Origin: Lentimicrobium sp. L6
GTDB taxonomy: Bacteria; Bacteroidota; Bacteroidia; Bacteroidales; UBA12170
Length of the DNA: 64,000 nt
Assembly (NCBI RefSeq): GCF_013166655.1
Contig: NZ_JABKCA010000001.1
Coordinates: 62,001 to 126,000, forward strand
Direction: 5' to 3'
Shown here: one piece after another, positions 1-64,000 of the stretch
Layout of the letters: every line of letters starts with the position of its first letter
Position numbering within the stretch: position 1 is the stretch's first letter
Made by a program: the position numbers and the translations under genes
Notes under the pieces: model-generated
The model's database searches: none
Told to the model about the DNA's origin: nothing
Seen by the model: the letters and a program-made list of their open reading frames with translations, nothing else

Positions 1-3000
1 GAACAATGTTTGGTGGTTTCCATTAATTGATTGAAAATATTTCCTCCTTTTGAAGCTACTTCTTTTAATTCTGCTATTTCTTTTTCGGATTCTTCTTGAT
101 AAGTGTGATGTAACTGACCTAGCATTTCAATTTGATATTCCTTTTCTTCAGGTCTAGCTCTAATCACATTTTGAGGAATAATGGTAGGAGATCCATTCGA
201 GCTCAAAAATGTATTAACACCCATGATTGGAAGTCCTCCAGAGTGTTTAAGCCCTTCATAATATAAGGATTCCTCTTGTATTTTTGAACGTTGATACATG
301 GTTTCCATGGCTCCTAATACACCTCCTCTTTCTGTAATTCTGTCAAACTCTGAAAGTACTGCTTCTTCAACCAAAGCAGTTAATTCTTCAATAATAAATG
401 CACCTTGAAGAGGATTCTGGTTTTTTGCCATTCCCAATTCATGATTGATGATCAGTTGAATCGCCATTGCTCGTCTAACAGACTCCTCAGTAGGTGTAGT
501 GATGGCTTCATCATATGCATTGGTATGGAGTGAGTTACAGTTGTCGTATATGGCATAAAGTGCTTGTAGGGTAGTTCTTATGTCATTAAAATCGATCTCC
601 TGGGCATGAAGTGAACGACCTGAAGTCTGAATATGATATTTTAGTTTTTGTGAACGACTATTGGCACCGTATTTATTCTTCATAGCTTTTGCCCAAATAA
701 TTCTAGCTACTCTTCCTATTACTGCATATTCTGGTTCTAATCCATTGCTGAAAAAGAAAGATAGGTTAGGTGCAAATTTATTGATGTCCATTCCTCGGCT
801 TAGGTAATATTCAACATAAGTGAAGCCATTAGAAAGTGTAAAAGCCAGTTGAGAAATTGGATTAGCACCAGCTTCTGCAATATGATATCCTGATATTGAT
901 ACCGAATAGAAATTATTGATATTATTATCGATAAAGTATTCTTGGACATCTCCCATCAGTTTTAAGCTAAAATCAGTAGAATAAATACAGGTATTTTGGG
1001 CTTGATCTTCTTTGAGGATGTCAGCTTGAACCGTTCCTCTTACTCTGCAAATTGTGTCCTCCTTGATTCTTTGATAAACCTTATTAGGTAAAACCATATC
1101 TCCGGTTACACCCAGAAGCATTAACCCTAAGCCATTATTTGTTTCTGGAAGTTCTCCTTGATAGGATGGACGTTGAGTTCCTTTTTTGGCAAATAATTCT
1201 TCTATCTTTTTATGGACAGAATCCTCTAAGCCATTCTCTTTGATATAGATTTCGCATTGTTGATCTATAGCTGCATTCATAAAATAACCTACTAAAATAG
1301 GAGCTGGACCATTAATAGTCATGGAAACAGAAGTTTTCGGATCTGATAAATTGAAACCAGAATATAATTTCTTAGCATCATCTAAGCAAGCAATACTTAC
1401 TCCAGCATTACCTATTTTCCCATAAATATCAGGTCTACGATCTGGATCTTCCCCATAAAGCGTTACAGAATCGAATGCAGTGGAAAGCCTTTTTGCCGGC
1501 AATCCTTTAGATACATAATGGAATCGTTTATTGGTTCTTTCAGGGCCTCCTTCTCCTGCAAACATTCTCGTAGGATCTTCACCTTCTCTTTTAAATGGGA
1601 ATACTCCAGCGGCATAAGGAAACTCTCCAGGTAGGTTTTCAAGTAATGACCATTTTAAAATATCTCCTTTACTCTTGTATTTGGGGAGGGCCAGTTTATT
1701 AATCTTGAGTCCAGAAAGTGTTGTGGTGTTTGTGGTGACTTTAATTTCTTTATCTCTAACTTTATAGGAAAATTCATCACCAGAAAATTGAGCTACTTTG
1801 GTGTCCCAGTTTTTTAGTATTTCTTTGTTTCTTGGATCTAAATCTAGATTCTGTTGATGTATTTCTTTATCTAGTTCTTGGATGAGTTGAATTGATACAT
1901 GGCTAGATTCCAGATGAGATTTGGCCATTTCGAGCCCATGAAGTTGATGCGCCAATTCAGCTTGTTTTTCCACCCATTGGTTATAATTTCTGATGGTTTC
2001 TGAAATTTCACTAAGATATCTTGTCCTATTTGGTGGAATGATAAATGTCTTTTTCTGATTTTTCTCTCTTAATTGCTGGCTTGGGAATTTACCTGCGCTA
2101 ATCTCATTTACCTTTTTAATCAATTCAATATATAATTCTACAACTCCCGTGTCGTGAAATTGAGAAGCTACTGTTCCAAAGACAGGTAAATCATCCAGTT
2201 CCGCATCAAAAAGACCATGATTTCTCATGTATTGCTTTTTCACATCACGTAAAGCATCTAGCGCTCCTCTTTTATCGAATTTATTAATGGCGATAAAGTC
2301 AGCAAAATCTAGCATGTCAATCTTTTCTAGTTGTGTGGCTGCTCCGTATTCAGGAGTCATTACATAGAGACTTGTATCACTAAACTCTGTAATTTCAGTA
2401 TCCGATTGTCCAATACCGCTAGTCTCTAAAATGAGGAGATCAAAATTAGCAGCTTTGAGTATGTTTAAAGCATCAGCTACATAGCGCGACAGGGCTAAAT
2501 TGGCTTGACGAGTGGCGAGAGAACGCATGTAGACTCTCGAGTTATTGATACTGTTCATTCTGATTCTATCTCCTAAAAGAGCTCCTCCAGATTTTCTTTT
2601 TGAAGGATCTACCGAGATAATTGCAATGGTTTTGTCCGTAAAATCTGCTAAATATCTTCTAACTAACTCGTCAACTAATGAGGACTTCCCACTACCACCT
2701 GTACCCGTAATTCCTATCACAGGGATTTCTTTTGAAATCATGGCCTCTATTTTATTTCTAGCCTCCTCCGTTTCATCAGGATAATTCTCCATGGCAGAAA
2801 TCAACTGGCCAATATGCTTTGCATCTTTTTGTATGATGAGCTCTTTTTGAAATGTAATATTTTTACCGGTTGGAAAATCAGATTGCTCCAATAAATCATT
2901 AATCATTCCTTGTAAGCCTAATTCACGACCATCATCTGGTGAGTATATTCTAGTGATGCCATATTTGTGTAATTCTTCAATTTCTGTGGGTAATATGACT

Positions 3001-3311
3001 CCTCCACCTCCTCCAAAAATCTTGATATGTTCGCATTCTTTTTCTTTTAAAAGATCGTACATATAGGTAAAGAACTCATTGTGACCGCCCTGATAACTGG
3101 TGATGGCAATGGCTTGTGCATCTTCTTGTATGGCACAATCTACTATTTCTTGTACGGAACGATTATGGCCTAAATGAATAACTTCCGCACCACTGGATTG
3201 TATGATTCGTCGCATCACATTAATAGCAGCATCGTGGCCATCAAATAAAGATGCAGCAGTTATTATTCTTACATTATTCTTAGGCTTATAAATAGGAGTT
3301 TTGCTTTTCAT
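1..3311 (-). CDS. icmF: Fused acyl-CoA mutase (IcmF type), C-terminus cut by window edge
   Basis: This is a B12-dependent acyl-CoA mutase fused to its own G-protein chaperone, which would interconvert isobutyryl-CoA and n-butyryl-CoA, or related acyl-CoAs. Reading from the ATG at 3311, a cobalamin-binding domain comes first (DGHD, His26 as the lower Co ligand). A MeaB-like P-loop GTPase follows (GTGGSGKSS near residue 205, NKFD near 341), and then the mutase TIM barrel from about residue 550 ([27 protein letters not shown]). Methylmalonyl-CoA mutases keep these parts on separate chains; the order here is that of IcmF (about 1090 residues). The ORF is open to base 1, giving 1103 codons, so only a short C-terminal tail should be missing. 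A strong promoter match lies upstream at 3365-3395. The family call is confident; the exact substrate is inference. Confidence 0.93.
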
Positions 3312-3364
3312 TTCGAATATTTAGCTTTTAATTTCTAGAAATTATCATACGAAAATATATTATG

Positions 3365-3395
3365 CAAACATAATAAATTTTGAAATGAAAGCCAA
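3365..3395 (-). promoter_or_regulatory. Bacteroidota-type promoter of icmF
   Basis: On the minus strand, TTG (3395-3393) is followed after 20 nt by TATGTTTG (3372-3365). This matches the -33 TTG / -7 TAnnTTTG promoter described for Bacteroides. It leaves a leader of about 50 nt before the icmF ATG. Confidence 0.6.
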
Positions 3396-3728
3396 TTATA
3401 AACCTTTCTAACTACTTGATTTGAATATGAAAAACACAGGTCTTATGTTAAAAAATCTCTAAAATTCTTTGGGTTAATAATTTGTGCTTCAGCTTTTGGA
3501 TATGCTTTTGTGAATAGTTAAAATAGTATCAAGTAAATAATATAAATAATTAGAATAGAATTAATTAACAATACTGCTCAAAACAAGCCATTTCTGCCTT
3601 TACTATATCAAAATATCAGTTCATTTCGAGGGACTGTAAGGAAGGAGAAATCTGTTTGTTATAAAGAGTGAGATTTCTCAGTCGAAGCACACTTCTCCTT
3701 CGAAATGACCATCAGAAAAACGGAGAGA

Positions 3729-3776
3729 AAGGGCGCACAAATACCAATGTCAATGTAATTGGGTTTGTGCGCCCTT
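3729..3776. repeat. Long perfect hairpin inside intergenic repeat
   Basis: aagggcgcacaaa (3729-3741) is the exact reverse complement of tttgtgcgccctt (3764-3776). Imperfect pairing (tacc/ggg) extends the stem into the loop. It is G+C-rich within an AT-rich spacer and sits between REP-like units. There is no T-tract after either arm, so it is not a normal terminator. Confidence 0.7.
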
Positions 3777-3918
3777 GGTTACACACAATTACTTCGTTCA
3801 TTTCGAAGCGTAGCGAGAAATCTTTATTAGTTATTAGGACGCTATTTAATTAATATAAATAATAGGAATAGAATCTTGTAATTAATAAATAATTTATAAG
3901 ACACATTATAATAGTATG

Positions 3919-5055
3919 TTATGGCTTAAGTATTTTTTCTGCTATATCTAAATAATGATAAACATCAGAAGGGTGATGATTGATATATTCTGTGCTTCTT
4001 TTATGGCCTAATCTAACAATAACAGCATTTTTATCTTTTATTGGAATAATATATTGTCCTAAAATACCACGCATATAAGGTAATTGCTGACCATTATAAT
4101 TGATGATCCAGTACTGGTAGCCATAATAACTCAAAGGTTTGTTGTCTTCCCCTAATAGCCATTTTGCAGGACTTGTAGCTTCTTTTATATATTTTTCAGA
4201 AACGATTTGTTTTGAATTCCAGCTACCATCATTTAGTATTAATTGACCAAAACGAGCAAAATCTCTAGCGTTAGTGTTAAAACAGCAATAAGCTTTCTCC
4301 ATTCCATCCTTACTGTCTAAATTCCAGAGGGCGTCATGTTCTGAACCTATTTTAGTCCATATTTTCTCTGATGCATAATCGCTGATAGATTTACCTGTAG
4401 CTGCTTGTACAACCATGGCTAATACCTCGGTATTACCGCTTAGATAATTGAATTTCTTTCCCGGTTCTTCTACCACAACTAAAGATGTAATTAACCTGGG
4501 GAGGTCGCTGCCATAATAGGCTTCTGTTGTTAATGAAAATGGGCTAGAATAGGATTCATCCCAATTGAGGCCAGAGCTCATGGTGAGTACATCTCGTATA
4601 CTCAAAACACTATTTTTAGGAGTATTGTATTCAGGAATAAAATCCATTACTTTTTGGTCGAGGCTTTTAATATGCCCCTCATCTAAAGCAATTCCAATCA
4701 GCAGAGAAACTACAGATTTAGCAGCAGAGAAGGAGTTGGACAGGCTTGTTTCACTATAACCATCCCAGTATTCTTCATAGAGGATTTTACCATTTTGTAT
4801 CACCAAATAAGCAATAGGTTCTAAAGCTTCCATCTGCGCTCTATCTTCATTACTTATATTATAGGAATTATAATCTTTGTGTATTCCCCATGGTTCTGCT
4901 ACGTCTGCTTTTATGGTTCTGTTATTGAAAATCTTATAATCATCAATACTTGGAGTCAAATGGATTAATGCTTTTTGCACATATTGAGGTAAGAAAAAAT
5001 AGGTGACAGCTATTAATACAAAGAAGATGAAAGTGATGCGAGTAAATTTTTTCAT
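3919..5055 (-). CDS. Membrane-anchored serine hydrolase, beta-lactamase fold (class C/6-aminohexanoate-dimer hydrolase-like)
   Basis: The 378-residue protein has an N-terminal hydrophobic segment (about residues 8-24) that would anchor or export it, followed by a class C beta-lactamase/esterase domain. The nucleophile motif is S110-A-A-K113 (SFSAAKSV). The tyrosine of the second motif is probably Tyr204 in FNYLSGNTE, as in the NylB/EstB subgroup, where the sequence YSSGNT is usual. Such enzymes hydrolyse esters or amides; the substrate cannot be read from sequence. It stands alone, facing away from purE. Nothing in it suggests a true penicillinase. Confidence is high for the fold and low for the substrate. 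Confidence 0.85.
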   Translation of the reverse strand: MKKFTRITFIFFVLIAVTYFFLPQYVQKALIHLTPSIDDYKIFNNRTIKADVAEPWGIHKDYNSYNISNEDRAQMEALEPIAYLVIQNGKILYEEYWDGYSETSLSNSFSAAKSVVSLLIGIALDEGHIKSLDQKVMDFIPEYNTPKNSVLSIRDVLTMSSGLNWDESYSSPFSLTTEAYYGSDLPRLITSLVVVEEPGKKFNYLSGNTEVLAMVVQAATGKSISDYASEKIWTKIGSEHDALWNLDSKDGMEKAYCCFNTNARDFARFGQLILNDGSWNSKQIVSEKYIKEATSPAKWLLGEDNKPLSYYGYQYWIINYNGQQLPYMRGILGQYIIPIKDKNAVIVRLGHKRSTEYINHHPSDVYHYLDIAEKILKP

Positions 5056-5165
5056 GCTTTAGTTTTTGGTATTAGCAATATTACGAATTATTTTTTGATA
5101 AAATATTAACTAAAGTTTAGGAGTGTTTCTTTAAGTAGTTTCTGAGGATCATATGAATATTCAAT

Positions 5166-5173
5166 TATTTTTG
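5166..5173 (+). promoter_or_regulatory. Putative -7 box for purE
   Basis: TATTTTTG, 29 nt before the purE ATG, fits TAnnTTTG. No convincing -33 TTG is present at the right distance. Confidence 0.4.
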
Positions 5174-5202
5174 CACTTCGAAACAAATAAAACAATAGAT
5201 AT

Positions 5203-5706
5203 ATGAAACCATTAGTAAGTATTATTATGGGCAGTACTTCTGACCTTCCAGTGATGGAAAAAGCTGCAAAATATTTTGAGGAAATGGAAATTCCTTTTGA
5301 AATAAATGCATTATCAGCACATCGTACACCCGCAGAGGTAGAAGTGTTTGCAAAAAATGCAAAAGAAAATGGAATTAAGGTGATTATCGCAGGTGCAGGA
5401 ATGGCTGCCCATTTACCTGGTGTGATAGCAAGTATGACTCCAATACCTGTTATTGGTGTTCCTATTAAAGCCAGTCTTGACGGAATGGATGCATTGTTGG
5501 CTATTGTTCAAATGCCTCCCGGTATTCCAGTGGCTACAGTAGGAATTAATGGCGCATTAAACGCTGCTATTTTGGCCTCCCAAATGATGGCTACTGGCGA
5601 TGAGGAATTGATGAAGAAGAACATAGCTTATAAAGAAAACCTCAAGCAAAAGATAGTAAAAGCTAATGAAGAACTGAGTAAACTTGATTATAAATTTAAA
5701 GTTTAG
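5203..5706 (+). CDS. purE: N5-carboxyaminoimidazole ribonucleotide mutase
   Basis: PurE moves the carboxylate of N5-CAIR to C4 to make CAIR in purine biosynthesis; it is cytoplasmic and forms octamers. The 167-residue length is normal for class I PurE. The diagnostic motifs are GSTSDLPVM near the N-terminus, the SAHRTP loop (catalytic His), GAGMAAHLPGV, and the MPPGIPVATVGINGA segment. It is a single-gene unit with its own promoter box and a terminator right after the stop. The ATG at 5203 gives the usual short N-terminus. purK is not in the window. Confidence 0.97.
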   Translation: MKPLVSIIMGSTSDLPVMEKAAKYFEEMEIPFEINALSAHRTPAEVEVFAKNAKENGIKVIIAGAGMAAHLPGVIASMTPIPVIGVPIKASLDGMDALLAIVQMPPGIPVATVGINGALNAAILASQMMATGDEELMKKNIAYKENLKQKIVKANEELSKLDYKFKV

Positions 5707-5724
5707 TTTTTGAGCTCCAAATTA

Positions 5725-5756
5725 AAACCCATCAGAATTATTTTTTGATGGGTTTT
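5725..5756 (+). terminator. Rho-independent terminator after purE
   Basis: aaaacccatca (5725-5735) pairs perfectly with tgatgggtttt (5746-5756) over a short T-rich loop. It lies between the convergent ends of purE and the MORN-like gene, so it may serve both strands. Confidence 0.85.
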
Positions 5757-5766
5757 GTTATTATAT

Positions 5767-6411
5767 TTAGTGTGATTTAGGATTATAATATCCTTTTCTA
5801 ATTAATTCATCATTTTTGTTATAAAGTCTAATAACTGTAGGAGATATTCCATTTTTAAAATCACAAACTATGTATTTCCCATTTTTATGATAAAAATGCC
5901 AAACCCCAATTCTTTTGCCATCAGAGTTTCTATAACCAATATATTTAAGTTTTCTAGGTTGGAATTTAATATGTAATGTTTTGTTTGGAATATCACAATG
6001 TTTTATTTTCGATGCATATTTCTCCACTTGGGGAAAAACATCCTTAAAGGTATCGTATTCATATAGACTATATCGATATATTGTACCATCATGATTGTAA
6101 TAGGTGCTTAGTCCTATGTACTCAATGGTATCAACTCGAGTAGAATATCCATTCATTTGAATTTTCCCATTTTTATAATAGTCATTTACTTCAAATAGTT
6201 TTTGACCTTTATAATTGTATTCCGATATAGATAATAACCTATAGTATTTGTGTTTACCTTTTGGTATTTCATTCCATTCTTTATCAAAATAGATAGTCTT
6301 TTTAGAAAGACTTTGAATTATGGTAGAATCAATATTAGTTGAAGCATAATCTTCTTGTGAAAATAAAGAAAATGAAATCAAAAGTAAAAGGATAATTGTT
6401 GCTTTTTTCAT
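5767..6411 (-). CDS. Secreted MORN-like repeat protein
   Basis: The 214-residue protein starts with a clear signal peptide (MKKATIILLLLISFSLFSQ). It then carries short repeats of the form YYKNGKI / YYNHDGTI / FYHKNGKY / YNKNDELIRKGYY, spaced about 20-40 residues apart. These resemble the MORN-variant repeats of the YwqK antitoxin-like family common in Bacteroidota, which fold as small beta-hairpins. No catalytic residues are apparent. A TATATTTG box lies at 6436-6429, 17 nt before the start. It converges on purE and is followed upstream by the beta-mannosidase gene. The biological role is unknown. Confidence 0.7.
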   Translation of the reverse strand: MKKATIILLLLISFSLFSQEDYASTNIDSTIIQSLSKKTIYFDKEWNEIPKGKHKYYRLLSISEYNYKGQKLFEVNDYYKNGKIQMNGYSTRVDTIEYIGLSTYYNHDGTIYRYSLYEYDTFKDVFPQVEKYASKIKHCDIPNKTLHIKFQPRKLKYIGYRNSDGKRIGVWHFYHKNGKYIVCDFKNGISPTVIRLYNKNDELIRKGYYNPKSH

Positions 6412-6428
6412 TTGGTAAACTTATGGGT

Positions 6429-6436
6429 CAAATATA
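6429..6436 (-). promoter_or_regulatory. Putative -7 box for the MORN-like gene
   Basis: Minus-strand TATATTTG, 17 nt before the ATG at 6411. No good -33 element. Confidence 0.35.
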
Positions 6437-6470
6437 CCAAATAATCCAGATGTATAAGTATGTTATTAGA

Positions 6471-8999
6471 CTATTTAAAACCGTTCAAGGAAATAATGGC
6501 AATGTCTCTAGCCATAATAGTTTTGTTCTCTTCGTTTGGAACAAAATCAATAATCATTTTCATGCCAGGTAATAAATGAAAAAAGTTAGGTTCGAAATTT
6601 CCAAATTCGCTGGTGCTCAATGCAACAGAATAATGGAAAGTAGAAGGAGAGGAGCTCACTTCGAATCGGTTTTCGCTAATTTCTTTTAGGTCTAATTCTG
6701 CTTTGGGTAATTTGATGTTTTTTGGATTTCCAAAGAAATCGATATGTTCAGCCAATACTTTGTCATCACTTATTAGTTTGCTGTATATAAATGATTTGTG
6801 CCGTTCAATTTGGCGAATGTGAAACATAGCTAAATCAAAATCAAGGACTTGATTAGCTGGAATATTAAGCTCTTCAGAAAATCTTTTTAAAGTATCTCCT
6901 TTAAGGGACATCACTAGGATTTCCAGTTTAGCTTGAACATCTTGTAAACTATCTGAAACAATAGTACTGATGAGTCTATTATCTACGATTTTTGATTGAA
7001 CTAAGAAAGTAGCAAAGTCTTGCTGAGCCACATAATGTGTTGCCTTTTTTTGTTTGTAATAATCTATGGACGACCAACTCAGGCCAGGCCAACAATCGTT
7101 GAGTTGCCAATATAAAGTTCCCATACATAATGGTTTTGCAAAGCGCTGGGCTCTAAAAGCTAAATCCATTCCATAGGCTTGTAATAATTGGCTGACATAT
7201 ATCATCTCTTTAAAATTAGAGGGCTCTGGATAATATTGCGGCAGATAATCGAGGATGGTTTGATTACCAATGGAGCTTTTTTGATGGGCTTTCATGTCCT
7301 CCGAAAATAAATCCAATTGAGAGGAGTCGGTAAAACTGAAGATGGTGTTTAAGTGAGGTAGGGATTGAAATCCAAATTCAGAAGAAAAGCGAGGTACTTT
7401 TTCCTCATACATTTCAAAAGGTTGTTTGCCCCACCAAATACCCCAATAATGGGAGTCGCCGTGAGTCATGCTTTCTTCTCTTCCCCAACCAAAAACTGGG
7501 GAGGATTCTAGATAATCGGTATTGGAGTCGTATTGTTCAACGAGTTTGGGGAGTAGGTCGTCAAATACTTTGAGATAATCATGCCAAGTATCTATAGAAT
7601 CTTGAGCCGAATAGTTAAAAGCAGTTTGATATCCCCAATTATGCCATAACTCGTTCATCTCGTTATTACCACACCAAAGTGCTAAACAGGCATGATTTTT
7701 TAATCTGAGAATTTGTTGCTGAGCTTCCTCCTCCACATTTTTAAGGAAATTTTCATCGCCTGGATAGAGGGAACAAGAAAACATAAAATCTTGCCAAACC
7801 AGAATTCCATTTTCGTCGCAAAGCTCATAAAACTCGTCCATCTCATAATATCCGCCTCCCCATACTCTCAACATATTCATATTGGCTTCTTTGCTGAGTT
7901 GAATGGTTTTTTTATAATCCTTCTCCGAAACTCTACTTGGAAAAGCATCTTGTGGAATATAATTGGCGCCTTTCATATAAATGGATTCTCCATTGACTAC
8001 AAACTGAAAGCTCTCACCAATACTGTCTTTTTTTCTTTCCAGCTCTATAGTTCTGAGTCCAATCTTCAATTCTTCATTCCAAATAGATCCTCCATCAATT
8101 ACTTTAAAATTGAAATCATATAAATAGGCTTCTCCATAACCATTGGGCCACCATAGTTTTGGGTTTTCTATAGTGATTTCTTTATTGAATTGGTTTAATC
8201 CTTTTTTCAATTCAATTTCTTCACTTAATATGAGTTCTTGATTTTTAAAGACTTGTATTTCAACTTCTTTCTTTTCAATTGAATGAATAGGCAATTCGAT
8301 TTCTAGCTTAGCAATATTTTTTTGCAATTCCTTTTGAGTAATACTTGGTTTTTCAACAGAAATATCGTCCCAGAATTCTAAATAAACCGGTTTCCATATG
8401 CTGGCACCAACAAGGCGAGGGCCCCAGTCCCAACCAAACTGGTAAGGGGCTTTACGTGTGAAAACACTGGTTCTTTTTTCATTTCTGTCGTTGCCTGCAG
8501 GTAAACGAATCTCGTGAGCATCATAAAGAGGTTCTGCTATTTTTATAGTAGAATTAAAATGAACTACTAAGTCATTTCTTTCTTGAAGATGCTCAGTCAC
8601 GTTTTTGGAATACTCTAGGAACATATTATCCGAAGAAAAAATCAATTCCCCATTGAGGTATACATCAGCATAGGTATCTAATCCTTCGAAAATGAGATTT
8701 GTCTTCTGCTTTTTTAATTCTTCGCTACTCAATTCAAAAGTCGTAGAATAGGTCCAGTCTTTATTTTCAATCCACTTGAGCTTTTCCTCATTATTGGATA
8801 AAAATGGGTCTGGAATCTTTTTGTTTTCTAGCAAATCGAGGTGAATACTTCCTGGTACTCTGGCTATGAATGATTCTTCTATCCCTGGTTCAGAAAAGGT
8901 CCAGTTATCAAGTAGTGCCTTCTCAATCCTCATGTTTTGAGGTTGTGGAGCGCAAGAGCTAAGTATGATTATAAAAATAAATAGACTAAAATATCTCAT
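6471..8999 (-). CDS. Lipoprotein beta-mannosidase, glycoside hydrolase family 2
   Basis: This 842-residue protein has a lipoprotein signal ending in the lipobox SSC near residue 16, so it is envelope-anchored. The order is a GH2 sugar-binding domain, an immunoglobulin-like domain and a TIM barrel. The segment YQFGWDWGPRLVGASIW and the barrel sequence NMLRVWGGGYYE are typical of beta-mannosidases rather than beta-galactosidases. The acid/base is predicted as Glu447 in CGNNEMNE and the nucleophile as Glu541 in SSEFGFQS. It would release mannose from the non-reducing ends of beta-mannosides. It is divergent from the membrane protein/GH97 pair, which suggests a small glycan-use locus. The family call is strong; beta-mannose specificity is inferred from motifs. 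Confidence 0.9.
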   Translation of the reverse strand: MRYFSLFIFIIILSSCAPQPQNMRIEKALLDNWTFSEPGIEESFIARVPGSIHLDLLENKKIPDPFLSNNEEKLKWIENKDWTYSTTFELSSEELKKQKTNLIFEGLDTYADVYLNGELIFSSDNMFLEYSKNVTEHLQERNDLVVHFNSTIKIAEPLYDAHEIRLPAGNDRNEKRTSVFTRKAPYQFGWDWGPRLVGASIWKPVYLEFWDDISVEKPSITQKELQKNIAKLEIELPIHSIEKKEVEIQVFKNQELILSEEIELKKGLNQFNKEITIENPKLWWPNGYGEAYLYDFNFKVIDGGSIWNEELKIGLRTIELERKKDSIGESFQFVVNGESIYMKGANYIPQDAFPSRVSEKDYKKTIQLSKEANMNMLRVWGGGYYEMDEFYELCDENGILVWQDFMFSCSLYPGDENFLKNVEEEAQQQILRLKNHACLALWCGNNEMNELWHNWGYQTAFNYSAQDSIDTWHDYLKVFDDLLPKLVEQYDSNTDYLESSPVFGWGREESMTHGDSHYWGIWWGKQPFEMYEEKVPRFSSEFGFQSLPHLNTIFSFTDSSQLDLFSEDMKAHQKSSIGNQTILDYLPQYYPEPSNFKEMIYVSQLLQAYGMDLAFRAQRFAKPLCMGTLYWQLNDCWPGLSWSSIDYYKQKKATHYVAQQDFATFLVQSKIVDNRLISTIVSDSLQDVQAKLEILVMSLKGDTLKRFSEELNIPANQVLDFDLAMFHIRQIERHKSFIYSKLISDDKVLAEHIDFFGNPKNIKLPKAELDLKEISENRFEVSSSPSTFHYSVALSTSEFGNFEPNFFHLLPGMKMIIDFVPNEENKTIMARDIAIISLNGFK

Positions 9000-9015
9000 T
9001 ATGATAGAATTTTAG

Positions 9016-9023
9016 CAAATGTA
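9016..9023 (-). promoter_or_regulatory. Putative -7 box for the beta-mannosidase gene
   Basis: Minus-strand TACATTTG, 16 nt before the ATG at 8999, in the 62-nt divergent spacer. Confidence 0.35.
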
Positions 9024-9061
9024 TATATTTCTGTTGTCTATTGCTTTTGTGCTGAAGAAAA

Positions 9062-9958
9062 ATGAGTATATTCACTAAGAATTTACTCAAAATCAAATCG
9101 GCAAGTATGAAGTTAAAGTTCAAACTCTCAGAATTTACCTTAAAAGAGAATACTGACTTTTGGATCATGGTATTTAATTCCTTGGTTTATTATATGTTGG
9201 CCATTTTCACTGTGATACTATCCTCTAATTTATTCGCTCTATTATTAGGGTCTTATAATCAGTTTTATGGTAAACTTTTTTATTATGGCTTTTTGATATT
9301 CCCTAGTGATGGCCATTGGAGTCATGATGATGTTGCTTTAATTTTCATGTTCGGAACCATGTATACTTTATTCTTTGCCATAATATTTGAAAGGCTTTAC
9401 AAATGGCGTAGAAAATACAGAGGAAACATCAAACTCTACTTTCTTTGGTGTTACATTCTGGCAATAACATGGTTTTTGGGGAATGTTATTGTGGGTGCTT
9501 TTTCAAATTTTAGTGTTGGTGCGGTAATGGATGTATTGAAGATACCTATGGCTATACGTATTATGATGGCTATAGCATTTGGTTTTCTGCTTTTCTTTTT
9601 AGGTAGAATCTCTAGAAAACATGTTTTAATCACAGGAAATATGTACTTCAAGCATTTACATTCAGATAGGAATGTGTTTCTCGTTAAAGCACAATTATTG
9701 TTTCCTGCTGCATTAGGAATTATAGCCTATTTCCTATTTCGGACTCCACATCAGGCCGATTTTCAGTTCAGAGATACTTTGGTGCACATGACTGTTTTTA
9801 TTTTTATTCTTGGTGTACTTTGGGGTGTTCAACAACCTACTTCCATAGGATTCAAAAAGAAACGTGATTGGGTTGATTTTGATTATTGGGCCTTAGGAAG
9901 CTTAATAATTGCAGCCGTTTTTATTCGTATCTATTTAAATAGTGGTTACAGCATCTAA
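9062..9958 (+). CDS. Polytopic membrane protein of unknown function
   Basis: I do not recognise this 298-residue protein. It has about six to seven hydrophobic segments: near residues 35-60, 95-120, 130-155, 165-190, 215-235, 245-260 and 275-295. A basic stretch, RLYKWRRKYRGN, lies between the second and third. There is no signal peptide. The ATG at 9062 is used here; a second ATG at 9107 (MKLKFKLSEF) is also possible. It ends 26 nt before the GH97 gene, so the two are probably cotranscribed. A role in sugar uptake or sensing is only a guess from context. Confidence 0.65.
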   Translation: MSIFTKNLLKIKSASMKLKFKLSEFTLKENTDFWIMVFNSLVYYMLAIFTVILSSNLFALLLGSYNQFYGKLFYYGFLIFPSDGHWSHDDVALIFMFGTMYTLFFAIIFERLYKWRRKYRGNIKLYFLWCYILAITWFLGNVIVGAFSNFSVGAVMDVLKIPMAIRIMMAIAFGFLLFFLGRISRKHVLITGNMYFKHLHSDRNVFLVKAQLLFPAALGIIAYFLFRTPHQADFQFRDTLVHMTVFIFILGVLWGVQQPTSIGFKKKRDWVDFDYWALGSLIIAAVFIRIYLNSGYSI

Positions 9959-9984
9959 TTATATTTCATTTTAAACACAAACCA

Positions 9985-11943
9985 ATGAAAAAGCATAATT
10001 GGCTAATTTTTATTTTATTGATGGCCACCTTATTATCGAATAGTCAAAGTATTATTCAAGAGTCTCCAGACAAATCCTATTCCATAGAAATATTTATTGA
10101 AAATCAGGTGAAAATAAGTGTGTATCATGTGGATAGTGAGCTCATACATGATATGATCATTGCTTGTTCGGTGGATGAATACGATATTGATTATTCTAAA
10201 TATAAGATTAGAAAAGAAGAGCAAATTACATTAATCGTTGAGGATCCAGTTCCTGTTAAATTTGCTGAACAAGAAGTCATCTATTCACAATTGCTTATCG
10301 AATTCTCCAATAAAGTGCAATTGGAGCTTTTATTAGGTGATGAAGGTTTTGCCTATAGATGGTTATTCAATTTTAAGAATGATATTTTTATTAATGATGA
10401 AATTCTGGAATTTCAATTGAATGATAAGGATTTGGTGTATTTCCCAAAGGAAACTACCATGACTTCTCATTACGAGCGATTGTATGTTAAGAAAGAGCTT
10501 AGTGAGATTGACTCAAAAGAATTCTGTTCATTGCCAGTATTATTTCAAAAGCAATCTGGCAATAATGTGTTTTTCTCTGAGGCTGATCTTTATGATTATC
10601 CATGTCTGTTTCTAGAAAAGCAAAATGAATCCAATTCCTTTAAAGCGATTTTTCCGAAAGTGGTTTTAGAAATTGAAGCCAATGAAAATGGAGCGGATAG
10701 AAACCAAACCATAACTAAGGAGGCTAATTATATTTCTGCTACAAAAGGAAAACGAAGTTTGCCGTGGCGTGTGTTTGGCTTAGCCAAAGATGATAAACAA
10801 TTGGCTATGAATAATATGGTTTATCAGCTGTCTTCACCACTGAAATTGGAAGATACTAAATGGATAAAACCAGGAAAAGTAGCTTGGGATTGGTGGAATG
10901 CCAATAATATTATTGGAGTTGATTTTGAATCAGGAATAAATAACGAAACTTATAAATACTATATCGATTTTGCTTCAGAGTATGGATTGGAATATATTAT
11001 TTTGGATGAAGGCTGGTCCAAAACGACTACCAACATTTTAGAATGTCAAAAAGATATAAATGTTGAGGAGCTTGTTAAATATGGTCAAGAGAAAAATGTA
11101 GGAATCATCCTCTGGACTTTATGGGGGCCTTTAGATGAAAAGATGGACGAGGCCATGAGTTTGTATGAGTCCTGGGGAGTAAAAGGAGTGAAGGTAGATT
11201 TTATGCAACGTGCCGATCAATATATGGTCAATTATTATGAAAGAGTGGCACAGACTGCGGCCAAACATCATTTATTGGTCGATTATCATGGCGCTTTTAA
11301 ACCAGCAGGTTTGAGGAGAGCTTATCCAAATGTGCTTAATTATGAGGGGTTAAAAGGATTAGAAAATGTAAAATGGAGTAAGATAATGACTCCAGAACAT
11401 AATCTAACTCTTCCATTTATCAGAATGGCAGCAGGTCCAATGGATTATACGCCAGGGGCTATGGATAATGCACATGAGGAGTATTTTAATATTCGATGGA
11501 ATCGTCCAATGAGTATGGGAACTCGATGTCATCAAGTGGCCATGTATGTGATTTATGAATCTCCTTTGCAAATGCTTTGTGATAATCCTTCTAATTATTA
11601 TCGTGAAAAAGAAAGTACTCAGTTTATATCTCAGATTCCAACTACTTGGGACGAAACCATAGTTTTAGAAGCAAAAGTAGGCTCCTATATATTAATGGCT
11701 CGTAGAAATGGCAATAACTGGTATCTTGGTGGAATGACCGTAGAAGAACAAGAATTTGAAATTGAACTCGATTTTTTAGAAAATGCTTCTTACCAAGTAG
11801 AAATCATGCAAGACGGAATTAATTCTGATAAGAATGCTCAAGATTATAAGCATATATCTACTTCAATAGAATCCTCAGAGAAAATACAAGTGAAGATGCA
11901 TAAAGGAGGAGGATATATCGCCATTTTAAAGAAAGAAAAATAG
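9985..11943 (+). CDS. Glycoside hydrolase family 97, probably the retaining alpha-galactosidase type
   Basis: The 652-residue protein has a signal peptide (MKKHNWLIFILLMATLLSNSQS), an N-terminal beta-sandwich, a TIM barrel and a C-terminal beta domain, which is the GH97 layout. The barrel start KVAWDWWNANN and LDEGWSKT are family signatures. GH97 has inverting (SusB) and retaining (BtGal97b-like) branches. The latter uses an Asp nucleophile, and here Asp405 sits in GVKVDFMQRADQ with Glu454 in NYEGLKGLE, which favours the retaining alpha-galactosidase branch. That reading rests on my memory of the family and needs an alignment. It is paired with the membrane-protein gene and divergent from a beta-mannosidase; galactomannan is a plausible substrate for the locus. 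Confidence 0.88.
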   Translation: MKKHNWLIFILLMATLLSNSQSIIQESPDKSYSIEIFIENQVKISVYHVDSELIHDMIIACSVDEYDIDYSKYKIRKEEQITLIVEDPVPVKFAEQEVIYSQLLIEFSNKVQLELLLGDEGFAYRWLFNFKNDIFINDEILEFQLNDKDLVYFPKETTMTSHYERLYVKKELSEIDSKEFCSLPVLFQKQSGNNVFFSEADLYDYPCLFLEKQNESNSFKAIFPKVVLEIEANENGADRNQTITKEANYISATKGKRSLPWRVFGLAKDDKQLAMNNMVYQLSSPLKLEDTKWIKPGKVAWDWWNANNIIGVDFESGINNETYKYYIDFASEYGLEYIILDEGWSKTTTNILECQKDINVEELVKYGQEKNVGIILWTLWGPLDEKMDEAMSLYESWGVKGVKVDFMQRADQYMVNYYERVAQTAAKHHLLVDYHGAFKPAGLRRAYPNVLNYEGLKGLENVKWSKIMTPEHNLTLPFIRMAAGPMDYTPGAMDNAHEEYFNIRWNRPMSMGTRCHQVAMYVIYESPLQMLCDNPSNYYREKESTQFISQIPTTWDETIVLEAKVGSYILMARRNGNNWYLGGMTVEEQEFEIELDFLENASYQVEIMQDGINSDKNAQDYKHISTSIESSEKIQVKMHKGGGYIAILKKEK

Positions 11944-12003
11944 GGTGTAAATCATTAGAATGATAATTATTCTTTAATTCTTTTAATGCTCCTAAATTCC
12001 TAT

Positions 12004-12011
12004 TATTTTTG
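12004..12011 (+). promoter_or_regulatory. Putative -7 box for the VPS10-like gene
   Basis: TATTTTTG, 39 nt before the ATG at 12051. No good -33 TTG is seen. Confidence 0.4.
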
Positions 12012-12050
12012 TAGGAAATGTAATGACACAATACACAAACACACATACTT

Positions 12051-14567
12051 ATGACTAATATTAAAAGATTTGCAACAATACTTGCTTTTATTGTAATGGT
12101 TTTTGGTGTTTCTTTTCTGTTTTTAGATAAAAAGGAATTAGACCAGCCTAAGCTATTACCTGGAGAGTGGATGGGACAGCAAAGAATGTATCCTTATTCA
12201 GAAATCAAAACCGATGTTTATTTGGCTGAGATGAAGAAAGCTCATCAGATGAATCAGCAAAGTAGAAGTTTGGATTACGAATGGGAATTTGTTGGGCCGA
12301 CAAATATTGGAGGTAGAATTACCGATATTGAAATGCCTTTGGGACAATCTGATATTATTTATATCGGAGCAGCAACCGGAGGGATTTTTAAAACAGAGAA
12401 TGCTGGTGAAACTTGGGATCAACTTTTTGAGGGAATTCCGACCATTTCTATTGGTGATTTAGCCATAGACCCTAATAATTCTGATATTATTTATGCAGGA
12501 ACTGGAGAGGCTAATTCTAGCAGTTTTAGCTTCCTAGGTAGTGGAGTATATAAATCGGAAGATGCTGGGGAGACTTGGGATTTCTCAGGTTTAGAAAACT
12601 CAGCTTATATAGCCAGAATGTTAGTCGACCCTTATAATTCTCAAAGGGTTTTTGCCGCAGCTAGTGGGAATCTGTTTTCTCCAAGCGAAGATAGAGGAAT
12701 CTACAGAAGTGAAGATGGTGGTGCCAACTGGGAACAAGTTCTTTTTGTTAGCGATACTACTGCGGCTATCGATTTGGTGCAAAATCCAGAAAATCCTGAG
12801 ATTCTTTATGCAGCTTTTTGGGAAAGAACTAGGGGCTTTACCACTCGTCGTTCTTTTGGAGTGACTACAGGTATTTATAGAACTACAGATGGTGGTGATA
12901 CTTGGGATGAACTAAGTGAAGGACTTCCTCACGAATTATTAGATAAAGGTAGAGTTGGTATCACTATTTCAGAGTCTAATCCTGAGGTTTTATATGCCAC
13001 CTACGATATGCCCGACCAAGAAGTTTGGGCTTTTAAAACGGAGGATGGTGGAGACAATTGGAGCCGCCTAAACGATAGTAGCCTAGAAGGAATGGGAAGT
13101 AGCTTTGGCTGGTATTTCGGTCAGGTACGAGTTCATCCAGAAGACGAGCAAGTGGTTTTTGCATTAGGTCAAACCATGTATAGAACTACAAACTCAGGAA
13201 ACTCCTGGACCAATGTGGATAATTCCGGAGTTCATGTTGATCATCATGCCATGTTTTTTGATCAAGAGTCAGATAGAGTGTATTTAGGTAACGATGGTGG
13301 TTTGTACTATTCCACAAATTTAGGTTCTAGTTGGGTTAAAATCAATAATTTACCTATTACACAATTCTATGCTTATGATGTGAGTGAAACCAATCAAAAT
13401 TTTCAAGTAGGAGGGACTCAAGATAATAACTCCATTAGAACGATTAATGGAGATGAGCCTGATACCTGGGAAGCTATTTTGGGTGGAGATGGAATGTATA
13501 ACAGAATCAATCAACAAAATAATGATATAGCATGGGCAGAATATCAATATGGAGAGCTGTACAGAAGTTATAACGCCCAAGACAATAATCCATATTACGA
13601 ATATGTAGCCTATGATATGTCAAACGATAGGAAGAACTGGTCGGCTCCTTTAGAGTTAACTCCAGGGCAAAATGAAACAGCTTATTTTGGCACACATAGA
13701 GTTTGGAAAACATCTAATAATGGTGATAGTTGGACCGCTGTGAGTCCTGATTTAACCCAAGGAGGTGATAATTATTTTCACTCCTTGACTTGTTTGGCAG
13801 TATCCTCTGTGAATCCTTCCTTAGTTATGGCAGGTTCAGCAGATGGACGAGTAAATATCTCTACAAATGGAGGATTGTTCTGGAACGATATTTCAGAAGG
13901 ATTGCCGGAAAGATGGATTACAGATGTGTATTTCGATCACCAAGTTGTGAATACCATTTATGCCACCGTTTCTGGATTTAGATGGGACGAAGCTTTACCT
14001 CATATTTATAAATCTACTGATTTAGGTCAAACTTGGGAAAGTATTTCCGGGAATTTACCAGAGCTTCCAGTTAATCAGATGGTTATGGACCCAGATGATT
14101 CCAATGAAATTATTGTAGGTACTGATGCAGGTATTTATATGACCGTAGATGGTGGTGAGAATTGGGAAAGCATTACTGGAAATTTGCCTATGGTTCCAGT
14201 GGTTGCTTTTAAATTAATACCTGAAACTAAAGATTTATATGCTGCCACTTATGGTATTTCTACCTATAAAATTAATTTGAATGATGTGAATGTGGGTGTT
14301 TCTTCTTTAGGGAATTCAAATGATGAGTTTTCTATTTCTTGGATACATTCAAATGGAGATTTTATTCAAGTTGAAAATAATAAATCTTCCAAATTTGAGA
14401 TGAAGATCTATAATATGTCTGGACAAGTGGTATATCATAATCAAATTGGACTTTTAAGTATTGGAAACCATCAGCTTGAAGTTCCTTCAAACTTAAAACA
14501 GAATACTATATATGTTATTGAGTTTTTAAATGATTCTAACAAAGAGTCTATTAAGATAAAGCTATAA
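12051..14567 (+). CDS. Secreted Asp-box (VPS10/sortilin-like) beta-propeller with T9SS sorting domain
   Basis: This 838-residue protein has an N-terminal hydrophobic export segment (about residues 6-24). About ten Asp-box/BNR repeats follow (ENAGETWDQL, SEDAGETWD, TTDGGDTWDE, TEDGGDNWS, TVDGGENWES), spaced as in sortilin VPS10 or sialidase-like propellers. Residues from about 745 on form a type A T9SS C-terminal domain (FEMKIYNMSGQVVYHN ... YVIEFLNDSNKESIKIKL). It should therefore cross the outer membrane by the type IX system, whose porT gene lies at 48-49 kb. Such proteins are often annotated as glycosyl hydrolase, but I see no catalytic set supporting that. Its binding target is unknown. 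A strong terminator follows. Confidence 0.85.
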   Translation: MTNIKRFATILAFIVMVFGVSFLFLDKKELDQPKLLPGEWMGQQRMYPYSEIKTDVYLAEMKKAHQMNQQSRSLDYEWEFVGPTNIGGRITDIEMPLGQSDIIYIGAATGGIFKTENAGETWDQLFEGIPTISIGDLAIDPNNSDIIYAGTGEANSSSFSFLGSGVYKSEDAGETWDFSGLENSAYIARMLVDPYNSQRVFAAASGNLFSPSEDRGIYRSEDGGANWEQVLFVSDTTAAIDLVQNPENPEILYAAFWERTRGFTTRRSFGVTTGIYRTTDGGDTWDELSEGLPHELLDKGRVGITISESNPEVLYATYDMPDQEVWAFKTEDGGDNWSRLNDSSLEGMGSSFGWYFGQVRVHPEDEQVVFALGQTMYRTTNSGNSWTNVDNSGVHVDHHAMFFDQESDRVYLGNDGGLYYSTNLGSSWVKINNLPITQFYAYDVSETNQNFQVGGTQDNNSIRTINGDEPDTWEAILGGDGMYNRINQQNNDIAWAEYQYGELYRSYNAQDNNPYYEYVAYDMSNDRKNWSAPLELTPGQNETAYFGTHRVWKTSNNGDSWTAVSPDLTQGGDNYFHSLTCLAVSSVNPSLVMAGSADGRVNISTNGGLFWNDISEGLPERWITDVYFDHQVVNTIYATVSGFRWDEALPHIYKSTDLGQTWESISGNLPELPVNQMVMDPDDSNEIIVGTDAGIYMTVDGGENWESITGNLPMVPVVAFKLIPETKDLYAATYGISTYKINLNDVNVGVSSLGNSNDEFSISWIHSNGDFIQVENNKSSKFEMKIYNMSGQVVYHNQIGLLSIGNHQLEVPSNLKQNTIYVIEFLNDSNKESIKIKL

Positions 14568-14600
14568 ACCCATATTAGCTTAAGACTTGTTCTTCAAGGA

Positions 14601-14650
14601 ATTCCTTGTTTAAAAAATGTGATGATATGTTTTTTGAACAAGGAATTTTT
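14601..14650 (+). terminator. Rho-independent terminator with 17-bp stem
   Basis: attccttgtttaaaaaa (14601-14617) pairs with ttttttgaacaaggaat (14630-14646) with a single G-T wobble and a 12-nt loop, followed by a T run. It ends the VPS10-like transcript. The GTG at 14619 lies inside the loop, so it is not the start of the next gene. Confidence 0.88.
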
Positions 14651-14663
14651 GTATATTTATACT

Positions 14664-16853
14664 ATGCGAAAATACATATGTTTAATAGTCCTACTTTTTG
14701 GTTTTGGCTGGATTGGTATGTTAGTAAGTTGTAGTCCAGGAAAAAAAGAACTTGAAAGTAAGCTGAGTACTGATGTTGATGATCAAAAAGATGCATTTTT
14801 GAATCTTACGTTTAGTATGTTGAGGACTATGCCTGATTCTGCACTATTAATGCTCGATTCTGCGAAAAGGTGGATAAATGAAGGAACTGAATTAGAGCTA
14901 AAGCTCATTAATGTAATTGGTACTTATTTTTGGTATCAGGGGCAGTATGATAGTGCTATATATTATTATAGGATAAGTTATTCTAAATCTCTTGAATATG
15001 GTAATAAAGAAAGACAATTAGTTAGTATTTCAAATATTGGTGCTCTTTATAATAACTTAAGTTATAACGATAGTGTAATTCTTTATTTGAATAAAGGACT
15101 GGTATTAGCAGAAGAGCTAAATGATACAGATCAGAAAGCTAAGATTTATTTTGATTTAGCAATGTTATATACTAGGTTAGATTTTAATCAAAATGCTCTT
15201 GAATATATACAAAAAGTAGAAGACCATTATATCAATATGGGTGATTCTATGAAGTTAGCATATTATTATTCTGTCCGAGCTACTGTTTATCAAAATCTCG
15301 ACAATTTTGAAATGTCAAGAAAGTATTCTTTTAAAGCAATTGAATTGTGCAAAAATCCAAAAAGAAGCTTTTTTCTCTGTAATTTATACAATAATTTGGG
15401 TGTCGCTTATTGGCAAGTGAAAGAAGATTATGATAGTTCTAGGGTTTATTTACAGAAAGCTTATTCTCTGCATTCTGATAAAACGAAATCAACTAATTCA
15501 TATTTAACTACTATTATTAATCTTGGAGGAATGGAATTAAAGGCACAAAACTATACTCTTGGCCTTCGGTATTTACAAAAAGCATTAAGAATAAATCTTA
15601 CATATGAAGATGAATACAGGGCAGGAGCAATTAATGTTAATATGGGTATGGCTTATTTGGGTTTACAGAAATTAGATTCAGCCAAATATTACTTAAACCG
15701 TGGATTAGAGTTATCATTAAAATCAGGGGCTCAAGAGTTTTCGCAAAATGCTTATTCAGGATTATACAAGCTTGAAACATTGCAAGAAAATTATCAATCC
15801 GCCAGTAAATATCAGGATAAATTTTATGAAATTAGTGACAGCATAAGCAGTGAAAATGTAAAAAACAGAATTGCAGAACTTGAAATTATTCATGAAACTG
15901 CAAAAAAGGATAGAGAAAATCAATTCCTACAGAATGAAAATCAGCTAAATGAAGCACTTATTCATAAACAAAAAATAGTTTATAGTATTATTATAATTAG
16001 TTTAATTCTACTGCTTGTTTTTATGGGCTTATTATTGAGTAATAAAATGAAATTGCGTGTTTTAAATGAAGAATTAATAAAGAAAAACACAGAGGTTTCT
16101 GAAAAGAATAGTATTATTGAAGAAAAGAATGTAAACCTTGAAAAACAAACCGACCAATTAATTAGTTTAAATCAAACCAAGGATAAATTTTTTAGTATCA
16201 TTTCCCACGATTTACGAGGCCCCTTCAATAGCCTCCTGGGTTTGTTGGAGATTTTAGAGGAGGATTTTAATGACTTAAATGATGCTGAAAAATTAAAAAT
16301 CATTAAAAGATTACACTCCAATAGCCGAAATACTTATAACCTGCTTGTCAACCTCTTAGAATGGTCAAGGACTCAACGTGGACATATCACTCCAGACTTC
16401 CTAAGTATTCCTTTATATAATTCAGCACAATCCTCAATAACGTTTTTAAGACAGCGGATTAACGATAAAAAGCACGTAATTATTAATAAAATTGATGAAG
16501 ATATACGTGTAATTGCTGATGTCAATCTATTATTAAGTGTTTTTACAAACCTTATCAATAATGCTGTTAAATTTACACCTGATGGTGGAAATATTATTGT
16601 TTCAGCTAAACGAATAGGAGTGAATGTTGAAATGGAAATTAACGATAATGGGATTGGTATTCCAGAAGATCAATTGGATAAACTATTTAGTATAGACACT
16701 TCTTTTAGTCGAAAAGGAACCAATGATGAATTAGGGACAGGTTTAGGCTTGTTGACCTGTAAGGAGTTTGTATACTTAATGAATGGAACCTGCAGGGTAG
16801 AAAGTAAAGAAGGTAAAGGAACTAGTTTCTTTATACAGTTGAAATCTGCCTAA
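14664..16853 (+). CDS. TPR-containing sensor histidine kinase (first of a tandem pair)
   Basis: Starting at ATG 14664 (an upstream GTG lies in a terminator loop), this is a 729-residue kinase. The N-terminus is a lipoprotein-like signal with LVSC at residues 24-27. An extracytoplasmic array of TPR repeats fills most of residues 50-410, followed by a coiled coil. A membrane segment lies near 437-460, a second coiled coil follows, and then HisKA (phospho-acceptor His515 in ISHDLRGPF). The ATPase has N box NNAVKF, G1 DNGIGIP and G2 GTGLGL. There is no receiver domain or DNA-binding domain, so it needs an unlinked partner. It ends 88 nt before a paralogue of the same build. A lipid anchor plus a membrane helix would be unusual and is only predicted. 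Confidence 0.88.
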   Translation: MRKYICLIVLLFGFGWIGMLVSCSPGKKELESKLSTDVDDQKDAFLNLTFSMLRTMPDSALLMLDSAKRWINEGTELELKLINVIGTYFWYQGQYDSAIYYYRISYSKSLEYGNKERQLVSISNIGALYNNLSYNDSVILYLNKGLVLAEELNDTDQKAKIYFDLAMLYTRLDFNQNALEYIQKVEDHYINMGDSMKLAYYYSVRATVYQNLDNFEMSRKYSFKAIELCKNPKRSFFLCNLYNNLGVAYWQVKEDYDSSRVYLQKAYSLHSDKTKSTNSYLTTIINLGGMELKAQNYTLGLRYLQKALRINLTYEDEYRAGAINVNMGMAYLGLQKLDSAKYYLNRGLELSLKSGAQEFSQNAYSGLYKLETLQENYQSASKYQDKFYEISDSISSENVKNRIAELEIIHETAKKDRENQFLQNENQLNEALIHKQKIVYSIIIISLILLLVFMGLLLSNKMKLRVLNEELIKKNTEVSEKNSIIEEKNVNLEKQTDQLISLNQTKDKFFSIISHDLRGPFNSLLGLLEILEEDFNDLNDAEKLKIIKRLHSNSRNTYNLLVNLLEWSRTQRGHITPDFLSIPLYNSAQSSITFLRQRINDKKHVIINKIDEDIRVIADVNLLLSVFTNLINNAVKFTPDGGNIIVSAKRIGVNVEMEINDNGIGIPEDQLDKLFSIDTSFSRKGTNDELGTGLGLLTCKEFVYLMNGTCRVESKEGKGTSFFIQLKSA

Positions 16854-16941
16854 AGCATTGAAAAATCACCTAGATATTATCCATTTTAAAACTCCACTAA
16901 ATAGTAAAAGGTATAACCTTTGTTTGATAAAACAGACCTCT

Positions 16942-19074
16942 ATGAATCTTAAATCTTTATACATAATTGCATTAGTATTTCTCAATGTTAATTTGAGTTT
17001 TGGTAACTTAAATAAAGTAGATACTGCTGTTATAAATGATTGGATATCCATAAGTAAAAAACTGCTTTTTAAGAAACCTGATTCAGCCAGTTTATTTTTA
17101 GATTCAATTTATAATGCTTCAAAAAAGATTGATTATCAATATGGATTGTACAAAACATATAGCTCTAAAGCTGTAATTATTTATATGAGAGGTGATTATG
17201 AGCAATCTATTTATGAGTATGAAAAAGCTTTTCCTTATGTAGATGAGAATGTGCCTTTTCAAGAAATCCGGTTATATAATAATATTGCATATTCTTTAAG
17301 GAGTTTAGGCTTTCAAGATAGTGCCCTGCTTTATACGCGAAGGGGAAGTGAAATAGCGCTGGAAAAAGGATTGTTTGATTTTTATCAACAATCTGTTTTA
17401 GATATAGCTTCTACCTATTTGGATATGGATAAGTATATTGAAGCTGCAGAATACTACCATATTGTTGAGAAGAATACTGAATCATCACAAGATAAAGAAT
17501 ACTTGATCAAAGCGTATAGCTCTTTGGCTATGTTTTATTATCGCATAGAAGACTTTGATAAATCATACGATTTTTATTTTCAGGCGATAAAAATTGATGA
17601 GAACTATGATGAACTGGATCTACTGAATGTAAATTATGCGAATCTAGGCCTTTTGTATAAAGATGTTGCTTACGATTATGATTCTGCAATATATTTCTTT
17701 AGAAAATCAATTCAGTTGGTACGATCATATGAGTTACCAAGAAAGCAATTAATGGCAAATATCAATATAGGAAATACTTTCATTGACAGAAATATTCTTG
17801 ATTCAGCAAATTATTATTACGAATTAGTATATAATGATACTTTGCTAGAAGATTTTCCAACATACCAAGCTGCTGTTTATACCAATATGGGAATGTATCA
17901 TTTGAGGAATAAAGATTATCAGAAAGCCAGAGCATTTTTAAATGATGGATTGGAACTATCAATGAAATATGAGCTTTTAAGATTTCAAAAAAACGCACAT
18001 AGAGAATTGTCTTCCTTAGATTCCATTCAAGGAAATCACGAGGATGCTTTGATGCATTATAAGTTATTTCATCAAATTTCCGAATCATTGAAGCTCATGG
18101 AGGTGAATAATCAAATGGCTATATTGGAATATGAGAAATTTATGGCCAAAGAAAAATACAATTATGAGCTTTTAACTAAAGAAAATGAAAACCAGAATCA
18201 AGAAATCATTATCCAGAGAGCAGTGATTGGAACTGTCTTTTTAATGGTTATGGTTTTGGTGGTCATTATAGTAATAGTAAGTAGAAATCGAAAAAAGATT
18301 AATTCATTAAATACTGATTTGCAAAGCTCTAATCACAGTTTAGGGGAGCTTAATAAAGATTTAATGCTGCAGAGGAAGGAGATGAAAGACTTATTGATGA
18401 GTAAAGATAGGTTTGTTTCGATTCTTGGTCATGATTTAAAAAATCCTTTTACTGGTTTACTCGGTTTGCTTGAGCTTATGGAGTTGGATTGGGATGAAAT
18501 GCCAGACCAAGAAAAGAAAGAAGGAATTCAACAATTAAATCAATCCTCCATACAAACCTACCGATTATTAGAAGATTTATTAGACTGGGGAAAGACTCAG
18601 CAAGGACTCATTAAAGCTGAAAAAGAGGAGTTTAAAGTATTCAATCTATTTCATGAAGTTAAAACAATCTTCTCTTTACAGCTTAAGAAAAAAGAGATCC
18701 ATTTAGAAATGAGAGCGGAGGAGGGTTATATAGTAAATTCCGATCATAAATTATGTTCTCAAATTCTCCAAAACCTACTGGGCAATGCCATTAAGTATAG
18801 TCAAGTGGGAGGCCTTATAAGTATGACCTTGGAAGAACAAGACGGACAAGTTCTCATTTGTGTTATTGATGAAGGAATTGGGATTCCTAAGGATAAAATC
18901 CAAGGCTTATTTAAGCTCGATTGTAATTTTAATAGGCCAGGAACACAAAATGAGAAAAGTAGCGGAATGGGCTTGTTGTTAGTGAAAGAATATGCCAATA
19001 TTATTGGAGCTGAAATACGTGTGGAGAGTGATGTGAATAAAGGAACTGCTTTCTGTTTGGTGATGAAGAAGTAG
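16942..19074 (+). CDS. TPR-containing sensor histidine kinase (second of a tandem pair)
   Basis: The ATG at 16942 gives a proper signal peptide (MNLKSLYIIALVFLNVNLSFG), so the longer frame from the TTG at 16858 is rejected. The 710-residue protein has extracytoplasmic TPR repeats (about 40-400), a membrane helix near 427-452 and a coiled coil. HisKA follows with His497 in ILGHDLKNPF. The ATPase has NAIKYS, DEGIGIP and SGMGLLL. It shares build and kinase sequence with the gene just upstream but uses a signal-peptidase-I type leader rather than a lipobox. It is likely a duplication followed by divergence of the sensor part. No response regulator is adjacent. The two genes may form one transcript; I see no terminator between them. 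Confidence 0.88.
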   Translation: MNLKSLYIIALVFLNVNLSFGNLNKVDTAVINDWISISKKLLFKKPDSASLFLDSIYNASKKIDYQYGLYKTYSSKAVIIYMRGDYEQSIYEYEKAFPYVDENVPFQEIRLYNNIAYSLRSLGFQDSALLYTRRGSEIALEKGLFDFYQQSVLDIASTYLDMDKYIEAAEYYHIVEKNTESSQDKEYLIKAYSSLAMFYYRIEDFDKSYDFYFQAIKIDENYDELDLLNVNYANLGLLYKDVAYDYDSAIYFFRKSIQLVRSYELPRKQLMANINIGNTFIDRNILDSANYYYELVYNDTLLEDFPTYQAAVYTNMGMYHLRNKDYQKARAFLNDGLELSMKYELLRFQKNAHRELSSLDSIQGNHEDALMHYKLFHQISESLKLMEVNNQMAILEYEKFMAKEKYNYELLTKENENQNQEIIIQRAVIGTVFLMVMVLVVIIVIVSRNRKKINSLNTDLQSSNHSLGELNKDLMLQRKEMKDLLMSKDRFVSILGHDLKNPFTGLLGLLELMELDWDEMPDQEKKEGIQQLNQSSIQTYRLLEDLLDWGKTQQGLIKAEKEEFKVFNLFHEVKTIFSLQLKKKEIHLEMRAEEGYIVNSDHKLCSQILQNLLGNAIKYSQVGGLISMTLEEQDGQVLICVIDEGIGIPKDKIQGLFKLDCNFNRPGTQNEKSSGMGLLLVKEYANIIGAEIRVESDVNKGTAFCLVMKK

Positions 19075-19178
19075 GCGTTTTAGTGTCTTTCAGAATTAGT
19101 GTTTTTTTGTTTACCCCAAAACCCTAAAGTCTGCCTGGCCAAAGCAGATAGACAAGGGAGCAAAAATACCTTTAATTG

Positions 19179-20075
19179 TTAGTAGTTAGAAATCAACAAC
19201 TCTGTAAGCAGACCTCTTTTTTTTGAGTTGGAGTTGATTCTTCGTTTTGCCAAAACTCTCTCTATTTTATAATCTTGATATAAAGTATCGAAAAACTCAT
19301 CCTTTGGCTCGGCATTTCTAAGGTCGGAATTGCTCAATAACCATAGCTTTCCTTGCTCACCAACAATATCACAAAACTCTTTTAACTCTATTTGCTCTTT
19401 ATCTCCAAATACATTTTGCGAATAGGAATTAAAGTTGCTGCTCCGAGAAATAGGTTTATAAGGAGGATCGAAATAAAAAAGGCTCCTCTCATCGGCAGTA
19501 TTCAAAGTCTCTTTATAATCGCCATTTAAAATGATAACCTTCCGGAGAAGCTCTGAAAGTGCTAGTAAATTTTTAGCATTACAAATTTTAGGCTTTTTGT
19601 AATTCCCTTGTGGAACATTATACTCATTGCTTTTATTTACTCTGTAGAGGCCGTTATAACAGGTTTTATTCAAGAATATAAATAATGCGCTCTGTTCAAC
19701 TGCTGAGGATTTTCGGGTGTTGAATAAATCACGCTTTTGATAATATATTTGGCTTCTTTTTTCGGGTTCATGTATCAGTGAATTATACTCTTTTTCAAAA
19801 TCAAATAGTATGGAGGTTAACTCTTTAAGGTGATTCTTAACGCTATCATAGGCTTGGGTTAAATCAGAATTCACATCGTTTATTACAGCTTTCTCAATCT
19901 TAGGAAAGCTTCTCATCATCCAGATAAATACAGCTCCACTACCAACAAAGGGTTCAATATATGTAAAACGATCGTCTTTTTTAAATGGAATTCTTTTTTC
20001 TATTTCACTTAAAAGTTGAGTCTTACCACCAGCCCATTTCAAAAATGGTTTTGCAGATGTATTATTGATAGTCAT
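19179..20075 (-). CDS. dam: DNA adenine methylase, D12/Dam class
   Basis: The 298-residue protein is an N6-adenine methyltransferase using S-adenosylmethionine. Motif I is FLKWAGGKTQLL near residue 12, a second part is FVGSGAVF, and the catalytic motif is DPPY in FYFDPPYKPISRSSNF. This alpha-class (D12) arrangement is that of Dam and MboI/DpnII-type methylases, so GATC is the likely target; that is inference. No restriction endonuclease gene is adjacent on either side, so it looks like an orphan with a regulatory, mismatch-repair or protective role. A TATTTTTG box ends only 4 nt before the ATG, which would make the mRNA leaderless. It lies 61 nt downstream of the TonB receptor gene on the same strand. 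Confidence 0.92.
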   Translation of the reverse strand: MTINNTSAKPFLKWAGGKTQLLSEIEKRIPFKKDDRFTYIEPFVGSGAVFIWMMRSFPKIEKAVINDVNSDLTQAYDSVKNHLKELTSILFDFEKEYNSLIHEPEKRSQIYYQKRDLFNTRKSSAVEQSALFIFLNKTCYNGLYRVNKSNEYNVPQGNYKKPKICNAKNLLALSELLRKVIILNGDYKETLNTADERSLFYFDPPYKPISRSSNFNSYSQNVFGDKEQIELKEFCDIVGEQGKLWLLSNSDLRNAEPKDEFFDTLYQDYKIERVLAKRRINSNSKKRGLLTELLISNY

Positions 20076-20079
20076 AAAG

Positions 20080-20087
20080 CAAAAATA
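20080..20087 (-). promoter_or_regulatory. Promoter box immediately before dam (possible leaderless start)
   Basis: Minus-strand TATTTTTG ends 4 nt before the dam ATG. If used as a -7 element, transcription would begin at or next to the A of the ATG. Confidence 0.5.
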
Positions 20088-20136
20088 GGAATTATCATAT
20101 GTAAGTGGAAGTCTTGAAAAGATTTATTCTCATTTC

Positions 20137-22632
20137 TTAAAACCTAACCGCCAGTTTAAGATTCAACTGACGTGGAGTTAGATAATTGGGAACCAAATAA
20201 ACATAGTTTTGATTGTCCTTCACCCAAAGGTAACTCACCACATTTTTAATGTCTAGGAGGTTAAGAATCTCAAAAGTTAAGTCCATATTGGTAAAGTGTT
20301 TGAAAACACCTTTGGTTGGTTTTTTGGTTTTTGGTCCTATTATTTCATAGGCAAAACCTATGTCAACACGTCTATACATTGGGGTTCTGGTGATAACTGT
20401 ATTATAATCCGAATTTGGATAAAAAACAGGAAGTCCAGTGCCAAAGCCCAAATTCATATTCATCTTGAAATTAGGTAACATGGGTAGGTAGTCTTGGAAA
20501 AATATATTTACAGTTACTCTTTGGTCGGTAGGTCTAGGTACCCAAACATTTTGTACTTCAGCATTAGGGTCAGCACTGAATATGTCATTATAAAAGTTAT
20601 CACGGAAAATTTCATTGGTTTTCATGACCGATAAACTCATCCAACTTTCTACTCCTTGCACAAATTCACCATTAATCTTCATGTCGATACCAGTAGCGTA
20701 TCCTCTAGAGCTATTCTCTCCACTATAAACAATCCTTACATTCTCCACATAGAAAGGAATCAGATTGTCCATATACTTATAGTAAGCCTCTGAGGTGAGC
20801 TTAAAAGGTCTTTCCCACATGATAAAATTATAATCGGAACCCACCACAAAATGATAGGAAGCTTGAGCTTTTATTTCAGGATTTAGTGAGCCATCGGGTC
20901 TTCGTAATTCCTTATAAAAAGGAGGTTGATAATACACTCCGGCGGCAGCGCGGAATAAAACATCTTTTTCCCATTCTGGTTTATAACTAAATGCCAATCG
21001 AGGGCTAACCAAGAATTGCTCATTATAAGTCCAATAGTTAAAACGTGCGCCAACAGTTAAAGACATTTGGTTTTTAGGATGATAGAAATCCCAGTTGTTC
21101 TGAAGGTATCCAGTAATACGATTCGAAGCTATTTTGTTATTAGATATGACGGTGTCAAACAAAGTAAATGGATAAACAATTTGTGCTCCTGGGTTCATGT
21201 AACCTAATGAGTCAGGAGGATTTGGACTAGAATACCCTGCAGAATCTACCATTTCCCATTCTCGCATTCTATCTTCGAAGGCTTCATGTTGGAATTTTAA
21301 ACCCCATTGTAGAATACTTAGATCGTTTTCTTTAATACCTTGATGCTCTATGCTATAAACTGTTGCATTGAGTCTGTTTCTAGCATGGTTTAAATAGGTT
21401 CCAACGCCTTTGCTTTCTGTAACTTCTCCAAAATCTTCTTGTCCCAAATCTGTTGATAGTTTACCAATCCAATATTGTCCTTGAATGTCATAGTTTTCTC
21501 TTTCGAAGCTTTGATAGCCACTTCCTATAAGTTTTAACTGAACATTTTCTTTAGGAGTGTATGTTGTGGTAACTGCTCCAAACCAAGTGTCGAAACGGTC
21601 TACTTCCTGTCCATCAAAATAGATTTTCAGTTTATAGGCTTCTTTAATATGGCCAAAAGCAGTTTCTCTATTTTCAGGAGTCAGTTTATAAGAGTTTCTG
21701 GCATAATTTCCTAAGACTTCAACTCTCCATTTTGGATGAATCTGATATCCAATTAATGCTTGTAAATCGGTAAAGCTAGGCTTGTATTCTCCTTTGGTAT
21801 CTAATGAATTGAGGAGGTATTGGTTTGATTTCTGACGGAAGCCAGCAATGTAAGTTAGTTTTTTATTCTTATTGATACCTTCAAAATGGAAAGAACCACC
21901 TAATAGGCTGATATCTGCAGAGCCAGCGAATTTTGTAGGTTTACGATATTTAATATCCAAAACCGAAGACATTTTATCGCCATACTTGGCATCGAAACCA
22001 CCAGCAGAAAATAAGATAGATGAAACCATATTGCTATTGATTACACTCAATCCTTCTTGTTGACCACTTCTCGTTAAAATGGGTCTGTATACTTCAATTC
22101 CATTAATGTAGACAAGGTTTTCATCAAAATTCCCTCCTCTCACCGAATATTGTGAACTCAATTCGTTATTAGAAGTAACTCCAGGCATAGTTTTGATTAA
22201 AGCTTCTACTCCTCCAGAGACAGTTGGAATGGCTAAGGCAGCTTGAGGATCTATTCTAGTTAATGTGGACTTCCTTACTTCTTTATCTTCAACAATGACA
22301 TCGCTAAGTTGCTTCGCGGTAGTAAAAAGAGTCATGTTTACCACTTTCTCCAAAGCCTCCTTCATGTTAATCTCAACTTTCTCAGTTTTATAACCGATAA
22401 AAGAAAAAACGAGGGTGATTTTTGAATTGGCGGGTATCGAAAGGCTATAGTTTCCATAATCATCAGTTGATGTTCCTCCAGGTTTTCCATCTATGCTTAC
22501 ATTGGCTAAAGAAATAGGGTGTCGATTTTCATCAATCACCTTACCAGAAATTTTTGCCTTTCTATCCTGAGCTTGCAGTCCTATGCTAAAAAGAGCAAAA
22601 AGGATGATGATTGGGAAAGTATATATTTTCAT
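20137..22632 (-). CDS. TonB-dependent outer-membrane receptor with carboxypeptidase-like N-terminal domain
   Basis: The 831-residue protein has a signal peptide (MKIYTFPIIILFALFSIGLQAQ). A CarboxypepD_reg-like domain follows (about 27-110, with GKVIDENRHPISLANVSI), then a plug domain (about 130-240, with SVRGGNFDENLVYINGIEVY) and a large beta-barrel ending in an aromatic C-terminus (LNLKLAVRF). It would import a large ligand across the outer membrane using TonB energy. No SusD partner is adjacent, so it is not a SusCD pair; iron chelates, cofactors or peptides are possible. It starts 4 nt after the stop of the small CarboxypepD-like gene, so the two form an operon. The ligand is unknown. Confidence 0.93.
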   Translation of the reverse strand: MKIYTFPIIILFALFSIGLQAQDRKAKISGKVIDENRHPISLANVSIDGKPGGTSTDDYGNYSLSIPANSKITLVFSFIGYKTEKVEINMKEALEKVVNMTLFTTAKQLSDVIVEDKEVRKSTLTRIDPQAALAIPTVSGGVEALIKTMPGVTSNNELSSQYSVRGGNFDENLVYINGIEVYRPILTRSGQQEGLSVINSNMVSSILFSAGGFDAKYGDKMSSVLDIKYRKPTKFAGSADISLLGGSFHFEGINKNKKLTYIAGFRQKSNQYLLNSLDTKGEYKPSFTDLQALIGYQIHPKWRVEVLGNYARNSYKLTPENRETAFGHIKEAYKLKIYFDGQEVDRFDTWFGAVTTTYTPKENVQLKLIGSGYQSFERENYDIQGQYWIGKLSTDLGQEDFGEVTESKGVGTYLNHARNRLNATVYSIEHQGIKENDLSILQWGLKFQHEAFEDRMREWEMVDSAGYSSPNPPDSLGYMNPGAQIVYPFTLFDTVISNNKIASNRITGYLQNNWDFYHPKNQMSLTVGARFNYWTYNEQFLVSPRLAFSYKPEWEKDVLFRAAAGVYYQPPFYKELRRPDGSLNPEIKAQASYHFVVGSDYNFIMWERPFKLTSEAYYKYMDNLIPFYVENVRIVYSGENSSRGYATGIDMKINGEFVQGVESWMSLSVMKTNEIFRDNFYNDIFSADPNAEVQNVWVPRPTDQRVTVNIFFQDYLPMLPNFKMNMNLGFGTGLPVFYPNSDYNTVITRTPMYRRVDIGFAYEIIGPKTKKPTKGVFKHFTNMDLTFEILNLLDIKNVVSYLWVKDNQNYVYLVPNYLTPRQLNLKLAVRF

Positions 22633-22636
22633 ATGA

Positions 22637-23275
22637 TTATTTCTTCTTTTTAAAATCGCCTCTTCTCCAGGCTTTTACAAATTTATACCAAGCAATGGGA
22701 TCTAAAACAGTGAGCGGAGGGCTTTGCCCATTATAATACATTTCATAAGAAACGCGCTTCATGTCCTCATCAAAATTATAAGCGGCACTAGTCTCATGAA
22801 AAATCACTTCTTTAGGCTGTTGAATAGCACTAATCTGAAGATTTTTCTTGGCTTGAACCACTTCGTCGTCTTCTATTTCATCATGAATAAAAGACTCCTT
22901 AAAATCCCTTTCATTAGCAGGCCAAGGATAAATTATGGTTTCAGCAAGTTCTAGAGTGTCCCTTCCCAATACCTGAATGATGGAATACCTTTCGGTTTCT
23001 ACCATTTCTGGAATGATATAAAAGGAAGGTTCAAATCCTAAAGCGCTAAAACGAATTGTATCTTGTTCCTGAGCATAGAACGCAAAATATCCTTCTATAG
23101 TACTCATTGTTCCTAAATTTTTATTGACAATAATAATATTGGCATAGGAAACTGGTTTTAAACTGTCGTTTTCAACAATAACCCCAGAAAACAAGACTTT
23201 GTCTCGGTCTTGAGCTTGGGAGAGGGTAGTCACTAAGCTCAATAAAAATATGATAATATAATACCTCTGATTCAT
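22637..23275 (-). CDS. Secreted carboxypeptidase-regulatory-like domain protein
   Basis: The ATG at 23275 gives a 212-residue protein with a signal peptide (MNQRYYIIIFLLSLVTTLSQAQ). The longer frame starting at TTG 23284 runs into a promoter box and is rejected. Residues about 25-105 form a CarboxypepD_reg-like beta-sandwich (VENDSLKPVSYANIIIVNKNLGT, then FSALGFEPS). This is the domain found at the front of TonB receptors, here as a separate chain. The rest is acidic and of unknown function, ending in a lysine tail (WRRGDFKKKK). It is the first gene of a two-gene operon with the TonB receptor and may assist it in the periplasm. Confidence 0.8.
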   Translation of the reverse strand: MNQRYYIIIFLLSLVTTLSQAQDRDKVLFSGVIVENDSLKPVSYANIIIVNKNLGTMSTIEGYFAFYAQEQDTIRFSALGFEPSFYIIPEMVETERYSIIQVLGRDTLELAETIIYPWPANERDFKESFIHDEIEDDEVVQAKKNLQISAIQQPKEVIFHETSAAYNFDEDMKRVSYEMYYNGQSPPLTVLDPIAWYKFVKAWRRGDFKKKK

Positions 23276-23281
23276 GGCTGG

Positions 23282-23289
23282 CAAATATA
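23282..23289 (-). promoter_or_regulatory. Promoter box close before the CarboxypepD gene
   Basis: Minus-strand TATATTTG ends 6 nt before the ATG at 23275, again suggesting a leaderless or near-leaderless transcript. Confidence 0.45.
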
Positions 23290-23406
23290 GAAAATATTGA
23301 TCAGAGCTTTACTAGATAATCCATCAAGATATTGGATTTAAGAATGATTAAGATTGTGAATTCAATTGGCCTGCAGATTAGACCAATATAAGAACCGACA
23401 ATCAAC

Positions 23407-23439
23407 AAAAAAAGTGCTGCTTGAATGAACAAACAGCAC
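23407..23439 (-). terminator. Rho-independent terminator after rpmB
   Basis: On the minus strand, gtgctgtttg pairs with caagcagcac (one G-T) and is followed by seven T (23413-23407). It lies 25 nt past the rpmB stop. Confidence 0.82.
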
Positions 23440-23463
23440 GTTTTGAAATATCTTTACAGGAGT

Positions 23464-23703
23464 TTATGCGTTATAAAATCCTTTATCTTTTGCATCTTTT
23501 AAAGCAACGCTTATACCTTTTTTGTCGATAATGCGCATTCCTTTAGCAGATACCTTCAATGTAATGAATTTATCTTCCTCTGGAACATAGAACTTTTTAG
23601 TATGAAGATTTACTTGAAATTTTCTTCTAGTTTTATGATGAGAGTGAGAGACATGATTCCCTGTAATAACTTTCTTACCTGTAATTTCACAAATTTTAGA
23701 CAT
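23464..23703 (-). CDS. rpmB: 50S ribosomal protein L28
   Basis: The 79-residue protein begins MSKICEITGKKVITGNHVSHS, the usual start of bL28, and keeps the basic HHKTRRKFQVNLH segment and the KVSAKGMRIIDKKG segment. It is a component of the large ribosomal subunit. It is followed by its own terminator, so it is transcribed alone. In many Bacteroidota rpmB is followed by rpmG and a DUF4295 gene, which are not here. Confidence 0.97.
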   Translation of the reverse strand: MSKICEITGKKVITGNHVSHSHHKTRRKFQVNLHTKKFYVPEEDKFITLKVSAKGMRIIDKKGISVALKDAKDKGFYNA

Positions 23704-24038
23704 CGCTTTAAATTTAATTCTTGTTTCCTAAAAACGGACTGCAAAATAAGTGATTATTTCTCAAATAAGCAAAGCATTTTATAAAAAAACATTCTGAAAA
23801 CAATAGTCTTGGGTTTGTGGCTTTAAATATGTGTAAATCAGTGGTTAGTGGGTTTTTTTAACTGAGGTAGGGATATGTAGGTAAATTTATTTATTTTTGA
23901 TTATATATTAATTATCTACCAATCATTCTTCAAAAGATAAACTCTGATAAAGAAAATTGCAGATACAGATAGGTTTTAAGCAGAAAGAAAGTATGAATAT
24001 GTCATATAATATTGTCTGATTTACAGAAAAAAACGCAT
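23704..24038. other. Divergent spacer between rpmB and the PEGA/PagL operon
   Basis: This 335-nt AT-rich spacer holds no gene I can support. A TATTTTTG box lies at 23892-23899 on the plus strand, about 140 nt before the PEGA-lipoprotein ATG; it is only a weak promoter candidate. Confidence 0.4.
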
Positions 24039-24488
24039 ATGCAAAACAAATACATTTACAAACTAATGGCTTTATTGTTGGTCATTGGAATGGTTACTAC
24101 AATGAGTTCCTGTGCCACTATTTTAGGTGGCAGGAAGAATACCATTAAGGTCAATGCAGGCTCTCCCTTAGCTGCAAAAGTATATCTTGATGGAGATTGT
24201 ATTGGTGAAACTCCTTTTAAAACTCGTATAGAGAAACGGAAAATTCAAGAGGGGAGTTTGATAGAAATCAAGAAAGATGGCTATGAAACCCTGCGATATG
24301 AGGTGATTCGTTTTCCTCATGTTGGATATGTAATGCTCGATATTGTAACAGGTGTTATACCTTTAATTGTGGATGTTCTGGATGGAAATATCTATCGTCC
24401 AAACACACGAAATATTGAGTATGAATTAGTCCCTATTGCTCGAGATCATTCAAATTTGGAGACTGATAGCAAAACCAAAAACAATTAA
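24039..24488 (+). CDS. PEGA-domain lipoprotein
   Basis: The ATG at 24039 is chosen over the TTG at 24012 because it starts a clean lipoprotein signal ending in the lipobox SSC (MGMVTTMSSCA region, Cys near residue 25). The 149-residue product carries a PEGA domain (about 35-85), seen in VYLDGDCIGETPFKTRI and EIKKDGYE. PEGA domains bind surface polymers in many cell-surface proteins. A hydrophobic stretch, VGYVMLDIVTGVIPLIVDVLDG, follows and resembles a membrane-associated tail seen in some PEGA lipoproteins. It ends 4 nt before the deacylase-like gene, so the two form an operon. Its role is unknown, though the link to lipid A or envelope processing is suggestive. Confidence 0.78.
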   Translation: MQNKYIYKLMALLLVIGMVTTMSSCATILGGRKNTIKVNAGSPLAAKVYLDGDCIGETPFKTRIEKRKIQEGSLIEIKKDGYETLRYEVIRFPHVGYVMLDIVTGVIPLIVDVLDGNIYRPNTRNIEYELVPIARDHSNLETDSKTKNN

Positions 24489-24492
24489 GTCT

Positions 24493-25689
24493 ATGAAAAA
24501 AGGTATACTTATACTCGTATCACTCTTTATACTTCATGGGCTAAATGCTCAGGATTATCAGAAGAGATTGGAAGATAAAAGAAATAAAGAAGATTATGGT
24601 TTTTATAATGTTATTGACGTGAAGCTGCATCATGGACGGTTTCTGAAGAATTCTGGAACCTTAGACGATATTATGGATAATCCCTATAATGCCTATGATA
24701 TTAGAGTGGGTTTTCAATCTGATGGAAAGCGACAGAAATGGGACCAGTTATATGGATTTCCGGTTTATGGAGTCGGTTTTTGGTCTGGATTTTTTAAAGG
24801 TGGTGAGTTAGGGAATCCAAACGCACTTTATATGTTTATGCGTGCTCCCGTGTTAAAGGGTGGTAAGCTAAAGTGGAATTGGGAACTTGGAGTGGGCTTG
24901 TCCTATGGATTCACCAAATATGATCCCTATACAAATCCAGATCAACAGGTGATTGGTTCGGATCATAATGTTTATTTTAATGCTGCCACTGGTTTGACTT
25001 ATGAGTTTGGAAAAAGATGGGATATCACTTTTGATTTTGATGTTTCTCATATGTCGAATGGCTCCACCAGAACCCCAAACTTGGGAATTAACCTTATGGG
25101 ATTTGCCTTGGGAGGTCGTTATAATTTTAATCCAGTGAAAAATTATACTAAAGATATAGATGGTGAATATCAACCTGCAACTAGACCTGTATTTGAGAGA
25201 AAAGTGATTTCTAAATTCCAAAGACATTCTGAGATTATATTATTCGGAAGTATGGGAGGAAAGACTACTACTACTCAAATTTATGATGGGCCTACCTATT
25301 TTGTTGCTTCAGCTTCTGTGGATTATGCTTGGTGTTATCATCATGTTGGTAAAATCGGTATTGGTTTCGATGGATTTTATGAATCTGCCCTCAGAGATTA
25401 TCCAGAAAAAATTGAAAATGCCAGTTTTGGTGATTTATCATACTATGGAATTCATATTGCTCATTATTTGAGAATGTACAGATTAACTCTTGTGACACAA
25501 CTGGGGTATAATTTATCTTCTCATGTTAGTCATAAAGGAAATACTTATATCCAAGTTGGCGGAAGTTATGACTTAACAGAAAAATTGTTTTTCAGAGCGG
25601 CTTTAAAAACTAGAAATGGTGCTGTTGCTGACTTTATTGAGTGGGGAATGGGATATCGAATTCCTTTTGCTTATGGTAAGATGAGATAG
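24493..25689 (+). CDS. Outer-membrane acyloxyacyl hydrolase / lipid A deacylase (PagL-like)
   Basis: The ATG at 24493 starts a signal peptide (MKKGILILVSLFILHGLNAQ); the earlier frame start overlaps the previous gene and is rejected. The 398-residue beta-barrel contains HMSNGSTRTPNLGIN, which matches the PagL active-site pattern H-x-S-N ... P-N-x-G and supplies the His-Ser pair. PagL enzymes remove the 3-O acyl chain of lipid A. Bacteroidota versions are about twice the length of Pseudomonas PagL and carry a second barrel-like region, as here (residues from about 240). It is coupled to the PEGA lipoprotein. Deacylase activity is a family inference. Confidence 0.75.
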   Translation: MKKGILILVSLFILHGLNAQDYQKRLEDKRNKEDYGFYNVIDVKLHHGRFLKNSGTLDDIMDNPYNAYDIRVGFQSDGKRQKWDQLYGFPVYGVGFWSGFFKGGELGNPNALYMFMRAPVLKGGKLKWNWELGVGLSYGFTKYDPYTNPDQQVIGSDHNVYFNAATGLTYEFGKRWDITFDFDVSHMSNGSTRTPNLGINLMGFALGGRYNFNPVKNYTKDIDGEYQPATRPVFERKVISKFQRHSEIILFGSMGGKTTTTQIYDGPTYFVASASVDYAWCYHHVGKIGIGFDGFYESALRDYPEKIENASFGDLSYYGIHIAHYLRMYRLTLVTQLGYNLSSHVSHKGNTYIQVGGSYDLTEKLFFRAALKTRNGAVADFIEWGMGYRIPFAYGKMR

Positions 25690-25837
25690 GGGGGATTGTT
25701 TGGTGGTTTATTATAAATTCGACTTAGGTTCAGGCTGAAAAAAGAAAGTGCAGGATTGAGGAATCATAAATAAGAAGCCAGATGTAAAAGCCACTCATAA
25801 ATAGCATTGACTTATATTTAAAAAAATAGAGGGTAAG

Positions 25838-26677
25838 ATGAGCAATCAAGAAAACAAACTCGTAGTATTTCAAGACAAAAATATTCGCAGAGTATGGTAC
25901 GAAGAAGAGTGGTTTTATTCTGTTGTAGATATTGTTGAAGTACTTACTGAAAGCCCTACTCCAAGGCAATATTGGGGAAAGGTAAAAGCCCGTGAATTTG
26001 TAAAATTTCAGTTGTCCCCAATTTGGGTACAACTGAAATTAGAGGCAAAAGACGGCAAAAAATACAAGACAGATTGTGTTAATACCAAAGGAGCATTCAG
26101 GATAATTCAATCCATTCCCTCGAAAAAAGCAGAACCTTTTAAACAATGGTTGGCACAAGTTGGGAAAGAGCGGTTAGACGAAATTGAAAATCCCGAACTG
26201 GCACAAGAACGAATGAAAGCCATTTACGAGCAAAAAGGTTATCCGCAAGATTGGATAGATAAGCGCCTCAGAGGAATTGCCATTCGCCAAAACCTAACCG
26301 ATGAATGGAAAGCAAGAGGTATTACCGAGAAAAGGGATTATGCAATATTGACGGCAGAAATTTCAAAAGCCACTTTTGGAATGACTCCAAGTGAATACAA
26401 GGATTTCAAAAAACTGCCAATTAAATCAAAAGTTAATCTACCTGATAATATGGATGATTTAGAGCTGATATTTACGATGTTGGGCGAAAGGGTTACGACA
26501 GAAATCTCACAGAATGAAAAACCTGAATCATTTCATGAAAACAAAAACGTAGCAAAGAGAGGCGGAAAAGTTGCTGGCGATGCTCGTGAAAGCACAGAGA
26601 AAGAATTGGGACGAAGTGTCATCTCGGAGAAAAACCATTTAGAAATAGGTCAAGGAAGTTTAGAGATAGATGAGTAG
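25838..26677 (+). CDS. Bro-N domain (phage antirepressor-like) protein
   Basis: The 279-residue protein has an N-terminal Bro-N domain (about 8-110). Its signs are VVFQDKNIRRVWYEEEWFYSVVDIVEVLTES, then YWGKVKAREF, WVQLKLEAKDGKKYKTDCVNTKG and FKQWLAQVGKERLDE. The middle (TDEWKARGITEKRDYAILTAEISKATFG) is seen in stand-alone bacterial Bro-N proteins. The tail KRGGKVAGDARESTEKELG resembles the C-terminal motif of DinD-like proteins. Bro-N domains bind DNA in phages and viruses. No phage genes flank it. Its base composition is visibly richer in G+C than the neighbours, so recent acquisition is likely. The coding sequence holds a 37-nt near-perfect palindrome at 26004-26040. Confidence 0.82.
   Translation: MSNQENKLVVFQDKNIRRVWYEEEWFYSVVDIVEVLTESPTPRQYWGKVKAREFVKFQLSPIWVQLKLEAKDGKKYKTDCVNTKGAFRIIQSIPSKKAEPFKQWLAQVGKERLDEIENPELAQERMKAIYEQKGYPQDWIDKRLRGIAIRQNLTDEWKARGITEKRDYAILTAEISKATFGMTPSEYKDFKKLPIKSKVNLPDNMDDLELIFTMLGERVTTEISQNEKPESFHENKNVAKRGGKVAGDARESTEKELGRSVISEKNHLEIGQGSLEIDE
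26004..26040. repeat. 37-nt near-perfect inverted repeat inside the Bro-N gene
   Basis: Arms 26004-26021 and 26023-26040 are complementary at 17 of 18 positions (mismatch at 26016/26028), centred on 26022. The core is cccaatttggg and the outer part aatttcagttgt/acaactgaaatt. It encodes the FQLSPIWVQLK part of the protein. Confidence 0.8.
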
Positions 26678-26745
26678 AGCTTATCTAATAGCTATGGCTT
26701 CACCAGATAGTGTAAGAGGCTCCTCATTTCCGTGGTGTAAATGAC

Positions 26746-28521
26746 CTAATGATCTGACAATTCATTAAGCATTTTTCTATAGGCTGTAAAAATATTAGCT
26801 CTACTTACGAATCCTATATATTTCCCATTATCTACAACCGGAAGGTTATAATAGCCTGTATTTTTAAATTTTTGCATTACTGTTTCCATGGCATCTTTGG
26901 TGGAAACATGTTCCTTCGACTGCATCTTGAAATCGTCGATAGGACAACCGTATTTTTCCGATTGAAACATGACTTCTCTGACATCATCCATATCAATAAG
27001 ACCAGAATAGTTGAGATGCTCATCTACAATGGGGAATATGTTTCTTTTCGATTTCGAAATTAATTTGGTCAAATCGCCTAAAGTACTTCCTGGTTTTATG
27101 GTTAATAAATCTTTATCAATGACATGATTGACTTGGAGGAGGGTTAGTACGGCATTATCTTTATGATGAGTGATTAAATCGCCTTGTTCGGCCAATTGTT
27201 TGGTAAAAATAGAATGGCTATTAAAAGTCCTATTGGTCACATAAGCTATAGAGGTGGTGAGCATTAGGGGAACAATTAAACCATATCCATTGGTCATTTC
27301 CACTACAAGGAAAATTGCCGTAAGAGGAGCGTGCAGAACAGCAGCCAATATTGTGGACATTCCAACCAGGGTGAAGTTATCTTCATGTAAATGGGTAGTA
27401 GGAGAAAAGGTATTGATAACTCTGCTATAGAGAAACCCCAAGAGTCCTCCAGTTACTGCAGCAGGAGCAAATATACCACCTATTCCACCTGCTTCAATAG
27501 TAATACTAGTTGCAATAATCTTTAGAAGAATTAATAGGATGATATAAATTAAGAAAACATAGGGAATATTTCTGAAATCGAATACATAGCTGTGTGTAAG
27601 GATGAGTTCAGCTTCTCCATTCATAATATGTCTGATCATTTCATAACCTTCACTATATAAGGCTGGAAAAAGAAAAATGAGGATGCCTAGAGATAGAGCA
27701 CCTACAAATATTTTTAACCTGAAGCTTTTAAATTTGCTAAATATGTTTGCAACAATAAAGTGCATGTGAGAAAAATAAAGTGATACAAGTCCTCCAAGGA
27801 TGCCAAAAACAAGGTAGAATGGCAAATCTGAAATATCAAATGGAGAATTGCTGGAGAAATTAAATAATAAGGCTTCGTTGGTTAATAATCTTGCAGTAAT
27901 GGCACCGGTAGCCGAGGCCACCAAAAGAGGAATGATGGAAGCAATAGTAAGGTCAAGCATTAAAACCTCTAAGGCAAATACTATAGCCGCCACAGGGGTG
28001 GTAAAGATAGAGGCCATTGCGCCCGCAGCACCACATCCAATCAGCAAGGTTTTGGTTTTGAAGTTTAGCTTTAAAATTTGACCAATTCCCGAACCAAAAG
28101 ATGAACCACTACTTATGATGGGAGACTCCAGTCCGATACTTCCTCCAAAACCTGCTGTTAAAGCTCCTCCTATCATAGAAGAAAATGCTTTATGGTATTT
28201 CATTTTTCCATCGAGGCGACTGATTACAAATAAGATTCTAGGAATTCCATGTTTGGTTTCGTCTTTGATGACATATTTAAATAAAACCCAAGTCAATAAG
28301 ATTCCAATTCCTGGCGCAATAAGATATAGAAAGTCAATTTCGTTTTCTATGCTGAAATTGGTAACAAACTGGTCAATTTTATAAACGAAGGTTTTGAGTA
28401 AAGAAGCTGAAATACCTGCTAAGATACCTATGAGGATGGCTAAAATTAAAATGAAAACATCAGGGCGCAATTTTTTTTGCAACCAAACAAAAAACTGTTC
28501 TAATATTCTGAGGAAAAACAC
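26746..28521 (-). CDS. ClC-family chloride channel/transporter with CBS pair
   Basis: The 591-residue protein has about ten to eleven membrane segments typical of ClC proteins, then two CBS domains (about 455-585, with MSRANIF and IFPIVDEHLNYSGLIDMDDV). The anion-pathway motifs are GGSIGLESP near residue 130, where Glu is the gating/proton glutamate, and GGIGGIFAPAAVTGG near 345. It moves Cl- or other anions across the inner membrane; channel versus H+/Cl- exchange cannot be decided here. The start is GTG at 28521, one base after the stop of the PatB-like gene, so the two are translationally coupled. Confidence 0.93.
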   Translation of the reverse strand: MFFLRILEQFFVWLQKKLRPDVFILILAILIGILAGISASLLKTFVYKIDQFVTNFSIENEIDFLYLIAPGIGILLTWVLFKYVIKDETKHGIPRILFVISRLDGKMKYHKAFSSMIGGALTAGFGGSIGLESPIISSGSSFGSGIGQILKLNFKTKTLLIGCGAAGAMASIFTTPVAAIVFALEVLMLDLTIASIIPLLVASATGAITARLLTNEALLFNFSSNSPFDISDLPFYLVFGILGGLVSLYFSHMHFIVANIFSKFKSFRLKIFVGALSLGILIFLFPALYSEGYEMIRHIMNGEAELILTHSYVFDFRNIPYVFLIYIILLILLKIIATSITIEAGGIGGIFAPAAVTGGLLGFLYSRVINTFSPTTHLHEDNFTLVGMSTILAAVLHAPLTAIFLVVEMTNGYGLIVPLMLTTSIAYVTNRTFNSHSIFTKQLAEQGDLITHHKDNAVLTLLQVNHVIDKDLLTIKPGSTLGDLTKLISKSKRNIFPIVDEHLNYSGLIDMDDVREVMFQSEKYGCPIDDFKMQSKEHVSTKDAMETVMQKFKNTGYYNLPVVDNGKYIGFVSRANIFTAYRKMLNELSDH

Positions 28522-28522
28522 T

Positions 28523-29710
28523 TTATCTTTTATCCTTTCTTAGTTGTTCTATAGCTTGTAATAGTTGGCCCAATGCTATTTTTATGGTAGAAAGAGGACA
28601 AGCAACATTCATGCGCATATATCCATTACCACCAGGTCCAAATATAGTTCCATTATTTAAACCAAGCCCAGCTTTCTTAATAAAAAATGCGGGTAATTCT
28701 TTTTCATTTAAACCCAGCTCTTTACAATTAAGCCATAATAAATAGGTAGCTTCTGGTTTTAAGAAAGTGATTTCAGGGATGTTTTTTTCTAAGAAATTAA
28801 AAACAAAGTTGGTGTTGCTACTCAAGTACTCGTTTAGCTCTTCCAACCAATCTTCACCAAAATTATAAGCTGCTTCAAGAGCTTCATTGCCAAATACATT
28901 TCCCATGCCCAAATGATAAGCTTGCAGAATCTCCTCGTATTTTTTCTTTAGCTTTTCGTTTTGAATCACCAAAAAGGAAGTAGAAAGCCCAGCCATATTG
29001 AAAGTCTTACTGGGTGCCATAAATGTCACACATAATTCCTTTGCAGTATTTGAAATAGAGGCTGTTGGAATGTGTTGGCTTCCTTTGAAAACTAAGTCGG
29101 AATGTATTTCATCGGTAAGAATCAAAACGTCGTGCTTATGACATAAAGTGACCATTTTTTCTAATTCTTCACTATGCCATACTCGTCCTACAGGGTTGTG
29201 TGGACTCGAAATTAAAAGGACTTTAGCTTTAGGATCGCTTAATTTAGTATCTAGGTCTTCAAAATCAATAGTATAATAATTGTCTTTCTCTATCAGTTGG
29301 TTATAAACCAATTCTCTACCATTATCTTCTACACTTTGAAAGAATGGGAAGTATACAGGTGGTTGAGTCACTACTTTATCGCCAGGCTGAGTATAGGCCA
29401 TAATAGCCAAAGTAAATCCTGGAACTACTCCAGGGCTAAATAGAATATCTTTCTTTTCTATGTCCCAAGTGAAACGTTTCTTTAACCAATTGATAATAGA
29501 TTGAAAATATGATTCAGGCTTAATGCTGTAGCCATAAATAGGATGTTCAGCTCTCTTTTTTATGGCATCTCTGATAAACTCTGGCGTTTCAAAGTCCATA
29601 TCTGCCACCCACATGGGAATCACATCTTTATCTTGAAAAAAGAATTCTCTGAGGTCGTATTTTACAGAATTTGTTTCGGATCGCTCTATAACTTTATCGA
29701 AATCGTACAT
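28523..29710 (-). CDS. PatB/MalY-type PLP-dependent C-S lyase (cystathionine beta-lyase family)
   Basis: The 395-residue protein is a fold-type I aminotransferase-like enzyme. It has the MalY/PatB signature (IPMWVADMDFETPEFI near the N-terminus, HNPVGRVW, LTDEIHSDL) and the PLP lysine in APSKTFNMAGL near residue 235. Enzymes of this group cleave cystathionine or cysteine to pyruvate, ammonia and a thiol. It overlaps functionally with no neighbour, but its stop is immediately followed by the ClC start. Whether it is a lyase or an aminotransferase cannot be settled from sequence, but the family assignment is firm. Confidence 0.92.
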   Translation of the reverse strand: MYDFDKVIERSETNSVKYDLREFFFQDKDVIPMWVADMDFETPEFIRDAIKKRAEHPIYGYSIKPESYFQSIINWLKKRFTWDIEKKDILFSPGVVPGFTLAIMAYTQPGDKVVTQPPVYFPFFQSVEDNGRELVYNQLIEKDNYYTIDFEDLDTKLSDPKAKVLLISSPHNPVGRVWHSEELEKMVTLCHKHDVLILTDEIHSDLVFKGSQHIPTASISNTAKELCVTFMAPSKTFNMAGLSTSFLVIQNEKLKKKYEEILQAYHLGMGNVFGNEALEAAYNFGEDWLEELNEYLSSNTNFVFNFLEKNIPEITFLKPEATYLLWLNCKELGLNEKELPAFFIKKAGLGLNNGTIFGPGGNGYMRMNVACPLSTIKIALGQLLQAIEQLRKDKR

Positions 29711-29744
29711 GTAAAAAGAGTTTTATAAAAAGGGGTAGATGAAT

Positions 29745-30695
29745 CTATTTTTCGTCTTTTAAGCCCACCGTTTTTGCAATTAAATAATTGTTTTTGTCGT
29801 TTGATGATCTGGAAATCAATTCTCCTAAAAAACCAGCTAGAAAGAGCTGAACTCCAACGGCCATGGCTAATAAACCGAAGTAAAATAGAGGCCTATCAGT
29901 CATTCGATAACCTTCCATAAAGAATTTAGCATAAGCCAAATACATAGCGATTACAAACCCAACGAAAAAAACTAAAGTACCCATAAAACCAAAGAAATGC
30001 ATAGGCCGCTTCCCAAAACGACCGACAAAGCTAATGCTTAGCAGGTCGAGAAATCCATTTACATATCTTTCAATTCCAAATTTGGTGATTCCAAATTGGC
30101 GTGGGTAATGAGTTACTACTTTCTCTCCAATTTTATTAAATCCAGCCCATTTAGCAATGACAGGAATATAACGGTGCATTTCGCCATATACTTCTATGGA
30201 TTTAATCACATCGGAGTGATAAGCCTTAAGACCACAATTGAAATCGTGGAGTTTTATACCAGTCATCATACCAGTAGCCCCATTGAAAAACTTAGAGGGG
30301 ATGGTTTTGTTAAGAGGATCGTTTCTTTTCTTTTTCCATCCTGAAACCAGATCAAATTTATCCTTCATGATCATATCATATAATCCTGGGATTTCATCGG
30401 GACTATCTTGTAAATCAGCATCCATGGTAATGACCACTTCGCCTTGGCATTCGGTAAACCCTTGGTTTAATGCTGCCGACTTTCCATAGTTTCTTTGGAA
30501 TCGTATTCCTTTAAGTCGGAAGTTTCCATTAGAAAGCTCCTCAATAACTTTCCAAGAGCCATCGCGGCTTCCATCGTCTACAAAAAGGACCTCATAAGAG
30601 AACTTATTTTCATCCATGACTTTCTCTATCCACTCAGCTAACTTGGGAAGAGAATCTACTTCGTTGTAGACGGGTACAATAACTGATATATCCAT
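29745..30695 (-). CDS. Family 2 glycosyltransferase, GtrB/ArnC-like membrane enzyme
   Basis: The 316-residue protein has an N-terminal GT2 domain: VIVPVYNEVDSLP, the metal-binding DADLQD motif near residue 93, and the FRQ/QRNYGKSAALNQGF segment. Two membrane helices lie at about 235-260 and 270-295. This is the layout of enzymes that transfer a sugar from a nucleotide donor to polyprenyl phosphate at the inner membrane. It starts 9 nt after the DUF4199 stop. A TAAATTTG box overlaps that stop and ends 4 nt before the ATG. Confidence 0.92.
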   Translation of the reverse strand: MDISVIVPVYNEVDSLPKLAEWIEKVMDENKFSYEVLFVDDGSRDGSWKVIEELSNGNFRLKGIRFQRNYGKSAALNQGFTECQGEVVITMDADLQDSPDEIPGLYDMIMKDKFDLVSGWKKKRNDPLNKTIPSKFFNGATGMMTGIKLHDFNCGLKAYHSDVIKSIEVYGEMHRYIPVIAKWAGFNKIGEKVVTHYPRQFGITKFGIERYVNGFLDLLSISFVGRFGKRPMHFFGFMGTLVFFVGFVIAMYLAYAKFFMEGYRMTDRPLFYFGLLAMAVGVQLFLAGFLGELISRSSNDKNNYLIAKTVGLKDEK

Positions 30696-30699
30696 TCGG

Positions 30700-30707
30700 C
30701 AAATTTA
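30700..30707 (-). promoter_or_regulatory. Possible promoter box overlapping the DUF4199 stop
   Basis: Minus-strand TAAATTTG begins with the TAA stop of the upstream gene and ends 4 nt before the glycosyltransferase ATG. It fits the -7 consensus but could be chance inside an operon. Confidence 0.3.
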
Positions 30708-31247
30708 GAAAATATCGGATTGAGTATCTTCTTTTTTCAATGCTGCTGCAATAATTAATGAAGCAATGAGTGTGATAACAATAAAAAAAGCAGTGTTTTT
30801 GAAGAAACTCATTATCTGACCCTCTGTTGTAATACCTTTTTTAAATTCATCTATTGCCATGTCAATTGCATCATCTGGTATGTTCATACCTTCCATGAAT
30901 GCAACAAAATTATCAATTTGTGATGGAAGGTATTCTGGGACTATTAGCAGATTAAAAACAAGCGAAAATACACCTGCAAGAATCAATGTAATAGTTCCTA
31001 TTAGCATACCTTGACCAAAAGCTTTTCCAAAACTAATAATATCGTCATTAGCTTTTCTTAAATTTTTTATTCCTACGATAATCGAAGAAATAATAATTAT
31101 ACCCATTAAGGCAAAACTTAATAACATAAAACTCCATTGAAATACATTAATATCCAACAAGTAATAGACTAATGTTTGGATTATTAAAAGGACAGCAGCG
31201 ATGAGACCATACTTGATTGCATTGCTTCCAAAACTAACTTTTTCCAT
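30705..31247 (-). CDS. DUF4199-like membrane protein
   Basis: The 180-residue protein has four hydrophobic helices (about 12-32, 37-58, 80-108 and 150-172) and a charged loop between the second and third (KNLRKANDDIISFGKAFGQG). This matches the small DUF4199 family of Bacteroidota, which commonly precedes a GtrB-like glycosyltransferase gene, as here. Its function is unknown; a helper role for the glycosyltransferase is inferred from the conserved pairing. A TAAGTTTG box lies at 31280-31273. Confidence 0.78.
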   Translation of the reverse strand: MEKVSFGSNAIKYGLIAAVLLIIQTLVYYLLDINVFQWSFMLLSFALMGIIIISSIIVGIKNLRKANDDIISFGKAFGQGMLIGTITLILAGVFSLVFNLLIVPEYLPSQIDNFVAFMEGMNIPDDAIDMAIDEFKKGITTEGQIMSFFKNTAFFIVITLIASLIIAAALKKEDTQSDIF

Positions 31248-31272
31248 TTTAAAATATTTTAGGGATGAATTG

Positions 31273-31280
31273 CAAACTTA
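31273..31280 (-). promoter_or_regulatory. Putative -7 box for the DUF4199-GT2 operon
   Basis: Minus-strand TAAGTTTG, 25 nt before the ATG at 31247. Confidence 0.4.
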
Positions 31281-31332
31281 AGCTTTTTTGTTTTAAAGCC
31301 ATAGAGGAATTGATTGGTAGGGGCAAATACTT

Positions 31333-31360
31333 AGTTAACAGTTAATAGTTAACAGTTATT
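31333..31360. repeat. Two direct copies of a 14-nt AT-rich repeat
   Basis: agttaacagttaat (31333-31346) is followed directly by agttaacagttatt (31347-31360), one mismatch. It lies between queD and the DUF4199 promoter. Confidence 0.7.
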
Positions 31361-31380
31361 TTCCTGAAAATAAAATACTT

Positions 31381-31830
31381 CTATTGATCAGAAGCGAACC
31401 ATTCAGCATAGCTGGTTACGGTTTCGCGGAGCATCATATGGTGCAGTTTGATGTGTTCTGGAAGTCTGGGTTTTATTCTTTCTGCAAAATCAATGAGCAT
31501 CATCTCGCTGGTAGGTTGATAAGGAACGGTAACTACTCGTTGGAACATCTCGTCGCTCTGTTTTAGGGCTTCGGCTTTAGCTCCTTTTTCGTTGAGGATT
31601 AAGCAATGGTCCATCTTGTCAACTACCTCTTCTTTCACAATTTTTTTGAGGTCGCCAAAATCCATAACCATACCTAGTTTGGGATTGTTTTCATCCTCAA
31701 TGGGTTTCCCTATTACGGTTACCAATAATTCGTATGAATGCCCGTGAATATGTTTACACAAACCATCATAGCCCATCAGAGCATGTGCGGTTTCAAATTT
31801 AAACTCTTTGGTTAATCTAATATTTGCCAC
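31381..31830 (-). CDS. queD: 6-carboxy-5,6,7,8-tetrahydropterin synthase / PTPS family
   Basis: The 149-residue protein has the zinc histidines (ETAHAL, then HIHGHSY), the catalytic Cys of GLCKHIHGH, the MDFGDLK segment, and MDHCLILNE with the second catalytic His. QueD converts dihydroneopterin triphosphate to CPH4 for queuosine. The eukaryote-type PTPS is its homologue; QueD is favoured by the Cys spacing. The start is GTG at 31830, whose G is the last base of the endonuclease stop TAG, so translation is coupled. No other queuosine gene lies in the window. Confidence 0.88.
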   Translation of the reverse strand: MANIRLTKEFKFETAHALMGYDGLCKHIHGHSYELLVTVIGKPIEDENNPKLGMVMDFGDLKKIVKEEVVDKMDHCLILNEKGAKAEALKQSDEMFQRVVTVPYQPTSEMMLIDFAERIKPRLPEHIKLHHMMLRETVTSYAEWFASDQ

Positions 31831-32915
31831 TATTTGATAAATTTAAAGTGATATAATTGTTGGTTATCGGTGTTCATAATCTGAAGAATATAGCATCCTT
31901 TTTGGGTGTTCGCAATATCCATTTCATAAGTTGAATGGTTCATATTTTCTTGTCTTAATTCTTGACCAGAAATATTGAATAGTTTCAATTGGAATGTTTC
32001 GTGAGTTGCTTCTAACGTATTTAACTTTAGCGTGTTTCCGTTACCTCCAATATAGATATTCATGATTTCATCAATTGAAAGATCAGAAACTGCATTTTCT
32101 GGATCCCAAATCTGATCTACATAATAAGGTCTATCGACAAAAGGATTTCTATTGTCTTGAATACCATAGATGTCATTATTTCTATCCACTTCTTTTTGGC
32201 TCACCGGGTCGTTTCTATGCCATTCTAAAAGCATATTTAAATACCATTCTTCGTAGCAAGGGTAGGAGGTTCCATTTAGTGCATCATCAGAACTTGCAGA
32301 ATTATTCTCCCAACTTGCAATGAGGTTTTCGTATCGAGTGGCCATGTAGAAATAAATTCGGGCAAAGTCTCCTTTGTAAGCATCAATGGGTTCAAATATG
32401 GTTCCGTTAAATCCTGATACGCTGCAGCTTCCTACTTTGGAGCCATTCATACTTGTCCAGCTTGGGCTATTGGTTTCTCCGTAAGGTAAATTTCCTCTTT
32501 TACCATTCACATAACCATCGGTAGGCACAATGTGAATAATGTCGGTAACCATTGGACTTGAATCATCAAACCAACTTTTAGGAAATGAATGCTCTCTATT
32601 ATAGCAATCGTTTTCACTATTATAGTTTCCACATTGGTTAGTACCAAAAGTATATTCATAAGGAGGAGTGCCATCAGGAACGTCGGAATACATATCCCAA
32701 ACCTTTCCATTGGGTTTGTCGTCTGTAGTATAATAATGGTCCCATAAAGAGCCATAAGACTGAATATTATGGTCTTTGATGATATTGTAAAGCTCCGTTT
32801 TTAGGTTTTCCCCTGTAAGACCTTGGGCATCATCGTAATAACCTGAAGGTATTTGAGCGATAGCAAATATTGAAAACAAGTAACTAATCGTTACTAAAAA
32901 GTATGTTTTTTTCAT
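31830..32915 (-). CDS. Secreted endonuclease I with T9SS sorting domain
   Basis: The 361-residue protein has a signal peptide (MKKTYFLVTISYLFSIFAIAQ). The EndA/NucM-type endonuclease I domain (about 25-270) contains YNREHSFPKSWF and the histidine-rich DIIHIVPTDGYVNGKRGNLP, the ββα-metal active site region. Residues from about 285 form a T9SS type A C-terminal domain (LKLFNISGQELRQ ... YHFKFIK). It would be secreted or surface-bound and degrade extracellular DNA. Its ATG overlaps the stop of the MntP-like gene (ATGA) and its stop overlaps queD, so three unlike genes share one coupled transcript. Confidence 0.92.
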   Translation of the reverse strand: MKKTYFLVTISYLFSIFAIAQIPSGYYDDAQGLTGENLKTELYNIIKDHNIQSYGSLWDHYYTTDDKPNGKVWDMYSDVPDGTPPYEYTFGTNQCGNYNSENDCYNREHSFPKSWFDDSSPMVTDIIHIVPTDGYVNGKRGNLPYGETNSPSWTSMNGSKVGSCSVSGFNGTIFEPIDAYKGDFARIYFYMATRYENLIASWENNSASSDDALNGTSYPCYEEWYLNMLLEWHRNDPVSQKEVDRNNDIYGIQDNRNPFVDRPYYVDQIWDPENAVSDLSIDEIMNIYIGGNGNTLKLNTLEATHETFQLKLFNISGQELRQENMNHSTYEMDIANTQKGCYILQIMNTDNQQLYHFKFIK

Positions 32916-33466
32916 ATGATGAAATTTAGAATCGTAATCACTAATATTAAGAATCCTCCGGCTAGTTTACTGCTTCTTCCAAGCCTTACTGGCTTATAAT
33001 GACTACCAAAAAACAATCCCATTTGACTGAGGAGGAGTGAGGCAGTGAATAAAATAATAATTGGAGCATTACTATCTAGTCCTAGAAAACCTAATCCTAG
33101 AAATACAAGAAATATACTAAATGAGGAGGCCAAAGCCAATGACCAAACTATCTTGTTGTCTTCCACTAGAAAAGTTCGTTCTTCATTTTTTATCTTTTTG
33201 GCATCGGTCATCATTCGAACTGCCACAAAAGCTATAAATAATTGACCCGCAATATTTGAAAAGTCAGAGATTAATGGGCTGATTAAAAAAGAAAATCCAA
33301 ATGCAATAACAGCAGCTAGACCATTTACAATTGAAAAAATCAAACTGATTTTAATAGTTTCCGTCCATTTGTATGGATGAAGTGTTACACCTCCGGCTAT
33401 GGATAAAAAGAAAATATCCATGAGTACTAATACGGGGACTATATATGTTATTATTTCTTGCATCAT
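32912..33466 (-). CDS. MntP-like membrane exporter, divergent
   Basis: The 184-residue protein has six predicted membrane helices. Its first half resembles MntP manganese exporters: LMDIFFLSIAGGVTLHPYKWTETIKISLIFSIVNGLAAVIAFG, shown here as two joined parts of the same segment, compared with the MntP pattern MDAFxxSIxxG. The first-helix aspartate is kept. The second-half motif, normally SLDAxxxG, reads SFSIFLVFLG, so the second aspartate that carries Mn2+ in MntP is missing. The end GGFLILVITILNF matches the last MntP helix. Family membership is likely; transport of manganese is doubtful. Its stop overlaps the endonuclease start by ATGA. Confidence 0.65.
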   Translation of the reverse strand: MMQEIITYIVPVLVLMDIFFLSIAGGVTLHPYKWTETIKISLIFSIVNGLAAVIAFGFSFLISPLISDFSNIAGQLFIAFVAVRMMTDAKKIKNEERTFLVEDNKIVWSLALASSFSIFLVFLGLGFLGLDSNAPIIILFTASLLLSQMGLFFGSHYKPVRLGRSSKLAGGFLILVITILNFII

Positions 33467-33477
33467 AAAAAGGGATG

Positions 33478-33485
33478 CAAAAGTA
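33478..33485 (-). promoter_or_regulatory. Putative -7 box for the mntP-like/endA/queD operon
   Basis: Minus-strand TACTTTTG, 11 nt before the ATG at 33466. Confidence 0.4.
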
Positions 33486-33559
33486 ATAAAAAATATGGGT
33501 CATTAAGTCTCGAACTCAAATGGTTTTAAAACTTAAAAAAAGACTCATAAATTAACAAA

Positions 33560-35239
33560 TTAAGAATAACTAAAGCTACTCCCATCCAGAAACTCTCTAA
33601 GTATTGAAGTAGGAGGGATCTCTTTAGTGAAAATAGGTTTAATATAGGATAGGAACTTTAAAAGCCTTCTGGCTTCGGAGTATTCTGGAACTACTGGGGG
33701 TACGGCTCTTAAAATAGGTTCTGCCCATATTTTTAGCACCCCCAATTCGTATAATAAAGCGGTATTAAACATTACATCGGCTTCTTCCTGGAATGGAAAA
33801 ATATGGGTTTCTTCACCATTTCTAACGCTTGCCCATCGTTGAAGGGTGTCTAATGCTGAGTAATTTCGGTAATTATGGTCTCTTACAATTCTTCTGATTA
33901 GTCTGTTATCTGTGGTAGGTATTCTGTTGGTAGAATCGATACTTAAAGGTGTTAAAGCCGATACGTATATTTTAAATTTTCGATTGTTAGGAATCATTTC
34001 GGATAGCATGGGATTTAAGCCATGGATACCTTCAACCAATAGAATGCTATTTTCTTTTAATTTAAGTTTGGAACCATCGTAGAATTTTTTGCCTGTTGCA
34101 AAAGAAAATTTAGGAAGGTCTATTTCTTTTCCGTCAAACAAATCCAAAAGATTATTGTTGAAGAGTTTGATATCTAAAGCATGAGGGTTTTCAAAATCGA
34201 GTTCACCATTTTCATCTTTTGGAGTCAACTCTCTTTCCACAAAATAATTGTCCATAGAAAGAACAATAGGATCGATGCCTATGACATTGAGTTGAATAGA
34301 GAGTCGTTTAGCAAATGTAGTTTTCCCAGAAGAAGACGGGCCTGAGATAAGTATGAGTTTTAGGTCTTGTCTTCTCTTTCCTACCCTTTCAGCTATACTG
34401 GCTATTTTTTTTTCTTGCAGTGCTTCAGATATTTTAATGACTTGTCCAACCTTTTTTTCTTGTGTAGCTGTGTTTAACTGCCCTACGTTTGGAATTCCAA
34501 TAATGTTTACCCAATCCTTAAATTCGCTGAAAGCTTCGAAGAGTTTGGGTTGATTGATAACCTCCTCCAGTTCGTTCGGATTTTCTGTTTTTGGCGGTAA
34601 TAAAAGCATTCCATCGTGATAAGCCAGTAAATCGAATACTTGAATATAGGAGGTGGAGGGAACTAAATATCCATAAAAATAATTAACGACCCCATCCATT
34701 TGATAAACGGAACTGTAGAATTGTTGACGAGTTTTAATGAGTTCGCATTTGTCATACAATTTATACTCTTCAAATATCTTGATGGCATCTTCAGTAGGGA
34801 TTTCCTCCCGGTTAAAACTAAAATCAGCAGCAACTGTTTTCTGCATTTCTAATTTTAGTTGGGCAGTAATGTCTTTATAGTTAGATTCTTCATCGATACC
34901 TTCGAGTTTGCAATAGAAGCCATTGGATACAGAGTGCTTAATTTTTAATTTGGCTTCGGGAAACATGTCCCGCACCGCTTTAAATAAAATAAAAGACAGG
35001 GAACGCATATACATTCTCTTGCCATCGGGATGTGTATAGTCGATAAATCGAACTCTTTTGGGTTTGTATATGGCATAGTCCAATTCTTTCAAACTATTAT
35101 TGAGCATAGCGCCAAGAATGGGGTATTTTGTCTTTGGTTTTTCTTTTTCAAGGATTTCTAATAAAGTAGTTCCAATGGGATAGTTTTTCTCTACTTCTTT
35201 ATTTTCACAATATATTTTTATTTGCTTTAGCTCTTTCAT
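33560..35239 (-). CDS. Nucleoside kinase with N-terminal TGS domain (uridine-kinase family)
   Basis: The 559-residue protein starts with a TGS-like domain (about 1-65: CENKEVEKNYPIGTTLLEIL). A threonyl-tRNA-synthetase-like second domain follows (about 65-250). Then comes a phosphoribulokinase/uridine kinase domain with P-loop GPSSSGKTTFAKR near residue 305, LSMDNYFV and LVEGIHGLNP. This fusion is a standard Bacteroidales protein, probably phosphorylating uridine/cytidine or another nucleoside. The role of the synthetase-like half is unknown. It stands alone, divergent from the knot-like gene. Confidence 0.9.
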   Translation of the reverse strand: MKELKQIKIYCENKEVEKNYPIGTTLLEILEKEKPKTKYPILGAMLNNSLKELDYAIYKPKRVRFIDYTHPDGKRMYMRSLSFILFKAVRDMFPEAKLKIKHSVSNGFYCKLEGIDEESNYKDITAQLKLEMQKTVAADFSFNREEIPTEDAIKIFEEYKLYDKCELIKTRQQFYSSVYQMDGVVNYFYGYLVPSTSYIQVFDLLAYHDGMLLLPPKTENPNELEEVINQPKLFEAFSEFKDWVNIIGIPNVGQLNTATQEKKVGQVIKISEALQEKKIASIAERVGKRRQDLKLILISGPSSSGKTTFAKRLSIQLNVIGIDPIVLSMDNYFVERELTPKDENGELDFENPHALDIKLFNNNLLDLFDGKEIDLPKFSFATGKKFYDGSKLKLKENSILLVEGIHGLNPMLSEMIPNNRKFKIYVSALTPLSIDSTNRIPTTDNRLIRRIVRDHNYRNYSALDTLQRWASVRNGEETHIFPFQEEADVMFNTALLYELGVLKIWAEPILRAVPPVVPEYSEARRLLKFLSYIKPIFTKEIPPTSILREFLDGSSFSYS

Positions 35240-35350
35240 AGTGTATAATTCTGAATTCGTAATATTTATCTAAGATACGGATTTATCATTTTGAGGAGGC
35301 TAATTTCTGAAAAGACTTTGTTAATCTTTAATAATTGCAGAAGATTTTTC

Positions 35351-35358
35351 TATTTTTG
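35351..35358 (+). promoter_or_regulatory. Promoter box that fixes the start of the septoil-knot-like gene
   Basis: TATTTTTG ends 4 nt before the ATG at 35363. It lies inside the longer frame that begins with TTG at 35291, so that longer start is unlikely. The spacing implies a leaderless mRNA. Confidence 0.5.
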
Positions 35359-35362
35359 TGAC

Positions 35363-35758
35363 ATGAAGCGATTAAAATACTTGATTTCCTTTACATTATC
35401 TTTATTAATTTTCATGGCTATTGGTTTTACTCCAGCCGATTGTGTACCTGAAGATGGTAAAGAAAGCTGTGATGTTCCTGAGCTTAATAGTGGAGATGAG
35501 AAGATAGATTTCGAAAACTGCACCTATAAAGGTTTTCCATTGCATGGGAAGATTAAATTCGTGGATAATTTCCCTGATATTAAGATAAAGATCGTAGACA
35601 ATTTCCCAGATCTTAAAGTTAAGATGGTAGAGAACTTCCCTGATGATTGTGGGGAATGGAGAGTGGTGGAAAATTTTCCAGATGTTAAGGTTCAAATAGT
35701 AGATAACTTCCCAGATATTAAAGTGAAGTTTGTGGACCATTTCCCTGGGAAACCCTAA
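35363..35758 (+). CDS. Secreted repeat protein resembling the 7(1) septoil-knot family
   Basis: Using the ATG at 35363, the product is 131 residues. A signal sequence (MKRLKYLISFTLSLLIFMAIGF) precedes a short acidic, cysteine-containing linker. The body from about residue 53 is built of seven consecutive units of 10-13 residues: GFPLHGKIKF, then six of the form V-[DE]-[NH]-FP-[DG] followed by alternating hydrophobic and charged residues (for example KIKIVDNFPDL). The fourth turn has a Cys-containing insertion (DDCGEW). Alternation suggests short beta-strands. I recall this pattern as the Septknot/DUF6150-type family, for which a 7(1) knotted fold has been reported. That assignment is from memory and should be checked by profile search. 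Its function is unknown. Confidence 0.75.
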   Translation: MKRLKYLISFTLSLLIFMAIGFTPADCVPEDGKESCDVPELNSGDEKIDFENCTYKGFPLHGKIKFVDNFPDIKIKIVDNFPDLKVKMVENFPDDCGEWRVVENFPDVKVQIVDNFPDIKVKFVDHFPGKP

Positions 35759-35780
35759 ATTAATTGGTCATCTTTATAAG

Positions 35781-38700
35781 CTATGCATTCCTTTTTTCAA
35801 TTGGTAAAGTGAATGTAAAAGTAGAGCCTTTATCAACTTTCGATTCTAACCAAATATTTCCTCCCAGTAGTTCTACATAAGCTTTGGTAATAGCTAAACC
35901 TAGTCCTGCACCTTCATATTCTGTAGCGTTTGTTAAATTTGCCTGTACAAATCGGTCGAATATGTTATCTAACTTAGAATGTTGAATGCCTATACCTGTG
36001 TCTTTTACATAGAACTCTAAGTGGTTCTCAATTTTTATATACCCGAATTCTATTTTTCCTTGCTTGGTATATTTTATTGCATTTTTAATCAGATTGGTGA
36101 GGATGGCATAAATTTTCTCTCGATCTGAATGTATGGTGGCTTCCATATCAGGTAATGCGGTATAGCAAGTTAATTCAATTTTTTTCTTTTCGGCTTCCGG
36201 TTTGAAGAAAGTGTACAAGTATTCAATTTGTTTGTTTATTTCAGTATCCTCATTAAATACTTCCATTTGTTCAGCTTCTATTTTAGAAATATCAATTAAG
36301 TCGTTGATGATACTGAGTAATCTATGACCACTTTTTTGGATAATCCCTAAAAATTTTTCTCGTTCATTTTCTTCTATCCCTGGCTCTTTGAGGAGGTCAG
36401 CAAAACCTAATATCCCATTCATTGGAGTTCTGATTTCATGACTCATATTGGCCAAAAATGAAGATTTTAATTGGTCGCTTTCTTCAGCCTTTTCTTTAGC
36501 TTGGATCAGCTCAGTCTCGGTTTGTTTTCTATATATAGCTAAGCCATATAAATACCCAATTTCCTTGATTACTTTTATATCTTCATTGCTGTATCCTTCT
36601 TCTTTATTTGCTAAGGCGATTTGGCCAACCAGTTTGTTTTTAATCATTACAGGAACCGATAGAAAGTTTTCTAATGGTATATGGCCTTTTGGAATGCCTT
36701 GTGATTTTGGATGAATGTTAGGTTTGTTACTGTAAAATGCTTTTTGTGTATTTAGCGCATGACCCCAAAGTGAAGGATAGCCCTCAGCTCTTTTTGGGAA
36801 AATGATAGAACTATTTTCAACATTACACATGTGTTTCATCATTTCACTTAAAGTGTGGGCAATATTGTCTCCTGTTTCAGGATCGATAGAAGAAACAAAC
36901 CCATATTTGCTCTTGGTTAAAGATAATGCGTAGTCATAGGTTAATTTTGCAATAACTTCTATTGAAAGATCACTATTGATAATTTCTTTTGCGAGTTTAG
37001 CAATGATTTTAGAATAATGGTCGCTTCTTTCAGCATTTTCTTTTGCTTTTATTAAGGCTTCTTTAGCTTTTACTTCCTCAGTTATTTCTTTAAACGTGCA
37101 ATAGGTTTGTTTGAATTGGCCATCGGGTGTATATCCAGCGCAGCCTTCATAAGAAACGTCTATTTCGGTCCCATCCTTTTTAACCATCTTGAAAAGCACA
37201 TTGTTTACATTCCCCAAAGCTTTGAATTTGGGGAATCTTTCTTTAAAAAGTTCAACTTGACTTGGATGTAGAAAAGATCCAAAATGCTTACCGATAACTT
37301 CTTCTTTTTTATAGCCTAGTATTTTTGTCCAAGTGGGGTTTACATCCAATAAATCTCCATTTTTGTCAAGGGATTGATAGCCTAACGGGGCATTATCATA
37401 CATGGCGCGGTATTTTTCTTCGCTCTGTTGTAATGCCAATTGTGTTTTTTTAATCTTATCAATATCTGTATGAGTTCCAAGCATTCTGAGTGGTTTTCCA
37501 TCTTCTGTATATTCTACTATACTACCCATGGAAAGTATCCACTTCCATTTTCCTTGTTTTGTTTTAATTCGAAATTCAATACGATAAGCTGGAATTTTAC
37601 CTTCTATATAATCGGAATAGTTTTTCAAAACATGATTAACATCATTCGGATGCAATCTGTTGGTCCATTTTTCATTAGTTTCAATAAATGTTTTCGGGTT
37701 ATGACCTATCATGATGATGTAGCTGTCACTTACTTTAATTTCACCAGTTTGTATGTTGAAGTCATAAATGCCTTGTTTGCTGGAGTCTAAAGCCAATCGC
37801 AATGTTTCTTCACTTTCACTTAAAGCTTTTTGGGTGCTTACTCGTTCTGTGATGTCAGCACCAGAGGAAACGAATCGTATTGCTTTCCCATTTTCATCCC
37901 TAAGGGTAGCATTATACCAAGCAATGATTCTTTTTTCTCCATCTTTTCTAATTATGGGGTTTTCAAAATATTCAATGAGATTTGTTTCATCTTCTAAAGC
38001 TTCATTAAATACACTTTTTACTTGATCGATATTATGTTGAGGTATGAAATGGTCGAACCAGTTTTTACCAATAATTTCTTCTTCTTTATATCCTAAAATA
38101 TCACATCCTTTTTGATTGACTAGAACAACATTTTGATTTATATCTAATGCAATAAACATGACCCCAGCAATTTCCAAGTATTGTTTTGATATTTGTTTTT
38201 GAAACTGTAATAGCTGCTCCGCTTTTTTAATATCAGTAAGGTCAATATGCGTTCCAATAATTCTGATTGGTTTATTTTCTTTATTTACAGTAACCTTTGC
38301 ACGTGCTAAAATATCCACCCAATGACCCTTTTTATGCTTCATGCGAAATTCAACTTCAAATCGAGGTATTTCACCTTTGATATGTTTGTCAAGCATTTTC
38401 CATGAGCGCTTAATATCATCAGGATGAGTTAAATCTTCCCATGTTTTGAAGGTGTTTTCCAATTCAGAATCCTCATAACCTAGCATGCGTTTCCAACCAG
38501 GGGAGTAATATATTTCATTAGTTATCAAGTTCCAATCAAATAATCCATCGTGAGTAGCTTCCATGGCCAGGTTAAAACGTTCCTCACTTTTAAATAGTGC
38601 TTTTTCAGTGGAAACTCTAGAGCTTATATCCTTTATTGCGGTGAATTTTAGCTTTCTATCATTTTTATAAAGAATTCTTTCTTGTACTTCGCAGTGGAAT

Positions 38701-40937
38701 TTACTTTTGTCTTTTCTTTGTGCTGTGGTTTGATATGGTTGAAGGTTTTCTGTTTTTAGCTTGTTGATAATGAGCTCTCTGTATTCAGGTGCTATCCATT
38801 CGATGGCGTTTTTGCCAATAGCTTCTTTATCAGAATAACCAAACGTTTTTCTTGCAGTTTCATTTTGGTCAATACACATGCCATTTTCAGATATGAGAAT
38901 AGATTCAAATGTAGCTGCAGACAAGGTTTTGTATCTTTCTTCTTGCTCTTTTATTGATTTAGCGGCTAATTCTAGTTCGGTGATATCCTTATCAATCCCA
39001 ACTACTAAAATAGCTTCCCCTTTCACATCTCTTTTTACTTTATAATTAGCAGAAATAATTTTTGTGATTCCGTTTTCAGTAATGAGCCTGAATTTTTGCT
39101 GGAAAGATTCCTCAGTAGACTTTAAATTCCGATTGAATGTTTCGAAATATTCCTCACTGTCGTCAGGGTGAATGTGTTTTTTAAAGATATCTAAGTCAGT
39201 ATTCTTTTCATAATGAACATCTCGTATATCATAGGCCCCTTTCGACCAATGATTTTTTCCTGTTTTGGGCTCATAGGTCCAGCTACCAGACTTGCTGATT
39301 CTTTCTGTATCTTGGAGTAAGTTGTAGGCGGAGATAATCTCTTTTTCAGCGTTTTTAATTTCTGTGATATCGGTAATAATGATACCCAATTGTTTCCCTT
39401 TGGAAGTATCAAAAGTAAATATCGTTTCAATAATATCTTTCTTTTTCTTCGTTTTTGCCTGAATAATAGTAGTGAAGTTTTTATCTAAAATAACATGTTC
39501 TTTTTTAGTGAGTATGCCGAGTATGCTTTTTTTTAAGCTTTCCTTTGTGTTTGGGATTTCCTTCTTAAGGTTTGACATTTTTAACATTAAATCCCATGCG
39601 TGTAGTCCTTTAGTTTCGCTGCTGGTTACTCCAAAAATATTTTCAAACTCTTTGTTAATGAAAGTTATCTTTCCGTTATTGTCAACAATAGCTACTCCTT
39701 CTGAAGAGTAATCCACAAAGTTTCTGAATTTTTCTTCGTTTTCTTTTAAAATAGTATTATTTAAATTTAATTGTGTGATATCTAGAGAGGTGCTTAGGTA
39801 AATATTATCACCATTTACATCAATTTCTTTTATTATACTCATTAATACATCGAATGTGCTTCCATCTTTTCTTTTGGCTAAAAACTCTATTTCTAGACTT
39901 CCATTTTTGTTTACTTCATCAATAATTTGCTTTGGAAGTTCTGGGTTGAAACAATGATCCTTAGGGTTAGATAGCAATAATTCATCTAAGGAATGATATC
40001 CCCACCTCTTTAAATACTCTTTATTTGCATAGACAAACTCCCCTTTTTCATTTACAATATGATAACCATTTAGGGAGTTTTCTATCGAATTGTTTATGGT
40101 CCTATATTGGTTTTCTAGTGTTTTGCTTTTAGTGATGTCATCAGATATAATTTGAACACCCATTAATTCATTTTTGCTATTATATATGCAAGTGTAAATA
40201 CTTTTAAACCAGAAAGAGGCATTAGGGAGCTTTATATGATCTACATATTCTTTTGAATCATTATATTGAAGAGCATGTTTGAATCTTTTGGTGTATTCCT
40301 CAGCATGTTCTTTCGGGAAGATTTCAAGAAATGATTTTCCTTCAAAATCCTCACTTTTTCCTCCCATATTTTTAGCAGCTATATCATTATAGGAAATAAC
40401 TATTCCATCTTTAGAATAGTAGCCTACCCCAAAAGCCGAGCTTTGGTGTAATAGTCTATATTTTTCTTCACTTTCTTCTAATCTACTTTTTGTTGCTTTT
40501 AACTCACCTGGTTCTGAATGACTTGTTTTTGCATCATTATCAATTTCTGTAAATTGGTAAATCGTATTTTCCTTGTTTAATTGATTCAGTTTTTGGATGC
40601 CATAATTTGTTTTTATAATGTCTTTTGAGGAGTTCTTAAAAGCAAATTCAAAGGTTTTAGGAATAGAGCTTTGTAGGTTACCTAAAATATCTTGATTTTG
40701 TTTCTGAAAATCTAAAACTAAATCTGTTTCGGTTCCAGCTTCGGTGGAAGAATCCAATATGGAAATAAACGAGGAATTGTATTGATAAATATGACCAGAG
40801 TTATTAGTAATAAACTGAGCCCGGTTATTGTGAAAAGCAGAGTGCTTTTCAGCTTTCAAAGACTTTGATTTTTCAGCTTTTAGTTGTAATTCTAACTCTT
40901 TAATTCTAGCTTTTAATTTTCCTATCTGATTTTCCAT
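35781..40937 (-). CDS. Giant cytoplasmic multi-PAS/GAF sensor histidine kinase
   Basis: The ATG at 40937 is chosen over TTG 40991, giving 1718 residues. An N-terminal coiled coil (about 2-35) and a possible degenerate PAS (40-135) are followed by about nine PAS domains between residues 150 and 1310. They start with EEKYRLLHQS and end with EEKYRAMYDNAP, and several have PAC tails such as RIIGTHIDLTDIKKAE. A GAF domain spans about 1320-1470. HisKA carries His1500 (MSHEIRTP). The ATPase has NAIKYT, DTGIGI and GAGLGL. No membrane helix, receiver or HPt domain is present. The input is unknown; some PAS domains may bind heme, flavin or small ligands. No response regulator is near, so it is an orphan kinase. 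It converges on the knot-like gene. Confidence 0.92.
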   Translation of the reverse strand: MENQIGKLKARIKELELQLKAEKSKSLKAEKHSAFHNNRAQFITNNSGHIYQYNSSFISILDSSTEAGTETDLVLDFQKQNQDILGNLQSSIPKTFEFAFKNSSKDIIKTNYGIQKLNQLNKENTIYQFTEIDNDAKTSHSEPGELKATKSRLEESEEKYRLLHQSSAFGVGYYSKDGIVISYNDIAAKNMGGKSEDFEGKSFLEIFPKEHAEEYTKRFKHALQYNDSKEYVDHIKLPNASFWFKSIYTCIYNSKNELMGVQIISDDITKSKTLENQYRTINNSIENSLNGYHIVNEKGEFVYANKEYLKRWGYHSLDELLLSNPKDHCFNPELPKQIIDEVNKNGSLEIEFLAKRKDGSTFDVLMSIIKEIDVNGDNIYLSTSLDITQLNLNNTILKENEEKFRNFVDYSSEGVAIVDNNGKITFINKEFENIFGVTSSETKGLHAWDLMLKMSNLKKEIPNTKESLKKSILGILTKKEHVILDKNFTTIIQAKTKKKKDIIETIFTFDTSKGKQLGIIITDITEIKNAEKEIISAYNLLQDTERISKSGSWTYEPKTGKNHWSKGAYDIRDVHYEKNTDLDIFKKHIHPDDSEEYFETFNRNLKSTEESFQQKFRLITENGITKIISANYKVKRDVKGEAILVVGIDKDITELELAAKSIKEQEERYKTLSAATFESILISENGMCIDQNETARKTFGYSDKEAIGKNAIEWIAPEYRELIINKLKTENLQPYQTTAQRKDKSKFHCEVQERILYKNDRKLKFTAIKDISSRVSTEKALFKSEERFNLAMEATHDGLFDWNLITNEIYYSPGWKRMLGYEDSELENTFKTWEDLTHPDDIKRSWKMLDKHIKGEIPRFEVEFRMKHKKGHWVDILARAKVTVNKENKPIRIIGTHIDLTDIKKAEQLLQFQKQISKQYLEIAGVMFIALDINQNVVLVNQKGCDILGYKEEEIIGKNWFDHFIPQHNIDQVKSVFNEALEDETNLIEYFENPIIRKDGEKRIIAWYNATLRDENGKAIRFVSSGADITERVSTQKALSESEETLRLALDSSKQGIYDFNIQTGEIKVSDSYIIMIGHNPKTFIETNEKWTNRLHPNDVNHVLKNYSDYIEGKIPAYRIEFRIKTKQGKWKWILSMGSIVEYTEDGKPLRMLGTHTDIDKIKKTQLALQQSEEKYRAMYDNAPLGYQSLDKNGDLLDVNPTWTKILGYKKEEVIGKHFGSFLHPSQVELFKERFPKFKALGNVNNVLFKMVKKDGTEIDVSYEGCAGYTPDGQFKQTYCTFKEITEEVKAKEALIKAKENAERSDHYSKIIAKLAKEIINSDLSIEVIAKLTYDYALSLTKSKYGFVSSIDPETGDNIAHTLSEMMKHMCNVENSSIIFPKRAEGYPSLWGHALNTQKAFYSNKPNIHPKSQGIPKGHIPLENFLSVPVMIKNKLVGQIALANKEEGYSNEDIKVIKEIGYLYGLAIYRKQTETELIQAKEKAEESDQLKSSFLANMSHEIRTPMNGILGFADLLKEPGIEENEREKFLGIIQKSGHRLLSIINDLIDISKIEAEQMEVFNEDTEINKQIEYLYTFFKPEAEKKKIELTCYTALPDMEATIHSDREKIYAILTNLIKNAIKYTKQGKIEFGYIKIENHLEFYVKDTGIGIQHSKLDNIFDRFVQANLTNATEYEGAGLGLAITKAYVELLGGNIWLESKVDKGSTFTFTLPIEKRNA

Positions 40938-41109
40938 AATAGCCCATGTCAATAACCCTATAAATATAGATGTTATTGGCCTAATTACCAAATTTCAGCT
41001 CATAGTATTCATAATAGTGTCATAGTACCCAAGTACTTTTTAAAAGAGAAATATTTAAAAATAAAATATTTTAGTGGTTTATGATAAAGATAATATAGCG
41101 ATATCGTAA

Positions 41110-41988
41110 CTACTGTTTGCTCTTTATTTGCGACAGGAAAAGGCCTGCCACCACAATTAAAATTCCTATATAATTTATGGTAAAAAGTCGCTCTCCCAAT
41201 AGAATAAAGGAAAAAATACTAGTGAGTACGGGTATCCCATTGGTAAACACTCCACTTCTGGTTACACCAAGTATTTTAATACTATGCGTAAATAATACAA
41301 AAGCAATAATAGAACCAAATATTCCCAAGAGAAAAATGGGTTGAAGGCCTTCCCAAACCCATCCGGTTTCTGAAAATGTTGGCAACTCAATAAAGAAGAA
41401 CAAAGGGGCAAAACCTAGAAGCCCAAAGAAACTTTGATAACCAACAATGGTGAAAGAGTTGTATTTGTGGGATAGTTTATTAAGTACTGCTGTATACCCA
41501 ATTGCGGAAAATACGGCCAACATCAGCAACATCACTCCCCAAAAATCAGCATTGAGTTCCATATTGGTATTTACAATAACTAGGATAACACCAATAAAGC
41601 TTAAAAGAGTTCCGTAGATCTTATATTTAGTAATTTGTTCTTTAAAGAAATACCAAGCCACATAAGGCAAGAATAAGGGGATGGTAGCAATAATCACGGC
41701 TGCAATTGTAGGAGAAACGCGTTGAAGGCCATAGGTTTCTCCAATAAAATACAAGAAGGGTTCAAAAAAACTTAAAAGGATAATGTATTTCCAATCGCTC
41801 TTTTCAATTTTGTTCAATTTCCCAATCAGTTTAGAAAAACCCATCAATAATCCAGAAGCCAAAATAAGTCTAAAACTTAAAATGGTTAATGGGTTATAGA
41901 TTTCCAAGGCGCTCTTGGACCAAATAAAACTTAAGGCCCAAAAGAACATGGAACCAATAACGGCTAAATAAGCTAAAAAGTTTTTCAT
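41110..41988 (-). CDS. EamA/DMT-family membrane transporter
   Basis: The 292-residue protein has ten membrane helices in two repeated halves of five, the drug/metabolite transporter layout. The typical start is SMFFWALSFIWSKSAL, and the second-half sequence is GYTAVLNKLSHKYNS ... SIIAFVLFTHSIKILGVTRSGVFTN. Substrates in this family range from amino acids and nucleotide sugars to unknown metabolites. It lies upstream of nothing in an operon; the aminotransferase gene beyond it ends with its own terminator. Confidence 0.9.
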   Translation of the reverse strand: MKNFLAYLAVIGSMFFWALSFIWSKSALEIYNPLTILSFRLILASGLLMGFSKLIGKLNKIEKSDWKYIILLSFFEPFLYFIGETYGLQRVSPTIAAVIIATIPLFLPYVAWYFFKEQITKYKIYGTLLSFIGVILVIVNTNMELNADFWGVMLLMLAVFSAIGYTAVLNKLSHKYNSFTIVGYQSFFGLLGFAPLFFFIELPTFSETGWVWEGLQPIFLLGIFGSIIAFVLFTHSIKILGVTRSGVFTNGIPVLTSIFSFILLGERLFTINYIGILIVVAGLFLSQIKSKQ

Positions 41989-42029
41989 TGAATTGGTAAT
42001 TGAGTTTGTGTAGTCAATTTGAAAACATG

Positions 42030-42067
42030 AAAAAAGTGCATATCAATTATTCATCAATATGCACTTT
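42030..42067 (-). terminator. Rho-independent terminator after the sugar aminotransferase
   Basis: aaagtgcatat (42033-42043) pairs perfectly with atatgcacttt (42057-42067). On the minus strand the hairpin runs into six T (42035-42030), as expected for termination of the leftward gene. Confidence 0.85.
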
Positions 42068-42085
42068 AATGAATTTATATCTCTA

Positions 42086-43213
42086 TTATTTTTGGATGAA
42101 TTCTAAAACAGCATCACAAACATATTTTAGTTGTTCTTCTGTGAATTCAGTATGCATAGGAAGTGATAGGACTTGCTGCTGAAGTTTTTCAGTCACTGGG
42201 AAGTCACCTTCTTTATATCTGTCATCTTGATATGCTTTTTGCATGTGTAGAGCTACAGGATAATATACTGCATTTGCTATTCCTTTATCCATTAAGTGTT
42301 TTTGTAAACCATCGCGATCCACATCAACTAATTTCATAGTATACTGGTGGAATACATGATCGGTAAAATCGGCAGTAACTGGAGTAATAATGTTTTCGCA
42401 ACTGGCGAAAGCTTCATTATAATAATTAGCCGCATAGTTTCTAGCTTTTGCAAAATCGTCAAGGTGGGCTAGTTTTACTTTTAAAACTGCCGCTTGCATA
42501 CTGTCTAATCTAGAGTTTACTCCAACATAGTCGTGGTAATACCTTACGGTCATTCCATGATTTACTATCACTTTCAATTGTTCAGCCAGCTCATCATTAT
42601 TGGTGAAGATGGCTCCACCATCACCATAAGCACCTAAGTTTTTTGATGGGAAGAAGCTTGTACAACCCACATCACCTATAGATCCAGCTTTTTTAGTTGT
42701 TCCATCGGCAAAAGTATAGTTGGCACCAATAGCTTGAGCATTATCCTCAATAACAAATAGATTGTTCTCTTTAGCGATAGTTAAAATCTCATCCATATTG
42801 GCACATTGGCCGAACAAATGAACAGGAACAATAGCTTTGGTATTATCAGTGATGGCATTTTTAATAGCTACAGGATCGATATTCATAGTATCCTCTAAAA
42901 CATCAACCAATACAGGAGTCAATCCTAATAAAGCAATAACTTCTGCTGTTGCAATAAAAGTAAATGAGGTGGTAATAACTTCATCACCTGGCTTTAGTCC
43001 AAGTCCCATCATAGCTACTTGCAATGCATCTGTTCCATTAGCACAAGGAATGACATGTTTAACACCAAGATATTTCTCTAAATCACGAGCAAATTCATGA
43101 ACCACTGGACCATTAATATATGAAGATGTGTCTAATACTTTATGAATTTCGGTATCAATTTCGGTTTTTAACCTTTGATATTGACCTTGTAGGTCGACCA
43201 TTGGAATTTTCAT
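42086..43213 (-). CDS. DegT/DnrJ/EryC1-type sugar aminotransferase
   Basis: The 375-residue PLP enzyme starts with MKIPMVDLQGQYQRL. It has the family segment ANGTDALQVAMMGLGLKPGDEV, the VEDNAQAIGA loop, and the PLP lysine in FPSKNLGAYGDGGA near residue 190. These enzymes aminate a keto-sugar nucleotide, often for O-antigen or other surface glycans; the sequence is closest in feel to WbpE/WlbC types that act on UDP-3-keto-GlcNAcA. The gene is single, without glycan synthesis neighbours except waaA beyond the divergent spacer. The exact sugar is not determinable. Confidence 0.92.
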   Translation of the reverse strand: MKIPMVDLQGQYQRLKTEIDTEIHKVLDTSSYINGPVVHEFARDLEKYLGVKHVIPCANGTDALQVAMMGLGLKPGDEVITTSFTFIATAEVIALLGLTPVLVDVLEDTMNIDPVAIKNAITDNTKAIVPVHLFGQCANMDEILTIAKENNLFVIEDNAQAIGANYTFADGTTKKAGSIGDVGCTSFFPSKNLGAYGDGGAIFTNNDELAEQLKVIVNHGMTVRYYHDYVGVNSRLDSMQAAVLKVKLAHLDDFAKARNYAANYYNEAFASCENIITPVTADFTDHVFHQYTMKLVDVDRDGLQKHLMDKGIANAVYYPVALHMQKAYQDDRYKEGDFPVTEKLQQQVLSLPMHTEFTEEQLKYVCDAVLEFIQK

Positions 43214-43418
43214 ATGTTTATATTTTTATATTAAATCATATTATTAATTGCATATTATTATCATATATCTGATTGTCAGTGATTTTTAAGATACAATAAT
43301 CATGATATTCATTTTTTGATATTGAACGCAAAGATATGGAATTCCATCATATTGGTGTTTTATTTTTCACAATTAATACTCTTTAAGATTTTCACCTATT
43401 TCAATTCGCTCAAATGTC

Positions 43419-43426
43419 TATCTTTG
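43419..43426 (+). promoter_or_regulatory. Putative -7 box for the barrel protein/waaA unit
   Basis: TATCTTTG, 22 nt before the ATG at 43449. Confidence 0.4.
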
Positions 43427-43448
43427 CTGCCTTAAACAGCAAATAATC

Positions 43449-44219
43449 ATGTTACAAAGAGTATTTTTTAAGTTAGTTTTAATTTTTGTATTGAGTGGTA
43501 TAGTTTCTCAATATGCTCATGCCCAAGGAAGCGTTTCCGATTCTACCATCTCTACTTTTATATTACAGGTGAATTATGCCTATCAAATACCAGGTGGGGA
43601 TATGGCTGAAGATTATGGTCACAATTCTGTTATTGGTCCGGAATTTACTTATAAAACCAATAAAAATTGGTTATGGGGATTGGAAGCCAGTTTTGTTTTT
43701 GGAAATGATGTGAAGAAGGCTGGTGAAATAATTGAGCAGATTACTGGAGACCAGAGTTTCGTCATAGGGTTAGATGGTACATTTACTAATGTTAGGCCTA
43801 TGGAAAGAGGTTTTTCTACTTTAGCAAAAGTGGGTAAGATTATTCCTGCTTTTAATATCAATCCAAATTCAGGAATCGTTTTTAATTTTGGATTGGGGTA
43901 TATGCAGCATAAAATACGCTGGGATGTGGAAGGTAATAATGCTCCTCAGCTTGGTGGTGATTATAAAAAAGGATATGATCGCTTTTCTGAGGGAATTATA
44001 TTGAGTCAATCTTTGGGTTTATTATATTTGGCTGATGCTCGTCTGTGGAATTTTAAAGCTGCAGTTGAAGTTCAGGAAGCCTTCACCACCATGAAAAGAT
44101 ATAATTTTGATACCATGGGAGGTGATTCTAAAAAACGTGTAGATCTATTATTTGGCATAAAATTAAGTTGGATGATTCCTCTATATGGTCGGGCACCAAA
44201 AGCCATGTATTATTTTTAG
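43449..44219 (+). CDS. Outer-membrane beta-barrel protein of unknown function
   Basis: I do not recognise a named family. The 256-residue protein has a signal peptide ending AHAQ near residue 26. Alternating strands follow (GPEFTYKTNKNWLWGLEASFVFG, FNFGLGYMQHKIRWD, RVDLLFGIKLSWMIPLYG), ending in the aromatic C-terminus YYF, as expected for a small outer-membrane barrel. It lies 66 nt before waaA on the same strand and may be cotranscribed with it, consistent with an envelope role. Confidence 0.72.
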   Translation: MLQRVFFKLVLIFVLSGIVSQYAHAQGSVSDSTISTFILQVNYAYQIPGGDMAEDYGHNSVIGPEFTYKTNKNWLWGLEASFVFGNDVKKAGEIIEQITGDQSFVIGLDGTFTNVRPMERGFSTLAKVGKIIPAFNINPNSGIVFNFGLGYMQHKIRWDVEGNNAPQLGGDYKKGYDRFSEGIILSQSLGLLYLADARLWNFKAAVEVQEAFTTMKRYNFDTMGGDSKKRVDLLFGIKLSWMIPLYGRAPKAMYYF

Positions 44220-44285
44220 TGCTTTTCTGCTCTCTAATCATTATTCTTTAATTTTGAAGCCGTTTTGCTTTTTTAATATTCATAT

Positions 44286-45518
44286 ATGAGAGTTATTTAT
44301 TCTTTCGGAGTTTTCTTTTACGGTTTGTTAATTCGTCTTGCTTCATTGTGGAATGCTAAAGCAAAGTTGTGGCTTATTGGAAGGAAAGATGTTTTATCAA
44401 GAATAGAAAATGATTTAAAGAATAATGATTCCAATATTGTTTGGATTCATAGTGCCTCATTAGGGGAGTTTGAGCAAGGTCGTCCTTTAATTGAATCTTT
44501 AAAACAAAAATATCCTGAGCTTAAAATATTTCTTACTTTTTTCTCTCCGTCGGGCTACGAAATCAGGAAAGATTATCCGCTTGCAGATTATATCTATTAT
44601 TTACCAGAAGATACGGTCTCAAATGCTCGTCAATTCGTTAAACTCGTCACCCCTCAAATAGCAGTTTTTATTAAGTATGAGTATTGGTATAATTATATGA
44701 ACGAGTTGAATAATGCAGAGATTCCTCAGATTTTTATTAGTGGAATATTTCGGCCAAAACAGCCTTTCTTTAAGTTTTATGGAGGATGGTTTTTAAATCA
44801 TTTAAAGAATGTGGAACATTTCTTCGTTCAAAATGAAGATTCAGTTCAGTTATTGAAAAAAAGTGGAATAGATAGCGTGAGTAAAAGTGGTGATACACGT
44901 TTTGATAGAGTTGCTGAAATCACAGCTAAAGTTGAAGCTAATGCTATTGTAGAAGAGTTTAAAAATGATCGGAAATTATTTCTTGGTGGAAGTACTTGGT
45001 CGCCAGATGAGCAGATTATTAAAGGGTTACATGTTCAACAACCTGGCTTGAAAATAATTATTGCCCCCCACTTAATTGATGAAAACCACATTCAACAGAT
45101 AGAAGAATTATTCCCTAATTCTATTAGATATTCAAAAGCTAAAGATGCTTCACTCAAAGAAATCCCTGTTCTAATCATCGATAACATGGGAATGCTATCT
45201 TCCTTATATCAATATGCAAATTTCGCCATGATTGGTGGTGGGTTTGGTGTAGGTATTCATAATACATTGGAGGCCGCAACATTCGGGATGCCCATTTTTA
45301 TTGGTCCAAATTATCAGAAATTCCAAGAAGCGAAAGATTTGTTAAGGCTGGGTGTTGTAAATGTAGTTCATGATGCTGCTGAGCTTAATCAAGCAGTTTC
45401 AGTATTGCTAGATGATGTGGAGAAATGGAATACTATCGCATTGCAATCCAAGCAGTATGTAGAGTCAAATATTGGAGCCACTCAAATGATTTTGGAATTT
45501 ATTGAAAATCAGCTTTAA
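44286..45518 (+). CDS. waaA: 3-deoxy-D-manno-octulosonic acid (Kdo) transferase
   Basis: The 410-residue protein is a GT30 enzyme that adds Kdo to lipid A precursor at the inner membrane. It has an N-terminal membrane segment, the ASLGEFEQGRP motif with the catalytic-base Glu, and FLTFFSPSGYE. VFIKYEYWYNYM, FISGIFRPKQPFFKFYG and the C-terminal GGGFGVGIHNTLEAATFGMPIFIGPNY nucleotide-sugar site follow. Length and order match WaaA. The product shows the organism makes Kdo-containing lipopolysaccharide, fitting the lipid A deacylase at 24.5 kb and heptose kinase at 50 kb. Confidence 0.96.
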   Translation: MRVIYSFGVFFYGLLIRLASLWNAKAKLWLIGRKDVLSRIENDLKNNDSNIVWIHSASLGEFEQGRPLIESLKQKYPELKIFLTFFSPSGYEIRKDYPLADYIYYLPEDTVSNARQFVKLVTPQIAVFIKYEYWYNYMNELNNAEIPQIFISGIFRPKQPFFKFYGGWFLNHLKNVEHFFVQNEDSVQLLKKSGIDSVSKSGDTRFDRVAEITAKVEANAIVEEFKNDRKLFLGGSTWSPDEQIIKGLHVQQPGLKIIIAPHLIDENHIQQIEELFPNSIRYSKAKDASLKEIPVLIIDNMGMLSSLYQYANFAMIGGGFGVGIHNTLEAATFGMPIFIGPNYQKFQEAKDLLRLGVVNVVHDAAELNQAVSVLLDDVEKWNTIALQSKQYVESNIGATQMILEFIENQL

Positions 45519-45606
45519 TTTGATCAGTATCTACTAATAATTGCTCTTGTCTTCCCAAATATATCTTAACTTTACGCTATAAACACAAAGAACTGTAAAT
45601 ATTCAA

Positions 45607-45614
45607 TATATTTG
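45607..45614 (+). promoter_or_regulatory. Putative -7 box for the flavoprotein gene
   Basis: TATATTTG, 23 nt before the ATG at 45638. Confidence 0.4.
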
Positions 45615-45637
45615 CGCCTATCAAATAAATTCGTCTT

Positions 45638-46816
45638 ATGAAAGAGAATACTCATGTTTTGGTGCTAGGTGGAGGTTTTGCTGGAGTGGAATCTGCAATA
45701 CAACTAAGAAAACTTGGTCATCAAGTCACTTTGGTAAGTAATCGTGATTATTTATTCGTTTATCCCATTTCTATTTGGATTCCAGTAAAGAAAAAAAGCT
45801 TTAATCATGTGAAGTTAAGCTTGAAGACTTTGTCAAAAAAACATGGCTTTTCATTAGTGATAGATGATGTAGAACATATAATATCCTCTGAAAATAGAGT
45901 AAAACTATCATCTTCTGAAATTTGCTATGAGTATTTAGTAGTGGCCATAGGTATGAGTAAGATGAAGATGAAAGGCTTAGAGCATACACATAGTATTTGT
46001 GGACAACCAAAGGAGGCTGGAATTATTAAAGAGGAACTAGAAAAATTGGTTCAACAAGGTAGAGGGAGTATCGCAATAGGGTTTGGGGGGAATCCAAAAG
46101 ATCCAACAGCAACGGCGGTAAGAGGAGGTCCAGCTTTTGAAATGCTATTTAACTTTAGTCATTATCTAAAAAAACTAAAATTACGCGAACAGTTTGATCT
46201 TCATTTTTTTGCTCCAATGGCAGAGCCTGGTCGAAAGATGGGAGAAAAGGCATATCAAAAGATGGATTCCTTTTTTGATTATTATAAGATACAAGTTCAC
46301 AAAGGCAAAAAGATTGCTCGTTTTGGTCAATCTGAAATTCACTTTGAAGATGATTCTGTTTTAAAGAGCGATTTAATCATTTTTATTCCTGGTGGTAGCG
46401 GGCACCAAGTTTTGGAAAGTTCTGACCTGCCATTAAGTGAAGTGGGATTTATCAGAACCAATCAGCAATGTCAAGTAGAGGGAAAGGCAAATGTATTTGC
46501 AGTTGGAGATGTGGCTACTTTAATTGGACCAAAATGGGCAGCTAAACAAGGTCACCTTGCCGAAGTGATGGGTAAGGTCGCAGCAAAAAATATTGATTAT
46601 ACCTTTAGAGGAAAAAAGGAAAGAGAAAGTTATACCAAGCACCTTAATATTATTTGCGTGATGGATTCGGGAGATGGTGCCGCTTTTGTAATGCGTAAAG
46701 AGAATAGTGAGCTTATGCTTCCTCTTCCAATCATAGGTCATTGGATGAAACAGTTTTGGGGCTTTTATTACCGGCAATCTAAGTTGAAGAATTTCCCACG
46801 TCTTCCAGGAATGTAG
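45638..46816 (+). CDS. FAD-dependent pyridine-nucleotide-disulfide oxidoreductase, SQR/NDH-2-like
   Basis: The 392-residue protein begins with a Rossmann FAD motif (VLGGGFAGVESA). It has the ATG-like VVAIGMSK strand, a second dinucleotide fold (IAIGFGGNPKDPTATAVRGG), and the FAD-binding NVFAVGDVATLIGPKWAAKQGHLAE. The overall form resembles sulfide:quinone oxidoreductases and type II NADH dehydrogenases at the inner membrane. Cysteines at SEICYE, SICGQ, QQCQV and IICVM exist, but I cannot confirm the SQR catalytic trio. Its stop is one base from the convergent flavoprotein stop. The quinone link is inference. Confidence 0.8.
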   Translation: MKENTHVLVLGGGFAGVESAIQLRKLGHQVTLVSNRDYLFVYPISIWIPVKKKSFNHVKLSLKTLSKKHGFSLVIDDVEHIISSENRVKLSSSEICYEYLVVAIGMSKMKMKGLEHTHSICGQPKEAGIIKEELEKLVQQGRGSIAIGFGGNPKDPTATAVRGGPAFEMLFNFSHYLKKLKLREQFDLHFFAPMAEPGRKMGEKAYQKMDSFFDYYKIQVHKGKKIARFGQSEIHFEDDSVLKSDLIIFIPGGSGHQVLESSDLPLSEVGFIRTNQQCQVEGKANVFAVGDVATLIGPKWAAKQGHLAEVMGKVAAKNIDYTFRGKKERESYTKHLNIICVMDSGDGAAFVMRKENSELMLPLPIIGHWMKQFWGFYYRQSKLKNFPRLPGM

Positions 46817-46817
46817 G

Positions 46818-48368
46818 CTATAATTTTTGTGCTATTTTCTCGGCAGCATTTTCGCCATCCATAGCGCTACTCACTATTCCCCCAGCATAACCTGCACCTT
46901 CTCCACAGGGGTAAAGGTTAGAGATTTGAACATGCTCCATGCTCTCCTTGTCTCGTGGAATTCGAATAGGAGAGGAGGTTCTTGATTCCACGCCTAAAAT
47001 AATAGCCTCTTCAGTATAATATCCTTTCATCTTTTTACCAAAATCACCAAATGCTTTTCTTAGTGGTTCGTTAATTTCTGAAGGTAGTAATTCGTGCATG
47101 GGTGCATTGGATATTCCGGGAATATAACTCGTTGAGGGTAAATCAGAACTCATTTTTTTAGCCACATAATCTACCATTCTTTGTGCAGGTGCTTTTTGGC
47201 TTCTTCCACCAGCCACATGTGCCATTCTTTCTAAATCTCTTTGGAATTCCAATCCAGCAAACACTCCATGTTTATGGTATTTTGTTAATTCATCTTGATT
47301 GATGGTCACCACAATTCCAGAGTTAGCATAAGGTGAGTTTCTCATGGCATTACTCATTCCATTTACAACTACCTCATCGCTAGCAGTAGCAGAAGGTACA
47401 ATAATTCCTCCAGGGCACATACAGAAGCTAAAAATACCTTTTTTTTCTACTTGGGTAACTAAGCTATATGATGCAGTGGGTAATAGAGGATCTATTTCTG
47501 AAGTATGATACTGAATACTATTGATAATCTTTTGAGGATGTTCAATTCTAACACCTGCAGCAAAATCTTTGCGTTCAATTAAAATTCCTTTATCGTTTAG
47601 TAAATAATAGATATCTCTAGCGCTATGCCCACTAGCGAGAATAGTGGCTATACCTCTGTATTCTTTTCCATTAGCATCCACCACGCCAATGATTTTCTGA
47701 TCATGAAGCATGAAATCATTAACTTTTGTTTCGAAGTGGACTTCTCCACCAGCTTCAAGAATAGTATTTCTTAGACTAGTGACTAGGCCTAATAGTTTAT
47801 TGGTTCCTAAATGGGGGTGAGCATCCACTAGAATATCAGGATCAGCTCCGTGGTCAACAAAAATCTCTAATATTTTTTTAACATTTCCCCTCTTTGAACT
47901 TCTTGTATATAATTTACCATCAGAATAAGTTCCAGCTCCACCTTCTCCAAAACAATAATTTGATTCTGTATTGACCTGATGTGTTTTATAGAGTTGAGCA
48001 ATGTCTTTTTTTCGATCTCCAATTTTCTTTCCGCGCTCCAGAATGATGGGTTTTAATCCTCGTTCAATTAAACCCAATGCCGCAAATAATCCTGCAGGAC
48101 CAGCTCCTACAACTATTACTTCTTTACTAGAACTCACATCTTTCCATAGGTATTTCTTCTGGGTTTCTGCAGGTTTCTCATTCACAAAAACTTCCACCTT
48201 AAGTCTTACTTTAACTATTCTGGATCGTGCATCAATAGATCGTCTTAAATGATTGATATATTGAATGCTAGAGGGTTTTAAGTGAAGCTTTTTAGCAACC
48301 ACTAGTTTGATTTCTTCGTTGTTTGCTGCCTGTTGGGGCAGTAAAACAAGTTCTAATTCTTTTCGCAT
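46818..48368 (-). CDS. FAD-dependent dehydrogenase of the COG2509 type
   Basis: The 516-residue protein has a small N-terminal domain (about 1-85) rich in basic residues, then an FAD fold (VVGAGPAGLFAALGLIERG near residue 95) and SNYCFGEGGAGTYSDGKLYTRS. The C-terminal FAD segment is LYPCGEGAGYAGGIVSSAMDG. This matches a widespread but little-studied flavoprotein family; the reaction is not known. It starts 6 nt after the porT stop, so it belongs to the hldE-ubiE-porT transcript. Confidence 0.85.
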   Translation of the reverse strand: MRKELELVLLPQQAANNEEIKLVVAKKLHLKPSSIQYINHLRRSIDARSRIVKVRLKVEVFVNEKPAETQKKYLWKDVSSSKEVIVVGAGPAGLFAALGLIERGLKPIILERGKKIGDRKKDIAQLYKTHQVNTESNYCFGEGGAGTYSDGKLYTRSSKRGNVKKILEIFVDHGADPDILVDAHPHLGTNKLLGLVTSLRNTILEAGGEVHFETKVNDFMLHDQKIIGVVDANGKEYRGIATILASGHSARDIYYLLNDKGILIERKDFAAGVRIEHPQKIINSIQYHTSEIDPLLPTASYSLVTQVEKKGIFSFCMCPGGIIVPSATASDEVVVNGMSNAMRNSPYANSGIVVTINQDELTKYHKHGVFAGLEFQRDLERMAHVAGGRSQKAPAQRMVDYVAKKMSSDLPSTSYIPGISNAPMHELLPSEINEPLRKAFGDFGKKMKGYYTEEAIILGVESRTSSPIRIPRDKESMEHVQISNLYPCGEGAGYAGGIVSSAMDGENAAEKIAQKL

Positions 48369-48374
48369 AGGAGA

Positions 48375-49151
48375 TTATTCAAAGGTGAAAATCAATTGGA
48401 ATATCTTGGAGTGAATAGATTCTATGGGGTCTGTATAGATATTATCTTCATTCTTAAGAATGTTATTCATTCCATAACTCATTCTAAGTTCAGTTCCCAT
48501 TTTAAACCAGTTAAAGTAGAAATCAAAACCGACACCAGCCTCAAAAGCTATATCTGATCTGTATAGCTTTACAACTACTTCTTGCTCAGTAACATCTTCT
48601 TCTTTTCCTGCTTGAGCTGCTAAATCCATTACAAATTTAACTCCAATAAAAACATAAGGGCGAGCATTGTGTAGCCGCACTCCTTTGTATTTTAAATAGA
48701 ATGGAAAGTTTAAATGAGTAGAAGGAACTTTCTTTTCAATTTCGACTAATTGAGGAACGCTTCTGTAATATTTGAGCATGGTATAGCTCAAGTTACGTTC
48801 ACTAAAAAGTAATTCAGGAGTGAAACGAAGGTTAAAATATTTTCCTAAACGTAAATCTGAAACAATTCCAATAGTAAAACCTAATTGAGTACTTGGTTCC
48901 ACATTTCTCATATATGCCGAATCGGCATTTATTTCAGGAACTTGTTCTTGGTAATAGGTGAAATTAGTAAATCCAGGTTTCATTTTTATATTATACAACA
49001 TTTGATTGGCACCTAGATAAAACCCAAAATGATATTTCTTTTTATCAAAACGAGGTTGATTGGGAATTGTTCTAGATTGTGACCAAACACTAGATGATAG
49101 TATGATAAAGCCTAGGACTAATATAAGTGATATGTGTAGTTTGTTTTTCAA
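48375..49151 (-). CDS. porT: Type IX secretion outer-membrane protein PorT
   Basis: The 258-residue beta-barrel protein has a signal peptide (KNKLHISLILVLGFIILSSSVWSQ). Its body FGFYLGANQMLYNIKM ... GFTIGIVSDLRLGKYFNLRFTPELLFSERNLSY (given in parts) matches the PorT family. PorT is needed for type IX secretion; substrates in this window are the VPS10-like protein and endonuclease I. The gene follows ubiE, as it does in many Bacteroidota, which supports the call. The start must be TTG at 49151: the in-frame codons upstream reach a TAA at 49160-49158, and any later ATG would remove the signal peptide. Confidence 0.88.
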   Translation of the reverse strand: MKNKLHISLILVLGFIILSSSVWSQSRTIPNQPRFDKKKYHFGFYLGANQMLYNIKMKPGFTNFTYYQEQVPEINADSAYMRNVEPSTQLGFTIGIVSDLRLGKYFNLRFTPELLFSERNLSYTMLKYYRSVPQLVEIEKKVPSTHLNFPFYLKYKGVRLHNARPYVFIGVKFVMDLAAQAGKEEDVTEQEVVVKLYRSDIAFEAGVGFDFYFNWFKMGTELRMSYGMNNILKNEDNIYTDPIESIHSKIFQLIFTFE

Positions 49152-49290
49152 TTTTATTTAAACGCTTATAGAGATGTATTATTGTAAGAAATTCGAGATT
49201 TTATAACTGAATTTTCGCCAAAAGTCTGCATTTTATTTGAGTATTATACGTGCCAGTAAATATTTTTTTCGATAAATTTGAATCCCTTCT

Positions 49291-50001
49291 TTAGTCGTTT
49301 TTTTTTCCCATGTACAAACTGCAAATTCCAAAGGTGAGTTTTACTTGCTTAACATCTTGATATCCCGCATTTGATAAATGTTTTAGGAAATGAGTACCGT
49401 CAGGAAATTTCTGCACTGATTCGGGTAAATAAGAATAAGCAGCATCGTCTTTGGATACGCTTTTTCCCAAAAGAGGAAGGATGGAAGAAAAGTAAAAATT
49501 ATAAATTTGTTTTATTGGAAAAGCAGTTGGTTTGCTAAATTCAAGAATATAAACGCTACCATTAGTTTTGGTAACTCTGTTCATCTCTTTTAATCCCTTG
49601 TTTAAGTCTTCATAGTTTCTTACACCAAAAGCCACGGTTACAGCATCGAAAAAACCATCATTATACTTGAGCTTTTCCGAATCTCCTAATTCCATTTTTA
49701 TTCTATCGCTTAGCTTTTTCTTTAAAACCTTTTGTTTTCCAACTTCCAGCATGTTTTCGGAAATGTCAGCACCAATAATGGAAGCTTGAGGAAGTGCTTT
49801 TGATATAGTTATGGCTAAGTCACCAGTACCTGTGGCAATATCTAATACTTGGCTAGGATGATTTTTTTTTAATTTTTTCACCAATTGATTTCTCCAGTAA
49901 ATGTCTATCCCCATAGATAAAAAATGATTCAAGAAATCATACTTTCCTGCTATGCTATTGAACATATTTCTAACTTGCTCTTTCTTTCCTTCTTGTTTCA
50001 T
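49291..50001 (-). CDS. ubiE: Demethylmenaquinone methyltransferase
   Basis: The 236-residue class I methyltransferase (MenG/UbiE) methylates demethylmenaquinone to menaquinone with S-adenosylmethionine. It has the SAM motif LDIATGTGDLAI, the family signature FDAVTVAFGVRNYEDLNKGL, and the NRVTKTNGSVYILEFSKP segment. Its ATG overlaps the stop of the heptose-kinase gene (TAATG), so translation is coupled. Menaquinone use fits Bacteroidota respiration and the cbb3 assembly genes at 55-58 kb. Confidence 0.95.
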   Translation of the reverse strand: MKQEGKKEQVRNMFNSIAGKYDFLNHFLSMGIDIYWRNQLVKKLKKNHPSQVLDIATGTGDLAITISKALPQASIIGADISENMLEVGKQKVLKKKLSDRIKMELGDSEKLKYNDGFFDAVTVAFGVRNYEDLNKGLKEMNRVTKTNGSVYILEFSKPTAFPIKQIYNFYFSSILPLLGKSVSKDDAAYSYLPESVQKFPDGTHFLKHLSNAGYQDVKQVKLTFGICSLYMGKKND

Positions 50002-51005
50002 TATTTTAAGCTGTTCTTGAGTTCTTTATATAGTTTTTCCTTGTTTATTGGCACCACTCCAACTTGTTCGCAAACCAAACCACCAGCCAGGTTTGATATG
50101 GCTGCAATGTCCTCTGCCTTTAGGTTTTGTGCCAAACACAAAGCGGTTAAGCTTATCACTGTATCTCCAGCTCCTGATACATCAGAGATGTTTCTAATAT
50201 GGGCAGGAATACTATGGTGAATATAGTTGCCATTATCTTCTTTTTTCGAAATCATGACTCCATATTCCGAAAGTGTGGTGAAGAAATAATCGCAATTTAA
50301 CTCTTCTTGCATTTTTTCTACAGCGTTTTTTAATTTATCAGATTCATGCGCTTCGAAAGATTCATTAATGCCTTCTCTTAATTCTTTCAAATTAGGCTTA
50401 AATAAACTTGTGTTTTTGAAATGGTGGAAATTTCTTTTCTTGGGATCTACCACTGTTGGTATGTCTTCAGCAAGGACTAAGACTTGTTCAATGAGTTCTT
50501 TACAGATGACACCTTTGTCATAATCTTGGAAGATGATGACATCGATTTTATGGTTTTTAAGAATGGCTTCTATTCTTTTCAGAATATCGGATAATTCTTG
50601 CTGAGACACTTCTTCGTCTGTTTCCTCGTCAACTCTAAGCATCTGAGTTGAGTTTCCAATCACACGAAATTTAGTCGTAGTGATACGAGAAGAACTTTTT
50701 ATAATACCCTCCTCCGATAATTCTCTTTTTTTAAGTAATTGAAGAAAGGTTTCTGCTTTTGGATCCTGCCCAATAACCGAACATAAAATAGGCTCTGCCC
50801 CAACGGCTTTTATATTGAGTGCCACATTAGCTGCGCCACCTAATCTATCTAGTCTTTTTTTAACTGCAACTACTGGTACTGGTGCTTCAGGTGAGATTCT
50901 ATCCACACTACCAAAAATGTAACTGTCAATCATTACATCGCCTATTATCAGTACTTTTTGTTTCTTGAAATTATCAAAAATTTCTTGAATATTTTTATCT
51001 GTCAT
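50001..51005 (-). CDS. hldE: D-glycero-beta-D-manno-heptose-7-phosphate kinase, HldE N-terminal type
   Basis: The ATG at 51005 is preferred over the TTG at 51026. The 334-residue PfkB-family sugar kinase has VLIIGDVMIDSYIFGSVDRISPEAPVPV in two parts near the N-terminus, RLGGAANVALNIKA, and the PfkB signature DVSGAGDTVISLTALCLA with the catalytic Asp near residue 260. It phosphorylates heptose-7-phosphate for lipopolysaccharide heptose. The nucleotidyltransferase half of bifunctional HldE is absent, so this is the kinase alone (HldA/RfaE domain I). A TACTTTTG box lies at 51031-51024. Confidence 0.9.
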   Translation of the reverse strand: MTDKNIQEIFDNFKKQKVLIIGDVMIDSYIFGSVDRISPEAPVPVVAVKKRLDRLGGAANVALNIKAVGAEPILCSVIGQDPKAETFLQLLKKRELSEEGIIKSSSRITTTKFRVIGNSTQMLRVDEETDEEVSQQELSDILKRIEAILKNHKIDVIIFQDYDKGVICKELIEQVLVLAEDIPTVVDPKKRNFHHFKNTSLFKPNLKELREGINESFEAHESDKLKNAVEKMQEELNCDYFFTTLSEYGVMISKKEDNGNYIHHSIPAHIRNISDVSGAGDTVISLTALCLAQNLKAEDIAAISNLAGGLVCEQVGVVPINKEKLYKELKNSLK

Positions 51006-51023
51006 TTCTCTAAATAATAAGTG

Positions 51024-51031
51024 CAAAAGTA
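51024..51031 (-). promoter_or_regulatory. Putative -7 box for the hldE-ubiE-porT operon
   Basis: Minus-strand TACTTTTG, 18 nt before the ATG at 51005; it overlaps the rejected TTG start. Confidence 0.45.
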
Positions 51032-51125
51032 GTAATTATTTAGCAGTGAATCTTATTATTTTAGGGGTTAGAACATGTAATCCATTAATTGAATTATTTC
51101 CAGGTGTCGATCATTAAAATTTTAT

Positions 51126-53011
51126 CTAACTTATGAGTACAAAACTAAAAATTGTACCAGTTTCATCACTTTGAATATCAAACTCAGCATCGTGAATTTC
51201 TAAATAAGTTTTTACATAATATAAGCCTAATCCAATGTTTTGATCTATATGTTTTTGAGCAAGACCAAAGGGTTGTAAAACCAAACTTAATTTTTCTTTT
51301 GGAATAATATCTCCAATATTTTTAATGCAGAATGAAGCAAAGCCATTTTCGTTTTTCTTGAGTTTGATTTTTACTTCACTGTTAAATTTAGAATGATCAA
51401 TGGCATTCTCTATGAGCTCTTCTATCATACCGGTGAAGTATTCTGGAATTCCAAAGTGAATAATACCTTCTTCCATTGAAGACATAACATTAATTCCTTT
51501 TAAAGAGATATCTTGCTCTTTTGCATCGAGGATGCTGTTAATGGTTTTTGCTACATTGATGTTTGATTTATCTAATGTATTGTATTTTGTTTGAAGTTGA
51601 GTGATGTCGAGGGCTTTTCTCGAGAACTCATCTAGTCGGTTAACGGATTGTTTCAAAAGACTTCCAAATTCCATGATTTCAGGGTCATCAATACTATCGT
51701 TTATGATATCGGTGAAACCAATAATTCCATTTAATGGGGTTCTTATCTCGTGGCTTATCAATAATAAGAACTTCGTTTTTGCATCGTCTAAGACTTTTAA
51801 TTCTTCATTGGCTAAAATTAGATCTTCCTCTCTTTGTTTGAGTTTTGAACTCATTTTGTTAAAACTATTAGCTAAAAGACCCAATTCACTTTTAGTTTTT
51901 ATCCGAAAATTAGAATTATATTTCCCTTCGGCTATTAGATGGCTAGCCAAGCTGAGTTCTTCAATTGGCTTGGTGATACTTCTTGCGATGAAATATATCA
52001 ATATCATAATAACAATTGAAGCTATAATTAATATGAAAATGGTTTTCCACATCTTTTCAAATATGGATTCTTTAATAAAGCTATATGGAATTACAGCAAT
52101 GGCATGCCAATTTGTAGAAGATATTGGAGTATAGAAGGCAAATCGTTCTTCACCCAAGGTTTGGGAATAAAACTTCTGTTTGCCAATTTTTCCTGAAATG
52201 GCATCAATGATAATCTTTCTTTCATTGATTTCTTTTTCAGGAATATACGATTTAAATTCTTTGAGTACATTCCTTCCTATTAAAATTGAATTATCTGCAT
52301 AAACTAAGGTGCTATCATTTGAAAATAAATAAATATCTGTTGGAATGTTTTCTTCAAAATGTTCCTCATTTAAAAGGAGGATATTTTTTAATAAGTCAAT
52401 AGAAACATCAACAGTTATAATTCCTTGAAATATTCCATTCTTAAAAAAAGGTTGGTAATAGGTAACCATATCTGTTTGTCCAGCATCATGATCAAAGTAG
52501 GGGCTTGTCCATCCGCTGTGGTGTTCGGAGGATGGTTTTTTCCACCATTCAATATCACTATTTCTATAGTCAAAATATCCAATATCTTCTTCTGATTCAA
52601 ATGCTATTTGTTTGATTTTACTACCTCCTTTGAAGGAGTAATAAAAGCCTAATTCGTTGTTGGTGAAGGTGTTGGGGGGGCTAATGCTATGGCGGATCCA
52701 TATATTAATTTATCGGAATTGGTAATTTCATAGGTAATATCTAAGAAATTCTCAATTGATATTTTGCCTGTTTCTATTTGTTTGGCTACTAATTTTGTTT
52801 TGCTGGCCAACTCACTCAGCTTGTTTGTGATATAGTCAGCATACTTCAGATTAATTTCGTGTAATTGATTGATGTATTTTTCTTTTGTAAGTTCTTCTGT
52901 GTTATTGTATAGAAGGTAGAACATGAGGCTAAAAATGATAAACACAGGTAGGAATATACTTACTCCAACTCGGAATAGAATAGAGTTTTTAAATTTGATT
53001 TTGTAAGGCAT
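51126..53011 (-). pseudogene. Cache/HAMP sensor histidine kinase interrupted by a frameshift at a poly-G run
   Basis: Two frames make one kinase. The first (53011-52649) has a membrane helix (about residues 12-32) and the start of an extracytoplasmic Cache/PDC domain, then stops after APPTPSPTTN. Without the shift the second frame continues as NTFTNNELGFYYSFEGGSK, through WWKKPSSEHHSGW and the Cache end, to 51126. It carries a second helix (IFILIIASIVIMILIYF), HAMP, HisKA (ISHEIRTP, His codon 51752-51750) and an ATPase (IGLGLYYVK). The break is at seven C on the coding strand (52680-52674). Adding one C would restore 628 residues. It could be phase-variable, a recent inactivating mutation, or a sequencing error. 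The C-terminal frame alone (from ATG 52469) lacks its first helix and sensor half. Confidence 0.85.
52674..52680. repeat. Seven-G homopolymer at the kinase frameshift
   Basis: ggggggg on the plus strand (C7 on the coding strand) in a codon stretch for Ala-Pro-Pro. Such runs are prone to slipped-strand change. Confidence 0.9.
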
Positions 53012-53060
53012 GATGCGGATTTTGGTTTACAGCTCACAAGTTACAAATATTTTTGAATGT

Positions 53061-53103
53061 AAAAAAAGCACAATTCTTAATTTATAGAATTGTGCTTTTT
53101 TTT
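53061..53103. terminator. Bidirectional Rho-independent terminator after dnaJ
   Basis: aaaaaaagcacaattct (53061-53077) pairs with agaattgtgctttttttt (53086-53103) over a short AT loop. It ends the grpE-dnaJ transcript and insulates it from the frameshifted kinase. Confidence 0.92.
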
Positions 53104-53122
53104 ATGAGATTCGTAAAGTTGA

Positions 53123-54274
53123 TTATCTAAAATAATCTCTCATTCTATTAAAGAATCCCTTTTCTTTATTGTCAGGATTTGGGATGAAATTTTTGCTTTG
53201 GTTCAATTTATGAAGCTCTGCTCTTTCAACTTCGAGTAGTTCTTTTGGAACCCAAACATTTATAGTTACCAATAAATCACCTTTGCCATAACTATTTACA
53301 TCTGGTAAGCCTTTTCCTTTAAGTCTTAAAACTTTTCCAGGTTGAGTTCCTGGCGCGATCTTTACTCTCGCTTTGCCTTCTAAAGTTGGGATTTCTATGG
53401 AAGTTCCTAAAGCAGCATCAGGAAAGCTGATAAAATGATCGTGTAAAAGATTCATCCCGTCTCTTTCCAAGTCTTCATGACCAATTTCTTCGATAAGAAT
53501 AATTAAGTCACCAGGAACGCCACCACGTGCTGCTGCATTTCCTTTACCTGACATACTTAACTGCATTCCATCAGAAACACCTGCCGGAATATTTAAGGTG
53601 ATTACTTCTTCGCCTTTTATAATTCCATTGCCATGACAAGTTTTGCACTTGTGAGTGATAATTTCTCCCTCGCCACCACATTGTGGGCAAGTTGTTGCTG
53701 TTTGCATTTGTCCAAGGAAAGAGTTCACTACTTTGGTGACTTGTCCTGTTCCATGGCAAGTATTACAAGTGGAGCGGCCATTTCCTTCGGCCCCACTGCC
53801 ATGACAAGTGTCACAAGAAATATACTTATTAACTCGTACTTTCTTTTCTGCACCTTTTAAAATCTCCTCTAAGGTTAGTTTTACCTTAATTCTAAGGTTG
53901 GAACCTCTATTGACTCTTCTGCGTCCTCCTCCAGAGCCACCAAAGCCACCGAAGCCACCAAAACCGCCACCGCCAAAGATATCGCCAAAATGAGAGAAGA
54001 TGTCATCCATACTCATTCCTCCACCACCGAAACCTCCTCCAGCTGCACCACCCACGCCAGCATGACCATATTGGTCGTATCTAGCTTTTTTATCGCCATT
54101 GCTTAAAACATCATAAGCCTCTGCTGCTTCCTTAAACTGTTCTTCAGCTTTTGGATTATCAGGATTTTTGTCTGGATGGTATTTAATAGCAACCTTTCTG
54201 TAGGCTTTTTTAATTTCAGTCTCAGAGGCGTTTTTATCTACACCCAGTACTTCGTAATAATCTCTTTTACTCAT
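53123..54274 (-). CDS. dnaJ: Chaperone DnaJ
   Basis: The 383-residue protein has a J domain (about 1-70) with the HPD tripeptide in [10 protein letters not shown] and a Gly/Phe-rich linker (about 75-120). The zinc-binding region has four CxxCxGxG repeats ([32 protein letters not shown]), followed by the C-terminal substrate domain. It stimulates DnaK ATPase and delivers unfolded proteins. It lies 22 nt after grpE and is followed by a strong terminator. dnaK is not in the window. Confidence 0.97.
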
Positions 54275-54296
54275 ATTGATGACCCTTTTATTGGAA

Positions 54297-54896
54297 TTAT
54301 TTTCCTACAACTACTTTTGCGTATCTAATTACTTTATCATTTAATGTGTATCCTTTTTCAACTACATCCACAACTTTGGATTTTAATTCCTCAGTAGGGG
54401 CTGGTATTTCAGTTATGGCTTCATGAAAATCAGTATCAAACTCTTTTTCTTTTGAATCCATGCATTGTAAACCTCTTTTTTCTAATGTTTTATAAAGCTT
54501 GTTGTAGACTAGCTCAACACCCGATTTAATAGCTTCTGCATCAGATGATTCTGCCATAGATTGTTGGGCTCTTTCAAAATCATCAAGAACTGGAATTAAG
54601 TCTAATATCAAATCAGCATTTGCAGTTTTAAAAAGTTCGATTCTCTCCTTGGTCGTTCTTTTTCTGAAATTATCGAACTCGGAAAATAGACGAAGATGTT
54701 TATCTTTTAATTCTGCAATTTGTGCTTCAAGATTTTTAATTTCCTCTTCACAAGATACTGGTTCTTCAGTATTTTGATCAACTGATTCTTCAGTGGATTC
54801 AGTATTTGTATCTTCTATTTTTTGCTCGTTTAAGTCTTCGCTTTTCACTTGCTTTTCTTTACTTTCTTGTTTTTTGGTATTTCTTTTATTTGCCAT
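54297..54896 (-). CDS. grpE: Nucleotide exchange factor GrpE
   Basis: The ATG at 54896 is chosen over the TTG at 54929. The 199-residue protein has a charged, low-complexity N-terminus (Lys/Glu/Thr-rich, about 1-65), a long coiled coil (about 65-120, with [18 protein letters not shown]), and the C-terminal beta-domain ending [12 protein letters not shown]. It releases ADP from DnaK. It is followed 22 nt later by dnaJ. A 15-nt palindrome lies at 54917-54931 upstream. Confidence 0.95.
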
Positions 54897-55288
54897 AATC
54901 GCATTAAAATTGTCAGTATTGCAGTACAATATCTAATTCTATTAGCTAGGTGTTTAAGCTATTCGAATGTAATTGCCTGGAAACTATACGTTTGTTACAA
55001 AATATTTTTCTTGTTCAAAATCTGATCATCTATGTCAATATTTGCGCCAAATAATTATTTATGGTCATTTTGTCAGTATTGAATATTTGGTGGTAAGGGT
55101 AGTTATGTGTGATTATTTTTCTTTTGTGTAAATTGGAACTTTGATCATATTCAAAGATATAATTTGGCATAGACCTAAAGAAAAGGAAAAATCCATCAAA
55201 AATGTTTGATACTGGCAAGTAATTATTGAATATTGCATGAGAAATTTTAAATATTGTTTTACATTTGTAGGTCTTAAAATAAACAAAC
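54897..55288. other. Divergent spacer between grpE and the HMA/cco genes
   Basis: This 392-nt region holds no supported gene; the minus frame at 55030-55536 runs through the HMA gene and is a shadow. Near grpE, tattg (54917-54921) and caata (54927-54931) form a small palindrome that could be an operator. Near the HMA gene, TACATTTG (55260-55267) is a promoter box 21 nt before its ATG. Confidence 0.45.
55260..55267 (+). promoter_or_regulatory. Putative -7 box for the HMA-ccoG unit
   Basis: TACATTTG, 21 nt before the ATG at 55289. A TTG at 55233-55235 is a little too far (24 nt) for a good -33 element. Confidence 0.4.
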
Positions 55289-55603
55289 ATGAAAAAAATC
55301 CTTCCATTATTATTGTTCTTATCTATTTTTACTTTTCTTTCGTGCCATTTTTCAGGGCAAAGTGAAACTAACAAAAAAGAAGTTTTAGGCGATTTAGTAG
55401 AAATTAGTATTTCTGTAGATGGTATGACTTGCAGTGGTTGTGAGAATACAGTTAATACGCAGTTACTAAAGTTTGATGGGGTAGTTGAGTCTACCGCTTC
55501 ACATATTGAGAAAAATGTAATAGTAAAAGTAGACACGTTGCTAACATCTGTGAATGAGATGAAAGCCGAGATTGGAAGAGTTGGATATACAATTATAGAA
55601 TAA
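55289..55603 (+). CDS. HMA-domain copper-binding lipoprotein
   Basis: The 104-residue protein has a lipoprotein signal (lipobox LSC, Cys19) and then one heavy-metal-associated domain with the GMTCSGC motif (Cys48, Cys51) and the usual beta-alpha-beta-beta-alpha-beta order. Such domains carry Cu(I). It is extracytoplasmic, unlike CopZ or the domain at the front of CopA. It ends 13 nt before ccoG, which suggests a role in handing copper to the cbb3 oxidase; that is inference. Confidence 0.85.
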   Translation: MKKILPLLLFLSIFTFLSCHFSGQSETNKKEVLGDLVEISISVDGMTCSGCENTVNTQLLKFDGVVESTASHIEKNVIVKVDTLLTSVNEMKAEIGRVGYTIIE

Positions 55604-55616
55604 TAAGTTTAGAGTA

Positions 55617-57005
55617 ATGAGCGAAAAGAATAAGGCAGAAACCAGTTTTAGGGATTCAATATCCACCATCGATAATCAGGGTAAAAGAATTTTTGTTCAT
55701 CCAAAGAAACCTAAGGGAAGGTATTTTAATAGAAGGCGTATTGTAGGATGGGCCTTGCTTCTTAATTTATTTTTGGTGCCATTTATTAAGGTGAATGGTC
55801 ATCCATTATTTCTTTTTGATGTCATACAGAGAAAGTTTATTCTATTTGGAGTGCATTTTTGGCCACAAGATTCTTACCTTTTTGCAATAGGGATGATTTC
55901 TTTATTGGTTGGAATAGTTTTGTTTACTGCTGTTTATGGTAGATTGTGGTGTGGGTGGACTTGCCCACAAACTGTCTTTATGGAGATTTTATTTAGACCT
56001 GTTGAATATTTGATTGATGGGGATGCTAATGAGCAACGAAAACTTAAAGATGGTCCTTGGAGCTTTGAGAAAGTCTGGAAGAGGATAGTGAAGAATGGAA
56101 TTTTTGTTTTCTTGTCAATTCTTATTGCTAATGCTTTATTGTCATGGGTAGTAGGAGTAGACGAGTTATTTAGAATAGCCTCTGAACCCATTTCTGAGCA
56201 TATTGTTGGTTTTGGGGCAATGCTGATATTCTCTGGTGTATTGTTTTTTATTTATAGTTGGTTCAGAGAACAGGTTTGCTCTATATTGTGTCCCTATGGA
56301 AGAATACAAGGAGTGCTTTTAGATGTGAATTCTATCATTGTGAGTTATGACTATAAAAGAGGAGAACCTCGTGGAAATAGAAATGATGAAATTGATAAAG
56401 GAGATTGTATAGATTGTGGTCAATGTGTTCAGGTATGTCCTACGGGAATTGATATTAGAAATGGTTCTCAGTTAGAATGTATCAATTGTACAGCGTGTAT
56501 CGATGCATGCGATGGTGTTATGGATAAAGTGAAAAAACCTCGAGGTTTGATTCGTTTCGCTTCGGAGAAAGAAATTGTGGAAGGAGCTAAATTCAAGGTT
56601 ACTCCTCGTATGATTGGTTATTCTTCTTTATTGGTCGGCTTAATGATATTCTTCTCTGTACTCATATTTGGTAGAGCAGATCTTGAAACTTCAATTTTTA
56701 GAACTCCAGGAATGTTATATCAAGAACAAGAAGGAGGTAGAATTAGTAATCTATATAATTTCAAGATTATTAATAAAACTATTGATACGGTTGCTGTGGA
56801 GTTGAAAGTATTGTCTTACGATGGAGAAATAAATGTGATTAGAGGGGATGTAAAAATAAAACCATCTAGTATTTATGAGGATATTTTCTTTGTATATATT
56901 GATCCGAAAATTTTGCCTGAGAAGAATAATGATATAGAAATTGGTGTTTTTGTTGAGGGAGAAATGGTAGAGGAGCAAACGATATCTTTTATTGGAGATA
57001 AATAG
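55617..57005 (+). CDS. ccoG: Cytochrome c oxidase accessory protein CcoG (RdxA/FixG)
   Basis: The 462-residue membrane iron-sulfur protein has about five membrane helices and the CGWTCPQTVFMEILFRPVEY motif near residue 112. EQVCSILCPYGR follows, then two 4Fe-4S ferredoxin clusters (CIDCGQCVQVCP near 263 and CINCTACIDAC near 289). A C-terminal immunoglobulin-like domain (IG_FixG) lies past residue 340. CcoG is proposed to reduce Cu(II) to Cu(I) for cbb3 oxidase assembly. It follows the HMA lipoprotein and precedes ccoH. No ccoNOP or ccoI gene is in the window. Confidence 0.95.
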   Translation: MSEKNKAETSFRDSISTIDNQGKRIFVHPKKPKGRYFNRRRIVGWALLLNLFLVPFIKVNGHPLFLFDVIQRKFILFGVHFWPQDSYLFAIGMISLLVGIVLFTAVYGRLWCGWTCPQTVFMEILFRPVEYLIDGDANEQRKLKDGPWSFEKVWKRIVKNGIFVFLSILIANALLSWVVGVDELFRIASEPISEHIVGFGAMLIFSGVLFFIYSWFREQVCSILCPYGRIQGVLLDVNSIIVSYDYKRGEPRGNRNDEIDKGDCIDCGQCVQVCPTGIDIRNGSQLECINCTACIDACDGVMDKVKKPRGLIRFASEKEIVEGAKFKVTPRMIGYSSLLVGLMIFFSVLIFGRADLETSIFRTPGMLYQEQEGGRISNLYNFKIINKTIDTVAVELKVLSYDGEINVIRGDVKIKPSSIYEDIFFVYIDPKILPEKNNDIEIGVFVEGEMVEEQTISFIGDK

Positions 57006-57067
57006 TAACAAATAGCAATACCAATAAAATCTATGTGGAGATAAAGGAGTTGGTATGATTATTAAAG

Positions 57068-57075
57068 TATTTTTG
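57068..57075 (+). promoter_or_regulatory. Possible internal promoter box before ccoH
   Basis: TATTTTTG, 16 nt before the ATG at 57092, in the 86-nt gap after ccoG. A TTG lies 15 nt upstream of it (57050-57052), a short spacing. Confidence 0.4.
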
Positions 57076-57091
57076 CAGAAAACTATTTTAC

Positions 57092-57538
57092 ATGAAAATT
57101 AAATGGAATTGGGGTACTGGAATTTTCCTTGCGATTTTAGCTATGATGGCTTTTGTATTTTTATTGGTGTTTAAATCATTTGATTATAAGATTAATAAGG
57201 TTTCAGAAGATTATTATGAACGTGGATTGAATCATACTGAGCAAATGCAAAGAGTTGAAAATACAAGATTATACGCTCAAGGTTTCAGTGTGATATATTC
57301 AAATGATTGTTTGGTGAAGTTCCCAGAGTATTTTATTGGAAAAAAGCTAGAAGGTCAGATTCTATTCTTTCGTCCTTCCGATTTTGATTACGACAGAAGT
57401 TTTGAAATTAATTTAGATGAAAATGGAACCCAAACATTCCAACTCGATTATTTTCTTAAAGGAAGGTATATTGTTAAAGTCACTTTCGAACATGAATCTG
57501 TTCCATATTATCTGGAGGAAGAAATCATTTTTAATTAG
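57092..57538 (+). CDS. ccoH: FixH/CcoH-like cbb3 oxidase assembly protein
   Basis: The 148-residue protein has one N-terminal membrane helix (about residues 8-28: FLAILAMMAFVFLLVF). It then has the family sequence YKINKVSEDYYERGLNHTEQM and an extracytoplasmic beta-sandwich (GQILFFRPSDFDYDRSFEI, GRYIVKVTFEH). It matches the FixH family. CcoH is needed for stable assembly of cbb3 oxidase. It ends 5 nt before the SafE-like gene. Confidence 0.9.
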   Translation: MKIKWNWGTGIFLAILAMMAFVFLLVFKSFDYKINKVSEDYYERGLNHTEQMQRVENTRLYAQGFSVIYSNDCLVKFPEYFIGKKLEGQILFFRPSDFDYDRSFEINLDENGTQTFQLDYFLKGRYIVKVTFEHESVPYYLEEEIIFN

Positions 57539-57543
57539 GCATT

Positions 57544-58329
57544 ATGTTTATTACCACTGCATTAATTCTTGGACTTTTAGGATCTTTTCACTGTGTGGGA
57601 ATGTGTGGTCCAATTGCTGTCGCATTGCCCATCAATAATCAAACGTGGTGGAGTAGGTTGGCGGGAACGTTCTTGTATAATATTGGCAGAGCTATCACCT
57701 ATGCGGCAATGGGAGCTGTATTTGGTGTGCTTGGCGAAGGCATCCGGCTTGGTGGATTTCAGAGCTGGATTTCAATTGTAATGGGAGTTATTATGATAAT
57801 TAGTGTCTTATTTCCTGTGTTATTTCGAAATACTAGAATATTAGACAAATATATTTATGGATATGTAAATAAGCTTAAGGCTTATCTTGGACCGTTATTA
57901 CGTAATAGTTCTTTGGGTTCTTTATTTGTGATTGGTCTACTCAATGGATTGTTACCTTGTGGTTTAGTTTATGTGGCATTGGCTGGTGCTATTGCCACTG
58001 GAGGAGTCGCATCTGGGGCTTTGTTTATGTTTGTTTTTGGCTTAGGAACTTTGCCTTTATTGGCTATTGTTACTTTAGCAGGAAATATCATTTCAGGACC
58101 TTTCAAGTCTAAGATTAACAAGATTATTCCTTTGGTCATAATTATTATAGGAGTTTTGTTTATTTTGAGAGGGTTGAGTTTAGGTATTCCATATATTAGT
58201 CCGCCAGCTAAAAATTTACATATTCAACAAGAAATTGATACTTCTGGAAATAGGGGGTGTTGTGGAAATGGAAAACAAATGAAATCTTCCGCTTTTCAGC
58301 TACTCTCTGGTGGAAAATTGATTTTCTAA
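57544..58329 (+). CDS. SafE/UreH-like six-helix membrane protein (cbb3-linked)
   Basis: The 261-residue protein has six to seven hydrophobic segments and the family motif GSFHCVGMCGPIAVALP near residues 13-29. A second half motif is LLNGLLPCGLVYVALAGA near 125-140. This COG2836 family sits with ccoGH in many Bacteroidota and is likely a metal or thiol transporter used in oxidase assembly. The C-terminal tail has a CC pair (RGCCGNG). The substrate is unknown. Confidence 0.85.
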   Translation: MFITTALILGLLGSFHCVGMCGPIAVALPINNQTWWSRLAGTFLYNIGRAITYAAMGAVFGVLGEGIRLGGFQSWISIVMGVIMIISVLFPVLFRNTRILDKYIYGYVNKLKAYLGPLLRNSSLGSLFVIGLLNGLLPCGLVYVALAGAIATGGVASGALFMFVFGLGTLPLLAIVTLAGNIISGPFKSKINKIIPLVIIIIGVLFILRGLSLGIPYISPPAKNLHIQQEIDTSGNRGCCGNGKQMKSSAFQLLSGGKLIF

Positions 58330-58344
58330 TTATACTTCACAGTT

Positions 58345-59154
58345 ATGAAAGATAAGGTTGTCATTATTACAGGAGCTTCTTCAGGGATAGGAAAGGCATT
58401 GGTATATGAGTATGCCAAGCGAGGGGCTAAAATTGTTATGGCTGCACGGAACATTTCTAAACTTGAAGAAATTCGTGGAGGTTTATTAAAACAGGGTACA
58501 GATTGTTTAGCTGTAAATACAGATGTTTCATTAGAAAAAGATTGTGAGAACCTCATTAATTTAACAGTAGAGAAATTTGGTAGAATTGATATTCTGATTA
58601 ATAATGCAGGGATAAGTATGAGGGCGCTGTTCAAGGATCTGGAACTGGATGTTTTAAAACAATTGATGGATGTGAATTTTTGGGGAACTGTTTATTGCAG
58701 CAAATATGCTTTACCTTATTTGATAGAGCGAAAGGGGTCTTTAGTTGGAGTGATTAGTATTGCTGGATATGTCGGCTTGCCTGGGAGAACAGGTTATAGT
58801 GCATCTAAATTTGCAGTAAGAGGGTTTTTAGATACTTTGAGAGTAGAAAACCTAAAAACAGGACTACATGTATTAGTGGCCGCGCCAGGTTTTACTCAGA
58901 GCAATATTCGAAATGTAGCATTGACTAAAGATGGAAGTGTTCAAGGTGATAGCCCTAGAAATGAAGGTAAAATGATGACATCTGAACAAGTGGCATGTAA
59001 GATTGTTAAAGCTATTGATAAAAAAAAGGCGGCAATCGTCCTTACTTTTTTAGAGGGGAAATTCACTGTTTTTCTTAATAAAACCTTTCCTCGTATTCTT
59101 GAGAAGCTTACCTATAAACATATGGCTAAAGAGGCTGATTCTCCTATCAAATAG
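58345..59154 (+). CDS. Short-chain dehydrogenase/reductase
   Basis: The 269-residue protein has the NAD(P) motif TGASSGIG (residues about 8-15), the NNAGIS motif, and the catalytic YSASK (Tyr-x-x-x-Lys, near 151-155) with SIAGYVG before it. Length and order fit the classical SDR family. It lies 15 nt after the SafE-like gene and may be on the same transcript. The substrate is unknown; the C-terminal hydrophobic/basic tail (FPRILEKLTYKHMAK) suggests a lipid or membrane link. Confidence 0.9.
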   Translation: MKDKVVIITGASSGIGKALVYEYAKRGAKIVMAARNISKLEEIRGGLLKQGTDCLAVNTDVSLEKDCENLINLTVEKFGRIDILINNAGISMRALFKDLELDVLKQLMDVNFWGTVYCSKYALPYLIERKGSLVGVISIAGYVGLPGRTGYSASKFAVRGFLDTLRVENLKTGLHVLVAAPGFTQSNIRNVALTKDGSVQGDSPRNEGKMMTSEQVACKIVKAIDKKKAAIVLTFLEGKFTVFLNKTFPRILEKLTYKHMAKEADSPIK

Positions 59155-59195
59155 TGCTTGGTTTTATCTTATTTTTAATTCTCCAAAGTTTTTAT

Positions 59196-59226
59196 TTTGT
59201 ACGGTATCATAATTATTTTATATTTG
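59196..59226 (+). promoter_or_regulatory. Strong Bacteroidota-type promoter
   Basis: TTTG (59196-59199), 19 nt, then TATATTTG (59219-59226). Both boxes match. It drives the small acidic-protein gene with a leader of about 60 nt that holds a 7-bp hairpin (59253-59272). Confidence 0.7.
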
Positions 59227-59252
59227 TTTCATTAAGAAATCGAAAAAATAAT

Positions 59253-59272
59253 AAAAGGACATTATTCCTTTT
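59253..59272 (+). other. Small hairpin in the leader of the acidic-protein gene
   Basis: aaaagga (59253-59259) pairs perfectly with tcctttt (59266-59272), loop of 6. It ends 17 nt before the ATG and has no T run, so it is a possible leader structure rather than a terminator. Confidence 0.5.
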
Positions 59273-59289
59273 ACAATAATAAAAACATA

Positions 59290-59742
59290 ATGAGCAATTT
59301 AACATTGGAGATTAAGCCAAAACAAGGGTTAGGGGAATTAAAATTTGGTGAAATTCCAGAGAATGTAGCCAAGCTGGTTGGAAAACCTGTAGATGCAGAG
59401 GAGATTACTTCTGATGATGATTTAAAGACCACCATTTTAACTTATGAAAATGGAATTACAGTTTTTTTAGAGGGATTAGTAGAGCCAGTAGTTTCTAATT
59501 TTGATTTGGACAATAAAAATGCCACTCTTTTTGGGGTAAGAATTTTTGAGCAAAAAGAAGAGGATATTATTAAATTGATGAAGGAGCATGGTTATGAGGA
59601 AATTGAAAAAGAAGAAGAGGAGTGGGGTGAAACAAGAATTACTTTTGATGACGCTTTATTAGATTGCTATTTTGAAAATGGTGATTTGGTAGCTGTTAGT
59701 TGGGGAGTTATTATAAATGATGATGGGAGTTTAGCTGAATAA
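59290..59742 (+). CDS. Small acidic protein of unknown function
   Basis: I do not recognise this 150-residue protein. It is strongly acidic, with runs such as EEIEKEEEEWGE and ITSDDD, has no signal peptide or membrane segment, and is predicted cytoplasmic. Two similar halves may exist: FGEIPENVAKLVGKPV near the N-terminus and FEQKEEDIIKLMKEHGYEE near residue 95. It is driven by the strongest promoter match in the window and converges on the PhoR-like kinase. The reading frame is sound from its base-use pattern and clean ends. Confidence 0.7.
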   Translation: MSNLTLEIKPKQGLGELKFGEIPENVAKLVGKPVDAEEITSDDDLKTTILTYENGITVFLEGLVEPVVSNFDLDNKNATLFGVRIFEQKEEDIIKLMKEHGYEEIEKEEEEWGETRITFDDALLDCYFENGDLVAVSWGVIINDDGSLAE

Positions 59743-59747
59743 GTAGG

Positions 59748-60791
59748 CTAGGCTTTCTCCAAGGTAAACCCAAAAGTCGTTCCGATGCCAATAGTGCTTC
59801 TGGTATAGATACTTTGTTTGTGTGCTTCTACTATATGTTTTACTATGGCTAAACCTAGGCCGGTACCTCCTAATTCACGACTTCTAGCTTTGTCTGTTCT
59901 ATAGAATCGCTCATATATGCGAGGTAAATCTTCCTTGTTTATTCCTGGTCCGTTATCTGTAATTTCTACCAACAAGTTCTCGTCCATATCAAAGAAACTG
60001 ATTTTAACTTTCCCAGTGTTTGCATAGCCATATTTAATAGCGTTTCCTAAAAGATTACTTATTAACCTCGCTACTTTTTCTTTATCAGCATTCACATAAA
60101 TAGGCCGGTCGTAATTTTTTCCATAATACATTAGGATGTTTTTCTTATCTACTTTCATTTCGAAAGATTCTAAAAGTTCGTCACATAATGCTTTAATGTT
60201 GAAACGACTGATATTGAGCTTTAACTCACCAGACTCTAATTGACTAATGGTCTCCAACTCTTTTACAATTCCAATTAATCGGTTAATGTTTTTTTCAGAC
60301 CTTTCTAGGTATTTAGTATTTATATTATCATCCTCTAATCCACCATCAATTAGTGTAGAAATATATCCTAAAATAGTGAATAAAGGAGTTTTTAATTCGT
60401 GAGAAATATTGCCGATATATTCTTTTCTATATTGCTCTAATTGTTTGAGTTGAGAGATTTCTTTTTCATAATCATCGCTCCATTCCAATACCTCTTGATG
60501 AACCGATTTTATATTGGCGATTTTTGTTTGATTGGGTTTGCCTTTGTGATTGCTTTTTACTTTATGATCGTGAATGAGTTTGTAAATCACCTTAATATGG
60601 TCATAAATATATCGCTCAATATAGTTTTGTATAATCCAAAAAGTTACCAAGACAAAAATGAATAAAATACCCAGTAATAGAAATAGGTTGGTGCTGGTAA
60701 TAAGGTAGATATAAATTAAAATCGCACTAACAATAAAGCCAAGAATTAGACTGATTTGTAACGCAATACTGGAAGACTCTTTTAATTTCAT
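59748..60791 (-). CDS. PhoR-like membrane sensor histidine kinase
   Basis: The ATG at 60791 is preferred over the TTG at 60836, which would overlap the regulator gene. The 347-residue protein has two adjacent membrane helices (about 10-55) with almost no loop, then a cytoplasmic coil. HisKA follows with His131 (ISHELKTPLFT), and the ATPase has GNAIKYG, DNGPGI and GGTGLGLAIVKH. It lies 10 nt after a PhoB-like regulator gene and is its cognate kinase. Phosphate sensing is only one possibility; neither pstSCAB nor phoU is near. Confidence 0.93.
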   Translation of the reverse strand: MKLKESSSIALQISLILGFIVSAILIYIYLITSTNLFLLLGILFIFVLVTFWIIQNYIERYIYDHIKVIYKLIHDHKVKSNHKGKPNQTKIANIKSVHQEVLEWSDDYEKEISQLKQLEQYRKEYIGNISHELKTPLFTILGYISTLIDGGLEDDNINTKYLERSEKNINRLIGIVKELETISQLESGELKLNISRFNIKALCDELLESFEMKVDKKNILMYYGKNYDRPIYVNADKEKVARLISNLLGNAIKYGYANTGKVKISFFDMDENLLVEITDNGPGINKEDLPRIYERFYRTDKARSRELGGTGLGLAIVKHIVEAHKQSIYTRSTIGIGTTFGFTLEKA

Positions 60792-60801
60792 TAATTCGGA
60801 T

Positions 60802-61512
60802 TTATTTTGAAGTGTCAATAAACTTATATCCAACACCTTTCATAGTTTGAATATATTCAGGGCCTATTTTCTCTCTAATTTTTCTAATATGAACGTCAAT
60901 AGTTCTGTCTCCGACGATAACATCATTACCCCAAACTTTTGAGAATATTTCTTCACGAGTAAAAACTTTATCAATCTTAGAGGCAAATAGCATCAAAAGT
61001 TCAAATTCTTTTTTCGGTAATAAGATATCAATACCATCTTTAATAACTAAATATCTTTCTTTATCAATTGAGAAAGAATCATGGATTTGCATGATATGAC
61101 CAGAGGGATCTGAATTGGTTTCATTATTTTGACTAGAACGACGAAGTAATGATTTTACTTTACTTACTAATACCTTAGGTTTAATGGGTTTAGAAATATA
61201 ATCGTCAGCTCCAACATCATAGCCAGCTATTTGAGAATAATCTTCAGAGCGTGCAGTGAGGAATATGATGATTGGGTTTCCAAGTTCTGGGAGTTGCCTT
61301 AATTGATCACATGCTTCAATGCCATCCATTTTAGGCATCATGACATCTAAGATAATGAGGTCTGGTTTTACTTTTAATGCCTTTTTTATACCTTCCTCAC
61401 CATTGCTTGCTGTATGCACATTGTATCCGCTTTTCTTTAAATTATAGCTTAAAAATTCAAGGATATCATCCTCATCGTCAACTAATAATATGGTTTGCAT
61501 TGTTAGGTTCAT
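60802..61512 (-). CDS. PhoB/OmpR-type response regulator
   Basis: The 236-residue protein has a receiver domain (about 5-125) with the phospho-acceptor Asp56 in LDVMMPKMDG and Lys in SKPIKPKVL. The C-terminal winged-helix DNA-binding domain (about 140-232) has KKEFELLMLFASK and TIDVHIRKIREKIG ... GVGYKF. The start could also be the second ATG at 61500. It is the first gene of a two-gene operon with the PhoR-like kinase, behind a good promoter at 61532-61561. Confidence 0.94.
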   Translation of the reverse strand: MNLTMQTILLVDDEDDILEFLSYNLKKSGYNVHTASNGEEGIKKALKVKPDLIILDVMMPKMDGIEACDQLRQLPELGNPIIIFLTARSEDYSQIAGYDVGADDYISKPIKPKVLVSKVKSLLRRSSQNNETNSDPSGHIMQIHDSFSIDKERYLVIKDGIDILLPKKEFELLMLFASKIDKVFTREEIFSKVWGNDVIVGDRTIDVHIRKIREKIGPEYIQTMKGVGYKFIDTSK

Positions 61513-61531
61513 CTATGTTTGTTTTTTTAGG

Positions 61532-61561
61532 CAAATTTAAGCTAATGTTATTATTGATCAA
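61532..61561 (-). promoter_or_regulatory. Promoter of the PhoB/PhoR-like operon
   Basis: Minus-strand TTG (61561-61559), 19 nt, then TAAATTTG (61539-61532), 19 nt before the ATG at 61512. Both elements match the Bacteroidota consensus. Confidence 0.6.
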
Positions 61562-61598
61562 TTTTCACATATTAACTAATTGTTAATTGATTCGTTGA

Positions 61599-61606
61599 TA
61601 ATTTTG
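61599..61606 (+). promoter_or_regulatory. Putative -7 box for the REC-PAS kinase
   Basis: TAATTTTG, with a TTG 16 nt upstream (61580-61582), 85 nt before the ATG at 61692. Confidence 0.4.
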
Positions 61607-61691
61607 TAAATTTACAAAAAAATGAATGTATCTTTAGTTGTAAATTTGAATTTTAAGTTTACGTATATTAACCTATTAATAAATTGCCGTT

Positions 61692-63653
61692 ATGGGTGAG
61701 TTTGAAGTGTTGATTGTTGAGGATGAGGTGATTAATGCTAAAGTTCTTCAAGAGTTTTTAGAGAGCAAAGGTTATAAAATACTTGATGTCGTAACTTCAG
61801 GCGAAGCTGCCATAGATTATGTTGGTATAAAAAAACCAGATTTAATTCTGATGGATATTGAACTTGATGGGAAAATATCTGGTATAGAGGCAGTAGAACA
61901 TATTAATAAGAACGACAAAATACCTATTCTTTATATCACAAGCCAAACTGATAAGCAAGTTGTGAAACGGGCAAAAGAAACGGAGCCTGTTGGATATATT
62001 ATCAAACCATTTTCACCTTTACAATTAGAGATTACATTGGAAATGGCACGCAAGAAAGTTTTAGTAGATCAGGAACTTCTAAACTATCAATTGTATTTAG
62101 AGCATTTGGTTGTAGATCGCACCAAAGAGTTGATTAATGAAGTTGAGCTAACCAAATCGGCTCGGCAGCAAGCCATAGAGAATGAGATTAAACTTAAAGC
62201 TATAACGACTGCTGCCAATGATGCCATTGTGTTATTTGATGAATATGGTCAAGTTAAATTCTGGAATAAGGCAGCTGAAAAAATGTTTCTTTACGATGAA
62301 GAGGATATTTTAGATAATAATATTCGCGTTCTGTTTTCCTCTGATAATGAGAATGATGACTTTGCTCGAGGTTTAGAAACCATACAGCATGCCATTGATA
62401 ATCATCTACTTGGGGAAAATATTGAGTTTGTAGCTACTAAAGCGGATGGTAGCGAAATCCCTGTAGAAATGTCTTTGGCAGCCGTTGATATTGACGATGA
62501 GCATTTGGTTTTAAGTATAATGAGAGATATCAGTCAACGCAAACATGACTTAGAAGAAATAAAAAGATTTAAATTAATTTCGGATTTGGCAAATTATGGT
62601 TTGGCCATTACCAATGACATAGGTGAGTTTGTATATGTAAACAAATACTTTGCTGAATTAATAGAATATGAGCAAGAAGAAATGTTAGGAAGAAGCTTTT
62701 TTACAGTAACACCTAGGGTTTCTAAATCTGAAATCGCAGATTTTGTGGAGAAATCTTCAAATATCCATGGTGGTGAGGGTCTCGAACTTATAGTGGTGAG
62801 TAAAAGTGAGAAAGAGATTCCTGTCATGTTTAATAGTGTTATTATTCGTGATAAATATGGAGCTCCAAAGTTTTACGCCGTTTCAGCAACCGATATTCGT
62901 GAGCGAAAAGAATATGAAGAGAATATACTAAAAGCTAAGAGATTGGCCGAGGAGTCTGATAGGATGAAAACAGCGTTTCTTTCAACCATATCTCATGAAC
63001 TAAGAACTCCCTTAAATGCCATTATAGGGTTTGCGGAGTTAATTAGAGTGACAGAAGTAGATATGGATGACGTTAAGGATTTTAACGATGAAATATATAA
63101 AGGAGGCAATCATCTACTTTCTATTGTAGAAGATATTCTAGATATTAGTATGCTGGAAAGCAAGGATCTTAAGATATATCCAGTAGAATTTTCTCTCAAT
63201 AATCTGATGAAAATAGTCCATCAAAAATTTTACTCCAATCAGAGATATGATAATCATAATATTAATTTGGTTTGGAAAGGGAATAGAAAAGATGGAGAAG
63301 AAGTCTTCTTCACAGATAACAGTAAGCTGGAGCAGATTTTGACCAAGCTTATTGACAATGCATTTAAGTTCTCCACCAAAGGAACCATAGAGTTTGGCTA
63401 TAAATACAACGAAAAAGAGAATTTATATGACTTTTATGTTAAAGATGAAGGAAAAGGTATACAAGGAACCAAATTAACTGATATATTTGAAAGTTTTAAG
63501 CAAGCTGAGGAAGGAAATAACCGTGCGCACGATGGTTTGGGTCTTGGTTTGTCAATAGTTAACCAATTATTAGAATTAATGAAGGGGGAGATTTATGTTG
63601 ACTCTGAGCTTGGAAAAGGCTCAATCTTTACTTTCAACATCAATCAAGCTTAA
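61692..63653 (+). CDS. REC-PAS-PAS histidine kinase without membrane domain
   Basis: The 653-residue cytoplasmic protein starts with a receiver domain (about 1-125; phospho-acceptor Asp55 in LMDIELDG, Lys in IKPFSP). A coil and two PAS domains follow (about 165-285, AITTAANDAIVLFDEYG, and 290-410, ISDLANYGLAITNDIG). HisKA carries His435 (ISHELRTPLNAII), and the ATPase has DNAFKFS, DEGKGI and GLGLGLSIV. The N-terminal receiver would let another kinase control it. A stand-alone receiver protein follows 18 nt downstream and is the likely partner. Confidence 0.93.
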   Translation: MGEFEVLIVEDEVINAKVLQEFLESKGYKILDVVTSGEAAIDYVGIKKPDLILMDIELDGKISGIEAVEHINKNDKIPILYITSQTDKQVVKRAKETEPVGYIIKPFSPLQLEITLEMARKKVLVDQELLNYQLYLEHLVVDRTKELINEVELTKSARQQAIENEIKLKAITTAANDAIVLFDEYGQVKFWNKAAEKMFLYDEEDILDNNIRVLFSSDNENDDFARGLETIQHAIDNHLLGENIEFVATKADGSEIPVEMSLAAVDIDDEHLVLSIMRDISQRKHDLEEIKRFKLISDLANYGLAITNDIGEFVYVNKYFAELIEYEQEEMLGRSFFTVTPRVSKSEIADFVEKSSNIHGGEGLELIVVSKSEKEIPVMFNSVIIRDKYGAPKFYAVSATDIRERKEYEENILKAKRLAEESDRMKTAFLSTISHELRTPLNAIIGFAELIRVTEVDMDDVKDFNDEIYKGGNHLLSIVEDILDISMLESKDLKIYPVEFSLNNLMKIVHQKFYSNQRYDNHNINLVWKGNRKDGEEVFFTDNSKLEQILTKLIDNAFKFSTKGTIEFGYKYNEKENLYDFYVKDEGKGIQGTKLTDIFESFKQAEEGNNRAHDGLGLGLSIVNQLLELMKGEIYVDSELGKGSIFTFNINQA

Positions 63654-63671
63654 ACACTTAATTATTGCAAA

Positions 63672-64000
63672 ATGAATGAATCTTATAATGTGAATGAATA
63701 CCAGTGGGAAGGTAAAACTGTTTTAATTGCTGAAGATATAACCAGTAACTATAACTTTTTGCGACTATTATTAAAGCGTTCAAAAATTGAAATCATTTGG
63801 GTTGAAAATGGACAGGATGCTTTAACTGAAGTCCAAAATAATGATAACATAGATTTGTTGTTATTAGATATTAACTTGCCTATTATGAATGGTTATGAAG
63901 CAGCCGAAGCCATCAAGAAAATTAGACCAGAGCTTCCAATTATTGCCCAAACAGCTTATGCTTTAGAGGGTGATAGGGAAAAAGCGCTATTAGCTGGTTG
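63672..64000 (+). CDS. Response regulator receiver protein, cut by window edge
   Basis: The frame from ATG 63672 stays open to the end of the window (109 codons). It encodes a receiver domain with acidic pocket residues in LIAEDITSN and the phospho-acceptor Asp66 in LLLDINLPIMNGYEA. The helix sequence AQTAYALEGDREKALLAGC is typical of receivers paired with hybrid kinases. It lies 18 nt after the REC-PAS kinase and so belongs to the same operon. Whether an output domain follows is beyond the window. Confidence 0.9.
   Translation, partial: MNESYNVNEYQWEGKTVLIAEDITSNYNFLRLLLKRSKIEIIWVENGQDALTEVQNNDNIDLLLLDINLPIMNGYEAAEAIKKIRPELPIIAQTAYALEGDREKALLAG

Follow-up and report, generated by a model that had tools for sequence, protein, structure and literature searches.

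An open reading frame at positions 35363..35758 (+ strand) of the window, as the whole 64-kb stretch of analysed DNA is called here, encodes a protein of 131 residues plus a stop codon. This protein, P0001, is by its sequence and its predicted model a clear relative of Q9PR55 (UU089.1) of Ureaplasma, which of all proteins solved so far is the most tightly knotted. Sequence comparison adds something new about proteins of the Q9PR55 type: they appear to form a large family in which nearly all members are predicted to be exported, a pair of cysteines is conserved and the spacing of motifs is near-invariant, and which is almost unannotated in bacteria. P0001 is read here as an exported, disulfide-locked, knotted beta-repeat protein acting as a passive accessory body, and this reading as a whole is favoured with restrained confidence.

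Gene and genomic setting

The position given in the first-pass annotation (35363-35758, + strand) was exact, and its description of the gene as standing alone holds, both flanking genes being on the - strand, one divergent and one convergent. The divergent neighbour (33560-35239, -) encodes a protein with a PRK/uridine-kinase domain, and the convergent one (35781-40991, -) a histidine kinase of 1736 residues containing numerous PAS domains and a single GAF domain. The P0001 copy is chromosomal and not located in a prophage, and its closest relative has similarly arranged flanking genes. Elsewhere in the window (31830-32915, -) lies a gene for a putative endonuclease-I-like secreted protein, the C-terminal tail of which resembles a type IX secretion sorting domain.

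It had also been proposed that the gene has its own promoter box, which is borne out only in part. The sequence TATTTTTG at 35351..35358 (+) does fit the Bacteroidota -7 box TAnnTTTG and as a promoter would yield a leaderless transcript. It is nevertheless a weak candidate, because such sites are about as frequent in the 64-kb window (108 found) as chance would give (approximately 93 expected) and because the box is conserved only in a relative with 89% identity.

In comparison with this 89%-identical relative the repeat domain shows a dN of 0.024 and saturated dS (pN 0.024 vs pS 0.85), the N-terminal 46 residues being looser (dN 0.18). The low dN next to saturated synonymous sites, a sign of very strong purifying selection, indicates that the gene is real and that selection keeps the domain; the intact open reading frame and the existence of homologues support the gene as well.

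Repeat architecture and conserved residues

Three parts are recognised in P0001, all on the + strand. A hydrophobic export signal is predicted at residues 1-26 (35363..35440), in agreement with the signal peptide named in the first-pass annotation; a helix at residues 3-20 in model 1 of the first AlphaFold run and the hydrophobic N-terminus of most homologues are consistent with it. The linker (residues 27-46, 35441..35500) contains a second, clade-specific cysteine pair, C27 and C36. The conserved repeat domain (residues 47-131, 35501..35755), delimited by AlphaFold and by Foldseek and VIA matches to Q9PR55, comprises seven units. Unit 1 (CTYKGFPLHGK, 35519..35551), which carries C53 and the invariant L60 and G62, is divergent. 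It is followed by unit 2 (IKFVDNFPDIK, 35552..35584), unit 3 (IKIVDNFPDLK, 35585..35617) and unit 4 with an insert (VKMVENFPD-DCGEW, 35618..35659), where C96, G97 and W99 are conserved at 98-100%, and then by unit 5 (RVVENFPDVK, 35660..35689), unit 6 (VQIVDNFPDIK, 35690..35722) and unit 7 (VKFVDHFPGKP, 35723..35755). The cysteine-containing insert in one turn, described earlier, is thus found as DCGEW at residues 95-99.

The domain had previously been described as seven near-identical units with the core V-D/E-N-F-P-D. Seven units of about 11 residues are indeed marked by seven FP dipeptides (residues 58, 70, 81, 92, 105, 116 and 127, at spacings of 12, 11, 11, 13, 11 and 11 residues), yet the near-identity was overstated, since V[D/E]NFPD is exact in five units, the last reads VDHFPG and the first is divergent. 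The repeat is not due to chance: the ungapped self-similarity score of 133 far exceeds those of shuffled sequences (mean 22.8, sd 4.7, maximum 54), 0 of 5000 of which reach it.

Across the family, the conserved repeat positions are V, F, P and D together with a mostly conserved K, all structural in character, and the conserved positions outside the repeat are C53, L60, G62, C96, G97, W99 and G129. No polar catalytic cluster was found among the conserved positions of 104 domains. In the same 104 domains C53 is conserved in 96% and C96 in 98%, and the equivalents of both are absent together from L015, from domain 1 of the two-domain protein L144 and from DUF6150. Such joint loss is as expected for a disulfide pair, and C53 and C96 are accordingly expected to be bonded to each other. 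Spacing, counted across 112 distinct proteins, is similarly strict, with exactly 36 residues from LxG to CGxW in 109 of the 112 domains and 31 from CGxW to the final FPG in 106 of them.

Relationship to Q9PR55

When the PDB was searched with P0001 by phmmer, one real match was obtained, UU089.1/Q9PR55 of Ureaplasma (E 1.2e-9), and a profile of 87 homologous domains matched UU089.1 at residues 27-85 (E 8.3e-14). The 7(1)-knotted core of Q9PR55 was placed at residues 27-83 by Brems et al. 2022 (PMC9278004), so the homology covers the entire knotted core. Later crystallographic confirmation of the 7(1) knot is cited in PMC13352647 and PMC11223836, and the titles of the PDB entries matched by Foldseek also present Q9PR55 as a 7(1) knot; the entries of this protein are 8iwa, 8iwb, 8iwc, 8jrm and 8w68. 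The repeat V-x-x-F-P-D-x-K and the position of the central insert are common to both proteins. Q9PR55 differs in its length of 89 residues (131 in P0001), with only about 13-26 of them before the domain, in having no CGxW motif and in an insert region 2 residues longer. As unit 7 lies beyond the last UU089.1 residue matched (85/89), the C-terminal unit is extra in P0001.

The fold was predicted with AlphaFold for residues 47-131 from an alignment of 87 sequences. The resulting domain model is confident (pLDDT 97.4, pTM 0.85, all five models within 92-97) and has six strands, each four or five residues long. With this model Foldseek retrieved four chains of Q9PR55 (TM 0.53-0.62, rmsd 3.2-3.5 A, E 1e-5 to 1e-4) and, below E 4, nothing else in the PDB; no solenoid family appeared in the search. 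VIA-align (Z 6.0) superposed 57 residues at 2.0 A, pairing residues 8-78 of the model with 16-89 of the chain, and kept the register of the sequence alignment, central insert included. Although this Z is middling in absolute terms, nothing unrelated scores. A fold search of BFVD gave nothing at E below 0.2. The domain model supersedes a first run on the full precursor with 14 sequences, in which four of the five models were poor and one was fair, and which could be fitted to Q9PR55 only with the register shifted. The link to septoil knots, suggested in the first-pass annotation together with an AlphaFold prediction as its check, is therefore upheld for the family by sequence and for the predicted fold by Foldseek and VIA-align, the significant PDB matches being to Q9PR55 only.

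The other check proposed there, against Pfam Septknot/DUF6150 profiles, turned out differently. Searched with P0001 at E up to 10, Pfam gave no family and no model named Septknot, and PF19647 (DUF6150) does not match at 35363-35758, where its gathering score of 27 bits is not reached. A Pfam search with 55 homologues gave weak and scattered matches only, none of them informative. An NCBIfam match of P0001 to Xpf was rejected as being at chance level (E 0.006; 16 bits, where the cut-off is 300).

Nevertheless, profile comparison shows DUF6150 to be a distant sister family, of which P0001 is not a member by the Pfam threshold. The profile of the P0001 family weakly matches, at E of about 1e-5 to 1e-10, a set of genes whose scores at the same coordinates exceed the PF19647 cut-off, and hhalign of the two families gives a probability of 94 and E 1e-7. 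DUF6150 proteins are exported and comprise three YESQAD units, a G-K-W segment and three further units, so that the layout of 3 units, G-x-W insert and 3 units is as in the P0001 family; they differ in having YESQAD in place of xNFPD and no cysteine pair. The fold is probably the same in both. A search of the PDB with the DUF6150 profile did not retrieve Q9PR55.

Knot type

The domain has seven strand-turn units of 11 residues, four before and three after the CGxW insert. In the proposed structure the chain winds as a (2,n) torus knot, for which 7(1) is the most likely type. That the full Q9PR55 core is aligned favours 7(1), and P0001 itself, judged by its model, is probably of this type. A disulfide between C53 and C96, formed after export, would then lock the segment from unit 1 to the insert.

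A lesser, though still credible, possibility is that P0001 has the same fold but forms a 5(1) torus knot, its C-terminal part making no equivalent of the last Q9PR55 winding. The cyanobacterial protein P73136, published as a probable Q9PR55 homologue with 48% identity, is predicted to be 5(1) with a core at 45-94 and, with 112 residues, equals the cyanobacterial members found here in length (PMC9278004); by this published description it differs from the knot type preferred for P0001. Furthermore, a TM of 0.55-0.6 to Q9PR55 is modest given 37% identity, which implies that part of the P0001 path differs, and UU089.1 has no counterpart of the C-terminal unit. AlphaFold is also weak on topology (PMC10672856). 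Against 5(1), VIA aligns the high-confidence model to residue 89, the last of Q9PR55, in the homologous register, and if repeats are counted as for designed torus knots (PMC10598012), seven units agree with a (2,7) torus. Since AlphaFold can misjudge topology, and since P0001 is made of short tandem strand-turn units, an ordinary unknotted beta-solenoid of the pentapeptide-repeat kind, resembling Q9PR55 only because both have simple repeats, has to be weighed too, but it is improbable. The only solved relative is Q9PR55, the knot of which is experimental (8iwa, 8jrm), and the match to it is in register with the central insert included. Moreover, open solenoids are expected to vary in coil number, whereas here the spacing is fixed in 106-109 of 112 domains and the unit number in 106 of 112, with one natural loss of a unit (L077), which bears on topology indirectly. 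The fold search returned no solenoid family. The Knotted Solenoid of Sikora et al. 2026 (PMC13123833) is likewise a repeat-built beta protein with a knot, yet of a different fold, a 3(1) trefoil described as confined to a specific bacterial group; it was not matched in the Foldseek search with the P0001 domain model. The 7(1) type stays preferred.

Distribution, export and variants of the family

Relatives of P0001 were found in GTDB species genomes at least 488 times, across at least seven phyla; the best 80 of these belong, going by their record titles, to Bacteroidota, Chlorobiota, Ignavibacteriota, Acidobacteriota, Cyanobacteriota, Pseudomonadota, Spirochaetota and Myxococcota. Matches occur in 47 of 295 genomes of the window's own order and in 12 of 296 of a sample of its phylum, some of the weak matches being DUF6150 genes, and the E. 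coli genomes searched gave none. In the tree the phyla are intermixed (20 label changes, where 7 is the minimum), the tree being poorly resolved on account of the few columns.

A hydrophobic N-terminus is present in nearly all members. A group of Bacteroidales proteins (L091, L108, L114, L013, L015, L016, L119, L124 and L125) starts directly at the domain with no export signal, the cysteine pair being kept in most, and the viral members L155, L156 and L158 also have no signal, so the function cannot always require export. Two members from Acidobacteria (L038:5950-6276 and L074:6001-6327) begin with twin-arginine-like signals, MRRRDLLKSL and MKRRDLLISL, which would mean export after folding.

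Several variants of the repeat domain were encountered. In L077:5992-6324 exactly one 11-residue unit has been lost from the second half, which amounts to a natural experiment on knot type. In Sutterella (L081:2513-2703 and 4070-4393) an intact gene and a remnant copy are adjacent; in the remnant, the signal and opening units are joined with the final ones, as though repeats had recombined with each other. Two complete tandem repeat domains are present in L036:5923-6522 (+, 200 residues), L011:1138-1740 (+, 201 residues) and L144:270-866 (-, 199 residues), and domain 1 of L144 has neither conserved cysteine. The composite protein knots published so far are double trefoils (PMC9278004, PMC11187310); the three fusions may be doubly knotted and, if each domain is knotted, would be more complex than these.

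Phage and prophage copies

P0001 matches PHROG phrog_6462, of unknown function (E 2.6e-27, residues 51-130 on profile 23-102 of 103), and fourteen IMG/VR contigs carry a gene of the family. In L157, L159 and L161 the same two baseplate-hub gene families flank the gene, which runs antisense to them; elsewhere it stands beside a P2-like gene D (L158), beside an Rz spanin and endolysin (L160), beside a minor tail gene (L162-L164) or beside a terminase (L155, L156). In two phage-plasmids of Leptospira weilii (L165:4932-5246; L167) it belongs to the tail operon in sense orientation, baseplate J being the next gene, and the copy carries a predicted export signal. Among 50,697 deposited phage genomes, 0 had a match to the family.

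Possible function

What such a protein does can be stated only tentatively. P0001 might be a passive, very stable binder or blocker encoded by an accessory gene and usually acting outside the cytoplasm. As a non-enzyme it would present a rigid body, resistant to unfolding and proteases, that binds or blocks a target there, and it would possibly have spread as an accessory gene, including as prophage cargo. Accessory spread is suggested by the patchy distribution, the intermixed phyla in the tree and the locations in prophages and phage-plasmids. A JBC study of 2024 reportedly found Q9PR55 to be unusually resistant to urea and ClpAP, which fits the picture of a stable body. Neighbouring genes were also compared. 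At 9 Bacteroidota/Chlorobiota loci (L026, L027, L028, L030, L034, L039, L044, L053 and L077) the gene immediately upstream, on the same strand, encodes a glutathione peroxidase homologue; urocanase recurs at 7 loci, mostly of Ignavibacteria, and peptide deformylase at 4 of Spirochaetota. As these upstream genes recur only within clades, there is no universal genomic partner.

Other functions have been considered. A phage-type exported cargo that excludes other phages at the envelope or aids lysis, with the chromosomal copies domesticated, is the rather unlikely but serious candidate suggested by the phrog_6462 match of P0001, by the fourteen viral contigs with the gene inside phage regions (baseplate hub, gene D, Rz/endolysin, terminase) and by the exported-type Leptospira weilii copy before baseplate J. 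Most copies, P0001 included, nevertheless lie among unrelated housekeeping genes, some viral copies have no export signal, and the deposited phage genomes contained no match. It is far less probable that the protein is a structural part of the phage tail, such as a baseplate component, recruited by cells: several phages that are not related to one another have the gene next to baseplate hub and wedge genes, and in the Leptospira tail operon it is in sense, but the copy there has an export signal, most viral copies are antisense to structural genes and in other phages the neighbours are lysis or terminase genes. A stacked ladder of aspartates, one FPD per unit, could in principle bind divalent cations and make the protein a metal store or sensor, as D72, D83 and D118 are conserved at 100% and D107 at 97%. 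This is improbable as well, given the mostly conserved lysine two residues after each aspartate and the F-P-D turn, which suggests a structural cap. The passive binder or blocker described above remains the preferred function.

Significance

Q9PR55, the most complex protein knot solved, stands nearly alone in the literature cited here. It can now be placed beside a widespread and mostly exported family with phage-borne members, one-unit deletions, two-domain fusions and a conserved cysteine pair. More boldly, and with considerable doubt, the whole may be seen as an exported, disulfide-locked family of torus knots occurring in at least seven phyla and in prophages, with winding of 5(1), 7(1) and possibly 9(1), L077 included, and with fusions of 10-14 crossings. 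If this is true, the composite knots of the fusions exceed in crossings any protein knot in the literature cited here. The family offers natural material on the folding of knots, including folding after export in unfolded form, and it allows one to ask whether a disulfide locks a knot, how the loss of a repeat changes knot type and what purpose a knot serves.
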